64,000 nt of DNA from Halomonas sp. I5-271120 (lineage in GTDB: Bacteria; Pseudomonadota; Gammaproteobacteria; Pseudomonadales; Halomonadaceae). This document shows positions 1 through 64,000 of this stretch, one piece after another. Numbering within the stretch: the first letter of the stretch is position 1; each line of letters opens with the position of its first letter. A program made the position numbers and the translations under genes. The notes under the pieces are model-generated. The model was given only the letters and a program-made list of their open reading frames with translations, had not been told where the DNA came from and did no database searches. The stretch lies in contig NZ_CP130701.1 of NCBI RefSeq assembly GCF_030553075.1, positions 1,612,001 through 1,676,000 of the forward strand, written 5' to 3'.

Positions 1-496
1 GCTCAAGCCGATGGCCGCCATCCTGCGGGCTGATCGAGGTCACCCGCGCCGGGCAGTGCCAATCAAGGGACAGCTCACCGAGCCGCTGATGCAGCACTCG
101 GCCCATCCAGGCATTGGGCAGCACATAGCCCAGCGCCTCGACGCCGAACTCCCCGGCATTCAGCCGGGTGGCCCCCAGCCGCCCGCGCTCGCTGACATGA
201 ATGCGGCGGATCGGCTCGGCCTCCTCGGCCATCGCCGTCCATAGCCCCAGCGCCTCGAAGCGATCTCGAGAGCCCTGGGCGATAGCGCTGGCCCGGGCAT
301 CGAAGCTCGGCTGATAGGCCGTCTCATCGAGGTCGGGCAGAGGATTGGCCTCGATCACCGCCACGTTAAGCCCCGACCGCTCGATCAGGGGCGCCAGGGC
401 ACAGGCCAGGCTCGCCCCCACCAGGCCGCCGCCGACGATGGCGATATCGACCCGCTGACACGGCCTATCCTGCGTTTTGCGGGCGTCTTGGGTCAT
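1..496 (-). CDS. ubiH: 2-octaprenyl-6-methoxyphenol hydroxylase UbiH (3' end beyond window)
   Basis: Only the first ~165 codons are present; the gene runs off the left edge. Starting from the ATG at 496, the N-terminus carries a Rossmann FAD-binding motif (IVGGGLVGASLACALA, about residues 20-35), followed by VIEANP and a FDARASAIAQGS segment typical of the UbiH/UbiF/VisC flavin monooxygenases. A RRIHVSERGRLGATR stretch is characteristic of UbiH. The family hydroxylates the ring of the ubiquinone precursor at the inner membrane. The order zapA / ygfB-pepP-ubiH is the classic gammaproteobacterial arrangement and supports UbiH over its paralogues. The C-terminal substrate domain cannot be examined. 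Confidence 0.88.
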   Translation of the reverse strand, partial: MTQDARKTQDRPCQRVDIAIVGGGLVGASLACALAPLIERSGLNVAVIEANPLPDLDETAYQPSFDARASAIAQGSRDRFEALGLWTAMAEEAEPIRRIHVSERGRLGATRLNAGEFGVEALGYVLPNAWMGRVLHQRLGELSLDWHCPARVTSISPQDGGHRLE

Positions 497-585
497 GCGC
501 TCTTGCATTCGCTTTCGCTCAACGTAAAGAAAATCTCGCCTTTACGTAAATTACGTAAGGCAGTCTTGTCGGCCGCTGGCGCTGA

Positions 586-1923
586 TCATTCCTTGGCCAT
601 CAGGGCTTCGATCTCTGCTACCCGCTTGGGCACTCCGGCGGTCAGCACCTCGTGGCCGTCGGCGGTCACCGCCACATCGTCCTCGATGCGGATGCCGATG
701 CTGCGGAAGGCCTCGGGAATGTCCTCGTCGTCGGGAATGTAGAGGCCGGGTTCCACGGTCAGTACCATGCCGGGCACCAGCGGGCGAGGCTCGCCGTCGC
801 GGCGGTAGCTGCCCACGTCGTGCACATCCAGGCCCAGCCAGTGGGAAGTAGAATGCAGGTAAAAGCGCTTGTAGCGCTCTTCGCTGATCACCGCCTCGAG
901 ATCACCCTCGAGCAGGCCAAGCTCCACCAGTCCGCGTGACAGGTCGCGCACCACGCCCTGGTGAATGGCGGCCAGGGTGGCGCCGGGCGTCACGGCCTCG
1001 ATGGCGCGCTCCTGGGCCGCCAGCACGATGTCGTAGAGCTGGCGCTGGGCGCTTGAGAAGCGGCCGTTGACCGGGAAGGTGCGGGTGATGTCGCCGGCAT
1101 AGAGATCGAACTCGGCGCCGGCATCGATCAGCACCAGTTCACCGTCCTCAAGCGGATCGTGGTTCTCAATGTAGTGCAGCACGCAAGCGTTGGCACCACC
1201 ACCCACGATGCTGTCGTAGGCCGGACCCTGGGCGCCCTGCCAGCGGAACTCATGCTCAAGCTCGGCCTGCAGGTGATACTCATGAAGGCCAGGACGGGCG
1301 GTACGCATGGCGCGCACATGGGCCTGCGCCGAGACCTCGCCGGCGTGGCGCAGCAGGGCGAGCTCGGCCTCGCTCTTGGCCAGACGCTGCTCGTGCAGCA
1401 GCGGGGCCAGGTCGGCCAGAGCCTGCGGAGCGATGGCGCCGCGCCGGGCGCGGCCCTTGAGCTCACTGCGCACCTCATCGGCAAGCGCCAGGCTCTCGGC
1501 GTCGTCGAGCAGCAGGTACAGCGTCTCGCGGCCATCGATCAACTCGGCGAGATGCTCGACCCGCACCGGGTTCTCGAAAGCCTCGTCGATGGCAAAGTGG
1601 GCCAGCGCTCCTTCGATGCCAAAGCGGATGCCGGTCCAGGCCTCGATGGCTGGGTTGCGCTCCTGACAGAACAGCACGCTTTCGCCGGCTTCACGCCCGG
1701 GCAGCAACAGCAGCAGAGCATCGGGTTCGGGGAAACCGGTCAGATAATGAAAATCACTGCGCTGGCGAAAGGGATAGTCGCTGTCATTGCTGCGCGTCGT
1801 AAGGCTTGCCGCAGGTAGCAATACGGCGCTCTGCGAGGGGAGGGCGGCCATCAGGGTCTGGCAGCGCTGGCGATACTCGTCCCGGCCGATGGCGGCCGGG
1901 CGGGGAAGCATTTCGGGTGACAT
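586..1923 (-). CDS. pepP: Xaa-Pro aminopeptidase (aminopeptidase P II)
   Basis: This M24-family metallopeptidase of 445 residues removes N-terminal residues preceding proline. The N-terminal creatinase-like domain (YPFRQRSDFHYLTGFPEPDA) precedes the pita-bread catalytic domain. Expected two-metal ligands are visible: the two Asp in LIDAGAEFDLYAGDITRTFP, His in HSTSHWLGLDVHD, Glu in TVEPGLYIP and Glu in GIRIEDDV. A GTG lies eight codons upstream at 1947, but the ATG at 1923 follows a clear AGGAG with about 6-base spacing, so I choose it. It lies 20 bases after the YgfB family gene and upstream of ubiH, probably in one operon. Confidence 0.93.
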   Translation of the reverse strand: MSPEMLPRPAAIGRDEYRQRCQTLMAALPSQSAVLLPAASLTTRSNDSDYPFRQRSDFHYLTGFPEPDALLLLLPGREAGESVLFCQERNPAIEAWTGIRFGIEGALAHFAIDEAFENPVRVEHLAELIDGRETLYLLLDDAESLALADEVRSELKGRARRGAIAPQALADLAPLLHEQRLAKSEAELALLRHAGEVSAQAHVRAMRTARPGLHEYHLQAELEHEFRWQGAQGPAYDSIVGGGANACVLHYIENHDPLEDGELVLIDAGAEFDLYAGDITRTFPVNGRFSSAQRQLYDIVLAAQERAIEAVTPGATLAAIHQGVVRDLSRGLVELGLLEGDLEAVISEERYKRFYLHSTSHWLGLDVHDVGSYRRDGEPRPLVPGMVLTVEPGLYIPDDEDIPEAFRSIGIRIEDDVAVTADGHEVLTAGVPKRVAEIEALMAKE

Positions 1924-1943
1924 CTCGACTCCTGAGACGGGGT

Positions 1944-2519
1944 TCACTGTTGTGGGGCGTCAACCTCTTCGACCTGCGGCTGGCCGGGATGTTGCTCGGT
2001 GTAGAGCAGCATGGCCGCCATGCGGGCATGTTCGGTAAGCGCGAAGAGGTCGTTCTCGTTCTCGCTGCTGTCATCCAGGTCGACCTCGATACCTGCCAGC
2101 GTCTGCAGATCGTCCAGCGCTTCACGCAAGTTCGCCGACCAGGCGTTGCGCGTTTCGGTGTCAACGGCCTGGACCAGCTCGAGAAAGCCCAGTGTCCACT
2201 CTTGCAGGCCCTGGGCGCGCTCGGCCAGGGAGAACAGGTCGTCAGGCAACAGCGGCTCGTAGTTGAGTTCGGCGGCGGCCAGGGCATCGAGGGCCTGACG
2301 ACGCCAGCCGAGCAGCACCTCGGCACTTTCCGGATCCCGCGGCTGCTCGATACCGAAAGTGGCGCACAGCTCATCGAGCCAGGCTTCGGCGCTAAGGTCA
2401 TTGAGCGCCAGGGCGCCGGCCAGTCGCCCATCCTGAAAGGCCGGAGACTGCATGCTGCCGTGCATCAGGAAGACATCGGCAACCGTGGAAAAGTCGAGGC
2501 GATCGTTGATCAGTGACAT
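1944..2519 (-). CDS. YgfB/YecA family protein (UPF0149)
   Basis: The 191-residue acidic protein begins MSLINDRLDFSTVADVFLMHGSMQSP, matching the YgfB branch of UPF0149, whose gene sits next to pepP in gammaproteobacteria. The biochemical role of the family is poorly defined; E. coli YgfB is not essential and P. aeruginosa YgfB has been linked to regulation. An upstream in-frame ATG at 2561 would add 14 residues with no family resemblance, while the ATG at 2519 follows AAGAG. It is the first gene of the ygfB-pepP-ubiH run and is divergent from zapA. Confidence 0.85.
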   Translation of the reverse strand: MSLINDRLDFSTVADVFLMHGSMQSPAFQDGRLAGALALNDLSAEAWLDELCATFGIEQPRDPESAEVLLGWRRQALDALAAAELNYEPLLPDDLFSLAERAQGLQEWTLGFLELVQAVDTETRNAWSANLREALDDLQTLAGIEVDLDDSSENENDLFALTEHARMAAMLLYTEQHPGQPQVEEVDAPQQ

Positions 2520-2660
2520 GAAACACTCTTGAATCGGGCCGGCGCGGCGGCCGGCGAACATGGCTTGCGTTGACCGCTCGCGAGCGGCTCTCTTATAGTG
2601 AATCGATATCTTTCATAGTAACGCATCGGGCCCATCGCTGGCCCGGTCTGGAGCCCACCG

Positions 2661-2960
2661 ATGACCGATGACGCCCGTCGCACTGCCGACATCACTCTTT
2701 TGGGCCGCAGCTACGTCATCGCCTGCCCACCGGATGAACAGGACCAGCTCGACCGCGCCGCCCGTTATCTGGATCGCGCCATGCATGGCATCCACTCCCA
2801 GTCCAAGGTGCTCGGCACCGAGAAGACCGCCATCATGGCGGCGCTGAACATCACCAATGAGCTCCTGCAGATGATCGACGAGCGCAAGGCCGATGAGGAG
2901 AGCCTCAACCGCCTCAACGAGCGTCTCGAACGAGCACTGGATGCTGGCAAGAGCGGCTGA
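2661..2960 (+). CDS. zapA: Cell division protein ZapA
   Basis: The 99-residue protein promotes FtsZ bundling at the Z ring. The N-terminal half (ADITLLGRSYVIACPPDEQDQLDRAARYLDRAM) is the conserved globular ZapA head. The rest (ITNELLQMIDERKADEESLNRLNERLERAL) is a heptad-patterned coiled coil that mediates dimer and tetramer formation. Length fits the family. The position between divergent ygfB and downstream 6S RNA plus the formyl-THF cyclo-ligase is the conserved zapA-ssrS-fau arrangement. Confidence 0.93.
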   Translation: MTDDARRTADITLLGRSYVIACPPDEQDQLDRAARYLDRAMHGIHSQSKVLGTEKTAIMAALNITNELLQMIDERKADEESLNRLNERLERALDAGKSG

Positions 2961-3007
2961 GCAATCTGCGCTTTGGCGCTTAGCCCCGCTCTGGTAGGAT
3001 GAAGGCG

Positions 3008-3189
3008 TTCCCTGGAATGTACGCCAGCCGTTACAGTCCCTCGAGCCTATGCGCATTACCCAGGGGGCCAAATGCTAGACAGACCCGTGTGCATGTCCGC
3101 GCGACGGAAAGCCTGACGGTCTGTCTGCGGCCACCCACCTTGAACCAATGGGTTCAAGGGCCAGAACGACAGCGGCATTCTGGGGAACC
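3008..3189 (+). ncRNA. ssrS: 6S RNA
   Basis: About 182 bases with 6S hallmarks. The 5' end (TTCCCTGGAATG) pairs with the 3' end (CATTCTGGGGAA) to form the closing stem. The CACCTTGAACCAATGGGTTCAAGG hairpin segment, centred near 3145, closely matches the conserved 3'-half helix of E. coli 6S RNA. Its place between zapA and the formyl-THF cyclo-ligase gene is the conserved location. 6S RNA mimics an open promoter and sequesters sigma-70 RNA polymerase in stationary phase. Ends are judged from pairing and could be off by several bases. Confidence 0.9.
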
Positions 3190-3223
3190 TCGATATCCGC
3201 CGCCCGCCGTGAGCTCGTACGCC

Positions 3224-3913
3224 ATGCCTCATGCGCCCTTGCCTGACACGACCTTCCCGCGTGAGTTCCATCACGACGAGAAAGCCCCCGATTTGTCATT
3301 CTCGACAGTCGCCGATACGCCGAAGCAACGCCGTGAGCTGCGCCGCACCCTGCGCCGCCGTCGTCGCGCGCTAACACCTCGACAGCAACGCCAGGCCGCC
3401 AAGGCTCTGTGTCGCCGCTTGCGTGGACTGCCGGAGTTTCGTCGCGCCAAGCGCGTGGCGCTCTATCTGCCTAACGATAGCGAAATCGATCCCCGGCCGC
3501 TGATCGCCTGGCTCGAGCGTCGCGGGGCAGAGGTCTATCTGCCGGTGCTGGCACCACTGACGCACAACCGGCTGTGGTTCGTGCGCTACCACGCAGGCAC
3601 GCCGATGGTCACCAACCGCTTCGGCATCCGCGAACCCGATACCCGGCACGGCGCCCATCGCGCCCGGCGCCTGCCCGCCTGGGCTCTGCAGCTGGTGCTG
3701 ATGCCGCTGGTCGGCTTCGATGATCAGGGGCAGCGCCTGGGCATGGGCGGCGGCTTCTACGATAGAAGCTTCGCCTTCACACGCCAGCGCGGCCCGCGCC
3801 CTCGGCTGATCGGCCTGGCCCATGAGTGCCAGCGTGTACCGACGCTGCCGGTGGCGAGCTGGGACGTGCCTCTGGACGCCATCGTAAGCGATGCCCGGGT
3901 GCTTAGGCCCTGA
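3224..3913 (+). CDS. fau: 5-formyltetrahydrofolate cyclo-ligase
   Basis: The enzyme converts 5-formyl-THF to 5,10-methenyl-THF using ATP. The core (RRELRRTLRRRRRALTPRQQ, ... RVALYLPNDSEIDP, ... LVLMPLVGFDDQGQRLGMGGGFYDR) matches the YgfA/MTHFS family; the MGGGFYDR phosphate-binding loop is intact. The reading frame stays open back through the 6S RNA gene to 2999, so the start is uncertain. I use the ATG at 3224 just after 6S RNA, but a TTG near 3294 would give a length closer to the family average of about 190-200. Cotranscription downstream of 6S RNA is the usual arrangement. Confidence 0.88.
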   Translation: MPHAPLPDTTFPREFHHDEKAPDLSFSTVADTPKQRRELRRTLRRRRRALTPRQQRQAAKALCRRLRGLPEFRRAKRVALYLPNDSEIDPRPLIAWLERRGAEVYLPVLAPLTHNRLWFVRYHAGTPMVTNRFGIREPDTRHGAHRARRLPAWALQLVLMPLVGFDDQGQRLGMGGGFYDRSFAFTRQRGPRPRLIGLAHECQRVPTLPVASWDVPLDAIVSDARVLRP

Positions 3914-4012
3914 GGACCCCCGGAGCCACCCCGTCAGGCTGGCACCCTCACGAGCGCCAGCACGCGACGCCCCCTCCAGGCCACGATGCCACCCTCGCAC
4001 TAAACTCGGGCC

Positions 4013-4060
4013 ACAAAAAAAGACCGGCCGCTGCCTGAGGGAGGCAGCGGCCGGTCTTTT
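4013..4060. terminator. Strong bidirectional Rho-independent terminator
   Basis: A long perfect inverted repeat (AAGACCGGCCGCTGCCT, loop GAGG or so, and its complement) spans about 4019-4060. It has an A run at 4014-4020 on the left, read as U's on the minus strand, and TCTTTT on the right. It can end the cyclo-ligase transcript and block read-through from the opposite side. The rest of 3914-4325 shows only a short imperfect direct repeat (TTAAAAGAACCTGG-like, about 4175-4210) and no credible gene. Confidence 0.85.
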
Positions 4061-4286
4061 GCCTAACCCCGCTTTAATACCGACCGATCACGCGCTCGGG
4101 TCATCGATGCGCGTCAGGGGTGGGAATACGGGTAGGGGCATTCACAGTCGGTCTGGCGTGGCTGTGATTAAAGGGGCTCAAAAGAACCTAGTTAAAAGAA
4201 CCTGGTTAAAGGAGCGCTGGTCGAATGAGCTCTGACTGAGCGCATAAGGCCTGAGAGATCGGATAAACCTTGCGATGAAAGCCAAA

Positions 4287-4309
4287 TGGTGACGCCTATC
4301 GCGTCACCA
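4287..4309 (-). terminator. Hairpin terminating the small membrane peptide gene
   Basis: The perfect inverted repeat TGGTGACGC / GCGTCACCA has a 5-base loop and is followed on the minus strand by a T-rich tract (TTTGGCTTT). It lies 17 bases after the stop codon of the 31-residue ORF. The U-tract is imperfect, so it is a moderate terminator candidate. Confidence 0.55.
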
Positions 4310-4325
4310 CAGGCTCAGCGAAGCA

Positions 4326-4421
4326 TCAGCTTCCGACCAGGGCCTGAGCGTAACCGGTGGCGACCACTCCGAGACCGAAGACCAGCACCAGCGCCATGAC
4401 CAGATCGGGCTTGCGTTTCAT
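4326..4421 (-). CDS. Small single-pass membrane peptide (31 aa, function unknown)
   Basis: A short ORF starting MKRKPDLVMALVLVFGLG encodes a positively charged N-terminus (KRK) and one hydrophobic segment (about residues 7-29), ending AQALVGS. It is probably an inner-membrane peptide with the N-terminus in the cytoplasm. The unit is complete: a GGAG ribosome site about 8 bases before the ATG, a sigma-70 promoter at 4482-4510 and a terminator-like hairpin 17 bases after the stop. I do not recognise a function. A signal-peptide-like reading (cut after GYAQA) would leave almost nothing mature, so a retained membrane peptide is likelier. Confidence 0.68.
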   Translation of the reverse strand: MKRKPDLVMALVLVFGLGVVATGYAQALVGS

Positions 4422-4481
4422 TGCCAACTCCGTGATGTCGTAACAAAAGATGAAAGCGTCGTCTGACTAACGACGTTTAAG

Positions 4482-4510
4482 ACTATAAGGCTAAGCCTAA
4501 AGAATGACAA
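4482..4510 (-). promoter_or_regulatory. Sigma-70 promoter of the 31-aa peptide gene
   Basis: On the minus strand TTGTCA (4510-4505) and TATAGT (4487-4482) are separated by exactly 17 bases. Each is one mismatch from consensus. The predicted leader is about 50 bases to the ATG at 4421. Confidence 0.65.
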
Positions 4511-4602
4511 TCGCCTTAATAGCCAGAACACATGATAAAACGCCTGCCACCTCTAAGGCTAGCCGTTAGTCAACACTTACCTACTGTTACGACTGCGGAC
4601 CA

Positions 4603-6117
4603 TCAGGCCATGAATAACCTATAGGCCGGATTATGGGTTTCTTTCCAGTACCGGTAACCGATAGCGTCGAAATATTCCTCGACATGAGAGCGATCGTCGC
4701 TGGGCATCTGCATGCCGACCAGCACCCGGCCATAGGCAGCACCATGGTTGCGGTAGTGAAACAGCGAAATGTTCCAGTCAGCCGGCAGGTGCGTCAGGAA
4801 GTTCATCAGGGCCCCGGGGCGTTCCGGGAACTCGAAGCGATAGACTTCTTCTTCGAACTGCTCCTTGGGTCGGCCGCCGCCCAGGTGGCGAATATGCAGC
4901 TTGGCCATCTCGTCATCGGTGAGATCAACCACCGGGTAGCCCTCGTCACGCAGCTTGGCGATCACCGCCTGGCGATCCTCGCCGCCCGGCTTGACCTGCA
5001 CACCGACGAAGATGTGAGCGGCGTCCGGGTCGGCGTAGCGGTAGTTAAACTCGGTGACCATGCGCTTGCCGATTGCCTTGCAGAAGCGCTTGAAGCTGCC
5101 CGGGCGCTCGGGGATGGTCACCGCCAGGATGGCCTCGCGCTGCTCGCCAAGTTCGGTGCGTTCGGCGATGTGCTGCAGGCGATCGAAGTTGGTGTTGGCG
5201 CCTGAGTTGATGCACAGAAGCGTCTCGCCCTCGGCGCCGTCACGCTGGATGTACTTCTTGAGGCCAGCCAGCGACAGGGCGCCGGAGGTCTCGGCCACCG
5301 CGCGGGTGTCCTCGAAGATATCCTTGACCGCGGCACACATCTCATCGGCGTTGACGGTGATGATCTCATCGATCAGATCCCTGGCGATGGCGAAGGGCAC
5401 TTCACCGGCCTGGGCCACCGCAACGCCTTCGGCGAAGACGCCGACCTGATCCAGCACCACTCGCTCACCGGCTTCCAGGGCAGCCTTGAAGCTGGCGCTG
5501 TCTTCGGATTCGACCCCGATGACCTTGATCTCGGGACGCAGGTACTTGATGTAGGCAGCCACGCCGGCGATCAGGCCACCGCCGCCCACCGGCACGAAGA
5601 CCGCATCCAGGCGGCCGCTGTGCTGGCGAAGGATTTCCACACCGATGGTGCCCTGACCCGCGACCACGTCGATGTCGTCGAAGGGTGGAATGTAGGTATA
5701 GCCGTGCTCGGCGATCAGCTCCTGAGCATGGGCGGCGGCGGCGGCAAAGGCATCTCCCTTGAGGATCACCTTGGCTCCCCGGGCGCGCACCGCCTGGACC
5801 TTGATTTCCGGGGTGATGCGCGGCATCACGATCACCGCCTTGACGCCCATCAGCTTGGCAGCCAGCGCCAGCCCCTGGGCATGGTTACCCGCCGAGGCGG
5901 CGATCACGCCCTTGGCCTTCTGCTCGTCGGAAAGCTGCGCCATCTTGTTGTAGGCACCACGGATCTTGAAGGAGTAGACCGGCTGCAGGTCTTCACGCTT
6001 GATCAGAATCTGGTTGTGCAGACGCTTGGAAAGGATGGTGGCCGCTGAAATCGGCGTTTCCCGTGCCGCTTCGTAGACCCGGGCGGTGAGTATCTTCTTG
6101 ACGGTTTCTTCGAGCAT
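4603..6117 (-). CDS. ilvA: Threonine ammonia-lyase, biosynthetic
   Basis: The 504-residue PLP enzyme deaminates threonine to 2-oxobutanoate, the first step of isoleucine synthesis. Visible are the PLP lysine context (LQPVYSFKIRGAYNKM), the AASAGNHAQGLALAA loop and the glycine-rich PVGGGGLIAGVA phosphate loop. Two ACT-like regulatory domains follow: RPGSFKRFCKAIGKR... and RPGALMNFLTHLPADWNISLFHYR. That is the isoleucine-inhibited biosynthetic form. The frame is open upstream, but MLEETVKKIL at 6117 is the family start. It is divergent from rpiA, as in many gammaproteobacteria. Confidence 0.96.
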   Translation of the reverse strand: MLEETVKKILTARVYEAARETPISAATILSKRLHNQILIKREDLQPVYSFKIRGAYNKMAQLSDEQKAKGVIAASAGNHAQGLALAAKLMGVKAVIVMPRITPEIKVQAVRARGAKVILKGDAFAAAAAHAQELIAEHGYTYIPPFDDIDVVAGQGTIGVEILRQHSGRLDAVFVPVGGGGLIAGVAAYIKYLRPEIKVIGVESEDSASFKAALEAGERVVLDQVGVFAEGVAVAQAGEVPFAIARDLIDEIITVNADEMCAAVKDIFEDTRAVAETSGALSLAGLKKYIQRDGAEGETLLCINSGANTNFDRLQHIAERTELGEQREAILAVTIPERPGSFKRFCKAIGKRMVTEFNYRYADPDAAHIFVGVQVKPGGEDRQAVIAKLRDEGYPVVDLTDDEMAKLHIRHLGGGRPKEQFEEEVYRFEFPERPGALMNFLTHLPADWNISLFHYRNHGAAYGRVLVGMQMPSDDRSHVEEYFDAIGYRYWKETHNPAYRLFMA

Positions 6118-6243
6118 CCTGATATCCCAAGGGCGTCGGCATGACCCAAAGCCATGCGACCAACGCGTGCGTGGCAAAACATCTATTGGTAGCAGACCCG
6201 CTGCCGTGGCGTCCAGCGCCTTCGACGCCGGGACAGGGGACCA

Positions 6244-6272
6244 TCAACACGGGCGCGGAACTGGCCTATAAT
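6244..6272 (+). promoter_or_regulatory. Putative rpiA promoter
   Basis: A perfect TATAAT (6267-6272) lies 17 bases downstream of TCAACA (6244-6249, 4 of 6 matches to the -35 consensus), about 50 bases before the rpiA start. Confidence 0.5.
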
Positions 6273-6324
6273 CGCGGCGCTTCTTCCGCCGATCCCAAAC
6301 TCCGACAACCCCAAGCGAGCTCTC

Positions 6325-7005
6325 ATGACCCAAGACGAACTGAAGGAGGCGGTAGCCGCCGCCGCCATCGAGGAAATTCGCCCGCTGCTCGGCAGCGAAG
6401 TGATCATCGGCGTCGGCACCGGCTCTACCGCCGACCGTTTCATCGACCGCCTGGCCGCTCTGCGCGACGACTTCAAGGCCGCCGTAGCAAGCTCCGAGGC
6501 CACCGCCAAGCGCTTGAAATCCCACGGCATCGACGTGGTCGAGATGAACTTCGCCGGCACGGTACCGGTGTACGTGGACGGCGCCGACGAGATCAACCCG
6601 CGCCTTGAGATGATCAAGGGCGGCGGGGCGGCCCTGACCCGCGAGAAGATCGTTGCTGCCTGCGCCCAGCGCTTCGTCTGTATCGCCGATGCCTCGAAGC
6701 AGGTAGACGTGCTGGGCGATTTCCCGCTGCCGGTGGAGGTGATCCCCATGGCTCGCTCCTACGTGGCCAGAGAGCTTGTGAAGCTCGGCGCCACGCCGGT
6801 CTATCGCGAAGGGGTGGTGACCGATAACGGCAACCAGATCCTCGACTGCTATGAGTTCATGATAGAGGACCCGGTGGCCATGGAGGCCCGCATCAACGCC
6901 ATCGTCGGCGTGGTCACCAACGGCCTGTTCGCCTCGCGCGGTGCCGATGTGCTGCTGCTCGGGGGTCCCCAGGGCGTGGCGCGCACCGAAAAAGACAAGG
7001 CGTAA
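6325..7005 (+). CDS. rpiA: Ribose-5-phosphate isomerase A
   Basis: The 226-residue enzyme interconverts ribose-5-phosphate and ribulose-5-phosphate in the non-oxidative pentose phosphate pathway. Conserved motifs are present: [13 protein letters not shown] phosphate loop, YVDGADEI and [14 protein letters not shown] with the catalytic Glu, and a C-terminal [10 protein letters not shown]. Its 3' end is only 8 bases from the convergent waaA stop. Confidence 0.96.
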
Positions 7006-7013
7006 GCGAGCAC

Positions 7014-8333
7014 CTACTTCGCCTTTATCATCCTCTCCAGGCCTTCCAGGGTGCGTGAGAGCGCGCCCCGGTTGGCCGCCACCACCTGCCGACCGGCTTC
7101 GCCGAGGCGTTCTCTGTCTGCCGGGTCGTCGATCAGCGCGCCCAAGGCCTTCGAAAGCGCTTCGGCATCGGCGACGTCGGTGAGCGCCCCTGCCTCACGC
7201 AGGGTCGCGGCGACATCGCTGAAATTCTCAAGTGATGGCCCGGTGACCACCGGCACTCCCCGCACCGCGGGCTCGAGCAGGTTGTGCCCGCCGATTGGCA
7301 CCAGGCTGCCGCCCACGAAGGCAACATCCGCGGCCCCATAGAAGGTCGAGAGCTCGCCCATGGTATCGCCAAGATAGACGTTCGTGTCGCGGCTGGGGCG
7401 CTCATTTTTTGATCGACGCGCCACACTCATGCCCTGCGCCTCACACAGTGCGGCGACATCATCGAAGCGCTGAGGGTGACGGGGGACCAGGATCATCAGC
7501 GCATCGGGGTGCGTCTCGAGCAGGCGCCGGTGGGCGTTGAGCAGCTGTTCATCTTCGCCCGGATGCGTCGAGCCGGCGACCCAGATCGGCCGCTCTCCGA
7601 GCCATGCATGTAAGCGCTCACTATCAGCAACATCCTCATCAGAGGCGCTCACATCGAACTTGAGCGAGCCCACTACGGTAGTGCCCGCACCGGCCATGCC
7701 CAGGGTTCGGTAGCGCTCAGCATCTTCGTCGGATTTGGCAGCCAGCCAGCCGACGTCGGCCAGCGCCGCCGCCATCAGCGGGCGGATCTTCATGTAACGC
7801 GCGAAGGCGCGGAGCGACAGGCGGCCGTTGACTACCGCGACCGGCACGCCGCGGCGTCGGCAGGCGGCAAGCAGGTTGGGCCATAGCTCGGTCTCGAAGA
7901 AGATCGCCTGCACCGGTGCGAGCCGGGCGACGAAGCGCCGCGCGGCACCGGGGAAATCCAACGGCACGAAGTGATGGCTCACTATCGCGCCAACGCCTTT
8001 TCCATTGAGGGTGTCGGCCAGCGCCTGAACCCGGTCGGCGCCGGTGGCCGTCATGGTGGTAACCACCAACTGGTGCCCGGGGCGAGCGGCGGCCAGCGCC
8101 TCGATCAGCGGACGCGCCGCCAGCACCTCACCCACCGACGCGCAGTGCAGCCAGGTGACGGGGCGCTCGCTGAGACCGTCAGCCGATGTGCCACTAGCGT
8201 TGCGGGGAATCATCCCCAGGCGTGCCAGCCTCGGGTGAGCAAGTGCCTGCTCACGCCATACCCGTCGCCAGATCAGCGGCGAAAGCACATAGAGCGCCCC
8301 CGAATAGAGGCAGCGCGGCCAGCAGGCAAGCAT
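7014..8333 (-). CDS. waaA: 3-deoxy-D-manno-octulosonic acid transferase WaaA (KdtA)
   Basis: The 439-residue membrane-associated GT-B enzyme adds Kdo to the lipid A precursor. An N-terminal hydrophobic anchor (LYSGALYVLSPLIW) precedes WLHCASVGEVLAARPLIEAL with its acceptor-side residues. Also visible are FFETELWPNLL, VNGRLS, WVAGSTHPGED and VGGSLVPIGGHNLLEPA. Its start ATGA-overlaps the hldE stop, so the two are translationally coupled. Presence of a KdkA-like gene nearby suggests a mono-Kdo, phosphorylated inner core, which cannot be settled from sequence alone. Confidence 0.94.
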   Translation of the reverse strand: MLACWPRCLYSGALYVLSPLIWRRVWREQALAHPRLARLGMIPRNASGTSADGLSERPVTWLHCASVGEVLAARPLIEALAAARPGHQLVVTTMTATGADRVQALADTLNGKGVGAIVSHHFVPLDFPGAARRFVARLAPVQAIFFETELWPNLLAACRRRGVPVAVVNGRLSLRAFARYMKIRPLMAAALADVGWLAAKSDEDAERYRTLGMAGAGTTVVGSLKFDVSASDEDVADSERLHAWLGERPIWVAGSTHPGEDEQLLNAHRRLLETHPDALMILVPRHPQRFDDVAALCEAQGMSVARRSKNERPSRDTNVYLGDTMGELSTFYGAADVAFVGGSLVPIGGHNLLEPAVRGVPVVTGPSLENFSDVAATLREAGALTDVADAEALSKALGALIDDPADRERLGEAGRQVVAANRGALSRTLEGLERMIKAK

Positions 8334-9763
8334 CAGCGTTCCCGGTCGAGAATGGTCGAGATCATCGCCGTGGTAGAGACGCCGTCTTCGAAGTCGAGCA
8401 CCCGCACCTCGCCGCCGTTGGCGATCACCGCCTCGCCGCCGGCGATATCGGCAGGCTGATAATCACCGCCCTTGACCAGCACGTCGGGCAGCACGGTCTC
8501 GATCAGCGACGCCGGGGTGTCCTCGCCAAAGGGCACCACCCAGTCCACGGCGCCGAGGCCCGCGAGCACCTGCATGCGCCGCTGCAGGGGGTTGATCGGC
8601 CGGGTCGGCCCCTTGAGGCGCGCGATCGAGGCATCGTCGTTGACCGCCACGATCAGCCGATCGCCGAGTCGTCGGGCCTGCTCCAGATAGGCGACATGGC
8701 CGGCGTGCAGGATGTCGAAGCAGCCATTGGTCATCACCACCTTCTCGCCGCGGGCCTGGGCGGCGCGTACCGCCTCGACCAGCGGCGCGGCCTCGATGAG
8801 GCCGAACTCGGCGAGCTTGTCGCCGTGCAGTGCCGTATAGAGCTCGGCGATCGACAGGGTCGCGGTGCCGGGTTTGGCCACCACCAGGCCGGCGGCCAGG
8901 TTGGAAAGCGTCATGGCTTCGGGGAAGCCGTGACCGGCGGCCAGCGCCAGCCCCAGCACGCCGATCACGGTGTCGCCAGCGCCGGTGACGTCATAGACCT
9001 CGCGGGCCCGGGTGGGCAGATGAAGGGGGGCATGATCAGCGCGGATCAGGGTCATGCCCTTCTCGCTACGGGTGATCAGCAGAGCCTCCAGGTCGAGCTC
9101 GACCCTCAGCGCCTCGCCCTTGGCAGCCAGCTCCTCGTCGGTTCGGCAAGGGCCGACCACGGCCTCGAATTCGGTCAGGTTGGGGGTGACCACGCTGGCC
9201 CCGCGATAGCGGCGGAAATCGCTGCCCTTGGGGTCGACCAGCACCCGCTTGCCTGCATCGCGCACCATCTGGATCAGCGATTCGACGCGATTCAGGGTGC
9301 CCTTGCCATAATCGGAGAGGATCACCAGATCGGCGTCACCGAGCTGCGCCGCGACCTGATCATGCAAGTCCTGGGTATCCACCTCGTCCAGCGCCTGCTC
9401 GAAATCCAGGCGGATCAGCTGCTGGTTGCGGCTCATGACCCTGAGCTTGGCAATCGTCGGTATTTCAGGGCTACGCTGGAAGTGAGTGGTCACTCCGGAA
9501 TCTTCGAGCCGATGGGTCAGCAGGTTGGCGTTCTCATCGTCGCCGACCAGGCCCGCCAAGGCGGCGTGGGCGCCCAGTGAGGCAATATTGAGCGCCACGT
9601 TGGCGGCCCCGCCGGGACGGTCCTCGCCGTCGTTGACCTTGACCACCGGCACCGGCGCCTCCGGCGAGATCCGCGAGGTGCCACCGTGCCAGTAGCGATC
9701 GAGCATCACATCGCCTACCACCAGCAGACGGGCCTGTTCGAGGGCGGTCAAATCAAACTTCAT
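8333..9763 (-). CDS. hldE: Bifunctional heptose 7-phosphate kinase / heptose 1-phosphate adenylyltransferase
   Basis: The 476-residue fusion performs two steps of ADP-heptose synthesis. The N-terminal ribokinase-like domain shows [23 protein letters not shown] and the [11 protein letters not shown] catalytic loop. The C-terminal nucleotidyltransferase domain (from about residue 345) shows [20 protein letters not shown] with its HxGH motif. Length matches the E. coli enzyme. It overlaps the upstream GT9 gene by 11 bases and waaA downstream, forming a tightly packed LPS operon. Confidence 0.97.
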
Positions 9764-10826
9764 CGCGGGACTCCATGAGTAGAGCGTCGAGGTGAGCGAT
9801 CACGTCATCGGCATGGATCAACGACATGGCATCGGGGTGACGTACACGCGTGCCCCAGACGATCTCGTCAGGCGACTTGTGCAGGTAGGCGCGCACGGCC
9901 TCGGGATAGCGATTGACGACATGCTCGCGCCAGCGATAGGGCGCGGCGCGTTGCGGGTTGGTGGTGGCATAGAGCCCCACGGTCGGCGTATTCAGGGCGT
10001 TGGCCATATGCACCGGCCCGGAATCAGGCGCGACGACGGCACGCGCAGCGTCGATCAGAGCCAGCAGCCCCTTCAGCGAGGTGCCACCGATGGCGTCGAT
10101 CACCGCGCCCTCGGAGCACAGCGCCTGGATGCGGGCACCCATCTCGCGCTCCTGGGTGCTGCCGCCCCCGCTCATCACTGTCGCCAGGCCGTGACGGCTC
10201 CACAGGTGTTCGATCACCGCGGCATAGCCCTCGGCGGACCAGTTGCGGAAGTTGCGCAGCCGCGGGTTGGCGCAGGGGCTGATCAGCACGTACTCTCGCT
10301 CGCCGCTGACCTGGCGCGCTTCGCGCCGAGCGTCGTCGGGAATCGCCAGACCCCACTCCGGCGTCAGGTCCTCAACGCCGAGCTCGCGGGCAAAATCCAT
10401 GAAGGATTCGAGCACATGGGCACGCGGATGCGGCGCCAGCTGATGCTGGGTGAACCAGTGTTGCCAGTCCTTGGCCCGGGCCTTGTCGTAACCGATGCGC
10501 ACTTTGGAGCGCAGCCCCAGCGACAGCACGCTGGCACGCAGCGACTGCTGCATGTGCAGCAGCGTATCAAAGCGGGTGTCCTTGAGCGTGCGCCATATCT
10601 CGCGCATGCCGGCAAGACCGGTCGATTTGTCGTAGACCACGAACTCGACCCCGGACAGGCCCGACAGTAAACTGTGCTCCGCCTTACCGACGATCCAGGT
10701 AATGCGCACGCCCGGCCACTGCCGCTGCAGGGCACGCACGGTCGGCACCAGGTTACAGACATCGCCCAGGGCCGAGAGCCTAAGCACGCAAAGGTGCGTG
10801 GGGTGGACGGGCAGAGGATGCTTCAT
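9753..10826 (-). CDS. Glycosyltransferase family 9, OpsX-like heptosyltransferase
   Basis: The 357-residue GT-B protein opens [22 protein letters not shown], the acceptor-side signature of GT9 heptosyltransferases. It ends with the donor-site region [22 protein letters not shown]. The wording is closest to OpsX-type heptosyltransferase I, which adds the first heptose to a phosphorylated Kdo and usually accompanies KdkA, encoded next door. The start is placed at MKHPLPV (10826), whose ATG overlaps the divergent kdkA-like ATG on the other strand. A GTG near 10787 or an ATG upstream remain possible because no strong ribosome site is visible. Confidence 0.85.
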
Positions 10827-11604
10827 GCAGTTGGCAACGTTCCAGAAAGACAAGGCTCTCATTCTATATGATGCAGGGCGTTTTTGTGACGGGGGAAAAC
10901 CGGCACAGGGCCGCGAGACTGCCAACAAGCATGCGACTGCCAGCGATCACCTGGCGTCACCCGTGCCTCTGGAACCACGCTGGTTCTGCCCGGACTACTG
11001 GCGTGCGCATGGCACTGTGACCGGCGAGGCGCCTGGTCGCGGGGCGAGTCTCTTCTTGAAGGCCCCCGACCGGCCGGACGAGCAATGGGTGCTGCGCCCC
11101 TACCGGCGCGGCGGCCTGATCGCCCGCGTCAACGACTCAAGCTACCTGTGGACCGGTCGCGAGGGCACCCGCGCCTTTCGCGAGCTGCACCTGACCGCCG
11201 CTCTCCATGCCAAGGGGTTGCCTGTGCCTCGCCCTGTGGCTGCCGGCGTCTGGCGGCGCGGCCTTGTCTATCAGGCAGCGTTGATCACCGTTCGCCTGAC
11301 CGGCGCCCGCGCCTTGGCCGACTGCCTGCCGGACGCCGACGCCGCGCTGCTCGAACGCGTCGGCGCTACCATTCGCCGCTTCCATGACGCCGGACTCGAC
11401 CATGTGGACCTCAATGCCCGTAACCTGCTGGTCGGCCCGCAGGGCGAGGTCTTCATGATCGATCTGGACCGCTGTCGCCTGCGGGCTGCGGGTCGCTGGC
11501 AGGCGGGCAACCTAGCACGACTCGAGCGTTCGCTCGAGAAGTTCGCCTCAGCGGCGGCGCTGCCCGCCATTCTCGCTGGTTACCACGGCAACACCGACGC
11601 CTGA
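10825..11604 (+). CDS. kdkA: 3-deoxy-D-manno-octulosonic acid kinase (KdkA-like)
   Basis: The 259-residue Kdo kinase-like protein has the eukaryotic-kinase-like LPS kinase fold. Motifs are RPYRRGGLIARV, FRELHLTAALHAKGLPVPRPVAAGV and the catalytic HDAGLDHVDLNARNLLV (HxDLxxxN). The metal-binding FMIDLDRCRLR follows, then NLARLERSLEK near the end. Overall wording resembles Haemophilus KdkA, which phosphorylates Kdo on lipid A. The ATG at 10825 follows AGAGG and aligns with the family start. Its 3' end overlaps the convergent GT90 gene by 25 bases. Confidence 0.87.
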   Translation: MQLATFQKDKALILYDAGRFCDGGKPAQGRETANKHATASDHLASPVPLEPRWFCPDYWRAHGTVTGEAPGRGASLFLKAPDRPDEQWVLRPYRRGGLIARVNDSSYLWTGREGTRAFRELHLTAALHAKGLPVPRPVAAGVWRRGLVYQAALITVRLTGARALADCLPDADAALLERVGATIRRFHDAGLDHVDLNARNLLVGPQGEVFMIDLDRCRLRAAGRWQAGNLARLERSLEKFASAAALPAILAGYHGNTDA

Positions 11605-12569
11605 CCCGAGCGGGCGAAGTACTTGTCCATCACCAGCAGGCCTACCAGGCGCTCGCGCCGCTTGTTTTCAAACTGCGCCACGTATGCGTTGGCGTTGGCG
11701 ATGATGCGCCTGGCCTCATCGGGGTGACCCCGGTAGTAGGCGATCTTTTCATCGAGATCGCCATAGTCATCGGCGAGCTGCACATAGTGGTGGCCGGGAA
11801 CCAGCCGCCCCTCCATGAACCAGGTCTCGAAGCGCGGCGCGGCCATGAAACACAGGGAATTCGAGGCCATGATCCACTTCAGATTGGTCGCCACATCCTT
11901 GCCTTCGATGCTCAGCACGAACTTGTACTGAAGCTGCTCCTCGATGCTCATGAAGGGCCGGTGATAGGGCTGCCCCCGGGAGCAGCGCCGCACATCGCCA
12001 ACGTCGCATAGCGGGTGATCGTGGAAGCGTTCGACGAACGCCTGGCGGTGCGTCCGGTGGCAGGCGCCGCGCCAGACCAACCGGTCCTCTTTGGCCTCGA
12101 AAGGCATGCGGTCGGGAACGACGTAGTAGTGGCGCACGGTATTGAGCTTGAGCAGCACCGAATGCTGATTGTCACCGCTCACCGGCCGGCTCTTGAGGAA
12201 GGAGGGTCGCTCTGGCACCTCGCGGATATCGCCGAAGAGATGGCGAAAGCGCAGGTGCCGAGGGAAGAAGCGCAGGTAGCGCAGCAGATCGATATAGTAG
12301 GCCCAGCTGCCGTCGCGCCTGAAGCCGCCAATCGTCGTGGCTTTTTCACCTGGCTCGAAGGCCGAGGCACAGCGGTTGTAGTAGGCGACCCGCGCCTCGA
12401 CATCCTGTCTCGCCGGCTCATCGAGGGTATCGAGCTCGGCCAATATTCCCGCCAGGCGCCGCCGATGGACGGCCGCCGGCACCACTAGCCCCACCGCATG
12501 CCTGGCATAGAAACGAAACTTGTGTGCGTTCTTGTGCAGCTGTGCCAGTAGCGTCTTCATCCGGGCCAT
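11580..12569 (-). CDS. Glycosyltransferase family 90 (CAP10/LpsA type)
   Basis: The 329-residue protein contains EDRLVWRGACHRTHRQAFVE and FVLSIEGKDVATNLKWIMASNSLCFMAAP, hallmarks of the CAP10/GT90 family. A VPGHHYVQLADDYGDLDEKI stretch follows, also typical. Bacterial members such as LpsA add sugars to LPS core or O-chains; donor and acceptor here are unknown. Start is at MARMKT (12569) or MKTLLA (12560). It lies in an LPS locus whose genes face both ways, with its tail overlapping kdkA. Confidence 0.85.
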   Translation of the reverse strand: MARMKTLLAQLHKNAHKFRFYARHAVGLVVPAAVHRRRLAGILAELDTLDEPARQDVEARVAYYNRCASAFEPGEKATTIGGFRRDGSWAYYIDLLRYLRFFPRHLRFRHLFGDIREVPERPSFLKSRPVSGDNQHSVLLKLNTVRHYYVVPDRMPFEAKEDRLVWRGACHRTHRQAFVERFHDHPLCDVGDVRRCSRGQPYHRPFMSIEEQLQYKFVLSIEGKDVATNLKWIMASNSLCFMAAPRFETWFMEGRLVPGHHYVQLADDYGDLDEKIAYYRGHPDEARRIIANANAYVAQFENKRRERLVGLLVMDKYFARSGQASVLPW

Positions 12570-12681
12570 CGTATCGCTAGTATGTTGTTCATCGGCAAGC
12601 GCCTAGAGGCGCGATGTCAGCGTCCGCATAGGCGATTGAAGCATTGTTGAGAGGCGATCAAGCATGTCGCATCATCCAATG

Positions 12682-12830
12682 CTAGTGTCGCCACCGCTCT
12701 GTGGCCGAGCTGCGCGCTCGCCGCTCGGCAGGCGCTGAATCATCATACGGACGAGCGATGGCACCGGCTAGGGCCTCGGCATCGTCGGGCGGCAAGACAT
12801 CACACTGCTCTAAGCTCTGGACCAACTTTG
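12682..12830 (-). pseudogene. Relic C-terminus of a GT4-type glycosyltransferase
   Basis: The minus-strand frame reads CDVLPPDDAEALAGAIARPY followed by DDSAPAERRARSSATERWRH and a stop. This is close to the C-terminal donor-site tail of GT4 enzymes (VPPDDAEALAEAI..L..D..LAERL). No glycosyltransferase sequence precedes it and no start is plausible, so it looks like a decayed end of a lost LPS gene. The whole 12570-12996 gap contains no intact gene. A TATAAT at 12890-12895 on the plus strand may serve the next gene, but its -35 is poor. Confidence 0.4.
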
Positions 12831-12996
12831 AATCGGAGTCCCTGCCTGTGGAACTGCCTCTCTTGGCGCGCCAGCTCAGGTATAATTTTCGACGGATACA
12901 TTTCCGGTCCGCTCCATTCGCCCGAGAGACACATCTGCAGGACCTTGTGAGACAAGGCTCACTCCTCTGTTCGACATGCGAGGCTAGGTATTCAGG

Positions 12997-14094
12997 ATGA
13001 CACCGCTCCACGACGCGCCCCAGGGGCAACGCATACTGGTCGTGCGCAACGACAAATTAGGCGACTTCATGCTCGCCTGGCCGGCGTTAGCCTCTCTCAA
13101 GCAGGCGCATGCCGGTAACCACATCAGCGTGCTGGTGCCGGAATACACGGCGCCACTGGCGCGGCAGTGCCCCTGGATCGATGAGGTGATTCTGGACCCG
13201 GGCGATTCCGGCGATCGGCACGCCCAGGCGCAACTGCTGGCTCGCATGCGCAAGGGAAATTTCAAGGCCTTACTGACGCTGTATTCCACACCGCGCATCG
13301 GCTGGCTGGGATGGCGATCGGGCATTCCCATGCGCCTCGCCCCAGCCACCAAGTGGGCACAGATCTTTTACCATCACCGCATCACCCAGCGGCGCTCACG
13401 CTCACAAAAGCCCGAGTACCAGTACAACCTGGACCTGGCCGAGGCCCTGCTTATCCGTCTTGGGCAGCCGGTGCCTGCCGCCCTAGCGCCGCCTTACTGG
13501 CCACTGCCGCAGGACGAACGACGAAGGCAGCGCCAACACCTGAAGGATGAACTCGACCTGATGACAGAGCGCTCCTGGGCCTTCCTGCATGCCGGCAGCG
13601 GCGGCTCGGCGGTCAACCTGACCCTCGAGCAGTATGCCTCCCTGGCGGGAAAGGTGGATGCGCGCCTCACCGAGGCGCAGGCCGCGGCTCCCCTGTGGCT
13701 GCTGACCTGTGGCCCGGGCGAGGAGGACACCGCCACCGCGCTCTGCAAGCGACTGACCGATCAGGACAGCGATGCCGTATTCGTGCCGCCTCGCCAAGGG
13801 CTCACCGACTTTGCGCTGAGCCTCGCCGCGGCCGACCTGTTTATTGCCGGATCAACCGGCCCGCTGCATATTGCCGGTTGCCTGGACCTGCCGACGGTCG
13901 GATTCTATCCGTCCAAGCGCTCCGCGACGCCGCTGCGCTGGCAGACCTGCAACCGTGAGCGGCATCGCCTCGCCTTCTGCCCCCCTGCCGATGCCGGCAG
14001 CGACACCGACATGTCGCGCATCGACTTGGACGTCGCCGCCGCGGAGATCAGCCAGTTTCTCGATCGCCGGAAGGCGCAGTCGTTCGAGTCCTGA
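12997..14094 (+). CDS. Glycosyltransferase family 9 (heptosyltransferase family)
   Basis: The 365-residue GT-B protein opens RILVVRNDKLGDFMLAWPALASL, a GT9 signature. A C-terminal AADLFIAGSTGPLHIAGCLDLPTVGFYP forms the nucleotide-heptose binding region. It differs from the OpsX-like and WaaF-like proteins of the locus, so it likely adds another core heptose or related sugar. Its 3' end overlaps the convergent waaE-like gene by 47 bases, an unusually long tail-to-tail coding overlap. Confidence 0.86.
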   Translation: MTPLHDAPQGQRILVVRNDKLGDFMLAWPALASLKQAHAGNHISVLVPEYTAPLARQCPWIDEVILDPGDSGDRHAQAQLLARMRKGNFKALLTLYSTPRIGWLGWRSGIPMRLAPATKWAQIFYHHRITQRRSRSQKPEYQYNLDLAEALLIRLGQPVPAALAPPYWPLPQDERRRQRQHLKDELDLMTERSWAFLHAGSGGSAVNLTLEQYASLAGKVDARLTEAQAAAPLWLLTCGPGEEDTATALCKRLTDQDSDAVFVPPRQGLTDFALSLAAADLFIAGSTGPLHIAGCLDLPTVGFYPSKRSATPLRWQTCNRERHRLAFCPPADAGSDTDMSRIDLDVAAAEISQFLDRRKAQSFES

Positions 14095-14827
14095 CCCACA
14101 GGTCGGCGTACTTGGCAAAGGTTGAGTGGGCCGATAGCAGGGCAAGCAGCAAGCCCTGCCGACCATCGAGAAAGCCTGCCTTGAGCAGGTACATGCGCAA
14201 GAAGCACCCCACGCCATGTAGGATACCCTCCGCTAAGCCAGCGCGCTTACCGCGGGCCGCGCGCTGCTCAGCCCAGGCTTGGGCATAGTGCGCCGACTTT
14301 TCTAGGTAATGGCGCATATCCCGATAAGTATAATGAAGCAGATCGCCAACCAACGGCTTGACCGGCAACCCCTCCGGGTTGGCGAGCTTCTCATGAACCA
14401 TGGCGTCATCGTAACCGGCCAACCCTCGGGGATAGAGACGCGCCACGCGGTCGGGATACCAGCCGGAATGTCGAATGTATCGTCCAAAACAAAACGATAA
14501 CCGGGGAAGAGTATAGATGGCAGGCTGATTCGCCCGAATAGCTGCCTGAATGCTGGCCGCCAGGGTAGGGGTGACACGCTCGTCGGCATCAATCATCAGG
14601 ATCCAGTCGCTGCTTACCAGCCGCTCTGCGCGTTGCCGCTGGATACCGAAGCCCTTCCAGTCGTCTTCCACCATTACCCGATCCGTATGGCGCTTTGCGA
14701 TCTCGCATGTCGTATCTTGGCTGCCGGCATCCACGACGACGATTTCATCAACCCAGCGGACGCTATTCAGGCAAGCCTCCAGATGATCAGCTTCATTCTT
14801 GACGATCAGTACTGCGGCCAAGCTCAT
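14048..14827 (-). CDS. Glycosyltransferase family 2, WaaE/KdtX-like
   Basis: The 259-residue inverting GT-A enzyme shows LAAVLIVKNEADHLEACL, VDEIVVVDAGSQDTT and the DxD region ILMIDADERVTP. Family wording such as GFGIQRQRAERLVSSDWIL and HSGWYPDRVARLYPRG fits WaaE-type LPS core beta-1,4-glucosyltransferases. An RGKRAGLAEGILHGVGCFLRMYLLKAGFLDG region near the end is an amphipathic membrane-associated segment typical of that group. Confidence 0.85.
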   Translation of the reverse strand: MSLAAVLIVKNEADHLEACLNSVRWVDEIVVVDAGSQDTTCEIAKRHTDRVMVEDDWKGFGIQRQRAERLVSSDWILMIDADERVTPTLAASIQAAIRANQPAIYTLPRLSFCFGRYIRHSGWYPDRVARLYPRGLAGYDDAMVHEKLANPEGLPVKPLVGDLLHYTYRDMRHYLEKSAHYAQAWAEQRAARGKRAGLAEGILHGVGCFLRMYLLKAGFLDGRQGLLLALLSAHSTFAKYADLWVRTRTTAPSGDRETG

Positions 14828-14948
14828 GATAAATCAGATCCAATTCATTCAGGGTAAAAATAAGCGCCTCAAAGGCACAATCAAGCACGTTACCGCCTTG
14901 GCGACTTTTGGCGCGAAAAACACCGCCACAAAGGCACTGATTCAGTAC

Positions 14949-15989
14949 TCATCTGCCTGCCGCCTCATATACGCCCCCTTGCTGGCCAATAGCCTCCAGC
15001 ATGCGCTCGGGCGAGATATCCTTGAGGCAGTTGGTGTGGCCAAGCGGACAGTCCCTCGCAAAACACGGCGAGCAGGACAGCGCCAGATAATGAATTCGGG
15101 CGTTGCTGGTCAGCGGCGGCGTGTACTCGGGCGACGAGGAGCCGTAAATGGCGTGTACTCGGGTGCCGACCGCGGAGGCCACGTGCATCAGCCCCGAGTC
15201 GTTGGTCACCACCTGCTCGCAGTCGGCGAGCAGGTCCACGGCATCAGCAAGCCGCGTGCGCCCGCACAGGTTGTGGGCGTGAGACAGGCCCGCGCAGATC
15301 ACCTCACCGGCCGGAGTATCCTTCGGCCCGCCCAAGACTCGAACCTCGTAGCCCTTGGTCACCAGCTGTACCGCCAGCGCATGAAAGTGCTCGAGAGGCC
15401 ACTGCTTGGCAGGGCCATATTCGGCCCCCGGCATCATGCCGATGGCCGGGCGCGATGACAGCTGATGGTGAAGCCTGAGCTCGACCAGGTTGTCCGGGTT
15501 CACCGCCAGGCGGGGGCGCGGAATGGCGAAGTCACCGCTGGCTGCTTCCTCTTCGGGCAACCCCAGGGAGACGAAGCGCTTGACGGTCTGGTCGAGCAGC
15601 GTCTTGTCCAGGCGGCGCCGCTCATTGAGCAGCCATAGCCGCTGCTCGCCGGTAAAGCCCCGGCGCTTGGGGATACGTGCCAGGAAGGGCACCATCGCCG
15701 ACTTCCACGATCGCGGCAGCACGATGGCGCGATCGAAGCGCCCCTTGAGATGACGTGCCAGCTCTCGACGAGCGGCGAAGCCGAGCTCGCCATGGCCGAC
15801 CTCCAGTGCCAGCGCCTCGTCAACCTCCGCCATGCGCTCGAGGATCGGCAGCGACCAGCCGGGGGCGACCACGCCCAGCGTGCAGCCGGGATGGCGCGTC
15901 TTGAGCGTCATCAGAAGGCTCTGGGCCATCACCATGTCCCCGACCCAGGATGGCCCCACTACCAGAATCCGCTCGCCGGCGTCAGCCAT
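14949..15989 (-). CDS. waaF: ADP-heptose:LPS heptosyltransferase II
   Basis: The 346-residue GT9 enzyme opens [19 protein letters not shown], the WaaF signature. Further motifs are [42 protein letters not shown] and [33 protein letters not shown]. It adds the second heptose of the inner core. It overlaps the hldD stop by 8 bases, so supply of ADP-heptose and its use are encoded in one transcript. Confidence 0.95.
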
Positions 15990-16938
15990 TCAGCCACTCC
16001 AGATACTCGCGCACGCCCTCGGCGACGGTCTTGAACTCGGCGGTATAGCCGGCCTCGCGCAGGCGCGTGATATCCGCACGGGTATAGCTCTGGTAGCGCC
16101 CCTTGAGCTCATTCGGGAAGTCGATGAAATCGATTTGGCCCTTGCCGTAGTAGTCGATCGCGGTATCGGCGATGGTCTTGAACGGTTCAGCCCGGCCGGT
16201 ACCCAGGTTGAAGATTCCCGAACGGTCCGGGTTATCGAGGAACCACAGGTTCACATTCACCACGTCACCGACGTAGACGAAGTCGCGGCTCTGCATGCCG
16301 GCCTCATAACCGTCCCAGGCGCCGAACAGCTTGGGGTTCTGCCCGGCCTGAACCTGGGTGTGGTGATGATAGGCCACGCTCGCCATCTTGCCCTTGTGCT
16401 GCTCACGGGGCCCGTACACGTTGAAGTAGCGAAAGCCCACCACCTGGCTTTTGAAGGTGTCCCAACGCGCCCGCACATACTGATCGAACAGCAGCTTGGA
16501 GTAGCCGTAAACGTTGAGTGGCTTCTCGTGCTCGGGGGCCTCGAAGAACACCTCGCTGCCGCCATAGGTCGCCGCCGACGAGGCATACAGGAAGGGGATG
16601 CCCTTGGCCTGGCAGAAGTTGAGCAGCACCTTCGAATATTCGAAGTTGTTTTCCATCATGAAGCGCCCGTCCCACTCGGTGGTGTCGGAGCAGGCACCCT
16701 CGTGGAAGATCGCTTCGATCTCCGGCAGCCCGGCATCATCGCCGCGCAGAGAGGCCTCGATGCGCATCAGGAAGTCATCTTTATCGAGATAGTCCCCCAG
16801 TGTGCAGTCGGCCAGGTTGACGAACTTGGTGCCGTCGGAAAGATCATCCACCACCAGCACGTCTTGGCGACCGCGGGCATTCAGTGCTTTGACCAGATTG
16901 GCGCCGATAAAGCCGGCGCCGCCTGTGACTACAATCAT
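15982..16938 (-). CDS. hldD: ADP-L-glycero-D-manno-heptose 6-epimerase
   Basis: The 318-residue short-chain dehydrogenase-like epimerase makes the final ADP-heptose form. An N-terminal [23 protein letters not shown] motif, [10 protein letters not shown] and the catalytic [13 protein letters not shown] (YxxxK) are present, as is [23 protein letters not shown]. The frame extends two codons to a TTG, but the ATG at 16938 follows GGGGAA at good spacing. Confidence 0.96.
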
Positions 16939-17055
16939 CGTCAATTCCCCATCATGTTCGGCACACGGCTCAATCCGTCCGCGCGCCTATATCCGATTAA
17001 CCTCTGATTGTATACTTGGCAGTTCTTGAATTCATGGGCCAACGGTGCTTCACCA

Positions 17056-18003
<948 letters not shown>

Positions 18004-18006
18004 GCC

Positions 18007-20073
18007 ATGGCCACCGATACTTTCCTGATCGAACTCGGCGTCGAAGAACTACCGCCGAGCGCCATCGACAGCCTTTCCGACGCGCTGGCCAAGAGCCTGC
18101 GTCAGGGCCTCACCGAGGCCGACGTGTCCTTCGCTGAGGTGCGTGCCTATGGCACCCCGCGTCGACTCGCCGTGCAGATCGACGCTCTGGCCGACAAACA
18201 GCCGGACCGCGAGGTCGAACGCCGTGGCCCGGCGCTGGCCGCCGCCTTCAAGGATGGCGTGGCGACCAAGGCCGCCGAAGGCTTCGCCCGTTCCTGCGGC
18301 GTCAGCGTCGATGACCTGATCCACCTCGAGACGCCAAAGGGCACCTGGCTCGGCTATCGCGAACAGCAGCAGGGTGAAGCCGTTACCACCTTGCTGCCCG
18401 CTATTGTCAGCAAGGCCATCGATGGCCTGCCGGTGCCCAAGAACATGCGCTGGGGCAGCTCGCGCATCGAGTTCTCACGCCCGGTGCACTGGCTGGTGAT
18501 GCTCTACGGACGCGAGGTCGTCGAGGCCAATGTGTTAGGCCTCACCGCCGGCCGCACCACCTATGGCCACCGCTTCCACGCCCCCGAGGCCATTGCGCTG
18601 ACCCATGCCGATGATTATCTCGGCGCTCTGGAAAACGCCTATGTGCTCGCCGACCGCGACCGTCGTCGCGAACGCATCCGCGAACAGGTACTGGCCGAGG
18701 CCGAGTGTCTAGATGCCGAGGCGGTAATCGATGAGGACCTGCTGGTCGAGGTCAGCGGCCTGGTGGAATGGCCGGTGGCCCTCACCGGCAGCTTCGACGA
18801 GCGCTTCCTGGAAGTCCCCCCGGAGTGCCTGATCTCTTCGATGAAGGCCAACCAGAAATACTTCCACCTGCTGGATGCCGATGGCCGGCTCAAGCCGCTG
18901 TTCATCACCATCGCCAACATCGAAAGCCGGGACCCGCAGCAGGTGATCGAAGGCAACGAGAAGGTGATCCGGCCCCGCCTGGCCGATGCGGCCTTCTTCT
19001 ATGACATCGATCGCAAGACCCCGTTAGCGGCTCGCCGCGAGGGGCTCGGAAGCGTGGTCTTCCAGCAGCAGTTGGGTACCCTCGCCGACAAGGCCACGCG
19101 CAGCGTGCCGGTGGCACGCTTCATCGCCGACCATATCGGCGGCAATGCCGAGCATGCCCAGCGCGCCACCGAGCTCGCCAAGTGCGACTTGGTCACCGAG
19201 ATGGTGCTGGAGTTCCCCGAACTGCAGGGCATCATGGGCTGCTACTACGCCCGCCAGGACGGTGAAGCCGAGGACGTGGCTCAGGCCCTCTACGAGCAGT
19301 ACCTGCCGCGCTTCGCCAGTGACGTCATCCCGCAGACCCGCACCGGCCAGGCGCTGGCGCTGGCCGATCGCCTTGACACCCTGACCGGCATCTTCGGTAT
19401 CGGCGCACGGCCCACCGGCGCCAAGGATCCCTTCGCCCTGCGCCGCGCCGCCATCGGCGTGCTGAATATCCTGATCAAGGGCGAGCTGGACCTGGACCTG
19501 CGCGAGCTGCTTGAGCTTGCCGCGGCGCAGCACTCAGGCCTACCCAAGGCCGAAGGGCTGGTCGATGAAGTATTCGACTACATGCTCGACCGCTTCCGGG
19601 CCTGGACCCAGGACGAAGGCATCGCCGTCGAGGTCTATCTCGCCGTACGGGCACGCCCGGTCACCAAGCCGCTGGACTTCGCGCGTCGTGTACAGGCGGT
19701 GCATGCCTTCAGCCAGCGAGAAGAAGCCGCCGCTCTGGCTGCCGCCAACAAGCGAGTGGCCAACATCCTGGCCAAGCAGGAGCACGACGGCTCGACGCAC
19801 GTCGACACCCACCTGCTGACAGAAGCCGCAGAACACGCCCTGGCCGAAGCGCTGGAAGCGCGTCGTGTCGCAGTGACACCGCTGTTCGCGGAAGCTCGTT
19901 ATGCCGAGGCACTGGATGCGCTGTCCAGCCTTCGTGAGCCGGTCGACCGCTTCTTTGATGAAGTGATGGTGATGGCGGAAGACGATGATGTCCGCCGCAA
20001 TCGCCTGGCTCTGCTCGCCAACCTGCAGGCCCTGTTCCTGGGCGTGGCCGATATTGCCGAGCTGCAGCAGTAA
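18007..20073 (+). CDS. glyS: Glycyl-tRNA synthetase beta subunit
   Basis: The 688-residue tRNA-binding subunit opens FLIELGVEELPPSAIDSLSDAL, the invariant GlyS start. RRGPALAAAFKDG, the HD-like region ELAKCDLVTEMVLEFPELQGIMG, and a C-terminal anticodon-binding domain follow. Length is normal. It is the second gene of glyQS and is followed by a strong terminator. A parS-like palindrome starts 9 bases after the stop codon. Confidence 0.97.
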   Translation: MATDTFLIELGVEELPPSAIDSLSDALAKSLRQGLTEADVSFAEVRAYGTPRRLAVQIDALADKQPDREVERRGPALAAAFKDGVATKAAEGFARSCGVSVDDLIHLETPKGTWLGYREQQQGEAVTTLLPAIVSKAIDGLPVPKNMRWGSSRIEFSRPVHWLVMLYGREVVEANVLGLTAGRTTYGHRFHAPEAIALTHADDYLGALENAYVLADRDRRRERIREQVLAEAECLDAEAVIDEDLLVEVSGLVEWPVALTGSFDERFLEVPPECLISSMKANQKYFHLLDADGRLKPLFITIANIESRDPQQVIEGNEKVIRPRLADAAFFYDIDRKTPLAARREGLGSVVFQQQLGTLADKATRSVPVARFIADHIGGNAEHAQRATELAKCDLVTEMVLEFPELQGIMGCYYARQDGEAEDVAQALYEQYLPRFASDVIPQTRTGQALALADRLDTLTGIFGIGARPTGAKDPFALRRAAIGVLNILIKGELDLDLRELLELAAAQHSGLPKAEGLVDEVFDYMLDRFRAWTQDEGIAVEVYLAVRARPVTKPLDFARRVQAVHAFSQREEAAALAAANKRVANILAKQEHDGSTHVDTHLLTEAAEHALAEALEARRVAVTPLFAEARYAEALDALSSLREPVDRFFDEVMVMAEDDDVRRNRLALLANLQALFLGVADIAELQQ

Positions 20074-20081
20074 GAGCTCAG

Positions 20082-20097
20082 CGTTTCACGTGAAACA
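20082..20097. promoter_or_regulatory. parS-like site 1
   Basis: CGTTTCACGTGAAACA matches the ParB-binding palindrome TGTTTCACGTGAAACA at 15 of 16 positions. It is one of seven such sites between 20.08 and 24.64 kb. Confidence 0.75.
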
Positions 20098-20132
20098 AAA
20101 ACGCCCGACATCAATGTCGGGCGTTTTTTATC
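20098..20132 (+). terminator. Rho-independent terminator after glyS
   Basis: The stem AAAACGCCCGACAT / ATGTCGGGCGTTTTTT has a short loop and a long U-run (20124-20129), about 27 bases after the glyS stop. Confidence 0.88.
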
Positions 20133-20165
20133 TAGCCTGACATCTCCTTTCCCTCAACCCTGCCG

Positions 20166-20181
20166 TGTTCCACATGAAACA
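20166..20181. promoter_or_regulatory. parS-like site 2
   Basis: TGTTCCACATGAAACA differs from the TGTTCCACGTGAAACA form at one central base. It lies upstream of the Crp/Fnr relic. Confidence 0.62.
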
Positions 20182-20204
20182 TGGTGCCTTAACGCACTTA
20201 AGAC

Positions 20205-20507
20205 ATGTCCGACGTGCCGTGCCTCAGGAAAAAACCTCGAACTGAGACTCGAGCGTACGTACACGACGTCATACAGCGGGCATGGGCGTCAAAAACAGAG
20301 TATGCCTGCCTGCTCACTCAGCACCATCTCGCTGATGCGCTGGGCCTGACGGCCATCCACGTGAATCGCGTTCTGAGACAACTCCGGGAAGCAGGAATGG
20401 TCACGTTCCGGGACGGCATCGTGACCTTCGACAACTACAGCAAACTGGTGGAATTTGCGGAATTCGACCCGACCTACCTCAACCACGGAGGGCCGCTACT
20501 CAGGTAG
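20205..20507 (+). pseudogene. Truncated Crp/Fnr-family regulator (HTH end only)
   Basis: The 100-residue frame contains LTQHHLADALGLTAIHVNRVLRQLREAGMVTFRDG, the winged-helix DNA-binding end of Crp/Fnr regulators. It ends KLVEFAEFDPTYLNH, a tail common in that family in Halomonadaceae and alphaproteobacteria. The cyclic-nucleotide-like sensor domain (about 140 residues) is missing, and the first 35 residues do not resemble it. It is probably a relic of a longer gene. A free-standing HTH protein is possible, but I see no convincing ribosome site. It is bracketed by parS-like sites 2 and 3. Confidence 0.5.
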
Positions 20508-20542
20508 TGATCGAAGTCTGGTGGTGTTTTACCTAACGAGCA

Positions 20543-20558
20543 TGTTTCACGTGGAACA
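20543..20558. promoter_or_regulatory. parS-like site 3
   Basis: TGTTTCACGTGGAACA is a full-strength variant of the ParB-binding palindrome in the gap before gmhB. Confidence 0.75.
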
Positions 20559-20596
20559 TTCATTCGAGTCATTCACGAGGTGTTGCATCCGCCAGT

Positions 20597-20612
20597 TGTT
20601 CCATGTGAAACA
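20597..20612. promoter_or_regulatory. parS-like site 4
   Basis: TGTTCCATGTGAAACA carries one central change from the consensus and lies 47 bases before the gmhB start. Confidence 0.62.
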
Positions 20613-20658
20613 CCCACCTACACTAAACGTTTGAGCCTACCCACTGAGACACTCCGTC

Positions 20659-21327
20659 ATGCCCATTGCACCAAAACTTGTGATTCTCGATCGTGATGGC
20701 GTCATCAACCAAGACTCCGACAACTACATAAAATCTCTCGACGAATGGGTGCCCTATCCCAGTGCTATCGATGCCATCGCAAGGCTCAGTCGCACCGGCT
20801 GGACAGTAGCCGTCGCCACCAACCAGTCAGGAATCGCCAGGGGATATTTCGATGAAAGCGTCGTGGACGCGATTCATACCCGGCTGAATGCTCTGGTAGA
20901 GGATGCCGGTGGCAAGATCGAACAAATCGTCTACTGTCCCCATGAACCTGCTGATAATTGCCAGTGCCGTAAACCCAAGGCGGGGCTACTGGAAACGATT
21001 CGCGACCGGCTTGGTCTCGCAGATCTCGCGCGCAGCTGGATGGTGGGCGATAGCCTGCGCGATCTCCAAGCGGGAGAAGCCATTGGCTGTCGTAGCGCAC
21101 TGGTGCGAACGGGCAAGGGAGGCGACACCGAAGCCAAGGGAGAGGGACTGCAGCATGCCAGGGTCTTCGATGACCTATCCGCATTCGTGGGATGGCTGAT
21201 CGACGACACCCAGGCCTCTGACAATCTTGTTGCCAGCAACGCTGCTGACGATCCAGGTCCCGTCAAAGAGGAAGACGCCAGCCTGGGTGCAGACCAGATA
21301 CCGCCGTTGAGCCAGCCACCCGCCTGA
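20659..21327 (+). CDS. gmhB: D-glycero-beta-D-manno-heptose 1,7-bisphosphate 7-phosphatase
   Basis: This HAD-superfamily phosphatase acts between the HldE kinase and adenylyltransferase steps. The N-terminus LVILDRDGVINQDSDNYIKS carries the DxDG nucleophile. The WTVAVATNQSGIARGYF stretch, zinc-binding CPHEPADNCQCRKP and WMVGDSLRDLQAGEAIGC follow. The core ends near residue 185; about 37 further residues form an acidic low-complexity tail not seen in the usual family length. It is separated from hldDE by glyQS. Confidence 0.93.
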   Translation: MPIAPKLVILDRDGVINQDSDNYIKSLDEWVPYPSAIDAIARLSRTGWTVAVATNQSGIARGYFDESVVDAIHTRLNALVEDAGGKIEQIVYCPHEPADNCQCRKPKAGLLETIRDRLGLADLARSWMVGDSLRDLQAGEAIGCRSALVRTGKGGDTEAKGEGLQHARVFDDLSAFVGWLIDDTQASDNLVASNAADDPGPVKEEDASLGADQIPPLSQPPA

Positions 21328-21385
21328 TGATGGCTGACCTAGCGCCAGGCAGGCACCTGACACCAAAACCACTCCACCAGAACCA

Positions 21386-21422
21386 ACGACACGAGGCCGG
21401 CAAATGCCGGCCTCGTGTCGTT
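21386..21422. terminator. Terminator between gmhB and gyrB
   Basis: A perfect stem ACGACACGAGGCCGGC / GCCGGCCTCGTGTCGT with loop AAAT lies between convergent gmhB and gyrB. The U-tract is short on both sides, so efficiency is uncertain. Confidence 0.65.
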
Positions 21423-21444
21423 AAGGGAGCGGAGCGTGGTGCCA

Positions 21445-21460
21445 TGTTTCACGTAGAACA
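21445..21460. promoter_or_regulatory. parS-like site 5
   Basis: TGTTTCACGTAGAACA, one change from TGTTTCACGTGGAACA, lies between gmhB and the gyrB stop. Confidence 0.62.
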
Positions 21461-21521
21461 TTGGCCTGCAAGCTAACGTCATGAAAGAGCTTCCACATGG
21501 CCCATGGCGCTGACCAGGCGA

Positions 21522-23945
<2,424 letters not shown>

Positions 23946-25055
23946 CTACTCCGTCGTGAAGTCTTTCATTCCGTATGCCGCCAGCCGGCCATGTTCCACG
24001 TGAAACATGGCCACTGGCGTTGTCGACTGCCATACCCCGGAGAGAACATCGGGGTCGACAGTAGTGATGAACACCTGGCACTCCATGCGCTCCAGCCACC
24101 GGCAAAAAACACGGCGATGGTTGGCATCGAGTTCGGCAGGCAGGTCATCGATCAGATAGATGCAGGTGCGCCCGGTGGACATCTCCAGCAGCCGTCCCTG
24201 TGCCAGCTTCAGTGCGCTTACCACCAGTTTTTGCTGGCCTCGCGACAGTACCTCGACCGCCGGCCGGCGCTGCACGCGAAGCTTCAGATCCGCCCGCTGC
24301 GGGCCCTGTTGGGTAAACCCCATCTGACTGTCGCTTTCCCGTCCCTGCCGAAGGACCTCAGCCAGGGTCCGCTGCCGATCCCAACCGCGCGAATAGCGAA
24401 GGCTCAGACCAGGAAGCGGCAACAACTCGGCGAGCGTGTCCTCGAAGACCGGGAGGAAGGCGTCCATATAGGCATGTCGCAAGGCGTCAAGCCGTTCACT
24501 CCACTGCGCCAACTCGTGGTCCCAGACATCCAGTGAACGACCGTCAATTCTATCACGCCTGAGCAGCGCATTCCGATGTTTCAGCGCCCTGCGTACGCGA
24601 CGCCAGGCCTCGAGGAAATCGTGTTCCACGTGAAACACGCCCCAGTCGAGAAACTCGCGGCGGGATGAGGGAGAGCCCTCCAGCAAGCGAAAGGCGTCGG
24701 GATTGATCAGCTGCAGGGGGAGCGCCTCGACCAACTGAGAGACTCGCGCCACTCGCTCACCCGCCATGCGCATTTCCAGCTCAGACTGATCACGGCGGCG
24801 CCGGATGCCTACCGGCAGCGGTGGGTCGCCGACCAGGCGCCCATGCAGGGTCATCGTCTGATCGTCATGATCGATGGCATGCTTGAGCTGCTGGGTGCGA
24901 AAGGAGCGCCCCATGCCGAGGATATGAATCCCCTCGAGAAGGCTGGTCTTGCCGCTGCCGTTGGCCCCGACGATGACGTTGATCCCCGGTTGCGGCGCCA
25001 TCTCCAGACTGACCAGATTGCGAAGCCCCATGAAGGCGAGACGGTCGAGGGTCAT
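23946..25055 (-). CDS. recF: DNA replication and repair protein RecF
   Basis: The 369-residue SMC-like ATPase acts in gap repair with RecO and RecR. The Walker A motif is NVIVGANGSGKTSLLEGIHIL. LSRGQQKLVVSALKLAQG is the ABC signature and IYLIDDLPAELDANHR the Walker B region. The frame is open to 25181, but MTLDRLAFMGLRNL at 25055 is the conserved start. Two parS-like 16-mers (24622-24637 and 23992-24007) lie inside the coding sequence. Confidence 0.96.
   Translation of the reverse strand: MTLDRLAFMGLRNLVSLEMAPQPGINVIVGANGSGKTSLLEGIHILGMGRSFRTQQLKHAIDHDDQTMTLHGRLVGDPPLPVGIRRRRDQSELEMRMAGERVARVSQLVEALPLQLINPDAFRLLEGSPSSRREFLDWGVFHVEHDFLEAWRRVRRALKHRNALLRRDRIDGRSLDVWDHELAQWSERLDALRHAYMDAFLPVFEDTLAELLPLPGLSLRYSRGWDRQRTLAEVLRQGRESDSQMGFTQQGPQRADLKLRVQRRPAVEVLSRGQQKLVVSALKLAQGRLLEMSTGRTCIYLIDDLPAELDANHRRVFCRWLERMECQVFITTVDPDVLSGVWQSTTPVAMFHVEHGRLAAYGMKDFTTE
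23992..24007. promoter_or_regulatory. parS-like site 6 (inside recF 3' end)
   Basis: TGTTCCACGTGAAACA is an exact match to the classic bacterial parS sequence and lies about 45 bases from the recF stop, within coding sequence. Confidence 0.82.
24622..24637. promoter_or_regulatory. parS-like site 7 (inside recF)
   Basis: A second exact TGTTCCACGTGAAACA, in the middle of recF, where it encodes part of VFHVEHDF. The same residues are constrained by both protein and site. Confidence 0.82.
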
Positions 25056-25116
25056 GACACGCTTCCCGGGATGCCCGGCGCTCCGGGCATCATCCGTGGT
25101 ACAGAGGAGGGAGAGA

Positions 25117-26220
25117 TCAGAGACGCATCGGCATGACGACGTACATGGCATCGCCGCCACCCGGCTCCTCCATGAGAGCACTGCTGTTGGGGTCAGCCAG
25201 CGTCATCTGTACACGATCCTCGTCAAGAACTCCAAGTACATCAATGAGATAGCCAACATTGAAGCCGATTTCCAGGGCTGGCCCGGAGTACTCGATGGCC
25301 ACGTTCTCCTCGGCTTCTTCTTGCTCGGGGTTATTGGCCATGACCCGCAGGTTGCCCTCTTCGAGGTGCAACCGAACGCCGCGATACTTCTCGTTGGAGA
25401 GAATCGAGGTACGTGACAGCACCTGACGCAGTTCGGCACGGTCCGCGATGAACACCTTGTCGCCATTGCGTGGCACCACCCGCTCGTAGTCCGGGAACTT
25501 GCCATCGACCAGCTTCGAGGTGAAGGTGAATTCACCGGTGTGGGCACGCACATGAGTGGAGCCGAGCGTCAGGCTGACCGGCTCATCGCTGTCATCGAGC
25601 AGGCGTGAAAGCTCAAGCACCCCCTTGCGGGGCACGATCAGCTTCTGGGCCGGTTCGACTTCGATATCGGCCGGACGCGAGCAGACCGCCAGACGGTGAC
25701 CGTCGGTGGAGACGGTGCGCACCAGGTTGGAGCGCAGCTCGAGGAGCATGCCGTTCAAGTAGTAGCGAACGTCCTGCTGGGCCATGGCGAAGGAGGTCGA
25801 ATCGATCAGGTGCTTGAGGGTGCCCCGCGGCAGGCTCAGCTCGACGCTGCCCTGGCCGTCCTCGATATTGGGGAATTCCGCCACCGGCAAGGTCGACAGG
25901 GTGAAACGCGAGCGACCGCTGCGCAGCACGGCACGCCCGTCTTCCAGCACGAACTGAATTTCCGACTGCTCGGGCAGCGACTTGCAGATATCCATCAGCT
26001 TGCGCGCCGGCACCGTGGCCGAGCCGGGCTCATCGACCTGAGTCGGGGCCGTACGGCCGATCAGTTCGACCTCGAGGTCGGTGCCGGTCAGGGCCACCTG
26101 GGTGTCCTGGACCTGAATCAGCACATTGGAGAGTACCGGCAGGGTCTGGCGACGCTCGACCACGCCGGCGACCAGCGCCAGGGGGCGCAGCAGGGCTTCG
26201 CGGGAGATGGAAAATTTCAT
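25117..26220 (-). CDS. dnaN: DNA polymerase III sliding clamp (beta)
   Basis: The 367-residue clamp has the usual three-domain length. It starts MKFSISREALLRPLALVAGVVERRQTLPVLSN in the way typical of gammaproteobacterial DnaN. It ends GGDAMYVVMPMRL, with the conserved VMPMRL C-terminus. It sits between dnaA and recF and is probably cotranscribed with both. Confidence 0.98.
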   Translation of the reverse strand: MKFSISREALLRPLALVAGVVERRQTLPVLSNVLIQVQDTQVALTGTDLEVELIGRTAPTQVDEPGSATVPARKLMDICKSLPEQSEIQFVLEDGRAVLRSGRSRFTLSTLPVAEFPNIEDGQGSVELSLPRGTLKHLIDSTSFAMAQQDVRYYLNGMLLELRSNLVRTVSTDGHRLAVCSRPADIEVEPAQKLIVPRKGVLELSRLLDDSDEPVSLTLGSTHVRAHTGEFTFTSKLVDGKFPDYERVVPRNGDKVFIADRAELRQVLSRTSILSNEKYRGVRLHLEEGNLRVMANNPEQEEAEENVAIEYSGPALEIGFNVGYLIDVLGVLDEDRVQMTLADPNSSALMEEPGGGDAMYVVMPMRL

Positions 26221-26281
26221 GTGTGCTCCACTCTTGTCCTGAATTCGATGACGTGATGCGAAGGTAACCGGTCGGCGGCCA

Positions 26282-27751
26282 TCAGCTGGTCAGCAGGCGC
26301 AACAGGTTCTTGTAATCTTCGCGGATGTCCGCGTTCTCTTCCTGCAACGCCTGCACCTTGCGGCAGGCATGCAGCACCGTGGTGTGATCTCGCCCGCCGA
26401 AGGCGTCGCCGATCTCCGGCAGGCTGTGGTTGGTGAGTTCCTTGGCCAGGGCCATGGCTACCTGGCGGGGACGCGCCACCGAACGCGAGCGACGCTTGGA
26501 GAGCAGATCAGACAGTTTGATCTTGTAGTACTCGGCGACGGTGCGCTGGATGTTGTCGACCCCTACCTGCTTGTCCTGCAGGGCCAGCAGATCCTTCAGG
26601 GACTCACGAATGAAATCCTGAGTGATCGTCTTGCCCATGAAATGGGAGTCGGCGATGACCTTCTTGAGGGCCCCTTCCAGCTCACGCACGTTGGAGCGAA
26701 TCTTCTGAGCAATAAAGAAGGCCGCATCATGGGGCAGGTCGACCTTGGCCTGATCGGCCTTCTTCATCAGGATCGCGACCCGGGTCTCAAGCTCCGGCGG
26801 CTCGATGGCAACCGTCAGCCCCCAACCAAACCGTGACTTCAACCGCTCCTCCACCCCACTAATTTCCTTGGGATAACGGTCGGACGTCAGGATCATCTGC
26901 TGGCCGCCTTCAAGCAGCGCATTGAAGGTATGGAAGAACTCTTCCTGGGAACGCTCCTTGCCGGCGAAAAACTGGATATCGTCGATCAGCAGGGCATCCA
27001 CGCTGCGGTAGAAGCGCTTGAAGTCATTGATGGCATTGAGCTGCAGTGCCTTGACCATGTCGGCCACGAAACGCTCGGAATGCAGGTAAACCACCTTGGC
27101 GTTCTCGCTGCGGCCGGCCAGTTGGTTACCCACCGCGTGCATCAGGTGCGTTTTACCCAGACCCACGCCGCCATACAGAAACAGCGGATTGTAGGCGCCA
27201 CCGGGATTCTCAGACACCTGGCGAGAAGCGGCACGGGCCAACTGGTTCGACTTACCCTCAACGAAGGTCTCGAAGGTGAAGTTGGGGTTGAGGCCGCTCT
27301 GATGCTTGAGACTACCCTCGACCTGTACCTGGCGGGCGTTGCCGGCAGGCCGCCGGGGCCCCTCATCACGCATCTGATCAATCTCACGCTCATCGGCGAA
27401 ATCGCCCCGCGGCGGCGTATGCACCGCCGGTGCGGCCTGCACCGGACGCGACCCGGCGGAAACCGGATTGCCCAGCTCACGGGGTTGAGGCGCCGGAGCG
27501 GCTCGCCGACTGCCCACCGTCAGCGACACCTTGGGAGGCTTCGCCGGAGACAGTTCACGCATCAGTTCGCTGATGCGCTTGGCATACTTGTCACTGACCC
27601 AGTCACGGACGAAGCGATTGGGGGCCAACAGGCAAAGCTCGTTGGACTCCCCTTCTTCCGCCTGCAAGGGACGGATCCAGGTATTGAACTGCTGGGAACT
27701 CAGTTCGTCCTGCAGGTAATCCAGACATTGTTGCCAAAGAGCGACAGACAC
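26282..27751 (-). CDS. dnaA: Chromosomal replication initiator DnaA
   Basis: The 489-residue AAA+ initiator. Domain I ([30 protein letters not shown]) precedes a long proline/arginine-rich linker (about residues 85-155). The AAA+ core has [18 protein letters not shown] and [12 protein letters not shown]. Domain IV ends with [17 protein letters not shown] and the DnaA-box reading [15 protein letters not shown]. The start is GTG at 27751, preceded by GAGGT at good spacing. Confidence 0.98.
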
Positions 27752-28100
27752 GCGACCTCACCAACCGGTTGACGAAAGACCCGCATTGTAGCGTTCGAGG
27801 CTCGGGTTATCCACATGACGGGGCATGGATTTCCCCCTGTGGACAACCATGCGCCTGTCCACTGAAGAACTCTTGGATGAACCTGAGGGAAACCTTGGGC
27901 TGTGGACAGCTCTTGATCTTGTCATCAGCCTGTCCCCCGGATGTCCTCTTGACATTGACCGTTTGCACACAGGCTTGTCGCTAGTATAAAAAACTGTAAT
28001 AGATGACTTATCCTGACTTATCCACAAATATTGTCCCCACTATTAGTAACAACATCAGTAAGAAGGTCTAATAATAGTTATTGAAGCAGTCATCGTGTTT
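27752..28100. other. DnaA-box region between dnaA and rpmH (candidate oriC)
   Basis: Perfect DnaA boxes TTATCCACA lie at 27807-27815 and 28018-28026. One-mismatch boxes lie at 27838-27846 (TGTGGACAA) and weaker ones at 27901-27909 (TGTGGACAG) and 28008-28016. AT-rich stretches flank them at 27980-28010 and 28035-28085. This dnaA-rpmH gap is the experimentally known oriC location in Pseudomonas. No gene is present in 27752-28319. Confidence 0.65.
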
Positions 28101-28193
28101 TAAGCACCTGCGGATGCTTGCCGGGTGACCGGTCACTCGATGCCACTGCAGCGGCGATAGCGGAGAAAAGACCACGAGAGGTCGACGGAAAAA

Positions 28194-28222
28194 TTGCACC
28201 GAGACGGCGAATTCACTAGAAT
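28194..28222 (+). promoter_or_regulatory. Sigma-70 promoter of rpmH-rnpA
   Basis: TTGCAC (28194-28199) and TAGAAT (28217-28222) are spaced by exactly 17 bases, about 90 bases before the rpmH start. Confidence 0.7.
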
Positions 28223-28319
28223 TCCCGGTCTTGAGCCGAATCTACCCGGGTTCCCCGTCGGAGCCAGGGCTTCGCCAATTTGACGTCATGTCCAATTAAC
28301 CACGTGGGAATCAATAGTT

Positions 28320-28454
28320 ATGAAACGCACCTTTCAGCCCAGCGTCCTCAAGCGCAAGCGTAACCATGGCTTCCGTGCACGCATGGCCACCAAGAATGGT
28401 CGCGCCGTCCTCGCACGTCGTCGTGCCAAGGGTCGCAAGCGTCTGAGCGCGTGA
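28320..28454 (+). CDS. rpmH: 50S ribosomal protein L34
   Basis: The 44-residue basic protein begins [19 protein letters not shown] and ends [11 protein letters not shown], the near-invariant L34 sequence. It is too short for most ORF listings. It heads rpmH-rnpA-yidC-mnmE. Confidence 0.98.
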
Positions 28455-28461
28455 TCTCAGA

Positions 28462-28845
28462 TTGCACTTGCCCCATCAGGACTTTCCCCGGTCGCTGCGC
28501 CTGCTGAACGCCGGGGAATACCGTCACGTCTTCGACCATGCGTCACTCAAGGTTCACGGCAAGGGGATGCTGGCTCTCGCCTGTCATAACCCGCTTGGCC
28601 ACCCTCGAGTCGGCATGGTATTCAGCAAGAAGACCGTGCGACGAGCCGTCGATCGCAACCGTCTTAAGCGCCTCGTGCGTGAATCCATTCGTCACCAGCA
28701 GCATCGCCTACCTGCCGTGGACATCATCGTCCTGGCCCGGCGCGGCGTTCATGAGCTGGATAATGACACTCTGCATCGCCAGCTTCATGGCATGTGGCGG
28801 CGTCTGGAAAAAGACGTTCGCAAGCAGTCGACCTCGCTGTCCTGA
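28462..28845 (+). CDS. rnpA: Ribonuclease P protein component
   Basis: The 127-residue basic protein assists RNase P RNA in tRNA 5' maturation. It has FPRSLRLLNAGEYRHVFD and the RNR signature KKTVRRAVDRNRLKRLVRESIR. An in-frame TGA at 28444 leaves the TTG at 28462 as the only reasonable start, 7 bases after the rpmH stop. No yidD follows, although many genomes carry it between rnpA and yidC. Confidence 0.94.
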   Translation: MHLPHQDFPRSLRLLNAGEYRHVFDHASLKVHGKGMLALACHNPLGHPRVGMVFSKKTVRRAVDRNRLKRLVRESIRHQQHRLPAVDIIVLARRGVHELDNDTLHRQLHGMWRRLEKDVRKQSTSLS

Positions 28846-28868
28846 TCGGACACACCGGCGATCCTCGG

Positions 28869-28887
28869 AGCCTGCCCCTGGCAGGCT
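28869..28887 (+). terminator. Weak intercistronic hairpin between rnpA and yidC
   Basis: AGCCTGCC and GGCAGGCT pair around a 3-base loop, followed by TTCGTGTG rather than a U-run. It may attenuate or stabilise rather than terminate. Confidence 0.35.
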
Positions 28888-28956
28888 TTCGTGTGTATTA
28901 ACGGGGCAACAATCACTGCACTGCAGAATGTTCATTTTCCATCGGGCAGGACCCTC

Positions 28957-30660
28957 ATGGACGTAAAACGACTCCTACTGTTGATTCCTCTCGCCGTACT
29001 GGCCTACCTGCTGGTCGTACAGTGGAACCAGGACTACGGCCAGGTCACCGCAGAAACTCAGGCGCCCTCGGTTGCCACCAGTGGCGAACCCACTGGCCAG
29101 GACAACCCCGATGAGGCGTCGGGCCTGTCGGTACCGACGACTTCTTCGAACCCGCAAGGGTCATCGGATCTTACCGGCAACATGAGTGATCCAGCGGCTG
29201 CCAACGACAACAGCCGTGCACTGGTCGCCGTGACCACCGACGTGCTCGACGTACGCATCGATCCGCAAGGCGGCGATATCGTCTATGCCGCCCTGCTCGA
29301 TCACAAGCTGACCAATACTTCTGACCAGCCCTTCGTATTGCTCTCCGACAACGCGAATCGCAGCTTCGTCGCCAAATCGGGCCTACAGCTAGAGGGGCAC
29401 GAAGGACGGATTGGCTTCACGCCGAGCCAGACCGACTATCGCCTCAGCGAAGGCGACGACAGTGTGGTGGTAGAGCTCAGCGCCACGGTCAACGGCGTCG
29501 ATGTGACCAAGCGCCTGACGTTCCAGCGCGATACTTACGCCGTCAAGGTCAACTACTTCCTCAACAATGACCGTGAAGAGCCCGTCAGCGCGCGCTTCAT
29601 CGGCCAGCTGGCCCGGGACAATAGTGCCGATCCGAGCACCGGCTCCGGCATGGGCATGAAGTCCTTCCTGGGGGCGGCCTACTCCTCGCCGGAAAACCAC
29701 TACCAGAAGGTGGATTTCGAAGAGATTCAGAACGGTAGCTTCAATAACCGTGACGTCGAGGGCGGCTGGGTTGCCATGATCCAGCACTACTTCACCACGG
29801 CCTGGGCCCCCCAGCAGAGCCAGCAGAACCTCTACTACGCCGCGACCGACTCCCGTGGGCGCAACGTCGCCGCCTTCGCCGGGCCGCTGCAGACACTGGC
29901 ACCGGGCGGCGAAGCCGATCTCGGCGCCACCGTCTACATGGGACCGAAGGTGCAGGAGCGCCTCGAGGCCGTGGCGCCTCACCTGGAGCTGACCGTGGAC
30001 TTCGGCTGGCTGTGGTTCCTGGCCAACCCGCTGTTCTGGCTCCTCGACCACATCCATGACCTGCTCGGCAACTGGGGCTGGTCGATCGTGGTGCTGACCA
30101 TGCTGGTCAAGCTGGCCCTGTTCCCGCTGTCGGCCAAGGCCTACAAGTCGATGGCCCGCATGCGCAAGCTGGGGCCCGAGATGCAGCGTCTCAAGGAACA
30201 GTTCGGCGATGATCGCCAGAAGATGTCCCAGGAGATGATGAAGTTCTACCAGAAGGAGAAGATCAATCCTCTGGGGGGCTGTCTGCCGATCGTGATCCAG
30301 ATGCCGGTGTTCATCGCGCTGTACTGGATGCTGATGGAATCCGTCGAACTGCGTCACGCGCCCTTCATGTTCTGGGTGCAGGACCTGTCGGTGAAGGATC
30401 CCTACTTTATCCTGCCGATCCTGATGGGTGCATCCATGTTCGTGCAGCAGCTGCTGAACCCGACGCCGCCGGATCCGACCCAGGCGAAGATCATGAAGAT
30501 GCTGCCGGTGATCTTCACCTTCTTCTTCCTGTGGTTCCCGGCTGGCCTGGTGGTCTACTGGGTGGTTAACAACAGTATCTCGATCCTTCAGCAGTGGTTC
30601 ATCACGCGCAACATCGAGAACGACCCAAGCGTTGGCAAAGGCATGAAAACCAAAGAGTGA
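28957..30660 (+). CDS. yidC: Membrane protein insertase YidC
   Basis: The 567-residue Oxa1-family insertase. A first membrane segment ([18 protein letters not shown]) is followed by a serine/threonine-rich linker and the large periplasmic beta domain. The conserved C-terminal five-helix core includes [20 protein letters not shown], a [20 protein letters not shown] helix and [19 protein letters not shown]. The frame is open from 28891; MDVKRLLLL at 28957 is the family start. Confidence 0.97.
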
Positions 30661-30680
30661 TCTTGGTCACCGCCACGCTC

Positions 30681-30708
30681 CCAGACCCCCGCCCCGGCGG
30701 GGGTCTGG
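30681..30708 (+). terminator. GC-rich hairpin after yidC
   Basis: A stem CCAGACCCCCGCC / GGCGGGGGTCTGG is followed by CGTTTC, so the U-tract is poor. It may partly separate yidC from mnmE. Confidence 0.45.
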
Positions 30709-30760
30709 CGTTTCTGCACCCTTCACGGGACAATCCCGTGACCTTGTCACCGGAGTCACC

Positions 30761-32134
30761 ATGGCCGCCAGTCGTCTCTATACCCAGGACACCATCGTCG
30801 CCCTCGCCACCCCACCCGGACGCGGAGGTGTAGGCATTGTGCGCGTCTCAGGGCCGCTGTGCGCAGCGATCACTCGGCACATGCTGGATACCCTGCCCCG
30901 CCCGCGCCAGGCCCACTACGGGCCTTTCCGAGGCCAAGAGGGTGTGATCGATGAAGGCATCGCCCTCTACTTCGAGGGCCCACATTCTTTCACCGGCGAA
31001 GACGTGCTGGAGCTGCAGGGGCATGGCGGTCCGGTGATCATGGATCTGCTGCTCGAATGCTGTGTGCAGCAGGGTGCGCGACTGGCCCGGCCAGGCGAGT
31101 TCTCTGAGCGCGCCTTCCTCAACGACAAGCTGGACCTGGCCCAGGCCGAGGCCATCGCCGACCTGATCGATGCCAGCTCTCGCAGTGCCGCCGAAAACGC
31201 CCTGCGCTCGCTGCAGGGCGAGTTCTCGACCCGGGTCGATGCTCTCGTTCAGCGATTGATCGAGCTGCGGATGTACGTCGAGGCGGCCATCGACTTCCCC
31301 GAAGAGGAAATCGACTTCCTGGCCGACGGCAAGGTCGCGGCAATGCTCAGCGCGGTCAAGGAAGAACTTGCCGAGGTGCGCATCAGCGCCGGCCAGGGGG
31401 CCCTGATGCGCGAGGGCATGAGCGTGGTGATCGCCGGGCGACCCAATGCCGGCAAGTCGAGCCTGCTCAATGCCCTGACCGAGCAGGACACCGCCATCGT
31501 CACCGCTATTGAGGGCACCACCCGAGACGTTTTGCGCGAGCATATCCATATCGACGGCATGCCGCTGCACGTGATCGATACCGCCGGGCTTCGCGACACG
31601 CCGGATGCCGTCGAGCAGATTGGCGTTGCCCGCGCCTGGGCGGAGATCGAAAAGGCCGACCGGGTGCTGCTGATGGTCGATGCCAGCATCAGCGAGGCCA
31701 CCGACCCGATGACCATCTGGCCGGAATTCGTCGCTCGACTTGCCGATCCGTCCCGCCTGACCCTGGTCCGTAACAAGGTCGACACCAGCCAGGAAGCCCC
31801 AGGACTCGATTTATCCACACCCACACCGGTGGTGCGCCTTTCGGCGAAGACCGGAGAGGGTGTGGATAACTTGAAGGAGCACTTGAAGACGGTGATGGGC
31901 TTCTCCGCCACCACCGAGGGCCGCTTCTCGGCCCGCCGACGCCACCTGGATGCCCTGGATCGTGCGACCGCGGCACTCGAAAACGGTGAGGCCCAGCTGG
32001 CGGGCTACGGGGCGGGAGAACTCCTGGCCGAGGATCTTCGCGATGCTCAGCAGTCCTTGGGCGAGATCACCGGCGAGTTCAGCGCCGACGATCTGCTTGG
32101 CGAGATATTCGGCAGTTTCTGCATCGGTAAATGA
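30761..32134 (+). CDS. mnmE: tRNA modification GTPase MnmE
   Basis: With MnmG this 457-residue GTPase forms cmnm5U34 in tRNA. The N-terminal tetrahydrofolate domain opens [22 protein letters not shown]. The G domain shows [38 protein letters not shown] and NKVD. The C-terminus ends [12 protein letters not shown] with the essential CIGK cysteine. Two perfect DnaA boxes lie in its coding sequence (31811-31819 and 31861-31869). Its usual neighbour mnmG lies 22.7 kb away. Confidence 0.98.
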
Positions 32135-32258
32135 CGACACGCCACACTGCCGGCCCCCCCCGGTGCGATCGCGCAATACGGCCGCGCCGGGACCGCTCTA
32201 ATCGAAGAACAGCGCGCCGGAACCCCGTTTTGACAAACGACAAATACGAAGTGACCGC

Positions 32259-33125
32259 TTACTCACCAACCCACCATCCACTCTCGTGGCGCCCCTGAGG
32301 GGCCAGACGCGCACGGTTCAGCGACATCGTTTGATTCAGGATCTCATCGAGGCCCCAGGGGGGATTCATCACCAGCATGCCGCTGCCGTACATGCCATGA
32401 GAGGCGGTACCGGGATCCTGGAGGATGAACTCACTGCGCCACAGCTTGCGAAGGCCCGCCCGCTTCACCTCGTCGAGCAAGACGTGGTGTCGCCCTGCCG
32501 GCAGCAGCGGATACCAGATCATCACTACCGCATGACGGGCCTTGCGGCCGATCTCGCTGAGGGTGGCGGCCACCTCGGCATACTCTTCCTTGCGCTCGTA
32601 GCTGGGATCGATCAGCACGCACAGCCGCGGTGTAGCGACCGGCAGCCGCTTCTTGAGCCCTTCCAGCCCGTCGCCATGGATGCGCCAGGCGTTGCTGGGC
32701 AGGGCCTGCCCGCTCAGGTGATCGTGCTCTTTGGGGTGCAGCTCGTAAAGGCTGAGCCGATCCTGCGGGCGCAGGACATGAGTCAGCCACCAAGGCGAGC
32801 CGGGATAGACCGCGAGACGCGGCTCACCTTCAGGACGTGCCTCGCGCTGGGCCAGAACAAGTGCATCGAGCCACTCGCCGAGCAACGCATCACTCTTTCT
32901 CAGGGCCTCCCGTCCTTCCCAGAGCGGCGCCACCCCTTGGCGGTACTCCTCGAGCTTTCGGGTCTCCTCGGCGTCTAGGGGATAGCTTCCACGACCGGCA
33001 TGCGTATCGACATACGTAATAGGTGATTTCTTACGTAATAAGTGGCGCGTAACGGCAAAAAGCGTCAGGTGTTTATGAACGTCGGCGAAATTGCCGGCAT
33101 GGTAGGCATGCTGATAGGCAAGCAT
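32259..33125 (-). CDS. rlmJ: 23S rRNA (adenine2030-N6)-methyltransferase RlmJ
   Basis: The 288-residue methyltransferase opens MLAYQHAYHAGNFADVHKH, the RlmJ signature. YVDTHAGRGSYPLD is the SAM-binding loop and LIDPSYERKEEY is the DPPY-like catalytic motif (here DPSY). Four extra upstream codons are possible, but the ATG at 33125 matches the family. Confidence 0.95.
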   Translation of the reverse strand: MLAYQHAYHAGNFADVHKHLTLFAVTRHLLRKKSPITYVDTHAGRGSYPLDAEETRKLEEYRQGVAPLWEGREALRKSDALLGEWLDALVLAQREARPEGEPRLAVYPGSPWWLTHVLRPQDRLSLYELHPKEHDHLSGQALPSNAWRIHGDGLEGLKKRLPVATPRLCVLIDPSYERKEEYAEVAATLSEIGRKARHAVVMIWYPLLPAGRHHVLLDEVKRAGLRKLWRSEFILQDPGTASHGMYGSGMLVMNPPWGLDEILNQTMSLNRARLAPQGRHESGWWVGE

Positions 33126-33139
33126 AGTCGAATCCATGA

Positions 33140-33175
33140 AAAAGACCCGCGGGCTTGCTGGCAGGCCCGCGGGTC
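33140..33175 (-). terminator. Terminator of the OmpA-like lipoprotein gene
   Basis: The stem GACCCGCGGGC / GCCCGCGGGTC with a 10-base loop is followed by TTTTT on the minus strand, about 38 bases after the lipoprotein stop and just before the rlmJ start. Confidence 0.8.
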
Positions 33176-33212
33176 AGAATGCGGCCTGCCAGGGCAGGCG
33201 CAGGATGGTGTA

Positions 33213-33884
33213 TTACTGCTGTTGCATCGGGGTCAGGGTGATTTCGACCCGACGGTTCTGGGCACGCCCCTCTTCGGTGTCATTGCTGGCGATAGGCTGG
33301 TTTTCCCCATAGCCGGTCATCGACAGGCGCATGCCGGCGACACCGGTTTGAGACAGGTAGTTGCCCACTGCCGAGGCACGCCGCTCGGACAGGCGCTGAT
33401 TGTAGTCATCAGCCCCCGTGCTGTCGGTGTGGCCGGCAATGTTGACGCGCGTCTCCGGGTACTGCTGCAGCACGTTCGAGACATCATTCAGGGCAGAGCG
33501 TGCTGCAGGTGTAAGGTCGCTGGAATCGAAGGCGAAGGTCACGCTGCTCGGCATGTTGAGGATGATGTTGTCACCCTGGCGTTCCACGCCGATACCGGTT
33601 CCCTGCATGCTCTCGCGCAGCTGCGTTTCCTGGCGATCCATATAGGCGCCGATACCACCACCGGCAGCGGCGCCCACCGCAGCACCGATCAACGCACGGT
33701 CACGGCTGCTGGAACCACCACTGCCACTGACCATACCTGCCATGGCACCGACGGCAGCACCGATGGCGGCACCGGTACCTGTCTTGCTGCGTTGGGTTTC
33801 ACCGGTGTTGGGATTGGTAGTCGTGCAGGCGGCAAGCGTCAGGGCAGCAGCCAGCGGCAGGGCAAGGCGGAAGTATTTGGTCAT
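33213..33884 (-). CDS. OmpA-family outer-membrane lipoprotein (YiaD-like)
   Basis: The 223-residue lipoprotein starts MTKYFRLALPLAAALTLAAC, with lipobox LAAC at residues 17-20. Two glycine-zipper stretches (GAAIGAAVGAMAGM, LIGAAVGAAAGGGIGAYMD) follow. The C-terminal OmpA domain has FAFDSSDLTPAARSALNDV, IAGHTDSTGADDYNQRLSERRA and GYGENQPIASN...RAQNRRVEI, the peptidoglycan-binding motifs. It likely tethers the outer membrane to the cell wall. The frame opens 8 codons upstream; the ATG at 33884 gives the proper signal peptide. Confidence 0.92.
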   Translation of the reverse strand: MTKYFRLALPLAAALTLAACTTTNPNTGETQRSKTGTGAAIGAAVGAMAGMVSGSGGSSSRDRALIGAAVGAAAGGGIGAYMDRQETQLRESMQGTGIGVERQGDNIILNMPSSVTFAFDSSDLTPAARSALNDVSNVLQQYPETRVNIAGHTDSTGADDYNQRLSERRASAVGNYLSQTGVAGMRLSMTGYGENQPIASNDTEEGRAQNRRVEITLTPMQQQ

Positions 33885-33925
33885 GCGGTTCACACTCCTT
33901 GGGGTCACGAGCTCGTCACCTTGGG

Positions 33926-35092
33926 TTAGTCGTCACTGACCATAGCCAAGAGATCATTGAGAAACAACAAGCCCTGAGAAGAGGCTCGCAGATGCGAGGG
34001 ATCTTCCACAAGTAATCCTTTATTACGTGCTTCCTTAAGCGACCGTTCCAACCTGTCGGGGGAGCGGCCGGTATGTCGTATCCAGGTGTCCATAGGGACG
34101 CCATCAACCAGGCGTAGCGCGTTCATCGCGAATTCAAGCACCAGGTCCTCTTCAGGGATACGCTGGTGACCGGCGACAAAACCGCGTGGATCATTCAGGC
34201 GGCGCAAATATGCCTCGGGCTGGCGGCTCTTCCAGCGGCGCTCGATCTCCAGACCCTGTACCCCCGGCCGGCTCAACTTGCCATGGGCGCCGGCACCAAT
34301 GCCCAGATAGTCGCCAAAGGTCCAGTAGTTTAGGTTATGACGGGCTTCACGTCCGGGGCGACTGTAGGCCGAAATCTCATAGCGATGGAAACCGGCCGCT
34401 TCGAGTTGCGCATGGCCCTTGTCCTGAATGTTCCAGAGCGTTTCTTCCTCGGGCAAGGCCGGCGGATGGGAATGAAATTCGGTATTGGGCTCGAGCGTCA
34501 GCTGGTACCAGGACAGGTGGTCAGGACCAAGCGCTAACGCCTGCTGAAGGTCATTCTCCGCCAGTGCAGAATCTTGCCCCGGCAGGCCATGCATCAGGTC
34601 AAGATTGATATTATCAAACCCTGCAGCCCTTGCCTGTTCGAAGGCACGCTTGGCATCGTCGCCGCTGTGAATGCGCCCCAGCGCGGCCAGTTGGGTTGAC
34701 TGGAAACTCTGGATGCCAAGCGAGAGCCGATTGATCCCCGCTTCCCGATACCCTTCGAAACGATCGTGCTCGACGGTACCGGGGTTAGCTTCGAGCGTGA
34801 TCTCGATGTCCTCGGCCAACGGCAACCTGAGGCGAAGCTCAGTGATGAAACGTCGATAAAAGTCGGCCGACATCAGGCTCGGTGTTCCCCCACCGATAAA
34901 GATGCTGACCAGCTCACGTCCTGCGGCCAAGGGTAGATCGGCATCAAGATCCGCCAGCAACGCCTTAAGGTAGGCGTCCTCCGGAAGGTCTGCTCCATAG
35001 CCCACACCGTGGGAGTTGAAATCGCAATAGGGACACTTGCGAACGCACCAGGGGACATGGACATAGAGCGCGAGAGGGGGCAAAGCACTCAT
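33926..35092 (-). CDS. hemW: HemW, radical-SAM heme chaperone
   Basis: The 388-residue radical-SAM protein shows YVHVPWCVRKCPYCDFNSHG, with the C-x3-C-x2-C cluster motif, then FIGGGTPSLM and the LTLEANPG strand. It lacks the extra N-terminal features of true coproporphyrinogen oxidase HemN. The family binds and inserts heme. It overlaps rdgB by four bases (ATGA), as in many gammaproteobacteria. Confidence 0.95.
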   Translation of the reverse strand: MSALPPLALYVHVPWCVRKCPYCDFNSHGVGYGADLPEDAYLKALLADLDADLPLAAGRELVSIFIGGGTPSLMSADFYRRFITELRLRLPLAEDIEITLEANPGTVEHDRFEGYREAGINRLSLGIQSFQSTQLAALGRIHSGDDAKRAFEQARAAGFDNINLDLMHGLPGQDSALAENDLQQALALGPDHLSWYQLTLEPNTEFHSHPPALPEEETLWNIQDKGHAQLEAAGFHRYEISAYSRPGREARHNLNYWTFGDYLGIGAGAHGKLSRPGVQGLEIERRWKSRQPEAYLRRLNDPRGFVAGHQRIPEEDLVLEFAMNALRLVDGVPMDTWIRHTGRSPDRLERSLKEARNKGLLVEDPSHLRASSQGLLFLNDLLAMVSDD

Positions 35093-35691
35093 ATTGCCAG
35101 TTGCTCCAGCAATGCCTGCATGGCCTGGCCTCGGTGACTGACACGGTTCTTCTCATCGCCATCCAGTTCGGCGGCTGACCGGCCAAGGGATGACAGCCAG
35201 AAAAGCGGATCATAGCCGAACCCACCCTCACCCCGTGGCGAGGAAAGGATCTCGCCATCCCAACTGCGTTGCACGATCAGGGGAACCGGATCCTCGGCAT
35301 GGCGCAGATAGACCAGCACACACCAATAGCTTGCCATGCGATGACCATCGGGAACCCCGGATAAGGCATCGAGCAGCTTGCGGTTGTTGGCGTCATCGCT
35401 CTTCGGCTCACCCGCATATCGAGCAGAGTAGATACCGGGGGCGCCATTCAAGGCGTCCACGGCCAAGCCAGAGTCATCGGCGAGCGCCGGCAAGCCACTA
35501 ACACGACACGCTTCGCGTGCTTTGAGCAGCGCATTCTCGACGAAGGTAAGGCCGGTTTCCTCTACCTCCGGCACCTCAAACTCTGACTGAGGGTGCACAG
35601 CATACCCCTGGGGGGCCAGAAGGCGATGAAACTCCTGCAGCTTTCCGCTATTTCCGCTGGCCAATACCAGTCGTTGCGTGGTCATCATCAT
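35089..35691 (-). CDS. rdgB: XTP/dITP diphosphatase (RdgB/HAM1)
   Basis: The 200-residue house-cleaning enzyme hydrolyses dITP and XTP. It shows LVLASGNSGKLQEFHRLL, ETGLTFVENALLKA, ALADDSGLAVDALNGAPGIYSARYAG and GEGGFGYDPLF. Three consecutive ATG codons (35691, 35688, 35685) are possible; AGGAG is best spaced for the first. It is coupled to hemW. Confidence 0.96.
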   Translation of the reverse strand: MMMTTQRLVLASGNSGKLQEFHRLLAPQGYAVHPQSEFEVPEVEETGLTFVENALLKAREACRVSGLPALADDSGLAVDALNGAPGIYSARYAGEPKSDDANNRKLLDALSGVPDGHRMASYWCVLVYLRHAEDPVPLIVQRSWDGEILSSPRGEGGFGYDPLFWLSSLGRSAAELDGDEKNRVSHRGQAMQALLEQLAI

Positions 35692-36096
35692 TTCGGCTCC
35701 TGCTAAGGAAATGCCACCATTTTACGCCCCTGGCTACGCCAGTGACATCCAGTGCCGGAGAAGGGGGATAGGCAGAGAAGATTATGAAAGCCATCGAAAA
35801 GCACTAATACAAAAAAATCCACAATCAGTTACATTATGGAAATCAACTCAGCTTTAGGCTTCAGCCGACTCATCCTGATCCTGATGAAATAAACTAAGTA
35901 ATTGATATATATAGATTAATAAGACAGTGATGGCGGCTCGCAATTCCCGTTCTGGACAGCAGCTAAAAGCCCTTTTTGTAACTAAACTTTACAAATTGGC
36001 AGGAACAAGCAACGCTTAGGTGCAAGATCAGCTATATATTAGATCAGATGAGGCTTCATCCTATCGGATGATGAAAATTTCGCCGGAGTACAGGTC
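35692..36096. promoter_or_regulatory. Long AT-rich leader before the CsgD-like gene
   Basis: About 400 bases without a gene, much more AT-rich than the flanks (for instance 35880-35925 and 35965-36060), as expected for a heavily regulated promoter region. An imperfect palindrome TTCATCCTATCGGATGATGAA (two overlapping arms at 36055-36075) lies just before the GGAG ribosome site. TGGCAGGAACAAGCA near 35997 resembles a -24/-12 element, but its spacing is one base short. Confidence 0.4.
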
Positions 36097-36771
36097 ATGA
36101 ATCATCCAGGCACTTCAATCCTGCTCGTCACAGACTGCAACCCGCAGTCTCAGCTCTTCATCAACTATATCCATGAGCAGTTGGAGGAGACGGTCACTGC
36201 CCTGCCGCCGGATGCACAGGTCATTCCAGAGGGCAGTAGCAAGAACATCGTATTGCTGGACATGAATCATGTGGCCGAAGAGGCCATTCAGCAATGGCAC
36301 AACCTGTCACTGGAGGATGAGACCGTGGTACTCGCGGCCCTGAACCTTCGCGACGAGGATCACGCTGCAGACTTACTGGCTGCCTTCCACCTGCAGGGCG
36401 TTTTTTACCGTAACGATAGTTTGCTGTTGACCTGCAAGGGGATCAATCGACTCATCGAAGGCGACCTTTGGATGTCGCGTAGTCTGATGGCACGCCTGAT
36501 AAACTTCTACCGGCAGCAGCAGCGCAATGCGTATCGCCCGGTTTGCGGGCTGACGCACCGTGAAATGGAAATCATCAGCCTGCTGAGTTCTGGTGCCTCT
36601 AATACCGATATCGCCGACAAACTGTTTGTCAGCGAACATACCGTGAAGTCTCATCTTTACAATATTTTCAAGAAAATCAAGGTCCACAATCGTATTCAGG
36701 CAATGAACTGGGCACGACAGAACCTGGCGACCAGCCCTGCCCCATTAAAAAAAATTCTCAAAGGCGCTTGA
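36097..36771 (+). CDS. CsgD-like LuxR-family transcriptional regulator
   Basis: The 224-residue protein has an N-terminal receiver-like domain, with the conserved strand and Asp in NIVLLDM (D55). The C-terminal LuxR HTH is LTHREMEIISLLSSGASNTDIADKLFVSEHTVKSHLYN, spanning residues 152-189. GVFYRND, GASNTDIADKLFVSE, HLYNIFKKIKVHNRIQAMNWA and the overall length resemble E. coli CsgD, the curli and cellulose regulator. Usual phosphorylation residues of a receiver are incomplete, as in CsgD. No curli csgBA or csgEFG genes are in the window. It is followed after 56 bases by a VpsR-like activator and probably regulates the exported-fibre locus. Confidence 0.8.
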   Translation: MNHPGTSILLVTDCNPQSQLFINYIHEQLEETVTALPPDAQVIPEGSSKNIVLLDMNHVAEEAIQQWHNLSLEDETVVLAALNLRDEDHAADLLAAFHLQGVFYRNDSLLLTCKGINRLIEGDLWMSRSLMARLINFYRQQQRNAYRPVCGLTHREMEIISLLSSGASNTDIADKLFVSEHTVKSHLYNIFKKIKVHNRIQAMNWARQNLATSPAPLKKILKGA

Positions 36772-36827
36772 GCAAAGACCCCAAATAGCCGGCTTTACCT
36801 TCGTTTTTAAAGATAAAGGTGAATCGA

Positions 36828-38264
36828 ATGGACTCACCTGAGTTCTTCATTTTCCCTCAGGAATGCTCTCCACATATTCAGGAGAAGCTTCATATTCTCA
36901 AGGAAAAGGGCTGGGTAGGCATTTCATCTGCTGAGCTGGCAGTCAAGTCACAGAGCGATGAAAGTGACATACCTATCGGACTGATACCTATCTTCAGCTC
37001 TGATGAAGGCGTGCTATCTGCGATTGAAGAGTCCATCAATGCCTATCCAGATGTAGAATGGGTCGGATGGCTGAGATCTGGATCGTCTTCTTTAGAAGAT
37101 AATGCTGTACTCGAGACGTTTATATTACGCAATCTTTTCGTCTTTCACGAGCAACACGATTCCACTGAAGACATTATCGTTTCATTAGTTCGCTGCAAGA
37201 CAATGTCAATGTTAAGGAAATCAAATAGTGGAAGAAGCCCTCGCGAGGGAATGAAGCACGGTAGCATGTTACAAATGTTGGGGAACACAGCCTCGATGCA
37301 GGGGCTTTTTTGTAACATCAAAAAAGTGGCCGCAGTCGATGCTCCAGTGTTTATTAATGGCGAGTCCGGAACAGGGAAAGAGCTGACAGCCAGAAGCATT
37401 CACGAGATTTCATTACGTAGAAATGGCCCTTTCAATGCTGTCAATTGTGGTGCCTTGCCGACCCACCTTATTCAATCCGAGCTTTTTGGCCATGAAAAAG
37501 GGGCCTTTACAGGAGCGGTGAAACGCAAGATTGGACGCATCGAGGCAACTCAAGGAGGAACGCTTTTCCTAGATGAAATAGGGGACCTGCCGCTCGAAAT
37601 GCAGGTTAATCTTTTACGATTTTTAGAAGATCATAAGATACAGCGCATTGGTGATACAGCTGAAATATCAGTAGATGTAAGGGTATTAGCGGCGACTCAT
37701 GTCGATCTTAACAAGGCAATAGAAGAAGGAAAGTTCCGAGAGGATTTATATCATCGATTAAATGTACTACATATCTCAGTACCACCCTTGAGAGAACGCA
37801 GCCAAGATATTGGACTTATATCCGACCATTTCTTCAATAAATTTTCAGGTGAGGCTAGCACCAGGGCCCGTGGCTTCAGTCAGGATAGCAGAGCCGTGAT
37901 GCAGCAATATCAGTGGCCAGGCAATGTCAGGGAGCTCATCAACCGTGTGAGGCGCGCTACGGTGATGTGTGAGCATCGTTTAATTGCGCCTGAAGATTTG
38001 GGGCTGGAACGACGCAGTCATGACTGGCGAGAGCCGCTCACCCTGGAAAAGGCCCGCGAGATGGCCGAGCATGAAGTCATCAATGCCGCTTTGGTCAGAA
38101 ACAAGTATAAGGTGCAAAAAGCAGCCAAGGAGCTTGGTGTTTCCCGTGTAACGCTCTATCGCTTGATGGAGAAGCATCATCTTTCTCGTCATGCTTCCGA
38201 AGGAAGTCAACCCAAAAAAACCACCTTTGAACCTTCCAGCATAATAAAGCTATCCTCTTTATAG
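36828..38264 (+). CDS. Sigma-54-dependent activator, VpsR-like
   Basis: The 478-residue protein has an N-terminal atypical receiver-like domain (1-130), including VEWVGWLRSGSSSLEDNAVLE, similar in layout to VpsR of Vibrio. The AAA+ domain carries Walker A GESGTGKE (178-185), an intact GAFTGA (225-230) and Walker B GGTLFLDEIG (243-252). A Fis-type HTH, AAKELGVSRVTLYRLMEKH, lies near the C-terminus. Unlike V. cholerae VpsR, the GAFTGA loop should allow contact with sigma-54. I choose the ATG at 36828 (AAGGTGA ribosome site) over the GTG at 36819. Coding DNA is clearly AT-richer than the surroundings, suggesting transfer. Confidence 0.85.
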   Translation: MDSPEFFIFPQECSPHIQEKLHILKEKGWVGISSAELAVKSQSDESDIPIGLIPIFSSDEGVLSAIEESINAYPDVEWVGWLRSGSSSLEDNAVLETFILRNLFVFHEQHDSTEDIIVSLVRCKTMSMLRKSNSGRSPREGMKHGSMLQMLGNTASMQGLFCNIKKVAAVDAPVFINGESGTGKELTARSIHEISLRRNGPFNAVNCGALPTHLIQSELFGHEKGAFTGAVKRKIGRIEATQGGTLFLDEIGDLPLEMQVNLLRFLEDHKIQRIGDTAEISVDVRVLAATHVDLNKAIEEGKFREDLYHRLNVLHISVPPLRERSQDIGLISDHFFNKFSGEASTRARGFSQDSRAVMQQYQWPGNVRELINRVRRATVMCEHRLIAPEDLGLERRSHDWREPLTLEKAREMAEHEVINAALVRNKYKVQKAAKELGVSRVTLYRLMEKHHLSRHASEGSQPKKTTFEPSSIIKLSSL

Positions 38265-38278
38265 TGGTTAGATAACTC

Positions 38279-38299
38279 ATTATTTTCAATAATTTTTTT
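38279..38299 (+). terminator. Possible weak terminator after the VpsR-like gene
   Basis: An AT stem (ATTATT / AATAAT) with a 3-base loop runs into seven T's just after the stop. The stem is weak. Confidence 0.35.
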
Positions 38300-38482
38300 A
38301 TCCTCGGCGTAAATTCCTTGAGGCCGGCTATAGATGAACTAAGCTTGCCTAAGGGTATGTAAGAAAATAAGCATTCATCATTAGCTAGCACATCATACCT
38401 AACGCGAGCAAACCAACATGATCGAGTCCAAGCGATCAAAACGTTGTTGGGGTCAAAAGGGCTGAAAGGCGAGGGGACGACT

Positions 38483-39559
38483 ATGCACGAGATGACCAAA
38501 AGGGTGATCGTTTTACCCAGTCTGTTAACAATGATGGTGGCTGGATCCTCATATGCCCAGACATCTGACGATCAGAGCATGGAGCAGGTAGGGCAGCCGC
38601 CTCCTGCACAGGAAACACAGCCAGAAATTCAGTCTATTCCCGATATCGGCGGGGTACTAACGCCTCAAGGTCGGTTTGTACTAGAGCCGGAATTTCAGTA
38701 CTCACACTCCAGCGTCAATCGACTGACTTTCCGGGGTATCGAAATACTCAGCACTCTGCTGGTCGGCGCCTTGTATGCCGAGGATGTTGATCGGGACACC
38801 TGGACGACGTCGCTCACTGGACGCCTGGGGGTGACCAACCGTCTGGAGCTCGAGCTCAAGGTGCCTTATGTCTACCGCGAGGATACGGTTAATAACACCA
38901 TCGCAGAGGTCACTCCTTCTACTAACCTGACCAGCTCTCGCTCCGGGGATGGCTTGGGCGATATTGAAGTCGCTGCCCACTACCAGCTCAACCGTAATCT
39001 CGATGGCGGTCCCTTCTACATCGGTAACCTGCGCTACAAGTCAACAACTGGCAAGAGCCCCTTCGAGATCGACCGTACTGATGTTGGAATAGAGCGTGAA
39101 CTGGCCACAGGTTCAGGCTTTCACTCTATCGAACCCAGCCTTACTATCCTGTTTCCGTCAGACCCGGCCGTCTACTTTGCTAACATCGGTTATCTTTATA
39201 ATATCAAGGATGACGTCAATGAAAGAATCGGGGACTTCGTCATCGGTGAGGTGGATCCCGGTGATGCCATTCGCCTGAGTTTCGGGATGGCCTACTCTAT
39301 CAACCAAAAGTCGTCCTTCACGCTAGGTTATAAGAACGATTTTATTGGTAAAACTGACACAGAGTTCACCAACCCTGATACCGGGGTTACTACTACACAG
39401 ACGGGGGCATCACTTAACATCGGCTCTATGCTACTTGGATGGTCCTACCAGCTTGATCCCGATGTCGCGCTGAGCTTGAACCTTGAGTTCGGTATCACTG
39501 ACGATGCTCCCGATACCACACTGACGCTACGTGCTCCTTTTGGTTTTGATATGTTCTGA
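38483..39559 (+). CDS. Outer-membrane beta-barrel protein (FapF-like transporter candidate)
   Basis: The 358-residue exported protein has a signal peptide ending SSYAQ (about residue 25). A Gln/Pro-rich linker (TSDDQSMEQVGQPPPAQETQ) precedes DIGGVLTPQGRFVLEPEFQYSHSSVNR. Alternating amphipathic strands to a C-terminal Phe (FGFDMF), the BAM recognition signal, follow. It belongs to a family of barrels annotated only as transporter or outer-membrane protein. FapF fills this place in Pseudomonas fap operons, though the FapF coiled-coil plug is not evident here. The start follows GAGGGGA; an upstream frame extension lacks a signal. It is convergent with the exported-protein operon. Confidence 0.7.
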   Translation: MHEMTKRVIVLPSLLTMMVAGSSYAQTSDDQSMEQVGQPPPAQETQPEIQSIPDIGGVLTPQGRFVLEPEFQYSHSSVNRLTFRGIEILSTLLVGALYAEDVDRDTWTTSLTGRLGVTNRLELELKVPYVYREDTVNNTIAEVTPSTNLTSSRSGDGLGDIEVAAHYQLNRNLDGGPFYIGNLRYKSTTGKSPFEIDRTDVGIERELATGSGFHSIEPSLTILFPSDPAVYFANIGYLYNIKDDVNERIGDFVIGEVDPGDAIRLSFGMAYSINQKSSFTLGYKNDFIGKTDTEFTNPDTGVTTTQTGASLNIGSMLLGWSYQLDPDVALSLNLEFGITDDAPDTTLTLRAPFGFDMF

Positions 39560-39583
39560 TAAAAAGGGTTGTTGATAAAAAAA

Positions 39584-39610
39584 GAAAAGGCCTTCATAGA
39601 AGGCCTTTTT
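39584..39610. terminator. Bidirectional terminator between the barrel gene and the fibre operon
   Basis: GAAAAGGCCTTC and GAAGGCCTTTTT pair around a 3-base loop, with A-runs to the left and T-runs to the right. It can end both convergent transcripts. Confidence 0.85.
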
Positions 39611-39656
39611 CATGTGTAAAAATTGAAAATTTCATATATCCATCAAAGGTTAGACC

Positions 39657-40310
39657 TTAAAAGCGTTCGAATGACCGCATGATTGCTGCCTGAGCCTGTG
39701 AGGCTTGAAGCACTTCCGCGTTTCTCAACGTCACACTGACATCAATACTCTGGGATATATTCTGCCCGGAACCATTACTGACAACGGCACTGATGATGGC
39801 ATTTCTGGTGATATTATGAAGTGCCGCCGTAAAGCTGCCTGCATCTGAAAAAGCCACCCCTGAAAAGTCTGCAAGCCCTGCCAGGTTGAATGTCTTTGGG
39901 GCAACCTGAGTAACGGACGTGCCATTAGGGCTGATGCTGGTGACATTGGGTGACAGGTTGGAAATTTCCTCTGAGACGACATTGATGCCGGACTGGCTAA
40001 AAGCCAATTGAGTCTTCATGCGAACCATGCCATCGATTTTGGTCTGCAAGGTCGCACCGAAGTCCACATCAACACCGCCAATCGAGAAGCCACCACGCAA
40101 TTCTTCCATATCATCCAAGGGGATGATGTCTGCATGGGAGTTCGTATAGATATCTTCATCAAGCGGTGACGTAGTTGCCTCGTGCAGAATCAAGCTCTCT
40201 GCTTCCACTGTGGCAGGCACTAACACAAGGCCTGCCAATACCAACGCTGTCAGGGCGCTTCCATGCAACTTGCGATAGCCCCCCTTTTTGATGCTCCTTG
40301 ACGCTTCCAT
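39657..40310 (-). CDS. Exported protein with a double-glycine motif (FapE-like position)
   Basis: The 217-residue protein has an N-terminal signal (hydrophobic ALTALVLAGLVLVPATVEA, cut near residue 37). LDDMEELRGGFSIGGVDVDFG lies across residues 65-85, where LDDMEELRGG resembles a double-glycine leader end. An amphipathic region with Asn-, Ser- and Val-rich strands follows (NVTSISPNGTSVTQV, QNISQSIDVSVTLRN). No enzymatic motif is visible. It is the last gene of the operon, 77 bases after the C39-type peptidase, with a GGAG ribosome site. A minor fibre component or export partner is a reasonable guess; homology to FapE is not established. Confidence 0.65.
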   Translation of the reverse strand: MEASRSIKKGGYRKLHGSALTALVLAGLVLVPATVEAESLILHEATTSPLDEDIYTNSHADIIPLDDMEELRGGFSIGGVDVDFGATLQTKIDGMVRMKTQLAFSQSGINVVSEEISNLSPNVTSISPNGTSVTQVAPKTFNLAGLADFSGVAFSDAGSFTAALHNITRNAIISAVVSNGSGQNISQSIDVSVTLRNAEVLQASQAQAAIMRSFERF

Positions 40311-40387
40311 GGTTTGCCACTCCTGTAGTGATAAACCGCTGCTCAGTAGTAAGGGGCCTGGTTAATAGCCAGTTACATCGTAGATAA

Positions 40388-41086
40388 CTAGCGCCCCAGC
40401 TCATTGCGCCCCGGCAGCGGCAACATGGCCGAACCGATCGCCGAGCGCTGCATACCTCTTTGGAGAGGAGAATCTGGTCTGACTTGCCAATCACGATCGT
40501 TATTGAAATACTGTTTTGCCAGCAGCATGTCTTCGCGAGCGCCTAGCACGGTTCCCGTCCATAGCGTCTCGAAATGTTCCTTGGGAACCACCACGGTGCC
40601 AACCGCCGGATCGCCGACCAACACGTTACCGTCGTCCATTCCCTTGATCACCACGAAATGCTTGTATCCGCCCGTATTGATCAGGGTAATGGCAGGTAAT
40701 CCAATCCCGATAAAATCTTCAAGTTTCACACGGAAACCATCAGAATTAAGACCCTGTGAATCCAAGTACTGCTTCATGTCAAGCATGGAAAAGCCATAGG
40801 TGCGGATCTTATCCACATCACCAAGCTTAATCATCGATTCGAAAACTTCGGCTTCGGAAGTAGGGCGCTCATAATGATAGGTCAGCAATGTCGCGACGGC
40901 TGCGGAACCACAACTGAAGTCATACTGCTGACGTACCACGTTCTCCCAACGTAATTCATTGAGACTTTCAGCCTTGACCTGGAAAGAACCGAAGGGGTTG
41001 GCAATTGTTACGGGGCCAGCCAAAACAGGTTGAGCCGCTAGACTCAAAAAAGCAGCTATCACTGCTGAACGAAAAAACATCGACAT
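40388..41086 (-). CDS. Exported C39-type cysteine peptidase (FapD-like)
   Basis: The 232-residue protein has a signal peptide (MSMFFRSAVIAAFLSLAAQPVLA, two short blocks) followed by a stand-alone C39 domain. RQQYDFSCGSAAVATLL carries the oxyanion Gln (53) and the catalytic Cys (59). GYKHFVVIKG has the His (143) and VLVGDPAVG the Asp (159). Unlike bacteriocin exporters it has no ABC transporter or membrane domain, so it should work in the periplasm, as proposed for FapD. The TTG one codon upstream is less likely than the ATG at 41086, which follows GGGGGAGAG. Confidence 0.85.
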   Translation of the reverse strand: MSMFFRSAVIAAFLSLAAQPVLAGPVTIANPFGSFQVKAESLNELRWENVVRQQYDFSCGSAAVATLLTYHYERPTSEAEVFESMIKLGDVDKIRTYGFSMLDMKQYLDSQGLNSDGFRVKLEDFIGIGLPAITLINTGGYKHFVVIKGMDDGNVLVGDPAVGTVVVPKEHFETLWTGTVLGAREDMLLAKQYFNNDRDWQVRPDSPLQRGMQRSAIGSAMLPLPGRNELGR

Positions 41087-41135
41087 CAAACTCTCCCCCT
41101 TTTGATATCATCGCTACCAATCAATGGCGTAACCA

Positions 41136-41540
41136 TCACTGGGGGTTTGCGATGTAAACACTTATACCGACCGCACCACTCACGGCATTGGCATTGCCCG
41201 TCGTGATGTTGAACACACCGACACCGCTGTAACTATTCAGGGAGTCTGCCTGGATGTTGACACTACCTGTTACGACATCACCGGAGACATTGAAACTGGT
41301 CGTGTCCACCGATGTATCAATGTTCTGGATACTCTGTACATTGGTGAGGTTAATGCCTTCCCGTCCTCTTGCTTCCTGCATTTCTTCCATGCCGAGACTA
41401 TTACTATCATCGAAGCCGGTAGAGGTAGATGAAGCGGAGGCGTCGGCATAACTCAATTGACTCATACCGGTAGCAGCGACTAGCCCAACACCGATGAGGA
41501 TTGCTTTGTACCGAGGCAAAGAAACACGGACTGCGCACAT
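41136..41540 (-). CDS. Small exported protein with GREG-type motif (putative minor fibre subunit)
   Basis: The 134-residue protein has a signal peptide (KAILIGVGLVAATGMSQLSYA, cleavage near residue 32). A motif LGMEEMQEARGREGINL (49-65) recalls the LDDMEELRGG segment of the last operon gene. A beta-prone tail follows (FNVSGDVVTGSVNIQAD, GVGVFNITTGNANAVSG) and ends YIANPQ. The FNITTGNAN block is similar to NMNVSTGIYN near the C-terminus of the glycine-rich protein encoded just upstream. It has no cysteine after the signal. Function is inferred only from position and pattern. Confidence 0.65.
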   Translation of the reverse strand: MCAVRVSLPRYKAILIGVGLVAATGMSQLSYADASASSTSTGFDDSNSLGMEEMQEARGREGINLTNVQSIQNIDTSVDTTSFNVSGDVVTGSVNIQADSLNSYSGVGVFNITTGNANAVSGAVGISVYIANPQ

Positions 41541-41580
41541 GGCCTGGCACTCCTTGCTATGAAGACTCTTGATGAGCAAT

Positions 41581-41609
41581 GGGCTGGCGGAGCAAGCCCC
41601 GCCAGCCGT
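41581..41609 (-). other. Intercistronic hairpin after the glycine-rich gene
   Basis: GGCTGGCGG and CCGCCAGCC form a strong stem with no U-run after it on the minus strand. Placed between the first and second operon genes, it could stabilise the upstream message and so raise output of the glycine-rich product. Confidence 0.5.
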
Positions 41610-41666
41610 TATCAGTTACTGCTCAGGAGGAGTTCGTTCCGACGTCATGCCGGTCGAACCCAACCC

Positions 41667-42794
41667 TCAGTTGCCGATGTTGACGTTGCTGTGCGCTGCC
41701 ACGTTGGTCCCGGCCAGCTGGGAGTTGTAGATCCCGGTCGAGACGTTCATGTTGGCGATGCCACCGAAGTTGCCAGCCGCGACATTCACGTTGGCTGCGC
41801 CGGTGCTCAGCAGAGCCGCTCCGCCAGCGCCGCCGGCACCACCAGCTCCACCGTTACCGGTAGCAGCCGTTGCGGCTCCGCCAGTGCCAGTGCCGCCGCC
41901 GCCGCCGCCGCCGTTGCCTGCACCGCCGCCGCCGGTTGAGGCAGTTGCAGCAGCGCCGTTACCGCCGGCCCCACCGGTGCCTGTGCCAGAACCAGTCCCA
42001 GCACCGGTGCCGTCACCAGAAGAGGCATTCCCGGCTGTCGCACCCGAGCTGGACCCATTGTCAGACCGGCTGGTCTGGGTGCTGCGAGACATATCTTCAT
42101 CGTTGTAGCTTGAGGCAAGACCACCCGCCATAGAGCCAGAGCCGGCTTCAGATTCGGCTTCGCCACTAGCGCCTAGCCCCATGCCTACGCCCATCCCGCC
42201 GGCATCGCCGCCAGCAGCACCGTTACCACCATTGGCATCGGCATAGCCACTCTTGCCACCGGTGCCGTTGCCACCTTCACCGCCAGCACCCAGCCCCAGG
42301 CTAATCGCACCCGCATCACCGCTGACGGCGCCAGCACCACCAGCTGCGCCACGGCCACCGGTGACATTGATACGAGAACCTGTCACGGAAGAACTCATAT
42401 CCTGCAGCGAGATAACGCTGGTGGAAGTGTTGTAGGACTCGCTCATGGACCAAGCGTCACCACCGCGACCGGTAGTACCACCTGCACCACCCAAGCCAGT
42501 GCCAGACCCTGAACCGCCAGTACCACCAGCGCCGGCATTCAGACCTGAGGTGTTATTCCTATCGTCCAAGTCCAGGCTGCTATCGGAATCACCGCCTGAG
42601 GAGCTGCCCCCAAAGCCCATTCCAAAGCCTCCCCCCCCATTGGCGCTGCCGCTGCTGCCGCCAACTGACGTAGCATTTGAATTAACCGTCTGGTCTGCTC
42701 TCTCGGCAACACCTGCACTCGGGTTGGCGTGTGCAGCGGAAATCGCCATTACCAGGGCTAGCATTGATGTACCTGCGATTACATAATTCTTCAT
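41667..42794 (-). CDS. Exported glycine-rich protein (candidate major fibre/amyloid subunit)
   Basis: The 375-residue protein has a signal peptide ending AISAAHA (cut near residue 23). Long Gly/Ala/Ser/Thr tracts (GAGGTGGSGSGTGLGGAGG and, nearer the end, NGGGGGGGTGTGGAATAATG) follow. These are broken by short non-repetitive segments such as WSMSESYNTSTSVISLQDMSSS. The last ~45 residues change to an Asn/Val pattern, AANVNVAAGNFGGIANMNVS then TGIYNSQLAGTNVAAHSNVN, typical of stacked beta segments. No cysteine is visible. Composition and position suggest a secreted structural polymer; an adhesin coat is the main alternative. The ATG at 42794 gives the signal peptide, and a longer frame to 42854 does not. 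A sigma-54 promoter lies upstream. Confidence 0.7.
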   Translation of the reverse strand: MKNYVIAGTSMLALVMAISAAHANPSAGVAERADQTVNSNATSVGGSSGSANGGGGFGMGFGGSSSGGDSDSSLDLDDRNNTSGLNAGAGGTGGSGSGTGLGGAGGTTGRGGDAWSMSESYNTSTSVISLQDMSSSVTGSRINVTGGRGAAGGAGAVSGDAGAISLGLGAGGEGGNGTGGKSGYADANGGNGAAGGDAGGMGVGMGLGASGEAESEAGSGSMAGGLASSYNDEDMSRSTQTSRSDNGSSSGATAGNASSGDGTGAGTGSGTGTGGAGGNGAAATASTGGGGAGNGGGGGGGTGTGGAATAATGNGGAGGAGGAGGAALLSTGAANVNVAAGNFGGIANMNVSTGIYNSQLAGTNVAAHSNVNIGN

Positions 42795-42909
42795 GACCGT
42801 TTCTCCACTCTGGATATGATCCCTTGCTTCTCGCTGCGAACCATGACTCGTCAAAGAACCTGTAGCGGTCAGTGGCTGGCGACATTCATTCGCAGTCGTT
42901 ATTCACAGG

Positions 42910-42924
42910 GCATAATGCGTGCCA
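42910..42924 (-). promoter_or_regulatory. Sigma-54 (-24/-12) promoter of the fibre operon
   Basis: On the minus strand TGGCACGCATTATGC matches TGGCACG-N4-TTGC with a single mismatch, and GG and GC are separated by exactly 10 bases. The predicted start is near 42898, giving a ~100-base leader to the glycine-rich gene. The sequence TATCAGGAAATAA at 42958-42970 matches the IHF consensus with one mismatch, at the distance usual between a sigma-54 promoter and its activator sites. Confidence 0.62.
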
Positions 42925-42970
42925 GAACTTGTGAAACGGTTTGTAAATCACTGTAAGTATCAGGAAATAA

Positions 42971-43140
42971 AATCGCGCTAGGCCAGGATACCCCGACACA
43001 GCCTTACAAAGCGGGCGTCAGCTGGCTTGGAAAGTGTTTCATCCTTGCAACCCAACGTATGGCAGAGCGCTGGAGTAATCTCAGTTTATTATTTAATTCA
43101 ATAAATTAAGTTGCTACCACCAATGATGCATTGGTGATAC
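42971..43140. other. Gene-free region upstream of the fibre operon
   Basis: No coding frame or RNA is recognisable. The segment is moderately AT-rich (43075-43135) and would be the place for activator binding sites of the VpsR-like or CsgD-like regulators. No clear repeated operator was found by eye. Confidence 0.4.
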
Positions 43141-43144
43141 AAAA

Positions 43145-43174
43145 AGTCGGCGCCTGGCAGACCAGGCACCGACT
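43145..43174 (-). terminator. Terminator of the kinase-fusion transcript
   Basis: AGTCGGCGCCTGG and CCAGGCACCGACT pair with a 4-base loop, followed by TTTTTGT on the minus strand. Confidence 0.82.
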
Positions 43175-43275
43175 ACAGCCAGGTGGAGAGGGGAAAATCT
43201 AGTGGAAACAATGCGGTGAAGAACGTCGTATACTTTTGTAAATAGGCAAGCGACGTCTTCGTAGGGCGTGGCGTT

Positions 43276-44844
43276 TCAGAGGTGGTTCATGTGCTGATGG
43301 ATCAGTTCAGCCAGCGTCTCGCTGGCATTTCTGGCGGTCGTATCCAGATGGACCAGGTGGCGGCGCTCTTCTTCGCTGAAGGGCTCGAAGTGCTCAAGCT
43401 GACGCTCGAGCACCGAGAGGCTCGCCTCGGATGGATCGCCCCCCAGTCGTGCCCGCTTCTCGATGCGTGACCGCAGGGTAGCCTCGTCGGCCTCGAAACT
43501 GATGATCATCACCGCCAGTCCTCGGGCCTCGGCCTGATCCGCCAGCAGTTCACGCTGTGATTGCTTCAGGCAGGTGGCATCGATACACACCGATAGCCCC
43601 GCCTCGAACAGAGTGCCGCTGAGACGCGCCAGGTGCAGGTAGGTCCGCTCGGTCGCCTCCGGGGTATAGATATCCACACCCTCTTGTTGGCTATCGGCCT
43701 GTGGAGCGAATCCATACAGACGCTTGCGCTCAACATCGGAGCGCAGCCGCACGCCACCCAGGCGCCTGACCATCTCGCCGGTGAACCGGCTCTTGCCGCT
43801 ACCCGATACCCCGACACCAATCAGCAGGTAGGGGAAGCGGAACTCGCTGTAGCCTTCGGCCAGCAACAGGTGGCGCTGGTACTCAGACCATAGCGACGTC
43901 CGCTCATCGTCGGCTAGGCCGGGGTCGGCATAGCGCAGCATGGCGACCTTGGCACGCACCAGGGCACGATAGATCTTGTAGTAGTCCAGTACCCGTACCA
44001 GTGCGTAGTCACCCGAGAGCTCCAGGTAACGATTCAACGCATGGCGTGCCAGCATCAGCTCGCCGCGAGCCTCCAGATCCATTAACAGGAAGGCCAGATC
44101 ACAGCCGACATCGTTCCAGCGCAGCGCATCGTTGAACTCGATACCATCAAACAGCAGCGCCCGGCCCTGATGGCGCACCGCATTGCCCAGATGAATATCT
44201 CCATGCGTCTCGCGCACGAAACCATCGCGATGGCGCTCGGCAAACACCGGCGCCAGCCGTGCTTCCATCTCGTTGACCCGCTCCTTAAGCGCATTTAGCC
44301 GCTCGCCATCGTCAGGACCGGGCAGCCGCTCGCCGATCAGCGAGAACTCTCGGGCCATGATCTCACGGGTCGAGTCGGCGCTCCCATGGTGGCTCGCCGT
44401 CTCGATCCTGTCCGCCTGCTCGTGAAAGTCGACCAGCTGATCGACCAGGTCGTCGAGCAGCTCCATCGACAGCTCACCTTCGGCCTGCAGGTTGCTGAAC
44501 AGGTGACGGTTGCTGAACTGGCGCATCTTCACCGCATACTCGAAAGGCACACCGTCACCGTTGAGGCGAGGGGCCTCCGGCGAACCGCAGACCGGCACCA
44601 CGTCCAGGTACAGACTCGGCGCCAGGCGCCGATTGAGGCGCACCTCCTGATCGCACAGAGCGTGGCGTTTTTCCAGTGTCGAGAAATCCAGGAAGCTGCC
44701 GAAATCGACCGGCTTCTTGATCTTGTAGGCATAGTCGCCGGTCAGCAGGATCCATGAGATATGCGTCTCGTGGATCTCGATATCGCCCACCGGATGGTCA
44801 TAGCAGGCCGCCTGGCGGAGGGCCTGGATCAGGACATCGCTCAC
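43276..44844 (-). CDS. APH-like kinase fused to P-loop kinase domain
   Basis: The 522-residue protein has two parts. The first ~310 residues resemble aminoglycoside phosphotransferase-like kinases: DYAYKIKKPVDFGSFLDFST, ETHGDIHLGNAV (catalytic HGD) and LLFDGIEFNDALRWNDVGCDLAFL. The rest is a zeta-toxin/gluconate-kinase-like P-loop domain, with GVGVSGSGKSRFTGEM and RLRSDVERKRLYG. Such fusions are widespread in proteobacteria, and the substrate is unknown. The start is GTG at 44844 after AGGAGG. It follows hemL by 12 bases on the same strand, and a terminator lies after it. Confidence 0.8.
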   Translation of the reverse strand: MSDVLIQALRQAACYDHPVGDIEIHETHISWILLTGDYAYKIKKPVDFGSFLDFSTLEKRHALCDQEVRLNRRLAPSLYLDVVPVCGSPEAPRLNGDGVPFEYAVKMRQFSNRHLFSNLQAEGELSMELLDDLVDQLVDFHEQADRIETASHHGSADSTREIMAREFSLIGERLPGPDDGERLNALKERVNEMEARLAPVFAERHRDGFVRETHGDIHLGNAVRHQGRALLFDGIEFNDALRWNDVGCDLAFLLMDLEARGELMLARHALNRYLELSGDYALVRVLDYYKIYRALVRAKVAMLRYADPGLADDERTSLWSEYQRHLLLAEGYSEFRFPYLLIGVGVSGSGKSRFTGEMVRRLGGVRLRSDVERKRLYGFAPQADSQQEGVDIYTPEATERTYLHLARLSGTLFEAGLSVCIDATCLKQSQRELLADQAEARGLAVMIISFEADEATLRSRIEKRARLGGDPSEASLSVLERQLEHFEPFSEEERRHLVHLDTTARNASETLAELIHQHMNHL

Positions 44845-44856
44845 CGAGATGCCTCC

Positions 44857-46146
44857 TCAGACTTTGTTCATGGCGGCAAAGGCACGCTCGGCGCCATCCA
44901 GGGTAGCCTGGATGTCTTCCGGGGTATGGGCGTTGGACATGAAGCCGGCCTCATAGGCCGAGGGCGCCAGATAGATGCCCTCGTCGAGCATCAACGAGAA
45001 GAAGCGGCGGAACGCCTCGGCATCACAGGCAGTAGCCTGAGCGAAGTTATCGACCCGCGACTGGGCGGTGAAGAACAGCCCGAACATACCGCCGGCCCGC
45101 TGAGTGATCATTTCGATGCCGGCAGCATCGGCACGAGCCTGTAGGCCGTCGCAGAGCGTATCGACGCGCTGGGTCAGGGCGTCATGAAAGCCCGGTTCCT
45201 GAATCTTGGTCAGCAGCGCAATGCCCGCCGCCATGGCCAGCGGGTTACCGGCCAGCGTGCCGGCTTGGTAGACCGGCCCCAGGGGGGATAGCTGCTCCAT
45301 CACCTCACGCTTGCCGCCGAAGGCACCCACCGGCATACCACCGCCGACGATCTTGCCCAGGCAGGTCAGATCCGGGGTCACCCCGAAGTGCGCCTGTGCG
45401 CCACCCTTGGCGACCCGGAAACCGGTCATTACCTCATCGAAGATCAGCACGCTCGAATGGCGGTCGCAGACCTGGCGCAGCGCCTCGAGGAATCCCTCCT
45501 GCGGGGGAATGCAGTTCATGTTGCCGGCCACCGGCTCGACGATGATACAGGCCACTTCGTCGCCGATTTCTTCGAAGCAGGCTTCCACCGCATCGATATC
45601 GTTGAAGGGCAGAGTCACAGTGTGCTCGGCAAGCGAAGCCGGCACGCCCGGCGAGCTCGGCACGCCGTGGGTCAGGGCGCCGGAACCGGCCTTGACCAGC
45701 AGCGAGTCGGAGTGGCCATGGTAGTTGCCCTCGAACTTGACGATCTTGTCACGCCCGGTATAGCCACGCGCCAGACGGATCGCCGACATGGTGGCCTCGG
45801 TGCCCGAGTTGGTCATGCGCACCATCTCGATGGACGGCATGATCTCGCAGATCAGCTCGGCCATGCGGGTCTCGATGGCCGTCGGGGTACCGAAGGACAA
45901 CCCCATCTCGAGGCGCTCTCGCACCGCGCCCAGCACGTCCGGATCGGCATGCCCGGTGATCATCGGCCCCCAGGAACCCACGTAGTCGACGTAGCGCTTG
46001 CCCTCGACGTCATGCAGGTAGGCGCCCTGGGCGCGCTCGATGAACACCGGCGGACGATCCATGCCTTTGAAGGCACGAACCGGCGAATTGACGCCGCCCG
46101 GAATGTGGCGACAAGCCTGTGCGAAGAGCTCTGCTGAGGTGGTCAT
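44857..46146 (-). CDS. hemL: Glutamate-1-semialdehyde 2,1-aminomutase
   Basis: The 429-residue PLP enzyme makes 5-aminolevulinate from glutamate-1-semialdehyde, the committed supply for heme. [39 protein letters not shown] and [16 protein letters not shown] are present, as is the PLP-lysine loop [19 protein letters not shown]. Length is normal. Three DnaA-box-like 9-mers lie in the 87 bases just upstream. Confidence 0.97.
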
Positions 46147-46177
46147 GGAAGCCTCTCGGGTCTGATGCAGCGAATTT

Positions 46178-46232
46178 TGTGGATAAGTCTCTGGACACTG
46201 CGGATAACTTTCGGTGAGTGCCCTGTGGATAA
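46178..46232. other. Cluster of three DnaA boxes before hemL
   Basis: TGTGGATAA occurs perfectly at 46178-46186 and 46224-46232, and as TGCGGATAA at 46199-46207. All are in the same orientation, spaced 21 and 25 bases start to start. The cluster fills the gap between thiE and hemL, over the hemL promoter region. Confidence 0.65.
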
Positions 46233-46233
46233 G

Positions 46234-46896
46234 CTATGAATCAAGCGCTGCCGTGGCCAACTGTCGGTTCAGCTCGCTGACGCGCGCCTCGGGATCCTGA
46301 CCGCCGAAGACCGCGTCGACGGCGGCGGCGAGATCGGCACCGGCCCGGCGCAACGCGGCGATGTTATCGGCCCTGACGCCGCCGATCGCCACCCGCGGCA
46401 AGCCAAAACGCCCGGCCTGCTCAAGCAGCGATAGCGATGCCGGCGACGCGTATGGTTTGGTGCGGGAGTCAAAGAACCGCCCAAAGGCCAGGTAGGACGC
46501 ACCCTCAGCCACGGCCCGCTCGGCGAGATCCAGCCGATCGTGGCAGGTGACACCAACGATCGCGGAAGGCCCCAGCCGATAGCGAGCCTCGTCCACATGG
46601 CCATCCTGCTGGCCAAGATGGACTCCGACTCTCCGGTGGCCGGCCGAACGCAGGCGAGCGGCAAGCGCCAGGTCATCATTGATGATCAGCGGAACCTCAC
46701 TCGCCGCACAGCGCGCCGCCAGTTCGCTGGCCTGGCGCCAGCGCTTCTCGCCGTCGTCGGACTTGTCCCGGTATTGCAGCAGTGCCAAACCACCGCGCAG
46801 CGCTGCCTCACAGGCGTTCAGGAGGCGCTCGTCATCCGGCAGCAGGGCCGCGTCGGTAATGGCGTAGAGGCCACGGGTCCAGTCAGGCTCGATCAT
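46234..46896 (-). CDS. thiE: Thiamine phosphate synthase
   Basis: The 220-residue TIM-barrel enzyme joins HMP-PP and thiazole phosphate. It shows GLYAITD, ALRGGLALLQYRDK, LIINDDLALA, GVHLGQQDG, IVGVTCHD and YLAFGRFFDSRTKP, then VAIGGVRADNIAAL. ATG at 46896 follows GGAG, so the GTG two codons upstream is less likely. It comes two bases after thiD. Confidence 0.93.
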   Translation of the reverse strand: MIEPDWTRGLYAITDAALLPDDERLLNACEAALRGGLALLQYRDKSDDGEKRWRQASELAARCAASEVPLIINDDLALAARLRSAGHRRVGVHLGQQDGHVDEARYRLGPSAIVGVTCHDRLDLAERAVAEGASYLAFGRFFDSRTKPYASPASLSLLEQAGRFGLPRVAIGGVRADNIAALRRAGADLAAAVDAVFGGQDPEARVSELNRQLATAALDS

Positions 46897-46898
46897 CG

Positions 46899-47747
46899 TC
46901 ACTCCGAAGTGATGGCAGGGCTAGGATGGCGCCACAGGCGGCGTGGCAGCGTCTGCCTATCAGCCGGGCGCCAGCCATGGCGTAGCGTCTGCCAGGTGTA
47001 TTCCTGAGCCAGCTCACAGGCTTGAATCAGGCTCTCACCGGCCGCCAGATGAGCGGCCAGGGACGCGGCCAGGGTACAGCCAGAGCCATGAAAGCTGCCG
47101 GCCAGGCGCGGCCATTGCCACTGACGGCCATTGTCCGGCGTATGCAGGGTGTGGACAACCTTGTCGACGGCGCTCCCCGCCGCCGGCGCATCGGTCCCGG
47201 TCACCAACACCGCTTGGCATCCTGCGGCCATCAGCGCGATGGCGCGATCGGTATCATTCTGCCAACAGGAGTCGGTAAGCCGCGCCAGCTCGTCCCGGTT
47301 TGGCGTCAGGATATCCACCAGCGGCAGCAGCCGTTCATGAAAGGCATCGATCAGCTCGGCGGAGCTCAGCTCGCGCCCGCCGCCGGCGCGCAGCACCGGA
47401 TCGACCACCACCGGCACGCCGGGATAGCGACGCACGATATCGACCACCGCATCCAGGCTCTCGAGATCCGCCACCAGTCCCACCTTGATCGCTGAGACCG
47501 TGAATTCGCTCAGTGCAGCGGCCATGGCACGCATGTCATCGCCGCGACAGGGCATCACAGCGCTGACATCGCGACTGTTCTGCACCGTCAGTGCCGTGGG
47601 GATGGTAAGCGGCCAGGCCCCGCAGGCGCCGATGGTCTCGGCATCCGCGGTTAGCCCGGCGCCGCCGCTAGGGTCGTGACCGGCCAGCACCAGCACCACC
47701 GGCAGCTGGCGGGTGTCATGCAGTCCATATTCGTTGGCATCGGGCAT
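46899..47747 (-). CDS. thiD: Hydroxymethylpyrimidine/phosphomethylpyrimidine kinase
   Basis: The 282-residue ribokinase-fold enzyme phosphorylates HMP and HMP-P for thiamine. LVLAGHDPSGGAGLTADAETI, ALTVQNSRDVSAV, VVVDPVLRAGGG and LTPNRDELARL are present, then the catalytic FHGSGCTLAASLAAHLA. The frame is open to 47879, but MPDANEYG at 47747 is the likely start; it overlaps the hemJ stop by one base. Confidence 0.93.
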   Translation of the reverse strand: MPDANEYGLHDTRQLPVVLVLAGHDPSGGAGLTADAETIGACGAWPLTIPTALTVQNSRDVSAVMPCRGDDMRAMAAALSEFTVSAIKVGLVADLESLDAVVDIVRRYPGVPVVVDPVLRAGGGRELSSAELIDAFHERLLPLVDILTPNRDELARLTDSCWQNDTDRAIALMAAGCQAVLVTGTDAPAAGSAVDKVVHTLHTPDNGRQWQWPRLAGSFHGSGCTLAASLAAHLAAGESLIQACELAQEYTWQTLRHGWRPADRQTLPRRLWRHPSPAITSE

Positions 47748-48178
47748 CAAAATGGCTTGACCACCGCCAGGATCACCACCAGGACCAGCACCACGACCGG
47801 CGCTTCGTTGAACCAGCGGAAGAAGACGTGAGATTTCTGACAGGTGCCGGCGGCCAGTTTCTTCATATAGGCCAGGCACACGTGGTGATAGCCGATCAGC
47901 AGCACGACCAGGGTCAGCTTGGCGTGCATCCAGCCCTGGCTCATCAGCCCCGGCACCATCGCCAGCATGCTCGCACCAAGCACGATCACGGCGATCATCG
48001 ACGGCATCATGATGCCGCGATACAGCTTGCGTTCCATGGTGGTGAAGTAGCCGATCGCCTGCTCATCGCCGGCATCGCGGGCCATGGCGTGATAGACGAA
48101 CAGGCGCGGCAGGTAGAACAGCGCAGCAAACCAGGTCACTACGGCGATCAGGTGAAGGGCCTGAATCCATAAGTACAT
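47747..48178 (-). CDS. hemJ: Protoporphyrinogen IX oxidase HemJ (CopD-like fold)
   Basis: The 143-residue membrane protein has four hydrophobic segments. The MYLWIQALHLIAVVTWFAAL start includes the conserved His and Trp, and LFYLPRLFVYHA and ERKLYRGIMMPSM follow. MHAKLTLVVLLIGYHH carries the second conserved His and Lys. It oxidises protoporphyrinogen IX with heme. The ATG at 48178 follows GAGGAG; a longer frame to 48226 is unlikely. With hemL on the same strand it adds a second heme-pathway gene to the cluster. Confidence 0.9.
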   Translation of the reverse strand: MYLWIQALHLIAVVTWFAALFYLPRLFVYHAMARDAGDEQAIGYFTTMERKLYRGIMMPSMIAVIVLGASMLAMVPGLMSQGWMHAKLTLVVLLIGYHHVCLAYMKKLAAGTCQKSHVFFRWFNEAPVVVLVLVVILAVVKPF

Positions 48179-48232
48179 ACACCACTCCTCATAGGTCATC
48201 GCAGGGGTAGCGGCCCGCCGGGCCACGCCCGC

Positions 48233-50032
48233 TCACGGCGTGTAGCGATAGTAGTTCTCGATGCTCTCACGGGTGATGATACCGGAAATGCGCCGCTTGA
48301 TCGGCCCCATCGAGGTTTCAACGTAGAGCGCATCGACGCGCGCTTCGTTGAGCCGATCCAGCGCCTCGCTGAGGGTTGCCTCGAGATGAATTGGCGCCAT
48401 GTCCAGACGCTGGCCGGGCACTTCGAGCAGGTCGATCTGCTGCTCCTTGGCCCAGGCCTCATCGTCAAGCAGCACCCGGGCCAGATCCGCGGCCTTGAGC
48501 GCCAGGGTCGGCTTGTCGTCCCTTGAGCGCACGATCACCACCCAGGCCGGCTTGGCATGCAGCAGCGCCTCGGCTTCCTCGCGGCTCACCATGCGCTGGC
48601 TGCGTACCAGGCTGCGCTCCATTACCGCCGGCACCGAAACCCGTGACAGCGCCTGCGCCAGCGGCTGCTGCAAAGGATGCAGGCCATGGCGGGTCAGATT
48701 GATGAAGAACCCCTCGCAGCGACACAGGCGACGGGCGGTGAGCCCTGAAATGACCACCGCCAGCATGCCGGGCAGGATGATATTGGGGTTGTGGGTCAGT
48801 TCGAGCAGCGCCATCAGTGCCGCCAGCGGCGCCTGCAGCACCGCGCCCATCATCGCCGCCATGCCGAGCATGGCAAACAGCGACGGGTCCGCCGCCGCCG
48901 CGGGCCACAGCCAGTGGCCGAGCAGACCGCATAGCCCTCCGGCGGCAGCGCCAGACACCAGCACCGGCCCGATGATGCCGATGGGAATACCGCTGGCCAC
49001 GGTGAGCGCGGTCAGCCCCAGCTTGGCGAGCGCCAGGGCTACCAGCACGCTCACCGCCAGCTCGCCGTCCAGGGTGGCCGCCAGGCTGTCGTAGCCGATG
49101 CCCTGCACTTCGGGGTACCACCAGGCCACCAGTCCCGTGGCGAGCCCCACCAGGGTCAAACGCACCGCGACCGGCCAGGCAGCAAAGCCTGTCGTGAGTT
49201 TGGCCAGACGAATGAAGCCGCCGGACAGCAGGCCGATACCCAGCGCGCTGACCAGAATCCAGGAAAGGTTGAACCAGGAATCCAGCGCCACACTCGAGCC
49301 CTGGAAGGCCGGCTCGGTGGCGTAGACTAGCTGGGCGACGACCGCTCCCATGCTGGAGGCCAGGATCACCGGCATGAAGCCGGCGATGGTGTACTCCATC
49401 ATCACCACTTCCATGGCGAAGATGACTCCGGCGACCGGCGTATTGAAGGAGGCGGAGATGCCCGCCGCGGTGCCACAGGCGACAAGCACCCGCAGACTGT
49501 TGTGGGGCAGGCGCAGACGCTCGCCGATGCCGCTGACCGCCGCCGCGCCGAGATGGATCGCCGGCCCCTCGCGACCGGCGGAAAGCCCGCCGAGCACCGA
49601 GGCCACCCCGACCCACCACTGGTTGATCCAGTTGCGCATCGGAAAGCGTCCCTGATGATAGGTCAGCCGCTCGATCACATGCCCGACACCAAGCTTGCGT
49701 GCCGCCGGGGGCTGTCGCCACAGGCCCACCCCAATCAGCGCGACCGCCGCCAAGGGCAGAAGCGCACGAAACCAGGCAGGCAAGCCCTCGAAGGCCTCCG
49801 AATCGGCCCCAGGCATGAAGGCCAGCGCCCCCAGGTCCAGCAGCAGGCGAAAGCCCACCATCAGACTGCCGGTGGCGAGCCCGGCGATTGTCCCCAGCAC
49901 GCACAGCTGGGGAAGGGCATCGACGTTGGCCAGTTTGCGACGGAAAGTCGCAAGGCTCAGATCGGGAAGATGAGGGCGTGGCACGTCGGCGCGTCCTTGA
50001 CCAAGGGGCCCATGGTGGGGCCGGGATTCCAC
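48233..50032 (-). CDS. ClC-family chloride channel/antiporter with C-terminal CBS domains
   Basis: The long membrane protein has the ClC helices and selectivity-filter motifs: SAGREGPAIHLGAA (with the gating Glu of GREGP), AAGISASFNTPVAGVIFAMEVV, and SGIPIGIIGPVLVSGAAAGG. The final ~130 residues form a CBS pair (ERSLVRSQRMVSREEAEALL; HLEATLSEALDRLNEARVDALYVE). The proton-side Glu in AMEVVMME suggests a Cl-/H+ exchanger. Start is uncertain: GTG at 50032 has no clear ribosome site, while a GTG at 49984 has AAGGA before it. Confidence 0.9.
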   Translation of the reverse strand: MESRPHHGPLGQGRADVPRPHLPDLSLATFRRKLANVDALPQLCVLGTIAGLATGSLMVGFRLLLDLGALAFMPGADSEAFEGLPAWFRALLPLAAVALIGVGLWRQPPAARKLGVGHVIERLTYHQGRFPMRNWINQWWVGVASVLGGLSAGREGPAIHLGAAAVSGIGERLRLPHNSLRVLVACGTAAGISASFNTPVAGVIFAMEVVMMEYTIAGFMPVILASSMGAVVAQLVYATEPAFQGSSVALDSWFNLSWILVSALGIGLLSGGFIRLAKLTTGFAAWPVAVRLTLVGLATGLVAWWYPEVQGIGYDSLAATLDGELAVSVLVALALAKLGLTALTVASGIPIGIIGPVLVSGAAAGGLCGLLGHWLWPAAAADPSLFAMLGMAAMMGAVLQAPLAALMALLELTHNPNIILPGMLAVVISGLTARRLCRCEGFFINLTRHGLHPLQQPLAQALSRVSVPAVMERSLVRSQRMVSREEAEALLHAKPAWVVIVRSRDDKPTLALKAADLARVLLDDEAWAKEQQIDLLEVPGQRLDMAPIHLEATLSEALDRLNEARVDALYVETSMGPIKRRISGIITRESIENYYRYTP

Positions 50033-50133
50033 CTGTCATTGTCTGACATGTGTATCATATCGGGACCATCTCTTCAGACTCGACCGCATCGAGGTCGACC
50101 CAGTACCCAAGCCAGCACCTAAGGAGGGACATC

Positions 50134-51168
50134 GTGATCAAGGTGGGCATTGTCGGAGGCACCGGCTATACCGGCGTCGAACTGCTGCGGCTGCTGGCCC
50201 AGCATCCTCAGGTCGAAGTAGCGGCCATTACCTCGCGCTCTGAAGCGGGGCTCGCCGTGGATGAGCTCTACCCCAATCTGCGCGGCCACTATCCGGGCCT
50301 CGTCTTCACCGCCCCGGACGCCGAGCTGCTGGGCCGCTGTGATGCGGTGTTCTTCGCCACCCCGCACGGTGTCGCCCATGCGCTGGCCGGCGAGCTGCTC
50401 GAGCGCGGTACCCGGGTGATCGACCTGTCCGCCGACTTCCGCCTGGAAGACGCCGAGGAGTGGGCCGCGTGGTACGGCCAGCCCCACGGCGCCCCCGAGC
50501 TGTTGGACGAGGCCGTCTACGGACTTCCCGAAGTCAATCGCGAGGCAATCCGCCAGGCACGCCTGATTGCGGTGCCGGGCTGCTACCCCACCGCCGTGCA
50601 GTTGGGGCTCCTGCCGCTGCTCGAAGCCGGCCTGATCGATATCGAGCATGTGATCGCCGACTGCAAGTCAGGCGTCACCGGGGCCGGGCGCGGTGCCAAG
50701 GTGGGCTCGCTGCTGGCCGAGGCCAGCGAATCCATGAAGGCCTATGGCGCCAGCGGTCATCGCCACCTTCCCGAGATCCGCCAGGGCCTGGGTCGTGCGG
50801 CCAAGAGGCCGGTGGGCCTTACCTTCGTGCCCCACCTGACGCCGATGATTCGCGGCATCCATGCCACCCTGTACGGACGGCTGACACAGGAGCCTGACGA
50901 TCTGCAGGCGCTGTTCGAGACCCGCTTCAAGGACGAACCCGCCGTCGATGTCATGCCCGCCGGCAGCCACCCGGAGACCCGCAGCGTCAAGGGCAGCGAC
51001 ATTTGCAGGCTGGCCGTACATCGTCCCGGCGATGGCGACACCGTGGTGGTACTGTCGGTGATCGACAACCTGGTCAAGGGCGCCTCCGGCCAGGCCATCC
51101 AGAACCTCAACCTGATGTTCGGCTTCGACGAAATGACCGGCCTCCAGGCGCCGGCGCTGATGCCCTGA
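50134..51168 (+). CDS. argC: N-acetyl-gamma-glutamyl-phosphate reductase
   Basis: The 344-residue NADPH enzyme of arginine synthesis shows [38 protein letters not shown], the catalytic Cys in [16 protein letters not shown], and [13 protein letters not shown]. Length is normal. GTG at 50134 follows the strong AAGGAGG; an ATG at 50050 would add residues with no similarity. Confidence 0.97.
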
Positions 51169-51311
51169 TTCCCCTCCCCATGGGCGAGGCACGGGTACAA
51201 GTTGCCGTAAGGGTCTTTTTCCAGGGAAGGAAAAAGTAGCGTACAGGGAGGTATTCACAGCGCCCTTGCGGCATCTTGTGTCCGGTATGCTTCGCCCAAT
51301 CCCTAACAAAG

Positions 51312-51341
51312 TTGACCCTTTTGCTGGGGATTGGGGATAAT
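51312..51341 (+). promoter_or_regulatory. Sigma-70 promoter of erpA
   Basis: TTGACC (51312-51317) and GATAAT (51336-51341) are spaced by 18 bases, 42 bases before the erpA start. The -10 overlaps a small palindrome GGGGATAATCCCC. Confidence 0.6.
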
Positions 51342-51382
51342 CCCCACATCAACCCCATTCCATCAACCGCGGGAGAATCTCC

Positions 51383-51745
51383 ATGAGCGGTGCCGAATCC
51401 TTTGACCCCGGGTCCCTCAAGCCGATGCAGCTGTCCCAGAGCGCCCAGCGGCGCCTACGTGGGCTGATCGCCGAAGAGGGCAACTCCGCACTCAAGCTGC
51501 GTGTCTACGTCACCGGCGGTGGCTGCTCAGGCTTCCAGTACGGTTTCGATTTCGCCGATGATGCCAGCGATGACGATACCCTGATCGCCTTCGACGACGT
51601 CGCCATGATCGTCGACCCGCTGTCCTACCAGTATCTGGTCGGCTCCACGGTCGATTACGAGGAAGGCCTTGCCGGCGCCCGCTTCGTGATTCAGAACCCC
51701 AATGCCACCAGCACCTGTGGCTGTGGCGCCTCCTTCATGGTGTAA
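51383..51745 (+). CDS. erpA: Iron-sulfur cluster insertion protein ErpA
   Basis: The 120-residue A-type carrier has [13 protein letters not shown] and a C-terminal CGCGASFMV; its three cluster cysteines match the ErpA pattern. It passes 4Fe-4S clusters to targets such as IspG. No other suf or isc gene is near. An SD-like GGGAGA lies a short distance before the ATG. Confidence 0.94.
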
Positions 51746-51849
51746 ATCACCGTCAAAATGGCGCATTTTTCTTCAACTTGACGCTTCCCCGGGAACTCGC
51801 CATTGTTAAGGGCGTGTTCCGTAAACAAAATTTCCAAACGGGGAACCTC

Positions 51850-52614
51850 ATGTCAACACTGCATAAAAAAGCCTCTCTGCTTTCCTCTCTTGCCCTCGGC
51901 CTTGGCATGTCCACCCTTGCCAGCGCCGCCGACCAGCCGACCCTCGATGTGGTCACCGACCCGAGTTTCGTGCCCTTCGAGATGATGGATACCGACTCCG
52001 GCAAGATGGTCGGTTTCGATATCGACATCATCACCGAAGTCGCCGATCGCGCCGGCTTTGATGTCAACCTGAACACCATGGACTTCAACGGCATCATCCC
52101 GGCGATCCAGACCGGTAACGTGGATATCGCCATCGCCGGCATCACCATTACCGACGAGCGCGGCGAGATCGTCGACTTCTCCGATCCCTACTACGATAGC
52201 GGCCTGCGCATCATGGTCGCCGCCGACAACGATAGCGTCAGCACCATCGACGACCTGGCTGGCATGACCATCGGCACCAAGATCGGCTCAACCAGCTACG
52301 ACTACCTCACCGAGAACCTCGGCGACGAGGCAACCATCACGCCCTATCCGGGCAGCTCCGACATGTACATGGCCCTGCTCGGCGGCAGCGTCGATGCGGT
52401 CTTCTACGATGCCCCCAACGTCGGCTACTTCTCCAAGACCCGCGGCGAAGGCCGAGCCAAGGTCGTGGGACCACTCTATGAAGGCCAGCAATACGGCATC
52501 GCCCTGGTCAAAGGCAGCGAGTGGGTCAAGCCCGTCAACGATGCCCTCGCGGCCATGCGTGAAGACGGCACCTACGACGAGATCCACGAAAAGTGGTTTG
52601 GTAGCGCCGAATAA
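51850..52614 (+). CDS. glnH: GlnH-like amino acid ABC transporter substrate-binding protein
   Basis: The 254-residue exported protein has a signal peptide ([17 protein letters not shown]). [20 protein letters not shown], the [15 protein letters not shown] segment, [20 protein letters not shown] and [17 protein letters not shown] follow, close to E. coli GlnH in wording. It probably binds glutamine or a related polar amino acid. The frame opens at 51778, but MSTLHKK at 51850 gives the signal peptide. Confidence 0.88.
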
Positions 52615-52675
52615 TACGGCCAGCCGGCGCTGTGTCTGAGACGTTTGCGAACGGCCAGACATGGCTCAGTCGCAG

Positions 52676-52704
52676 GGGGTCGAGTCACTAGGCTCGACCC
52701 CTTT
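52676..52704 (+). terminator. Hairpin between substrate-binding protein and permease
   Basis: GGGGTCGAG and CTCGACCCC pair with a short loop, followed by TTTGC. A partial terminator here would lower permease and ATPase levels relative to the binding protein, a common arrangement. Confidence 0.55.
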
Positions 52705-52773
52705 GCGTAGCGCCCTCGGCAACGCCTTCTTTACCCCCTCTATTTGACGAAGCTTCTGGACGGGAGATCCCTC

Positions 52774-53445
52774 GTGGACGTCACCTTTCAATTCGACTGG
52801 CAGGCCGCCATATCCTCGATTCCCTACTTGCTGACGGGGATTCCCTACACCCTGCTGATCTCTTTCGGTGGTCTCGCCATCGGCTTTCTGATCGGCATCC
52901 TGTTTGGCCTTTTGCGCATCAGCCCGGTCGCTTGGCTGCGCATTCCAGCCATCGCCTATATCGAGATCTTCCGCGGCACGCCGGTGCTGGTGCAGGTGCT
53001 CTTCATCTTCTATGGCCTGCCGCAGATCATCGGCGGTCCGGTCAATGCGCTGGTGGCCGGCATCGCTGCCATCGCAGTCAACTCCGGCGCCTACATCTCG
53101 GAAATCGTGCGCGGCGGCGTGCAGTCCATCGAACGCGGCCAGCGAGAAGCTAGCCTGTCGCTGGGCCTGTCGCGTACCCAGTCGTTCCGCTACGTGATCT
53201 GGCCTCAGGCCTTTCGCCGCATGATCCCCTCGCTTGGCAACCAGGGCATCATCAGCATCAAGGATACCTCGCTGTTCTCGGTGATCGGCGTCGGTGAGCT
53301 GGTTCGCCAGGGGCAGATCTACATCGCCACCACCTTCAGTGCCCTGGAGGTCTACCTGATGGTCGCCATGCTGTATCTCGCGATCACCCTGAGCCTCTCG
53401 CTGGCCCTGCGCCTGCTCGAGCGCAAGGGACTGGTAGGTCAATAA
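52774..53445 (+). CDS. glnP: Amino acid ABC transporter permease (GlnP-like)
   Basis: The 223-residue inner-membrane protein has about five hydrophobic segments (YLLTGIPYTLLISFGGLAIGF onward). The EAA loop for ATPase contact is EASLSLGLSRTQSFRYVIWPQA (two parts), and FRGTPVLVQVLFIFYGLPQI is the HAAT-family signature. I choose the GTG at 52774, after GGGAGAT, over the TTG at 52744. Confidence 0.88.
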   Translation: MDVTFQFDWQAAISSIPYLLTGIPYTLLISFGGLAIGFLIGILFGLLRISPVAWLRIPAIAYIEIFRGTPVLVQVLFIFYGLPQIIGGPVNALVAGIAAIAVNSGAYISEIVRGGVQSIERGQREASLSLGLSRTQSFRYVIWPQAFRRMIPSLGNQGIISIKDTSLFSVIGVGELVRQGQIYIATTFSALEVYLMVAMLYLAITLSLSLALRLLERKGLVGQ

Positions 53446-53484
53446 CGCCGGTACACGCACATCGGTACAACTAGGGAACCGATC

Positions 53485-54258
53485 ATGACAGATATCAAGA
53501 CAGAGCCCGGCGCCGAGCTGATCGTGCGCATGGAGAAGGTCAACAAGTTCTTCGGCAGCCTGCACGTGCTGCAGGACATCGAGCTTTCGGTCAGCCACGG
53601 CGAGGTGGTGGTGATCATCGGGGCCAGCGGCTCTGGCAAGTCCACCCTGATCCGCTGCATCAACGGCCTAGAAGAATTCCAGCACGGCCATATCGAAGTC
53701 GACGGCAACGAGTTGCTGCCTAACGGCAAGAGCAGCAAGTCGCTGCAGACCATCCGCACCGAGGTCGGCATGGTCTTCCAGCAGTTCAACCTCTTTCCGC
53801 ACCTCAGCGTGCGCGACAACGTCACCCTGGCACCGATCAAGGTCCGTGGCAGCAGCAAGACAGAGGCCACCCAAAACGCCGACCGACTGCTTGAACAGGT
53901 CAACATCGCCGACCAGGCCGACAAGCTGCCAGGTCAGCTCTCAGGGGGCCAACAGCAGCGTGTGGCGCTGGCCCGTGCCCTTGCCATGGAGCCAAGGCTG
54001 ATGCTCTTTGACGAGCCTACCTCGGCCCTGGACCCGGAGATGATCGGCGAGGTACTGGATGCCATGCGCGAGCTGGCCAAGGCCGGCATGACGATGATGA
54101 TCGTTACCCACGAGATGGGCTTTGCCCGGGAAGTGGCCGACCGCGTGATCTATATCCACCAGGGTCAGATCGTCGAGCAGGGCAAGCCGGAAGACGTGTT
54201 CGACAACCCGCAGAATGAACGCACCCAGAGCTTCCTGGGCCGCGTGCTCAAACACTGA
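53485..54258 (+). CDS. glnQ: Amino acid ABC transporter ATPase (GlnQ-like)
   Basis: The 257-residue ABC subunit has Walker [18 protein letters not shown], a Q-loop in [16 protein letters not shown], signature [17 protein letters not shown] and Walker [16 protein letters not shown]. The switch His lies in [16 protein letters not shown]. It energises the GlnHP transporter and ends the operon before a strong terminator. Confidence 0.95.
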
Positions 54259-54337
54259 TCGTCGGATTTAACGCATTGCCAATCTTCCAGTAATCGCTCA
54301 GGTACAGCTACAAAAGACCTGATAGTGGCACCTCACA

Positions 54338-54371
54338 GGGCCTGTCGACTTCTCGACAGGCCCTTTTTTTG
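54338..54371 (+). terminator. Rho-independent terminator after glnQ
   Basis: GGGCCTGTCGA and TCGACAGGCCC pair around CTTC, followed by TTTTTTT. Confidence 0.92.
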
Positions 54372-54782
54372 GGTTGTGGACAAGATTTTTTCACACAGGC
54401 CCCAAATCCTTCCACGACCGCCGGCATCAGCGTCTTCGCGGGTATCGGTTTCGCATGTTGACCGCCGCGGTAACAACCCAGGCTAGGCTCGGTGGATAAC
54501 CTTGGGTCATTTGCAACTGTGGACAAGGTGCTCTTTCGTCCACAGGCTCACGACAGACTGTACGCACGCCCTCCGCCGTTTTTCACACGATCGGTCAACA
54601 TTTCAGGGAACTGATAAATATGAGGATATCTTGGTTTTCCACAGAAAGTGTCCACACCAGTAGTTACTACAACAACAGAACTTCTTTCTTATTTAATCTG
54701 TATTTTATATAGAACCCTCGCTCAAGCGGCTGGCTGAGAATCCGGGTGTGGAAAACCCCTGACGGTTACCCACAGGAGGTTT
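54372..54782. other. DnaA-box cluster and AT-rich tract upstream of mnmG (candidate oriC)
   Basis: Near-consensus DnaA boxes in both directions lie at 54375-54383 (TGTGGACAA), 54491-54499 (GGTGGATAA), 54518-54526 (TGTGGACAA) and 54536-54544 (TCGTCCACA). Others lie at 54635-54643 (TTTTCCACA), 54648-54656, 54747-54755 and 54766-54774 (TTACCCACA). An AT-rich run at 54670-54712 could be the unwinding element. The position before mnmG (gidA) is that of E. coli oriC. No gene is seen in 54259-54862. Confidence 0.65.
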
Positions 54783-54862
54783 ATACTGTGCCGCTGCTTT
54801 CTCACCCCGTCGTTTGACGACGGTTATGGACACGGCGCCATCGGCGCCATTCGAGGTGCAAC

Positions 54863-56767
54863 GTGGATTACCCCGACCGTTTTGACGTCATCGTCATCGG
54901 CGGAGGCCATGCGGGAACCGAAGCCGCCCTGGCCTCTGCTCGCATGGGTGCCAAGACCCTGCTGCTGACCCACAACATCGAGACGCTGGGCCAGATGTCC
55001 TGCAATCCGGCCATCGGCGGGATCGGCAAGAGCCATCTGGTCAAGGAAATCGATGCGCTCGGCGGCGCCATGGCGCTCGCCACTGACCTGGGTGGCATCC
55101 AGTTTCGCCGGCTCAATGCCCGCAAAGGCCCCGCCGTTCGCGCTACTCGTGCTCAGGCCGACCGGGTCCGCTACAAGGCGGCGATTCGCGGCATGCTGGA
55201 AAACCAGCCCAACCTGACCATTTTCCAGCAGGCGGCCGGCGACCTGATCGTTGATGGCGACACCGTACGCGGCGCGGTCACCGAGACCGGTATCCGCTTC
55301 CTCGCCGAGAGCGTGGTGCTGTGCACCGGGACCTTCCTCGGCGGCGTGATCCATATTGGCCTCGACCAGAGCCGCGGCGGTCGCGCCGGTGACGCACCGT
55401 CCAATGCTCTGGCAGAGCGCCTGCGGGCGCTGCCGTTCAACGTGGCGCGCCTGAAGACCGGCACACCGCCGCGGATCGATGCCCGTACCGTCGACTTCAC
55501 CGATCTCGAAGAGCAACCCGGCGACAGCCCGGTTCCGGTGATGTCGTATCTTGGAAACCGGGAGATGCATCCCGACCAGGTCAGCTGTCACATCGCGCAT
55601 ACCAATGAGCGCACTCACGAGATCATCTTCGCCAACCTCGATCGGTCGCCGATGTATTCTGGCTCCATCGAGGGGGTCGGCCCGCGCTACTGCCCGTCCA
55701 TCGAGGACAAGGTGCACCGCTTCGCCGACAAGGCGAGCCACCAGATCTTCATCGAGCCCGAGGGCCTGGATACTCACGAACTCTATCCCAACGGGATTTC
55801 CACCTCGCTGCCCTTCGACGTGCAGCTCGAGGTGGTGCGCTCGATCAAGGGCTTGGAGAACGCGCACATCACGCGTCCGGGGTATGCCATCGAGTACGAT
55901 TTCTTCGATCCCCGCGATCTGAAGCACACCCTGGAAACCAAATTTGTCCACAACCTGTACTTCGCCGGCCAGATCAATGGCACCACAGGCTACGAGGAAG
56001 CCGGCGCCCAGGGGCTGCTGGCGGGCCTCAACGCCGCACGCCGCGCGCAAGGGCTCGAAGGCTGGTCACCGCGCCGCGATCAGGCCTATCTCGGGGTGCT
56101 GGTCGACGACCTGATCACCCTGGGGACTCAGGAGCCCTATCGCATGTTCACCTCGCGGGCCGAATACCGCCTGCTGCTGCGTGAAGACAACGCGGACCTG
56201 CGCCTGACCGAGATCGGTCGCGAACTGGGGCTGGTGGATGACGCCCGCTGGGAGGCCTTCACCACCAAGCGTGAGGCCATCGAACAAGAAGCCGAGCGTC
56301 TCAGGACGAGCTTCGTGCAGCCGGGCAGTGATGCCGCCGCCATGCTCGAGGCAAAAGTCGAGAAGCCGTTGACCCGCGAATACAGCCTCACCGAACTGCT
56401 GCGTCGTCCCGAACTCGAGTACGCCGATGTCGCCGGGCTTCCCGGGATAGCCGGTGAGCCGGTCGAGGATCCGGCGGTAGCCGAACAGGTGCAGATCCAG
56501 ACCAAATATCAGGGCTACATCGATCGTCAGCAGGAAGAAATCGACAAGCTCAAGCGCCACGAGGCGACGCCGCTTCCCGCTGAACTTGACTATCAGCGCG
56601 TCGAGGGGCTCTCGCATGAGATCCGCCAGAAGCTCGAAGCCGCTCGCCCAGAGACCCTGGCCCACGCCGCGCGTATCTCCGGGGTGACCCCGGCGGCGGT
56701 GTCGATCCTGCTGATCCACTTGAAGAAGCGTCGCCTGCTGGATGACAGTCAGGCGGTGAGCGCATGA
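54863..56767 (+). CDS. mnmG: tRNA uridine-5-carboxymethylaminomethyl modification enzyme MnmG
   Basis: The 634-residue FAD protein pairs with MnmE in U34 modification. It shows [59 protein letters not shown], and the family sequence [15 protein letters not shown]-terminal helices end LIHLKKRR. The start is GTG at 54863 after GAGGTG. It overlaps rsmG by ATGA. Confidence 0.97.
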
Positions 56768-57420
56768 ATCAGGCCCTGGTCAACGCCGTGCCCGAGGCCG
56801 TGGCGGCTCGGCTGGATGACGGGCTCGCGGCCCTCGAGATCGCGCCCGAGGCCGGCCAGCGCGAGCGGTTGCTGGGCCTGCTGGCGTTGTTGCACAAGTG
56901 GAATCGCGCCTATAACCTCACCGCGGTACGCTCGCTCGATGATATGGTCACCAAACACCTGATCGACAGCGCCTCGGTGCTTGACCATGTGCACGGCCCG
57001 AGACTGCTCGATGTCGGCGCCGGCCCGGGCCTGCCGGGGCTGGTGCTGGCCATTCTCAAGCCGGAGCTTCAGGTTACGCTGCTCGACAGCAACGGCAAGA
57101 AGGTCCGCTTCCAGCGCCAGGCGGTGTTCGAACTGGGCCTGACCAACGTCACGCCCAGCCAGGCGAGGGTCGAGTCCTTCGAGGCCACGCCCTTCGATCA
57201 GGTGATTTCCCGGGCCTTCGCCAGCCTCGAGGACTTCATCGGCCTGACCGACCCGCTGCTGGCCAAGGACGGTGAATGGCTGGCCATGAAGGGTAAGGCC
57301 AGCGACGAAGAGTTGGCCGCTCTGCCTGACGGGGTGACTCTCGTCGAGCGACGCGCCCTGGCCGTGCCTGGCGAGGAAGGCGCGCGCCACCTGCTGACGC
57401 TGGCCCGCCGTACCGACTGA
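56764..57420 (+). CDS. rsmG: 16S rRNA (guanine527-N7)-methyltransferase RsmG
   Basis: The 218-residue SAM enzyme carries [25 protein letters not shown], with the SAM-binding [17 protein letters not shown], and [16 protein letters not shown]. Loss of the modification gives low-level streptomycin resistance in other bacteria. It is translationally coupled to mnmG and followed by parA. Confidence 0.96.
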
Positions 57421-57482
57421 GACAGCGCTGCAATGCGACCACCAAGGCTGCCCCGGTTTTCAGGGAGCCGGACCCAGGAAGG

Positions 57483-58262
57483 ATGCCGCTCGTGACCAAG
57501 ATCATCGCCTTGACCAACCAGAAGGGCGGGGTGGGCAAGACCACCACGGCCGTCAATCTCGCCGCCAGCCTGGCGGCGCTCGACCGCCGCGTGCTGCTGG
57601 TCGACCTCGATCCTCAGGGCCATGCCACTATGGGCAGCGGCGTCGACAAGCACGAGCTCGACGGCAGCGTCCTCGACGTGCTGCTTGGCGATAAACGGGC
57701 CTCCGAAGTGATCCTGGACTGCCCCGTCGCCGGCTATGCGCTACTGCCCGGCAACGGCGACCTGACCGCCGCCGAGGTGGCGCTACTCGATCGCGAACAG
57801 GGCCGCGAGCGCTGCCTGCATAACGCCATCCAGAGCGTGGCGAGCGAGTATGACGTGGTACTGATCGACAGCCCTCCCTCGCTCAACATGCTCACCGTCA
57901 ACGCCCTGACCGCCGCCCACGGCGTGCTGATTCCGCTGCAGTGCGAGTTCTATGCGCTCGAGGGCCTCTCCGCGCTGCTCGATACCGTCGAGCAGCTGCA
58001 GGCAAGCGTCAATCCAAGCCTCGAGGTGCTGGGCATCGTGCGCACCATGTTCGATGCGCGTAACAGCCTGACCCGCGATGTCAGCAAGCAGCTGATGGAC
58101 TACTTCGGCGATGGCCTGCTCAAGACCACCATCCCCCGCAACGTGCGCGTCGCCGAGGCCCCAAGCCACGGCTTGCCGGTGACCAAATATGCCCGCTTCT
58201 CCCGCGGCAGCCAGGCCTATCGGGTGCTGGCCAAGGAGCTGATTCGTCGTCAGCTGATCTAG
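57483..58262 (+). CDS. parA: Chromosome partitioning ATPase ParA (Soj)
   Basis: The 259-residue ATPase has a deviant Walker A ALTNQKGGVGKTTTAVNLAA, LLVDLDPQGHATMGSG and VVLIDSPPSLNMLTVNAL. RNVRVAEAPSHGLPVTKYA near the end is typical of Soj. It works with ParB and parS to separate origins. The start is the ATG at 57483 or the GTG three codons on. Its cognate parS-like sites are clustered 33-37 kb to the left. Confidence 0.95.
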   Translation: MPLVTKIIALTNQKGGVGKTTTAVNLAASLAALDRRVLLVDLDPQGHATMGSGVDKHELDGSVLDVLLGDKRASEVILDCPVAGYALLPGNGDLTAAEVALLDREQGRERCLHNAIQSVASEYDVVLIDSPPSLNMLTVNALTAAHGVLIPLQCEFYALEGLSALLDTVEQLQASVNPSLEVLGIVRTMFDARNSLTRDVSKQLMDYFGDGLLKTTIPRNVRVAEAPSHGLPVTKYARFSRGSQAYRVLAKELIRRQLI

Positions 58263-58389
58263 CCGCCTTAACTGACTAGACCGTAATGTCAGCGAAGTGG
58301 CGGTAATGCATGGCCTGACACCGCGCCCGAGTAGCCAATGATGGCTGCGCGGGGGACTGAAATGTTGGATCGATTTCGAGGATTGCCAG

Positions 58390-59319
58390 ATGACGCGTAA
58401 GCGAGCCCTGGGACGAGGCCTGGATGCCCTGATCGGTGCCGGTTCCCGCCATCGTTCTCTTCAGCCCGATGAGACTCTTGACGCTGCCGACGGCGAGGCC
58501 ATGGTGCCGATCGATGCCGCGGAAGATCTCGCCCCGCAGGATCAGGAGCGACTCGAACGCCTGCCGCTCGGACAGCTGACCCGAGGCAAATACCAGCCGC
58601 GCCGCGACATCCAGCCCGAGGCGCTTGAGGAACTGGCCGACTCGATCCGCGCCCAGGGGGTGATGCAGCCCATCGTGGTGCGCCCGATCGATGCCAACCG
58701 TTACGAGATCATCGCCGGTGAGCGGCGCTGGCGTGCCGCGCAGTTGGCCGAGCTCGACGTCATCCCCGCGGTCATTCGTGAGGTCAGCGACCAGGTCGCC
58801 CTGGCCCTGGCGGTCATCGAGAACATCCAGCGCGAGAACCTTAACCCGGTCGAAGAGGCCATGGCCCTCAAGCGCTTGCAGGACGAATTCGAGCTGACCC
58901 AGCAGCAGGTCGCCGATGCCGTGGGCAAGTCGCGGGCCCAGGTCGCCAACCTGATGCGCCTTCTGTCGCTGGACCCGGAAGTGCAGACCCTGCTCGAGCG
59001 CGGCGATCTGGACATGGGCCATGCCCGCGCCCTGCTGGCACTGTCCGGCGCGGCTCAGCGCTCGGCGGCTCACGAGGTGGTCGACAAGGACCTGACGGTG
59101 CGCGCGACCGAAGCACTGGTGAAGCAACTGCTCGAAGGCGCACCGGCCAAGCCCGACAGCCAGCCGCGCTCGACTGACGTGGTGCGCCTCGAGAATCAGC
59201 TCGGCGAGCTGCTGGGTGCCCCGGTGAAGATCCAGCACGGGCGCAGTGGCAAGGGCCGCCTGACCATTCGCTATACCAGTCTCGATGAGCTGGACGGCAT
59301 CCTTGGCCATATCCGCTAG
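58390..59319 (+). CDS. parB: Chromosome partitioning protein ParB (Spo0J)
   Basis: The 309-residue DNA-binding CTPase-type protein has an N-terminal KRALGRGLDALIGAG, LPLGQLTRGKYQPRRDI and the CTP-binding EIIAGERRWRAAQLA. The HTH LTQQQVADAVGKSRAQVANLMRLL and a C-terminal dimer region follow. It loads at parS. It is 127 bases after parA. Confidence 0.96.
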   Translation: MTRKRALGRGLDALIGAGSRHRSLQPDETLDAADGEAMVPIDAAEDLAPQDQERLERLPLGQLTRGKYQPRRDIQPEALEELADSIRAQGVMQPIVVRPIDANRYEIIAGERRWRAAQLAELDVIPAVIREVSDQVALALAVIENIQRENLNPVEEAMALKRLQDEFELTQQQVADAVGKSRAQVANLMRLLSLDPEVQTLLERGDLDMGHARALLALSGAAQRSAAHEVVDKDLTVRATEALVKQLLEGAPAKPDSQPRSTDVVRLENQLGELLGAPVKIQHGRSGKGRLTIRYTSLDELDGILGHIR

Positions 59320-59325
59320 GCGCAA

Positions 59326-59356
59326 AAAAGCCGTACATTCGGCTTGGCTTCTTTTA
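59326..59356 (+). terminator. Weak terminator after parB
   Basis: AAGCCG and CGGCTT pair with a 6-base loop, followed by GGCTTCTTTT. Confidence 0.4.
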
Positions 59357-59439
59357 GCAAGCTAACGTGATTTGTCGACGTTTAGCGGGCTATTGGTCGT
59401 CTACTGAAGCAATATCGTACAAAATCGCGATAGCTTTGG

Positions 59440-59468
59440 TTGAAGCCGCCAAGGGCCTTCCCTATAAT
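59440..59468 (+). promoter_or_regulatory. Sigma-70 promoter of the atp operon
   Basis: TTGAAG (59440-59445) and a perfect TATAAT (59463-59468) are spaced by exactly 17 bases, about 80 bases before the atpI start. Confidence 0.78.
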
Positions 59469-59548
59469 CGCGCCGGAGTTTGTCGTGAGTTTTAGCGGCA
59501 AAAACGGACAGACGATAGCGTGAGACGACGCGAGGCAGGGGATTACCG

Positions 59549-60813
<1,265 letters not shown>

Positions 60814-60863
60814 GCTTCACAACCGATAACCCTTAAACCCTTAACCCTTAACCATTTGACTGA

Positions 60864-61127
<264 letters not shown>

Positions 61128-61191
61128 ATTGCGACGGTCTCAAGACCCGTCGTGATCTTAACCCCAAACCTGTGACGCGAGAGGTGCCGGC

Positions 61192-61662
61192 GTGAATCTG
61201 AACCTTACCCTGATCGGCCAGGCCATTGCCTTTGCGGTCTTCGTCTGGTTCTGCATGAAGTTTGTCTGGCCGCCGGTCATGCAAGCTCTGCAGGAGCGCC
61301 AGAAGAAGATCGCCGATGGCCTGGACGCTGCCAGCCGCGCGACACGCGACCTCGAGGTGGCCCAAGAAGAGGCCAACGAGACACTGCGTGAGAGCAAGGA
61401 ACAGGCAGCAGAAATCCTGGACCAGGCCCACAAGCGGTCCAGCCAGATGATCGAGGAAGCACGTGAGCAGGCTCGCCAAGAAGGCGATCGCATGATCACC
61501 TCTGCCAAGTCCGAGATCGAGCAGGAAGTGAACCGCGCGAAGGAAGAGCTGCGTGCGCAGGTATCGCGCCTCGCCATTGCTGGTGCGGAGCGTATCCTGG
61601 AATCCTCCATCGACGAGAAGAAGCACAGCGAACTTGTCGACAAACTCGCCAAAGAGCTTTGA
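61192..61662 (+). CDS. atpF: ATP synthase subunit b
   Basis: The 156-residue stator subunit has one N-terminal membrane segment ([24 protein letters not shown]), then a long charged helix with heptad pattern to the end. The start is GTG at 61192. Confidence 0.96.
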
Positions 61663-61673
61663 GGAGGTGACCC

Positions 61674-62213
61674 ATGGCGGAAATGTCTACCGTCGCACGT
61701 CCTTACGCTAAAGCGGCCTTCGAATATGCGCTTGGCAAGAAGGCGCTCGACGAATGGTCCGGCATGCTGGCAACGCTTGCGCAGGTCGCCCAAGATGGCG
61801 ACGTGCGTGAGCGGGTACTGAGTAATCCTCAGCTGACCAGCACCCAGAAAGCGGACCTGCTCCTCGATCTTTGCGGCGACGCCGTGAACGACGAGGTCGG
61901 CAATTTCCTGCGCCAGGTCGGCTCCAAGGGACGCCTGGCCGCGCTGCCGGCAATTGCCGAGAAGTTCGAGCTGCTCAAGGCCCAGCAAGAAAAGCGCATG
62001 GACGTGAATATCGTCTCTGCCTTTGCGCTGGACGACGCGCAGCAAGAAACGCTCGCGAGTGCACTGGCCAAGCGTCTGAACCGCGAAATCTCCATTACCA
62101 CTCAGGTGGATTCCACCCTCCTGGGAGGCGTCATCCTGCGCGCCGGCGACACCGTCATCGACGGGTCGGTGCGCGGTCGACTGAACCGCCTCCACGAGGC
62201 CCTTTCCGCCTGA
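61674..62213 (+). CDS. atpH: ATP synthase subunit delta
   Basis: The 179-residue stalk subunit opens [19 protein letters not shown] and ends with [25 protein letters not shown], the conserved family end. AGGAGG precedes the ATG. Confidence 0.96.
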
Positions 62214-62229
62214 GTCTGAGGGACATGGC

Positions 62230-63774
62230 ATGCAGCAACTGAATCCTTCCGAGATCAGCGACATCATCAAGCAGCGTATCGAAAAGCTGGATGTCGCATC
62301 TGAAGCCCGTAACGAGGGCACCATCGTCAGCGTGTCTGACGGTATCGTGAAGATCCACGGTCTGGCCGACGCAATGTTCGGCGAGATGATCGAGTTCCCC
62401 GGCGGCATCTTCGGCATGACGCTGAACCTCGAGCGGGATAGCGTCGGCGCGGTAGTGCTCGGCGACTATCAGCAGCTCGAAGAGGGCATGACCGCTCAAT
62501 GTACCGGTCGCGTTCTCGAGGTGCCGGTGGGCCCGGAGCTGATCGGCCGCGTGGTCGATGCGCTGGGTAACCCCATCGATGGCAAGGGCGACATCAACGC
62601 CAAGCTGACCGATGCGGTAGAAAAGGTCGCGCCGGGCGTCATCACCCGTCAGTCCGTCGACGAGCCGATCCAGACCGGTCTCAAGTCCATCGACGCCATG
62701 GTGCCGATCGGCCGCGGTCAGCGTGAGCTGATCATCGGCGACCGTCAGATTGGTAAGTCGGCGATCGCCATCGACGCGATCATCAACCAGAAAGGCAAGG
62801 GCATCACCTGTGTCTACGTGGCGATCGGTCAGAAGCAGTCGACCATTGCCAACGTGGTGCGCAAGCTCGAAGAGCACGGTGCCATGGAGCACACCATCGT
62901 GGTGGCGGCCGGCGCAGCCGACCCGGCCCCGATGCAGTTCCTCGCCGCCTACGCTGGTTGCACCATGGGCGAATACTTCCGCGACCGTGGCGAAGACGCC
63001 ATGATCGTCTACGACGACCTGTCCAAGCAGGCCGTGGCTTACCGCCAGACCTCGCTGCTGCTGCGTCGTCCGCCGGGTCGTGAAGCCTTCCCGGGTGACG
63101 TCTTCTATCTCCACTCTCGTCTGCTGGAGCGCGCTGCGCGCGTCAACGCCGACTACGTGGAGAAGTTCACCAACGGTGAAGTCAAGGGCAAGACCGGCTC
63201 GCTGACCGCCCTGCCGATCATCGAGACCCAGGGCGGCGACGTCTCGGCGTTCGTTCCGACCAACGTGATCTCCATCACTGACGGTCAGATCTTCCTCGAG
63301 ACCAACCTGTTCAACTCGGGCATCCGTCCGGCGATCAACGCCGGTCTGTCGGTATCCCGTGTCGGCGGCTCGGCCCAGACCAAGATCGTCAAGAAGCTCG
63401 GCGGCAGCGTGCGTCTGGCCCTGGCTCAGTACCGTGAGCTGGCGGCGTTCTCGCAGTTCGCTTCCGACCTCGACGACGCGACCCGCAAGCAGCTTGAACA
63501 CGGTCAGCGCGTCACCGAGCTGATGAAGCAGAAACAGTACTCGCCGATGTCCGTGGCCGAGATGGCGCTGTCCCTGTACGCCGCCAACGAAGGCTTCCTG
63601 GACGATGTCGACGTGAGCAAGGTGCTCGACTTCGAGCATGCCCTGCATGCCTACATGAAGGCCGAACACAGCGATCTGCTCGACACGATCAATGCCAGCG
63701 GCGACTACAACGACGAGATCAAGTCAGGCCTCAAGGCCGGTCTCGAGAAGTTCAAGGCCACTCAGAGCTGGTGA
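62230..63774 (+). CDS. atpA: ATP synthase subunit alpha
   Basis: The 514-residue F1 subunit opens [20 protein letters not shown]. The P-loop is [14 protein letters not shown] (Ile and Ser where E. coli has Thr and Thr). It also has [21 protein letters not shown] and the [21 protein letters not shown] segment. Length is normal. Confidence 0.98.
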
Positions 63775-63850
63775 TTTCCCGGCCCGGTCAGGGCGTGTCC
63801 CGGCCGGGCCACGGATAGTTCTGAGGGCCACGAACGAAAGGTAGATCGCT

Positions 63851-64000
63851 ATGGCAGCTGGAAAAGAGATACGCACCCAGATCGGGAGCATCAAGAATAC
63901 GCAGAAGATTACCAGCGCCATGGAAATGGTCGCTGCATCGAAAATGCGTAAAGCCCAGGAGCGCATGTCGGCCAGCCAGCCGTATGCGCGCCAGATCCGC
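63851..64000 (+). CDS. atpG: ATP synthase subunit gamma (5' part; runs off window)
   Basis: The first 50 codons read [20 protein letters not shown] then [19 protein letters not shown], the conserved rotor-helix start of the gamma subunit. It continues the atp operon beyond the right edge. Confidence 0.95.

What the first reader, a model, noticed from the sequence alone, without database searches (positions are those of the whole stretch)
36097..42924. Putative secreted fibre / functional-amyloid system with biofilm-type regulators
Six genes form a self-contained unit: a CsgD-like regulator, a VpsR-like sigma-54 activator, an outer-membrane barrel, a glycine-rich exported protein, two small exported proteins and an exported stand-alone C39 peptidase. 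Barrel plus exported C39 peptidase plus exported low-complexity proteins is the logic of Pseudomonas fap operons, but gene order, lengths and the glycine-rich main protein differ, no FapA-like chaperone is evident, and the regulators resemble those of curli and Vibrio polysaccharide. The block is partly AT-rich and lies in the segment separating mnmE from mnmG. It could be an undescribed fibre family.
Basis: partly seen in the sequence, partly recalled or inferred. Interest (0 to 1): 0.85.

Follow-up and report, generated by a model that had tools for sequence, protein, structure and literature searches.

The report
Fap-like fibre exporter with double-glycine leaders
A salt-loving bacterium carries a gene set related to the Pseudomonas amyloid-fibre exporter but with different secreted proteins, and its parts suggest where a puzzling secretion protease cuts its target.

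Summary
The gene set is real and conserved. Seven genes of an Onishia genome (Halomonadaceae) encode a VpsT/CsgD-type regulator, a sigma-54 activator, a FapF-type barrel, a Sec-exported FapD-type C39 peptidase, a Gly-rich exported protein and two small exported proteins. A sigma-54-type promoter precedes the Gly-rich gene. It is a FapD/FapF system but not a fap operon: its peptidase lies in a supported group apart from the Fap group, and no FapB, FapC or FapE model matches. The new point: the exported protein beside the peptidase carries a bacteriocin-style C39 leader, E-[LM]-x-x-[LM]-R-[GA]-G|F, placed after the Sec signal. R(-3) and G(-1) are invariant in 120 of 120 listed homologues. The same element, ending G-R or G-K, occurs in FapE of 18 of 18 loci that I class as fap and of 7 of 7 FapE over the NCBIfam cut-off. 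I infer that this is the FapD cleavage site, which Rouse et al. 2017 called unclear. Cleavage, fibre formation, and any amyloid nature of the Gly-rich protein are not shown; the Gly-rich protein has no more Fap-type repeats than its shuffles.

The parts
36097..36771 (+). LuxR-type regulator with VpsT-like receiver and WMSR motif (c-di-GMP motif of VpsT, recalled)
   Evidence: 21 of 21 homologues keep the motif
36819..38264 (+). sigma-54 activator with intact GAFTGA at residue 228
38483..39559 (+). FapF-type outer-membrane barrel with signal peptide
   Evidence: NCBIfam FapF 1.1e-45; profile against solved FapF 7.3e-96 (the profile holds true FapF rows)
39657..40310 (-). 217-aa exported protein in the FapE position, with C39-type leader
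   Evidence: no family; 120 listed homologues; model
40089..40124 (-). leader element of the 217-aa protein, residues 63-74 (IPLDDMEELRGG); predicted cut after G74
   Evidence: inference for the cut
40388..41086 (-). FapD-type C39 peptidase with signal peptide; Q54, C60, H144, D160 in the numbering of the ORF from 41089
41136..41540 (-). small exported protein, FapB-like repeat in its tail (ORF open from 41579)
41361..41396 (-). leader-like element of the small protein (ends EMQEARGR); predicted cut after it, less sure
41667..42794 (-). Gly-rich exported protein, presumed main secreted subunit (ORF open from 42854)
   Evidence: function inferred from place
42909..42924 (-). sigma-54-type promoter TGGCACGCATTATGCC ahead of the Gly-rich gene
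   Evidence: shuffle p 0.01

Best explanation
This is a FapD/FapF-type export system for an extracellular, probably fibre-forming matrix protein, in a lineage apart from Fap. A VpsT/CsgD-type regulator, probably responsive to c-di-GMP, and the sigma-54 activator switch on the promoter at 42909-42924, which drives Gly-rich protein, small protein, C39 peptidase and 217-aa protein; the barrel is read from the other strand. The exported proteins pass the inner membrane by Sec. In the periplasm the peptidase cuts the 217-aa protein after R-G-G74, and probably the small protein after A-R-G-R, removing a disordered pro-segment with its leader helix. The trimmed proteins and the Gly-rich protein leave through the FapF-type barrel; the small FapB-like protein may nucleate and the Gly-rich protein form the bulk. 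Shown by sequence: gene set, homology of peptidase and barrel, leader, promoter-like site, co-occurrence. Inferred: cleavage, order of steps, c-di-GMP control, fibre. I infer further that FapE of the classical Fap system is cut by FapD at the matching place, after [LM]-x-x-[LM]-R-G-[RK].
For: Peptidase and barrel nearest FapD and FapF; nearest solved peptidase is a double-glycine-motif protease domain, 5e-15; catalytic residues invariant in 14 of 14. A barrel lies on the fetched stretch in 137 of 143 C39 loci. Leader: 120 of 120 listed homologues; a matrix trained only on the halomonad family marks at least one exported ORF near the peptidase in 73 of 108 loci outside the Halomonadaceae, where about 3 hits among 301 candidates were expected. 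Strict motif just after the peptidase gene: 28 of 30, 15 of 18 (fap), 37 of 81 (other) against 5 of 602 background ORFs. Bona fide FapE: 7 of 7. Models put the element where disorder ends. Sigma-54 site: 20 of 30 loci at p 0.05 or less. FapB-like repeat; tail beats 300 of 300 shuffles.
Against: No fibre or cleavage has been seen. Matches to FapD and FapF are under NCBIfam cut-offs (138 against 330; 156 against 700), though fap loci miss theirs too. Mature 217-aa domain and mature FapE are not shown to be homologous (hhalign 0.6%). 25 of 81 other loci lack even the loose motif at the FapE position and 12 of 81 lack it at both; Fil-like loci lack it in 12 of 12. In 4 of the 15 fap loci L067-L081 no ORF passes the matrix threshold. 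The -1 residue of the small protein and of FapE is Arg or Lys, not Gly. The published gap in FapE peptides reaches about residue 70, the predicted cut lies near 40. Leader helix and site have low pLDDT (block means 55 and 65). Background ORFs come from one genome, and loci of related species are not independent.
Confidence: 0.6

Rival explanations
1. An ordinary fap operon that has drifted: Gly-rich protein a worn FapC, small protein FapB, 217-aa protein FapE.
For: Same kinds of peptidase and barrel; small protein FapB-like; leader at the same place.
Against: Fap peptidases form one side of a branch with support 100/99 and the window lies in another group, 96/97; genomes G016 and G024 hold both kinds at separate loci; FapB, FapC and FapE models do not match here but match L067.
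Confidence: 0.2
2. The system exports a surface coat or adhesin, or a polyglycine-type (non-amyloid) fibre, by the same machinery.
For: Gly 29% in the window's protein and 20-36% in the related rows; no Fap repeat beyond chance.
Against: FapB-like small protein; at this place 41 of 101 loci outside the Gly-rich type hold a protein with a Q-N-rich repeat found by pattern.
Confidence: 0.35
3. The R-G-G element is a docking signal for peptidase or barrel and is not cut.
For: Some C39 domains are inactive and only bind substrate (PMC5135000, passage).
Against: Catalytic residues intact in 14 of 14; catalytic Cys of FapD is needed for secretion and FapE lacks N-terminal peptides (PMC5557850).
Confidence: 0.15
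4. The block is a curli system or part of one.
For: CsgD model 3.1e-43.
Against: The genome's CsgG gene, beside proteins that look like curli subunits, lies about 1 Mb away; barrel and C39 are not curli parts.
Confidence: 0.03

Closest known systems
Fap system (fapABCDEF) of Pseudomonas; FapF structures 5o65, 5o67, 5o68
   Same: Sec-exported C39 peptidase, trimeric-type barrel family, FapB-like small subunit, a leader-bearing protein right after the peptidase gene, sigma-54 activator nearby (18 of 19 fap-group loci).
   Different: Separate peptidase group; Gly-rich protein in place of FapC; no FapA match; leader ends G-G, not G-R/G-K; barrel on the other strand.
FapD/FapF pairs outside Fap, noted in PMC3792158 (larger families) and PMC6173800 (co-located in five more phyla); passages seen
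   Same: This block is one of that wider family.
   Different: Those passages describe no leader, subunits or regulators for them.
Fil system of Acinetobacter (FilB, FilC models)
   Same: C39 plus barrel pair.
   Different: Weaker matches; Fil-like loci lack the R-G motif in 12 of 12.
Double-glycine leader peptides with C39 domains of PCAT/AMS exporters (6mpz, 4ry2)
   Same: Leader order and peptidase family.
   Different: Here peptidase and substrate are exported by Sec and no ABC transporter is present in the block.
Curli (csg)
   Same: CsgD/VpsT-type regulator.
   Different: No curli structural gene in the block.

Membership tests
Fap | FapF-type barrel | tested here: met
   NCBIfam 1.1e-45, under the cut-off of 700 bits at 156; profile hit to solved FapF
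Fap | FapD-type periplasmic C39 peptidase | tested here: met
   3.7e-40, under cut-off; but outside the Fap group in the tree
Fap | FapC/FapB with Fap repeats | tested here: not met
   No NCBIfam match at E 0.1; minimal repeat p 0.17. Small protein has a FapB-like repeat by own profile, E 0.005
Fap | FapE | tested here: not met
   No NCBIfam match (the model does match L067 and L025); mature domains not shown homologous. Same place and leader
Fap | FapA (absent in some Fap systems) | tested here: inconclusive
   No match to any window protein, but the FapA-position protein of L067 also matched no NCBIfam model, so none may exist
Fap | Amyloid fibres of the major subunit | not testable with these tools
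   needs the bench
Fil | FilB and FilC over cut-off | tested here: not met
   127 against 475 and 85 against 630 bits
C39 double-glycine peptidase and substrate | Catalytic Q, C, H, D | tested here: met
   14 of 14 rows
C39 double-glycine peptidase and substrate | Leader with hydrophobic -12, E -8, L/M -7, hydrophobic -4, G -2, G -1 (consensus recalled) | tested here: met
   217-aa family; in the small protein -1 is Arg
C39 double-glycine peptidase and substrate | Cleavage at the site | not testable with these tools
   needs the bench
Curli | CsgG pore and curlin repeats in the block | tested here: not met
   No such Pfam match; CsgG lies elsewhere in the genome
VpsT/CsgD regulators | VpsT-like receiver, W[FLM][ST]R, LuxR HTH | tested here: met
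VpsR | Match to VpsR itself | not tested
   GAFTGA is intact, which VpsR is recalled to lack

The most novel reading that the evidence does not exclude
A Proteobacteria-wide class of matrix-protein exporters, sister to Fap and wider than it, works by 'Sec first, double-glycine cut second': a periplasmic C39 peptidase trims a FapE-like gatekeeper, and often a FapB-like nucleator, at a bacteriocin-type leader, and this licenses export of a freely varying low-complexity subunit through a FapF-type pore. Classical Fap is one branch, in which the residue before the cut became Arg or Lys and so hid the site.
Probability: 0.55. Interest if true: 0.82.

Novelty: new variant of a known kind. Interest (0 to 1): 0.7.

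Why it matters
Rouse et al. 2017 state that the FapD target is unclear and that Fap proteins lack canonical C39 sites (PMC5557850, section 8); a 2025 review says FapD is thought to process FapE and FapF (PMC12822426, passage). The window's relatives keep an orthodox G-G where FapE has G-R or G-K, which names one peptide bond to test. It links bacteriocin leaders with amyloid secretion, and points to systems that screens keyed on FapB/FapC repeats (as described in a passage of PMC12822426) would be likely to pass over.

Tried and rejected

Counting caveats. ORFs were taken without a gene finder. L028 (an ABC exporter) was dropped from the later counts, L096 (broken frame) from the counts. The 18 'fap' loci are my own class (L024-L026, L067-L081): by FapD score, place and, in the loci that I read, FapB/FapC-like repeats; I did not read L077, L080 and L081 in that way, and NCBIfam FapE was run on L067 and L025 only. 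L036 was added to this group for the tree (19 rows) and for the sigma-54 count. L077's FapE was missed and found by a direct look. L120 and L124 have the 217-aa gene by tblastn but no motif in the ORFs called; not followed up. In one search one of 23 FapE segments ends G-A, probably a mis-picked site, and L212 was missed by the pattern (it shows MADLRGR). One search found 136 homologues and listed 120; only those were counted. The repeat was collected by a pattern, so its consensus is partly built in. For one search, five Halomonadaceae loci with short fetched or unlisted majors (L016, L017, L019, L108, L109 among them) gave no row.

Papers. PMC5557850: section 8 read, other passages. PMC6173800, PMC3792158, PMC5135000, PMC12822426, PMC3684753: passages only. 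All others: search listings. That the leader in FapE is not in print rests on the listings alone; supplements and bioRxiv were not seen, and Supplementary Fig. 18 of PMC5557850, said to mark GG/GA motifs in FapE, could not be viewed.
Full report
WHAT IS THERE. The window comes from a genome closest, among the named records found, to Onishia taeanensis USBA-857 (C39 99% identical). Seven genes fill 36097-42854. Two regulators and a barrel lie on the + strand; on the - strand, in the order of transcription, lie the Gly-rich protein, the 147-aa ORF, the C39 peptidase and the 217-aa protein. Signal peptides are read by eye from the sequences of the last four and of the barrel. The block is poorer in GC than its flanks except inside the Gly-rich gene.

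FAMILIES. NCBIfam puts the barrel nearest FapF (1.1e-45), then FilC (5e-24), and the peptidase nearest FapD (3.7e-40), then FilB (7.1e-37), all under the curated cut-offs; the 217-aa, 147-aa and Gly-rich proteins match nothing in Pfam or NCBIfam at E 0.1. The cut-offs are no fair judge: with the FapD model 0 of 369 genomes pass them, though fap loci are among the hits, and FapE, FapB and FapC of L067 miss theirs as well. A profile of 21 barrels, true FapF rows included, finds the solved FapF chains at 7.3e-96. The best solved match of the peptidase profile is a double-glycine-motif protease domain of an AMS/PCAT transporter (5e-15); Q54, C60, H144 and D160 are invariant in 14 of 14 rows.

CO-OCCURRENCE. 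The peptidase has a match in 12 of 38 relatives searched at E 0.001, some of them of the Fap, Fil or ABC-exporter kind. In 5 of 5 same-genus relatives the whole block sits between rdgB and a kinase gene plus hemL. Over 30 Halomonadaceae loci of this type the C39, barrel, 217-aa, 147-aa and sigma-54 activator genes are found in 30 of 30 by tblastn, the LuxR gene in 20 of 30 and the low-complexity Gly-rich gene in 25 of 30. The five without a tblastn match (L110, L111, L117, L122, L126) show a Gly-rich ORF with the conserved kind of tail, where 29 of 32 Gly-type rows have it (not L124, whose ORF is in a wrong frame, L132 and L133). A class-wide survey with the FapD model gave 45 of 369 genomes. 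In the pooled set a barrel lies on the fetched stretch in 137 of 143 C39 loci.

LINEAGES. In a tree of 118 peptidases (140 before removal of near-copies) the 19 rows that I class as Fap form one side of a branch (100/99), the 18 Halomonadaceae rows another (100/95), and these 18 with 69 other rows a third (96/97); the 12 Fil-like rows need two changes and some are long-branched. Genomes G016 and G024 hold both a fap operon and a window-type block at separate loci, G024 two fap operons in tandem. So this is not merely a fap operon that has drifted.

THE LEADER. In the 217-aa family all 120 listed homologues (of 136 found) have R at -3 and G at -1, G (81) or A (39) at -2, and L, M or I at -4; -7 is L or M in 118, the other two being gaps. 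Over 83 distinct segments -12 is I, L or M in all, and -8 is E in 48. This is the order of the double-glycine leader of bacteriocins (LSxxELxxIxGG, recalled). It lies some 25-35 residues after the likely Sec cleavage site. In the model, block means of pLDDT are 40-46 to residue 60, 55 and 65 over 61-80, and 80-92 from 81 on; a helix spans 65-72 and strands begin at 75, so that the predicted cut after G74 falls where disorder gives way to fold (mean pLDDT 72, pTM 0.55).

Is it general? A matrix built only from the 53 distinct 8-mers of that family was run on exported-looking ORFs within 1.7 kb of the peptidase. Outside the Halomonadaceae 73 of 108 loci hold at least one above the 99th percentile of 294 background ORFs, where about 3 of 301 candidates would be expected; within, 29 of 34. 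With a fixed strict motif just after the peptidase gene the counts are 28 of 30 (Halomonadaceae), 15 of 18 (fap), 37 of 81 (other) and 0 of 12 (Fil-like), against 5 of 602 background ORFs; with a looser one 28, 17, 56 and 0, against 27 of 602. The small protein upstream of the peptidase has the loose motif in 24 of 30 and 35 of 81. Either place has it in 69 of 81 other loci, so 12 have neither. The mature 217-aa domain is related to the G-G proteins of other families (hhalign 96.1%, 3.7e-9).

FAPE. In the fap loci the protein after FapD has the same element ending R-G-R or R-G-K: 17 and the eighteenth, L077. NCBIfam names it FapE in the two tested. A search with the FapE model over 390 genomes of the order gave 14 places in 13 genomes, 7 over the cut-off; all 14, and so all 7, show the element, for instance L-K-D-A-E-M-A-E-L-R-G-R|Y ending at residue 40. 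The 7 lie in family f16, which I take to be Pseudomonadaceae. A model of a halomonad FapE shows disorder to about 50, a helix at 51-63 over the element (site at 60) and strands from 67. Among the 15 fap loci L067-L081 the FapE ORF passes the matrix threshold in 11, and no other exported ORF in reach does; Rouse et al. report that FapE alone lacks N-terminal peptides. Their gap reaches about residue 70, so it fits the predicted cut near 40 but does not fix it, and they also consider cleavage of FapF. I could not show that mature FapE and the mature 217-aa domain are homologous; what is shared for certain is place, leader and partners.

CONTROL. A sigma-54-type site, TGGCACGCATTATGCC, lies at 42909-42924 (- strand) ahead of the Gly-rich gene; the best such site beats base shuffles at an uncorrected p of 0.05 or less in 20 of 30 loci. 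The activator has GAFTGA (74 of 91 homologous stretches). The LuxR-type regulator has WMSR, and 21 of 21 homologues keep the motif. From this I infer c-di-GMP input and sigma-54 output; neither was tested.

SUBUNITS. A repeat model built from small proteins of loci that are neither halomonad nor fap finds FapB-position proteins of fap loci at up to 1.5e-6 and the window's small protein at 0.005, best background 1.8; its tail beats 300 of 300 shuffles. The Gly-rich protein is the open part. In 41 of 101 loci outside the Gly-rich type a pattern search finds a protein in that place ending in a Q-N-rich repeat; the window's tail is different though conserved, and likeness between the two is weak. 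Amyloid, polyglycine-type fibre or coat: undecided.

VERDICT. A new variant of the FapD/FapF kind. [quoted passage not shown] The weakest is the nature of the fibre.

Noticed in passing
L223:6840-10015 (G000:C1, about 2.677-2.680 Mb): A curli-like cluster in the same genome: CsgG (2.5e-58) beside ORFs that look by eye like CsgF, CsgB, CsgH and CsgA. No csgD-like gene was seen in the ORFs listed; the window's CsgD/VpsT-type regulator could serve it.
   Followed up: partly
L067:11749-12168, L069:11767-12081, L075:7530-7868, L025:12269-12703, L026:11623-12069: Fap loci often start with an extra exported protein of about 104-148 aa, ahead of the FapA place, with a leader-like [LI]xx[ILV][RSNV]G element and, in most, the word VILWDE: a possible seventh fap gene.
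   Followed up: no
L025 (G024:C78:1-18000): Two fap-type units in tandem in one halomonad genome, each with its own C39.
   Followed up: no
L099, L101 (Fil-like loci): Short exported proteins near the peptidase carry [QE][LM]DxxxAG right after the signal, perhaps an A-G form of the same leader.
   Followed up: no
L021:3533-6610, L022:11198-15213, L023:11039-13783: Two sigma-54 activator matches each; L022 also has a short barrel-like remnant at 13630-13923: signs of a duplicated and decaying block.
   Followed up: no
A4, residues just before the catalytic Cys (QQYDFSC in the window): Tyr there in the G-G-type peptidases, Thr in the four Fap-type rows, whose substrates end G-R/G-K. It could bear on specificity but is confounded with the two groups.
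   Followed up: no
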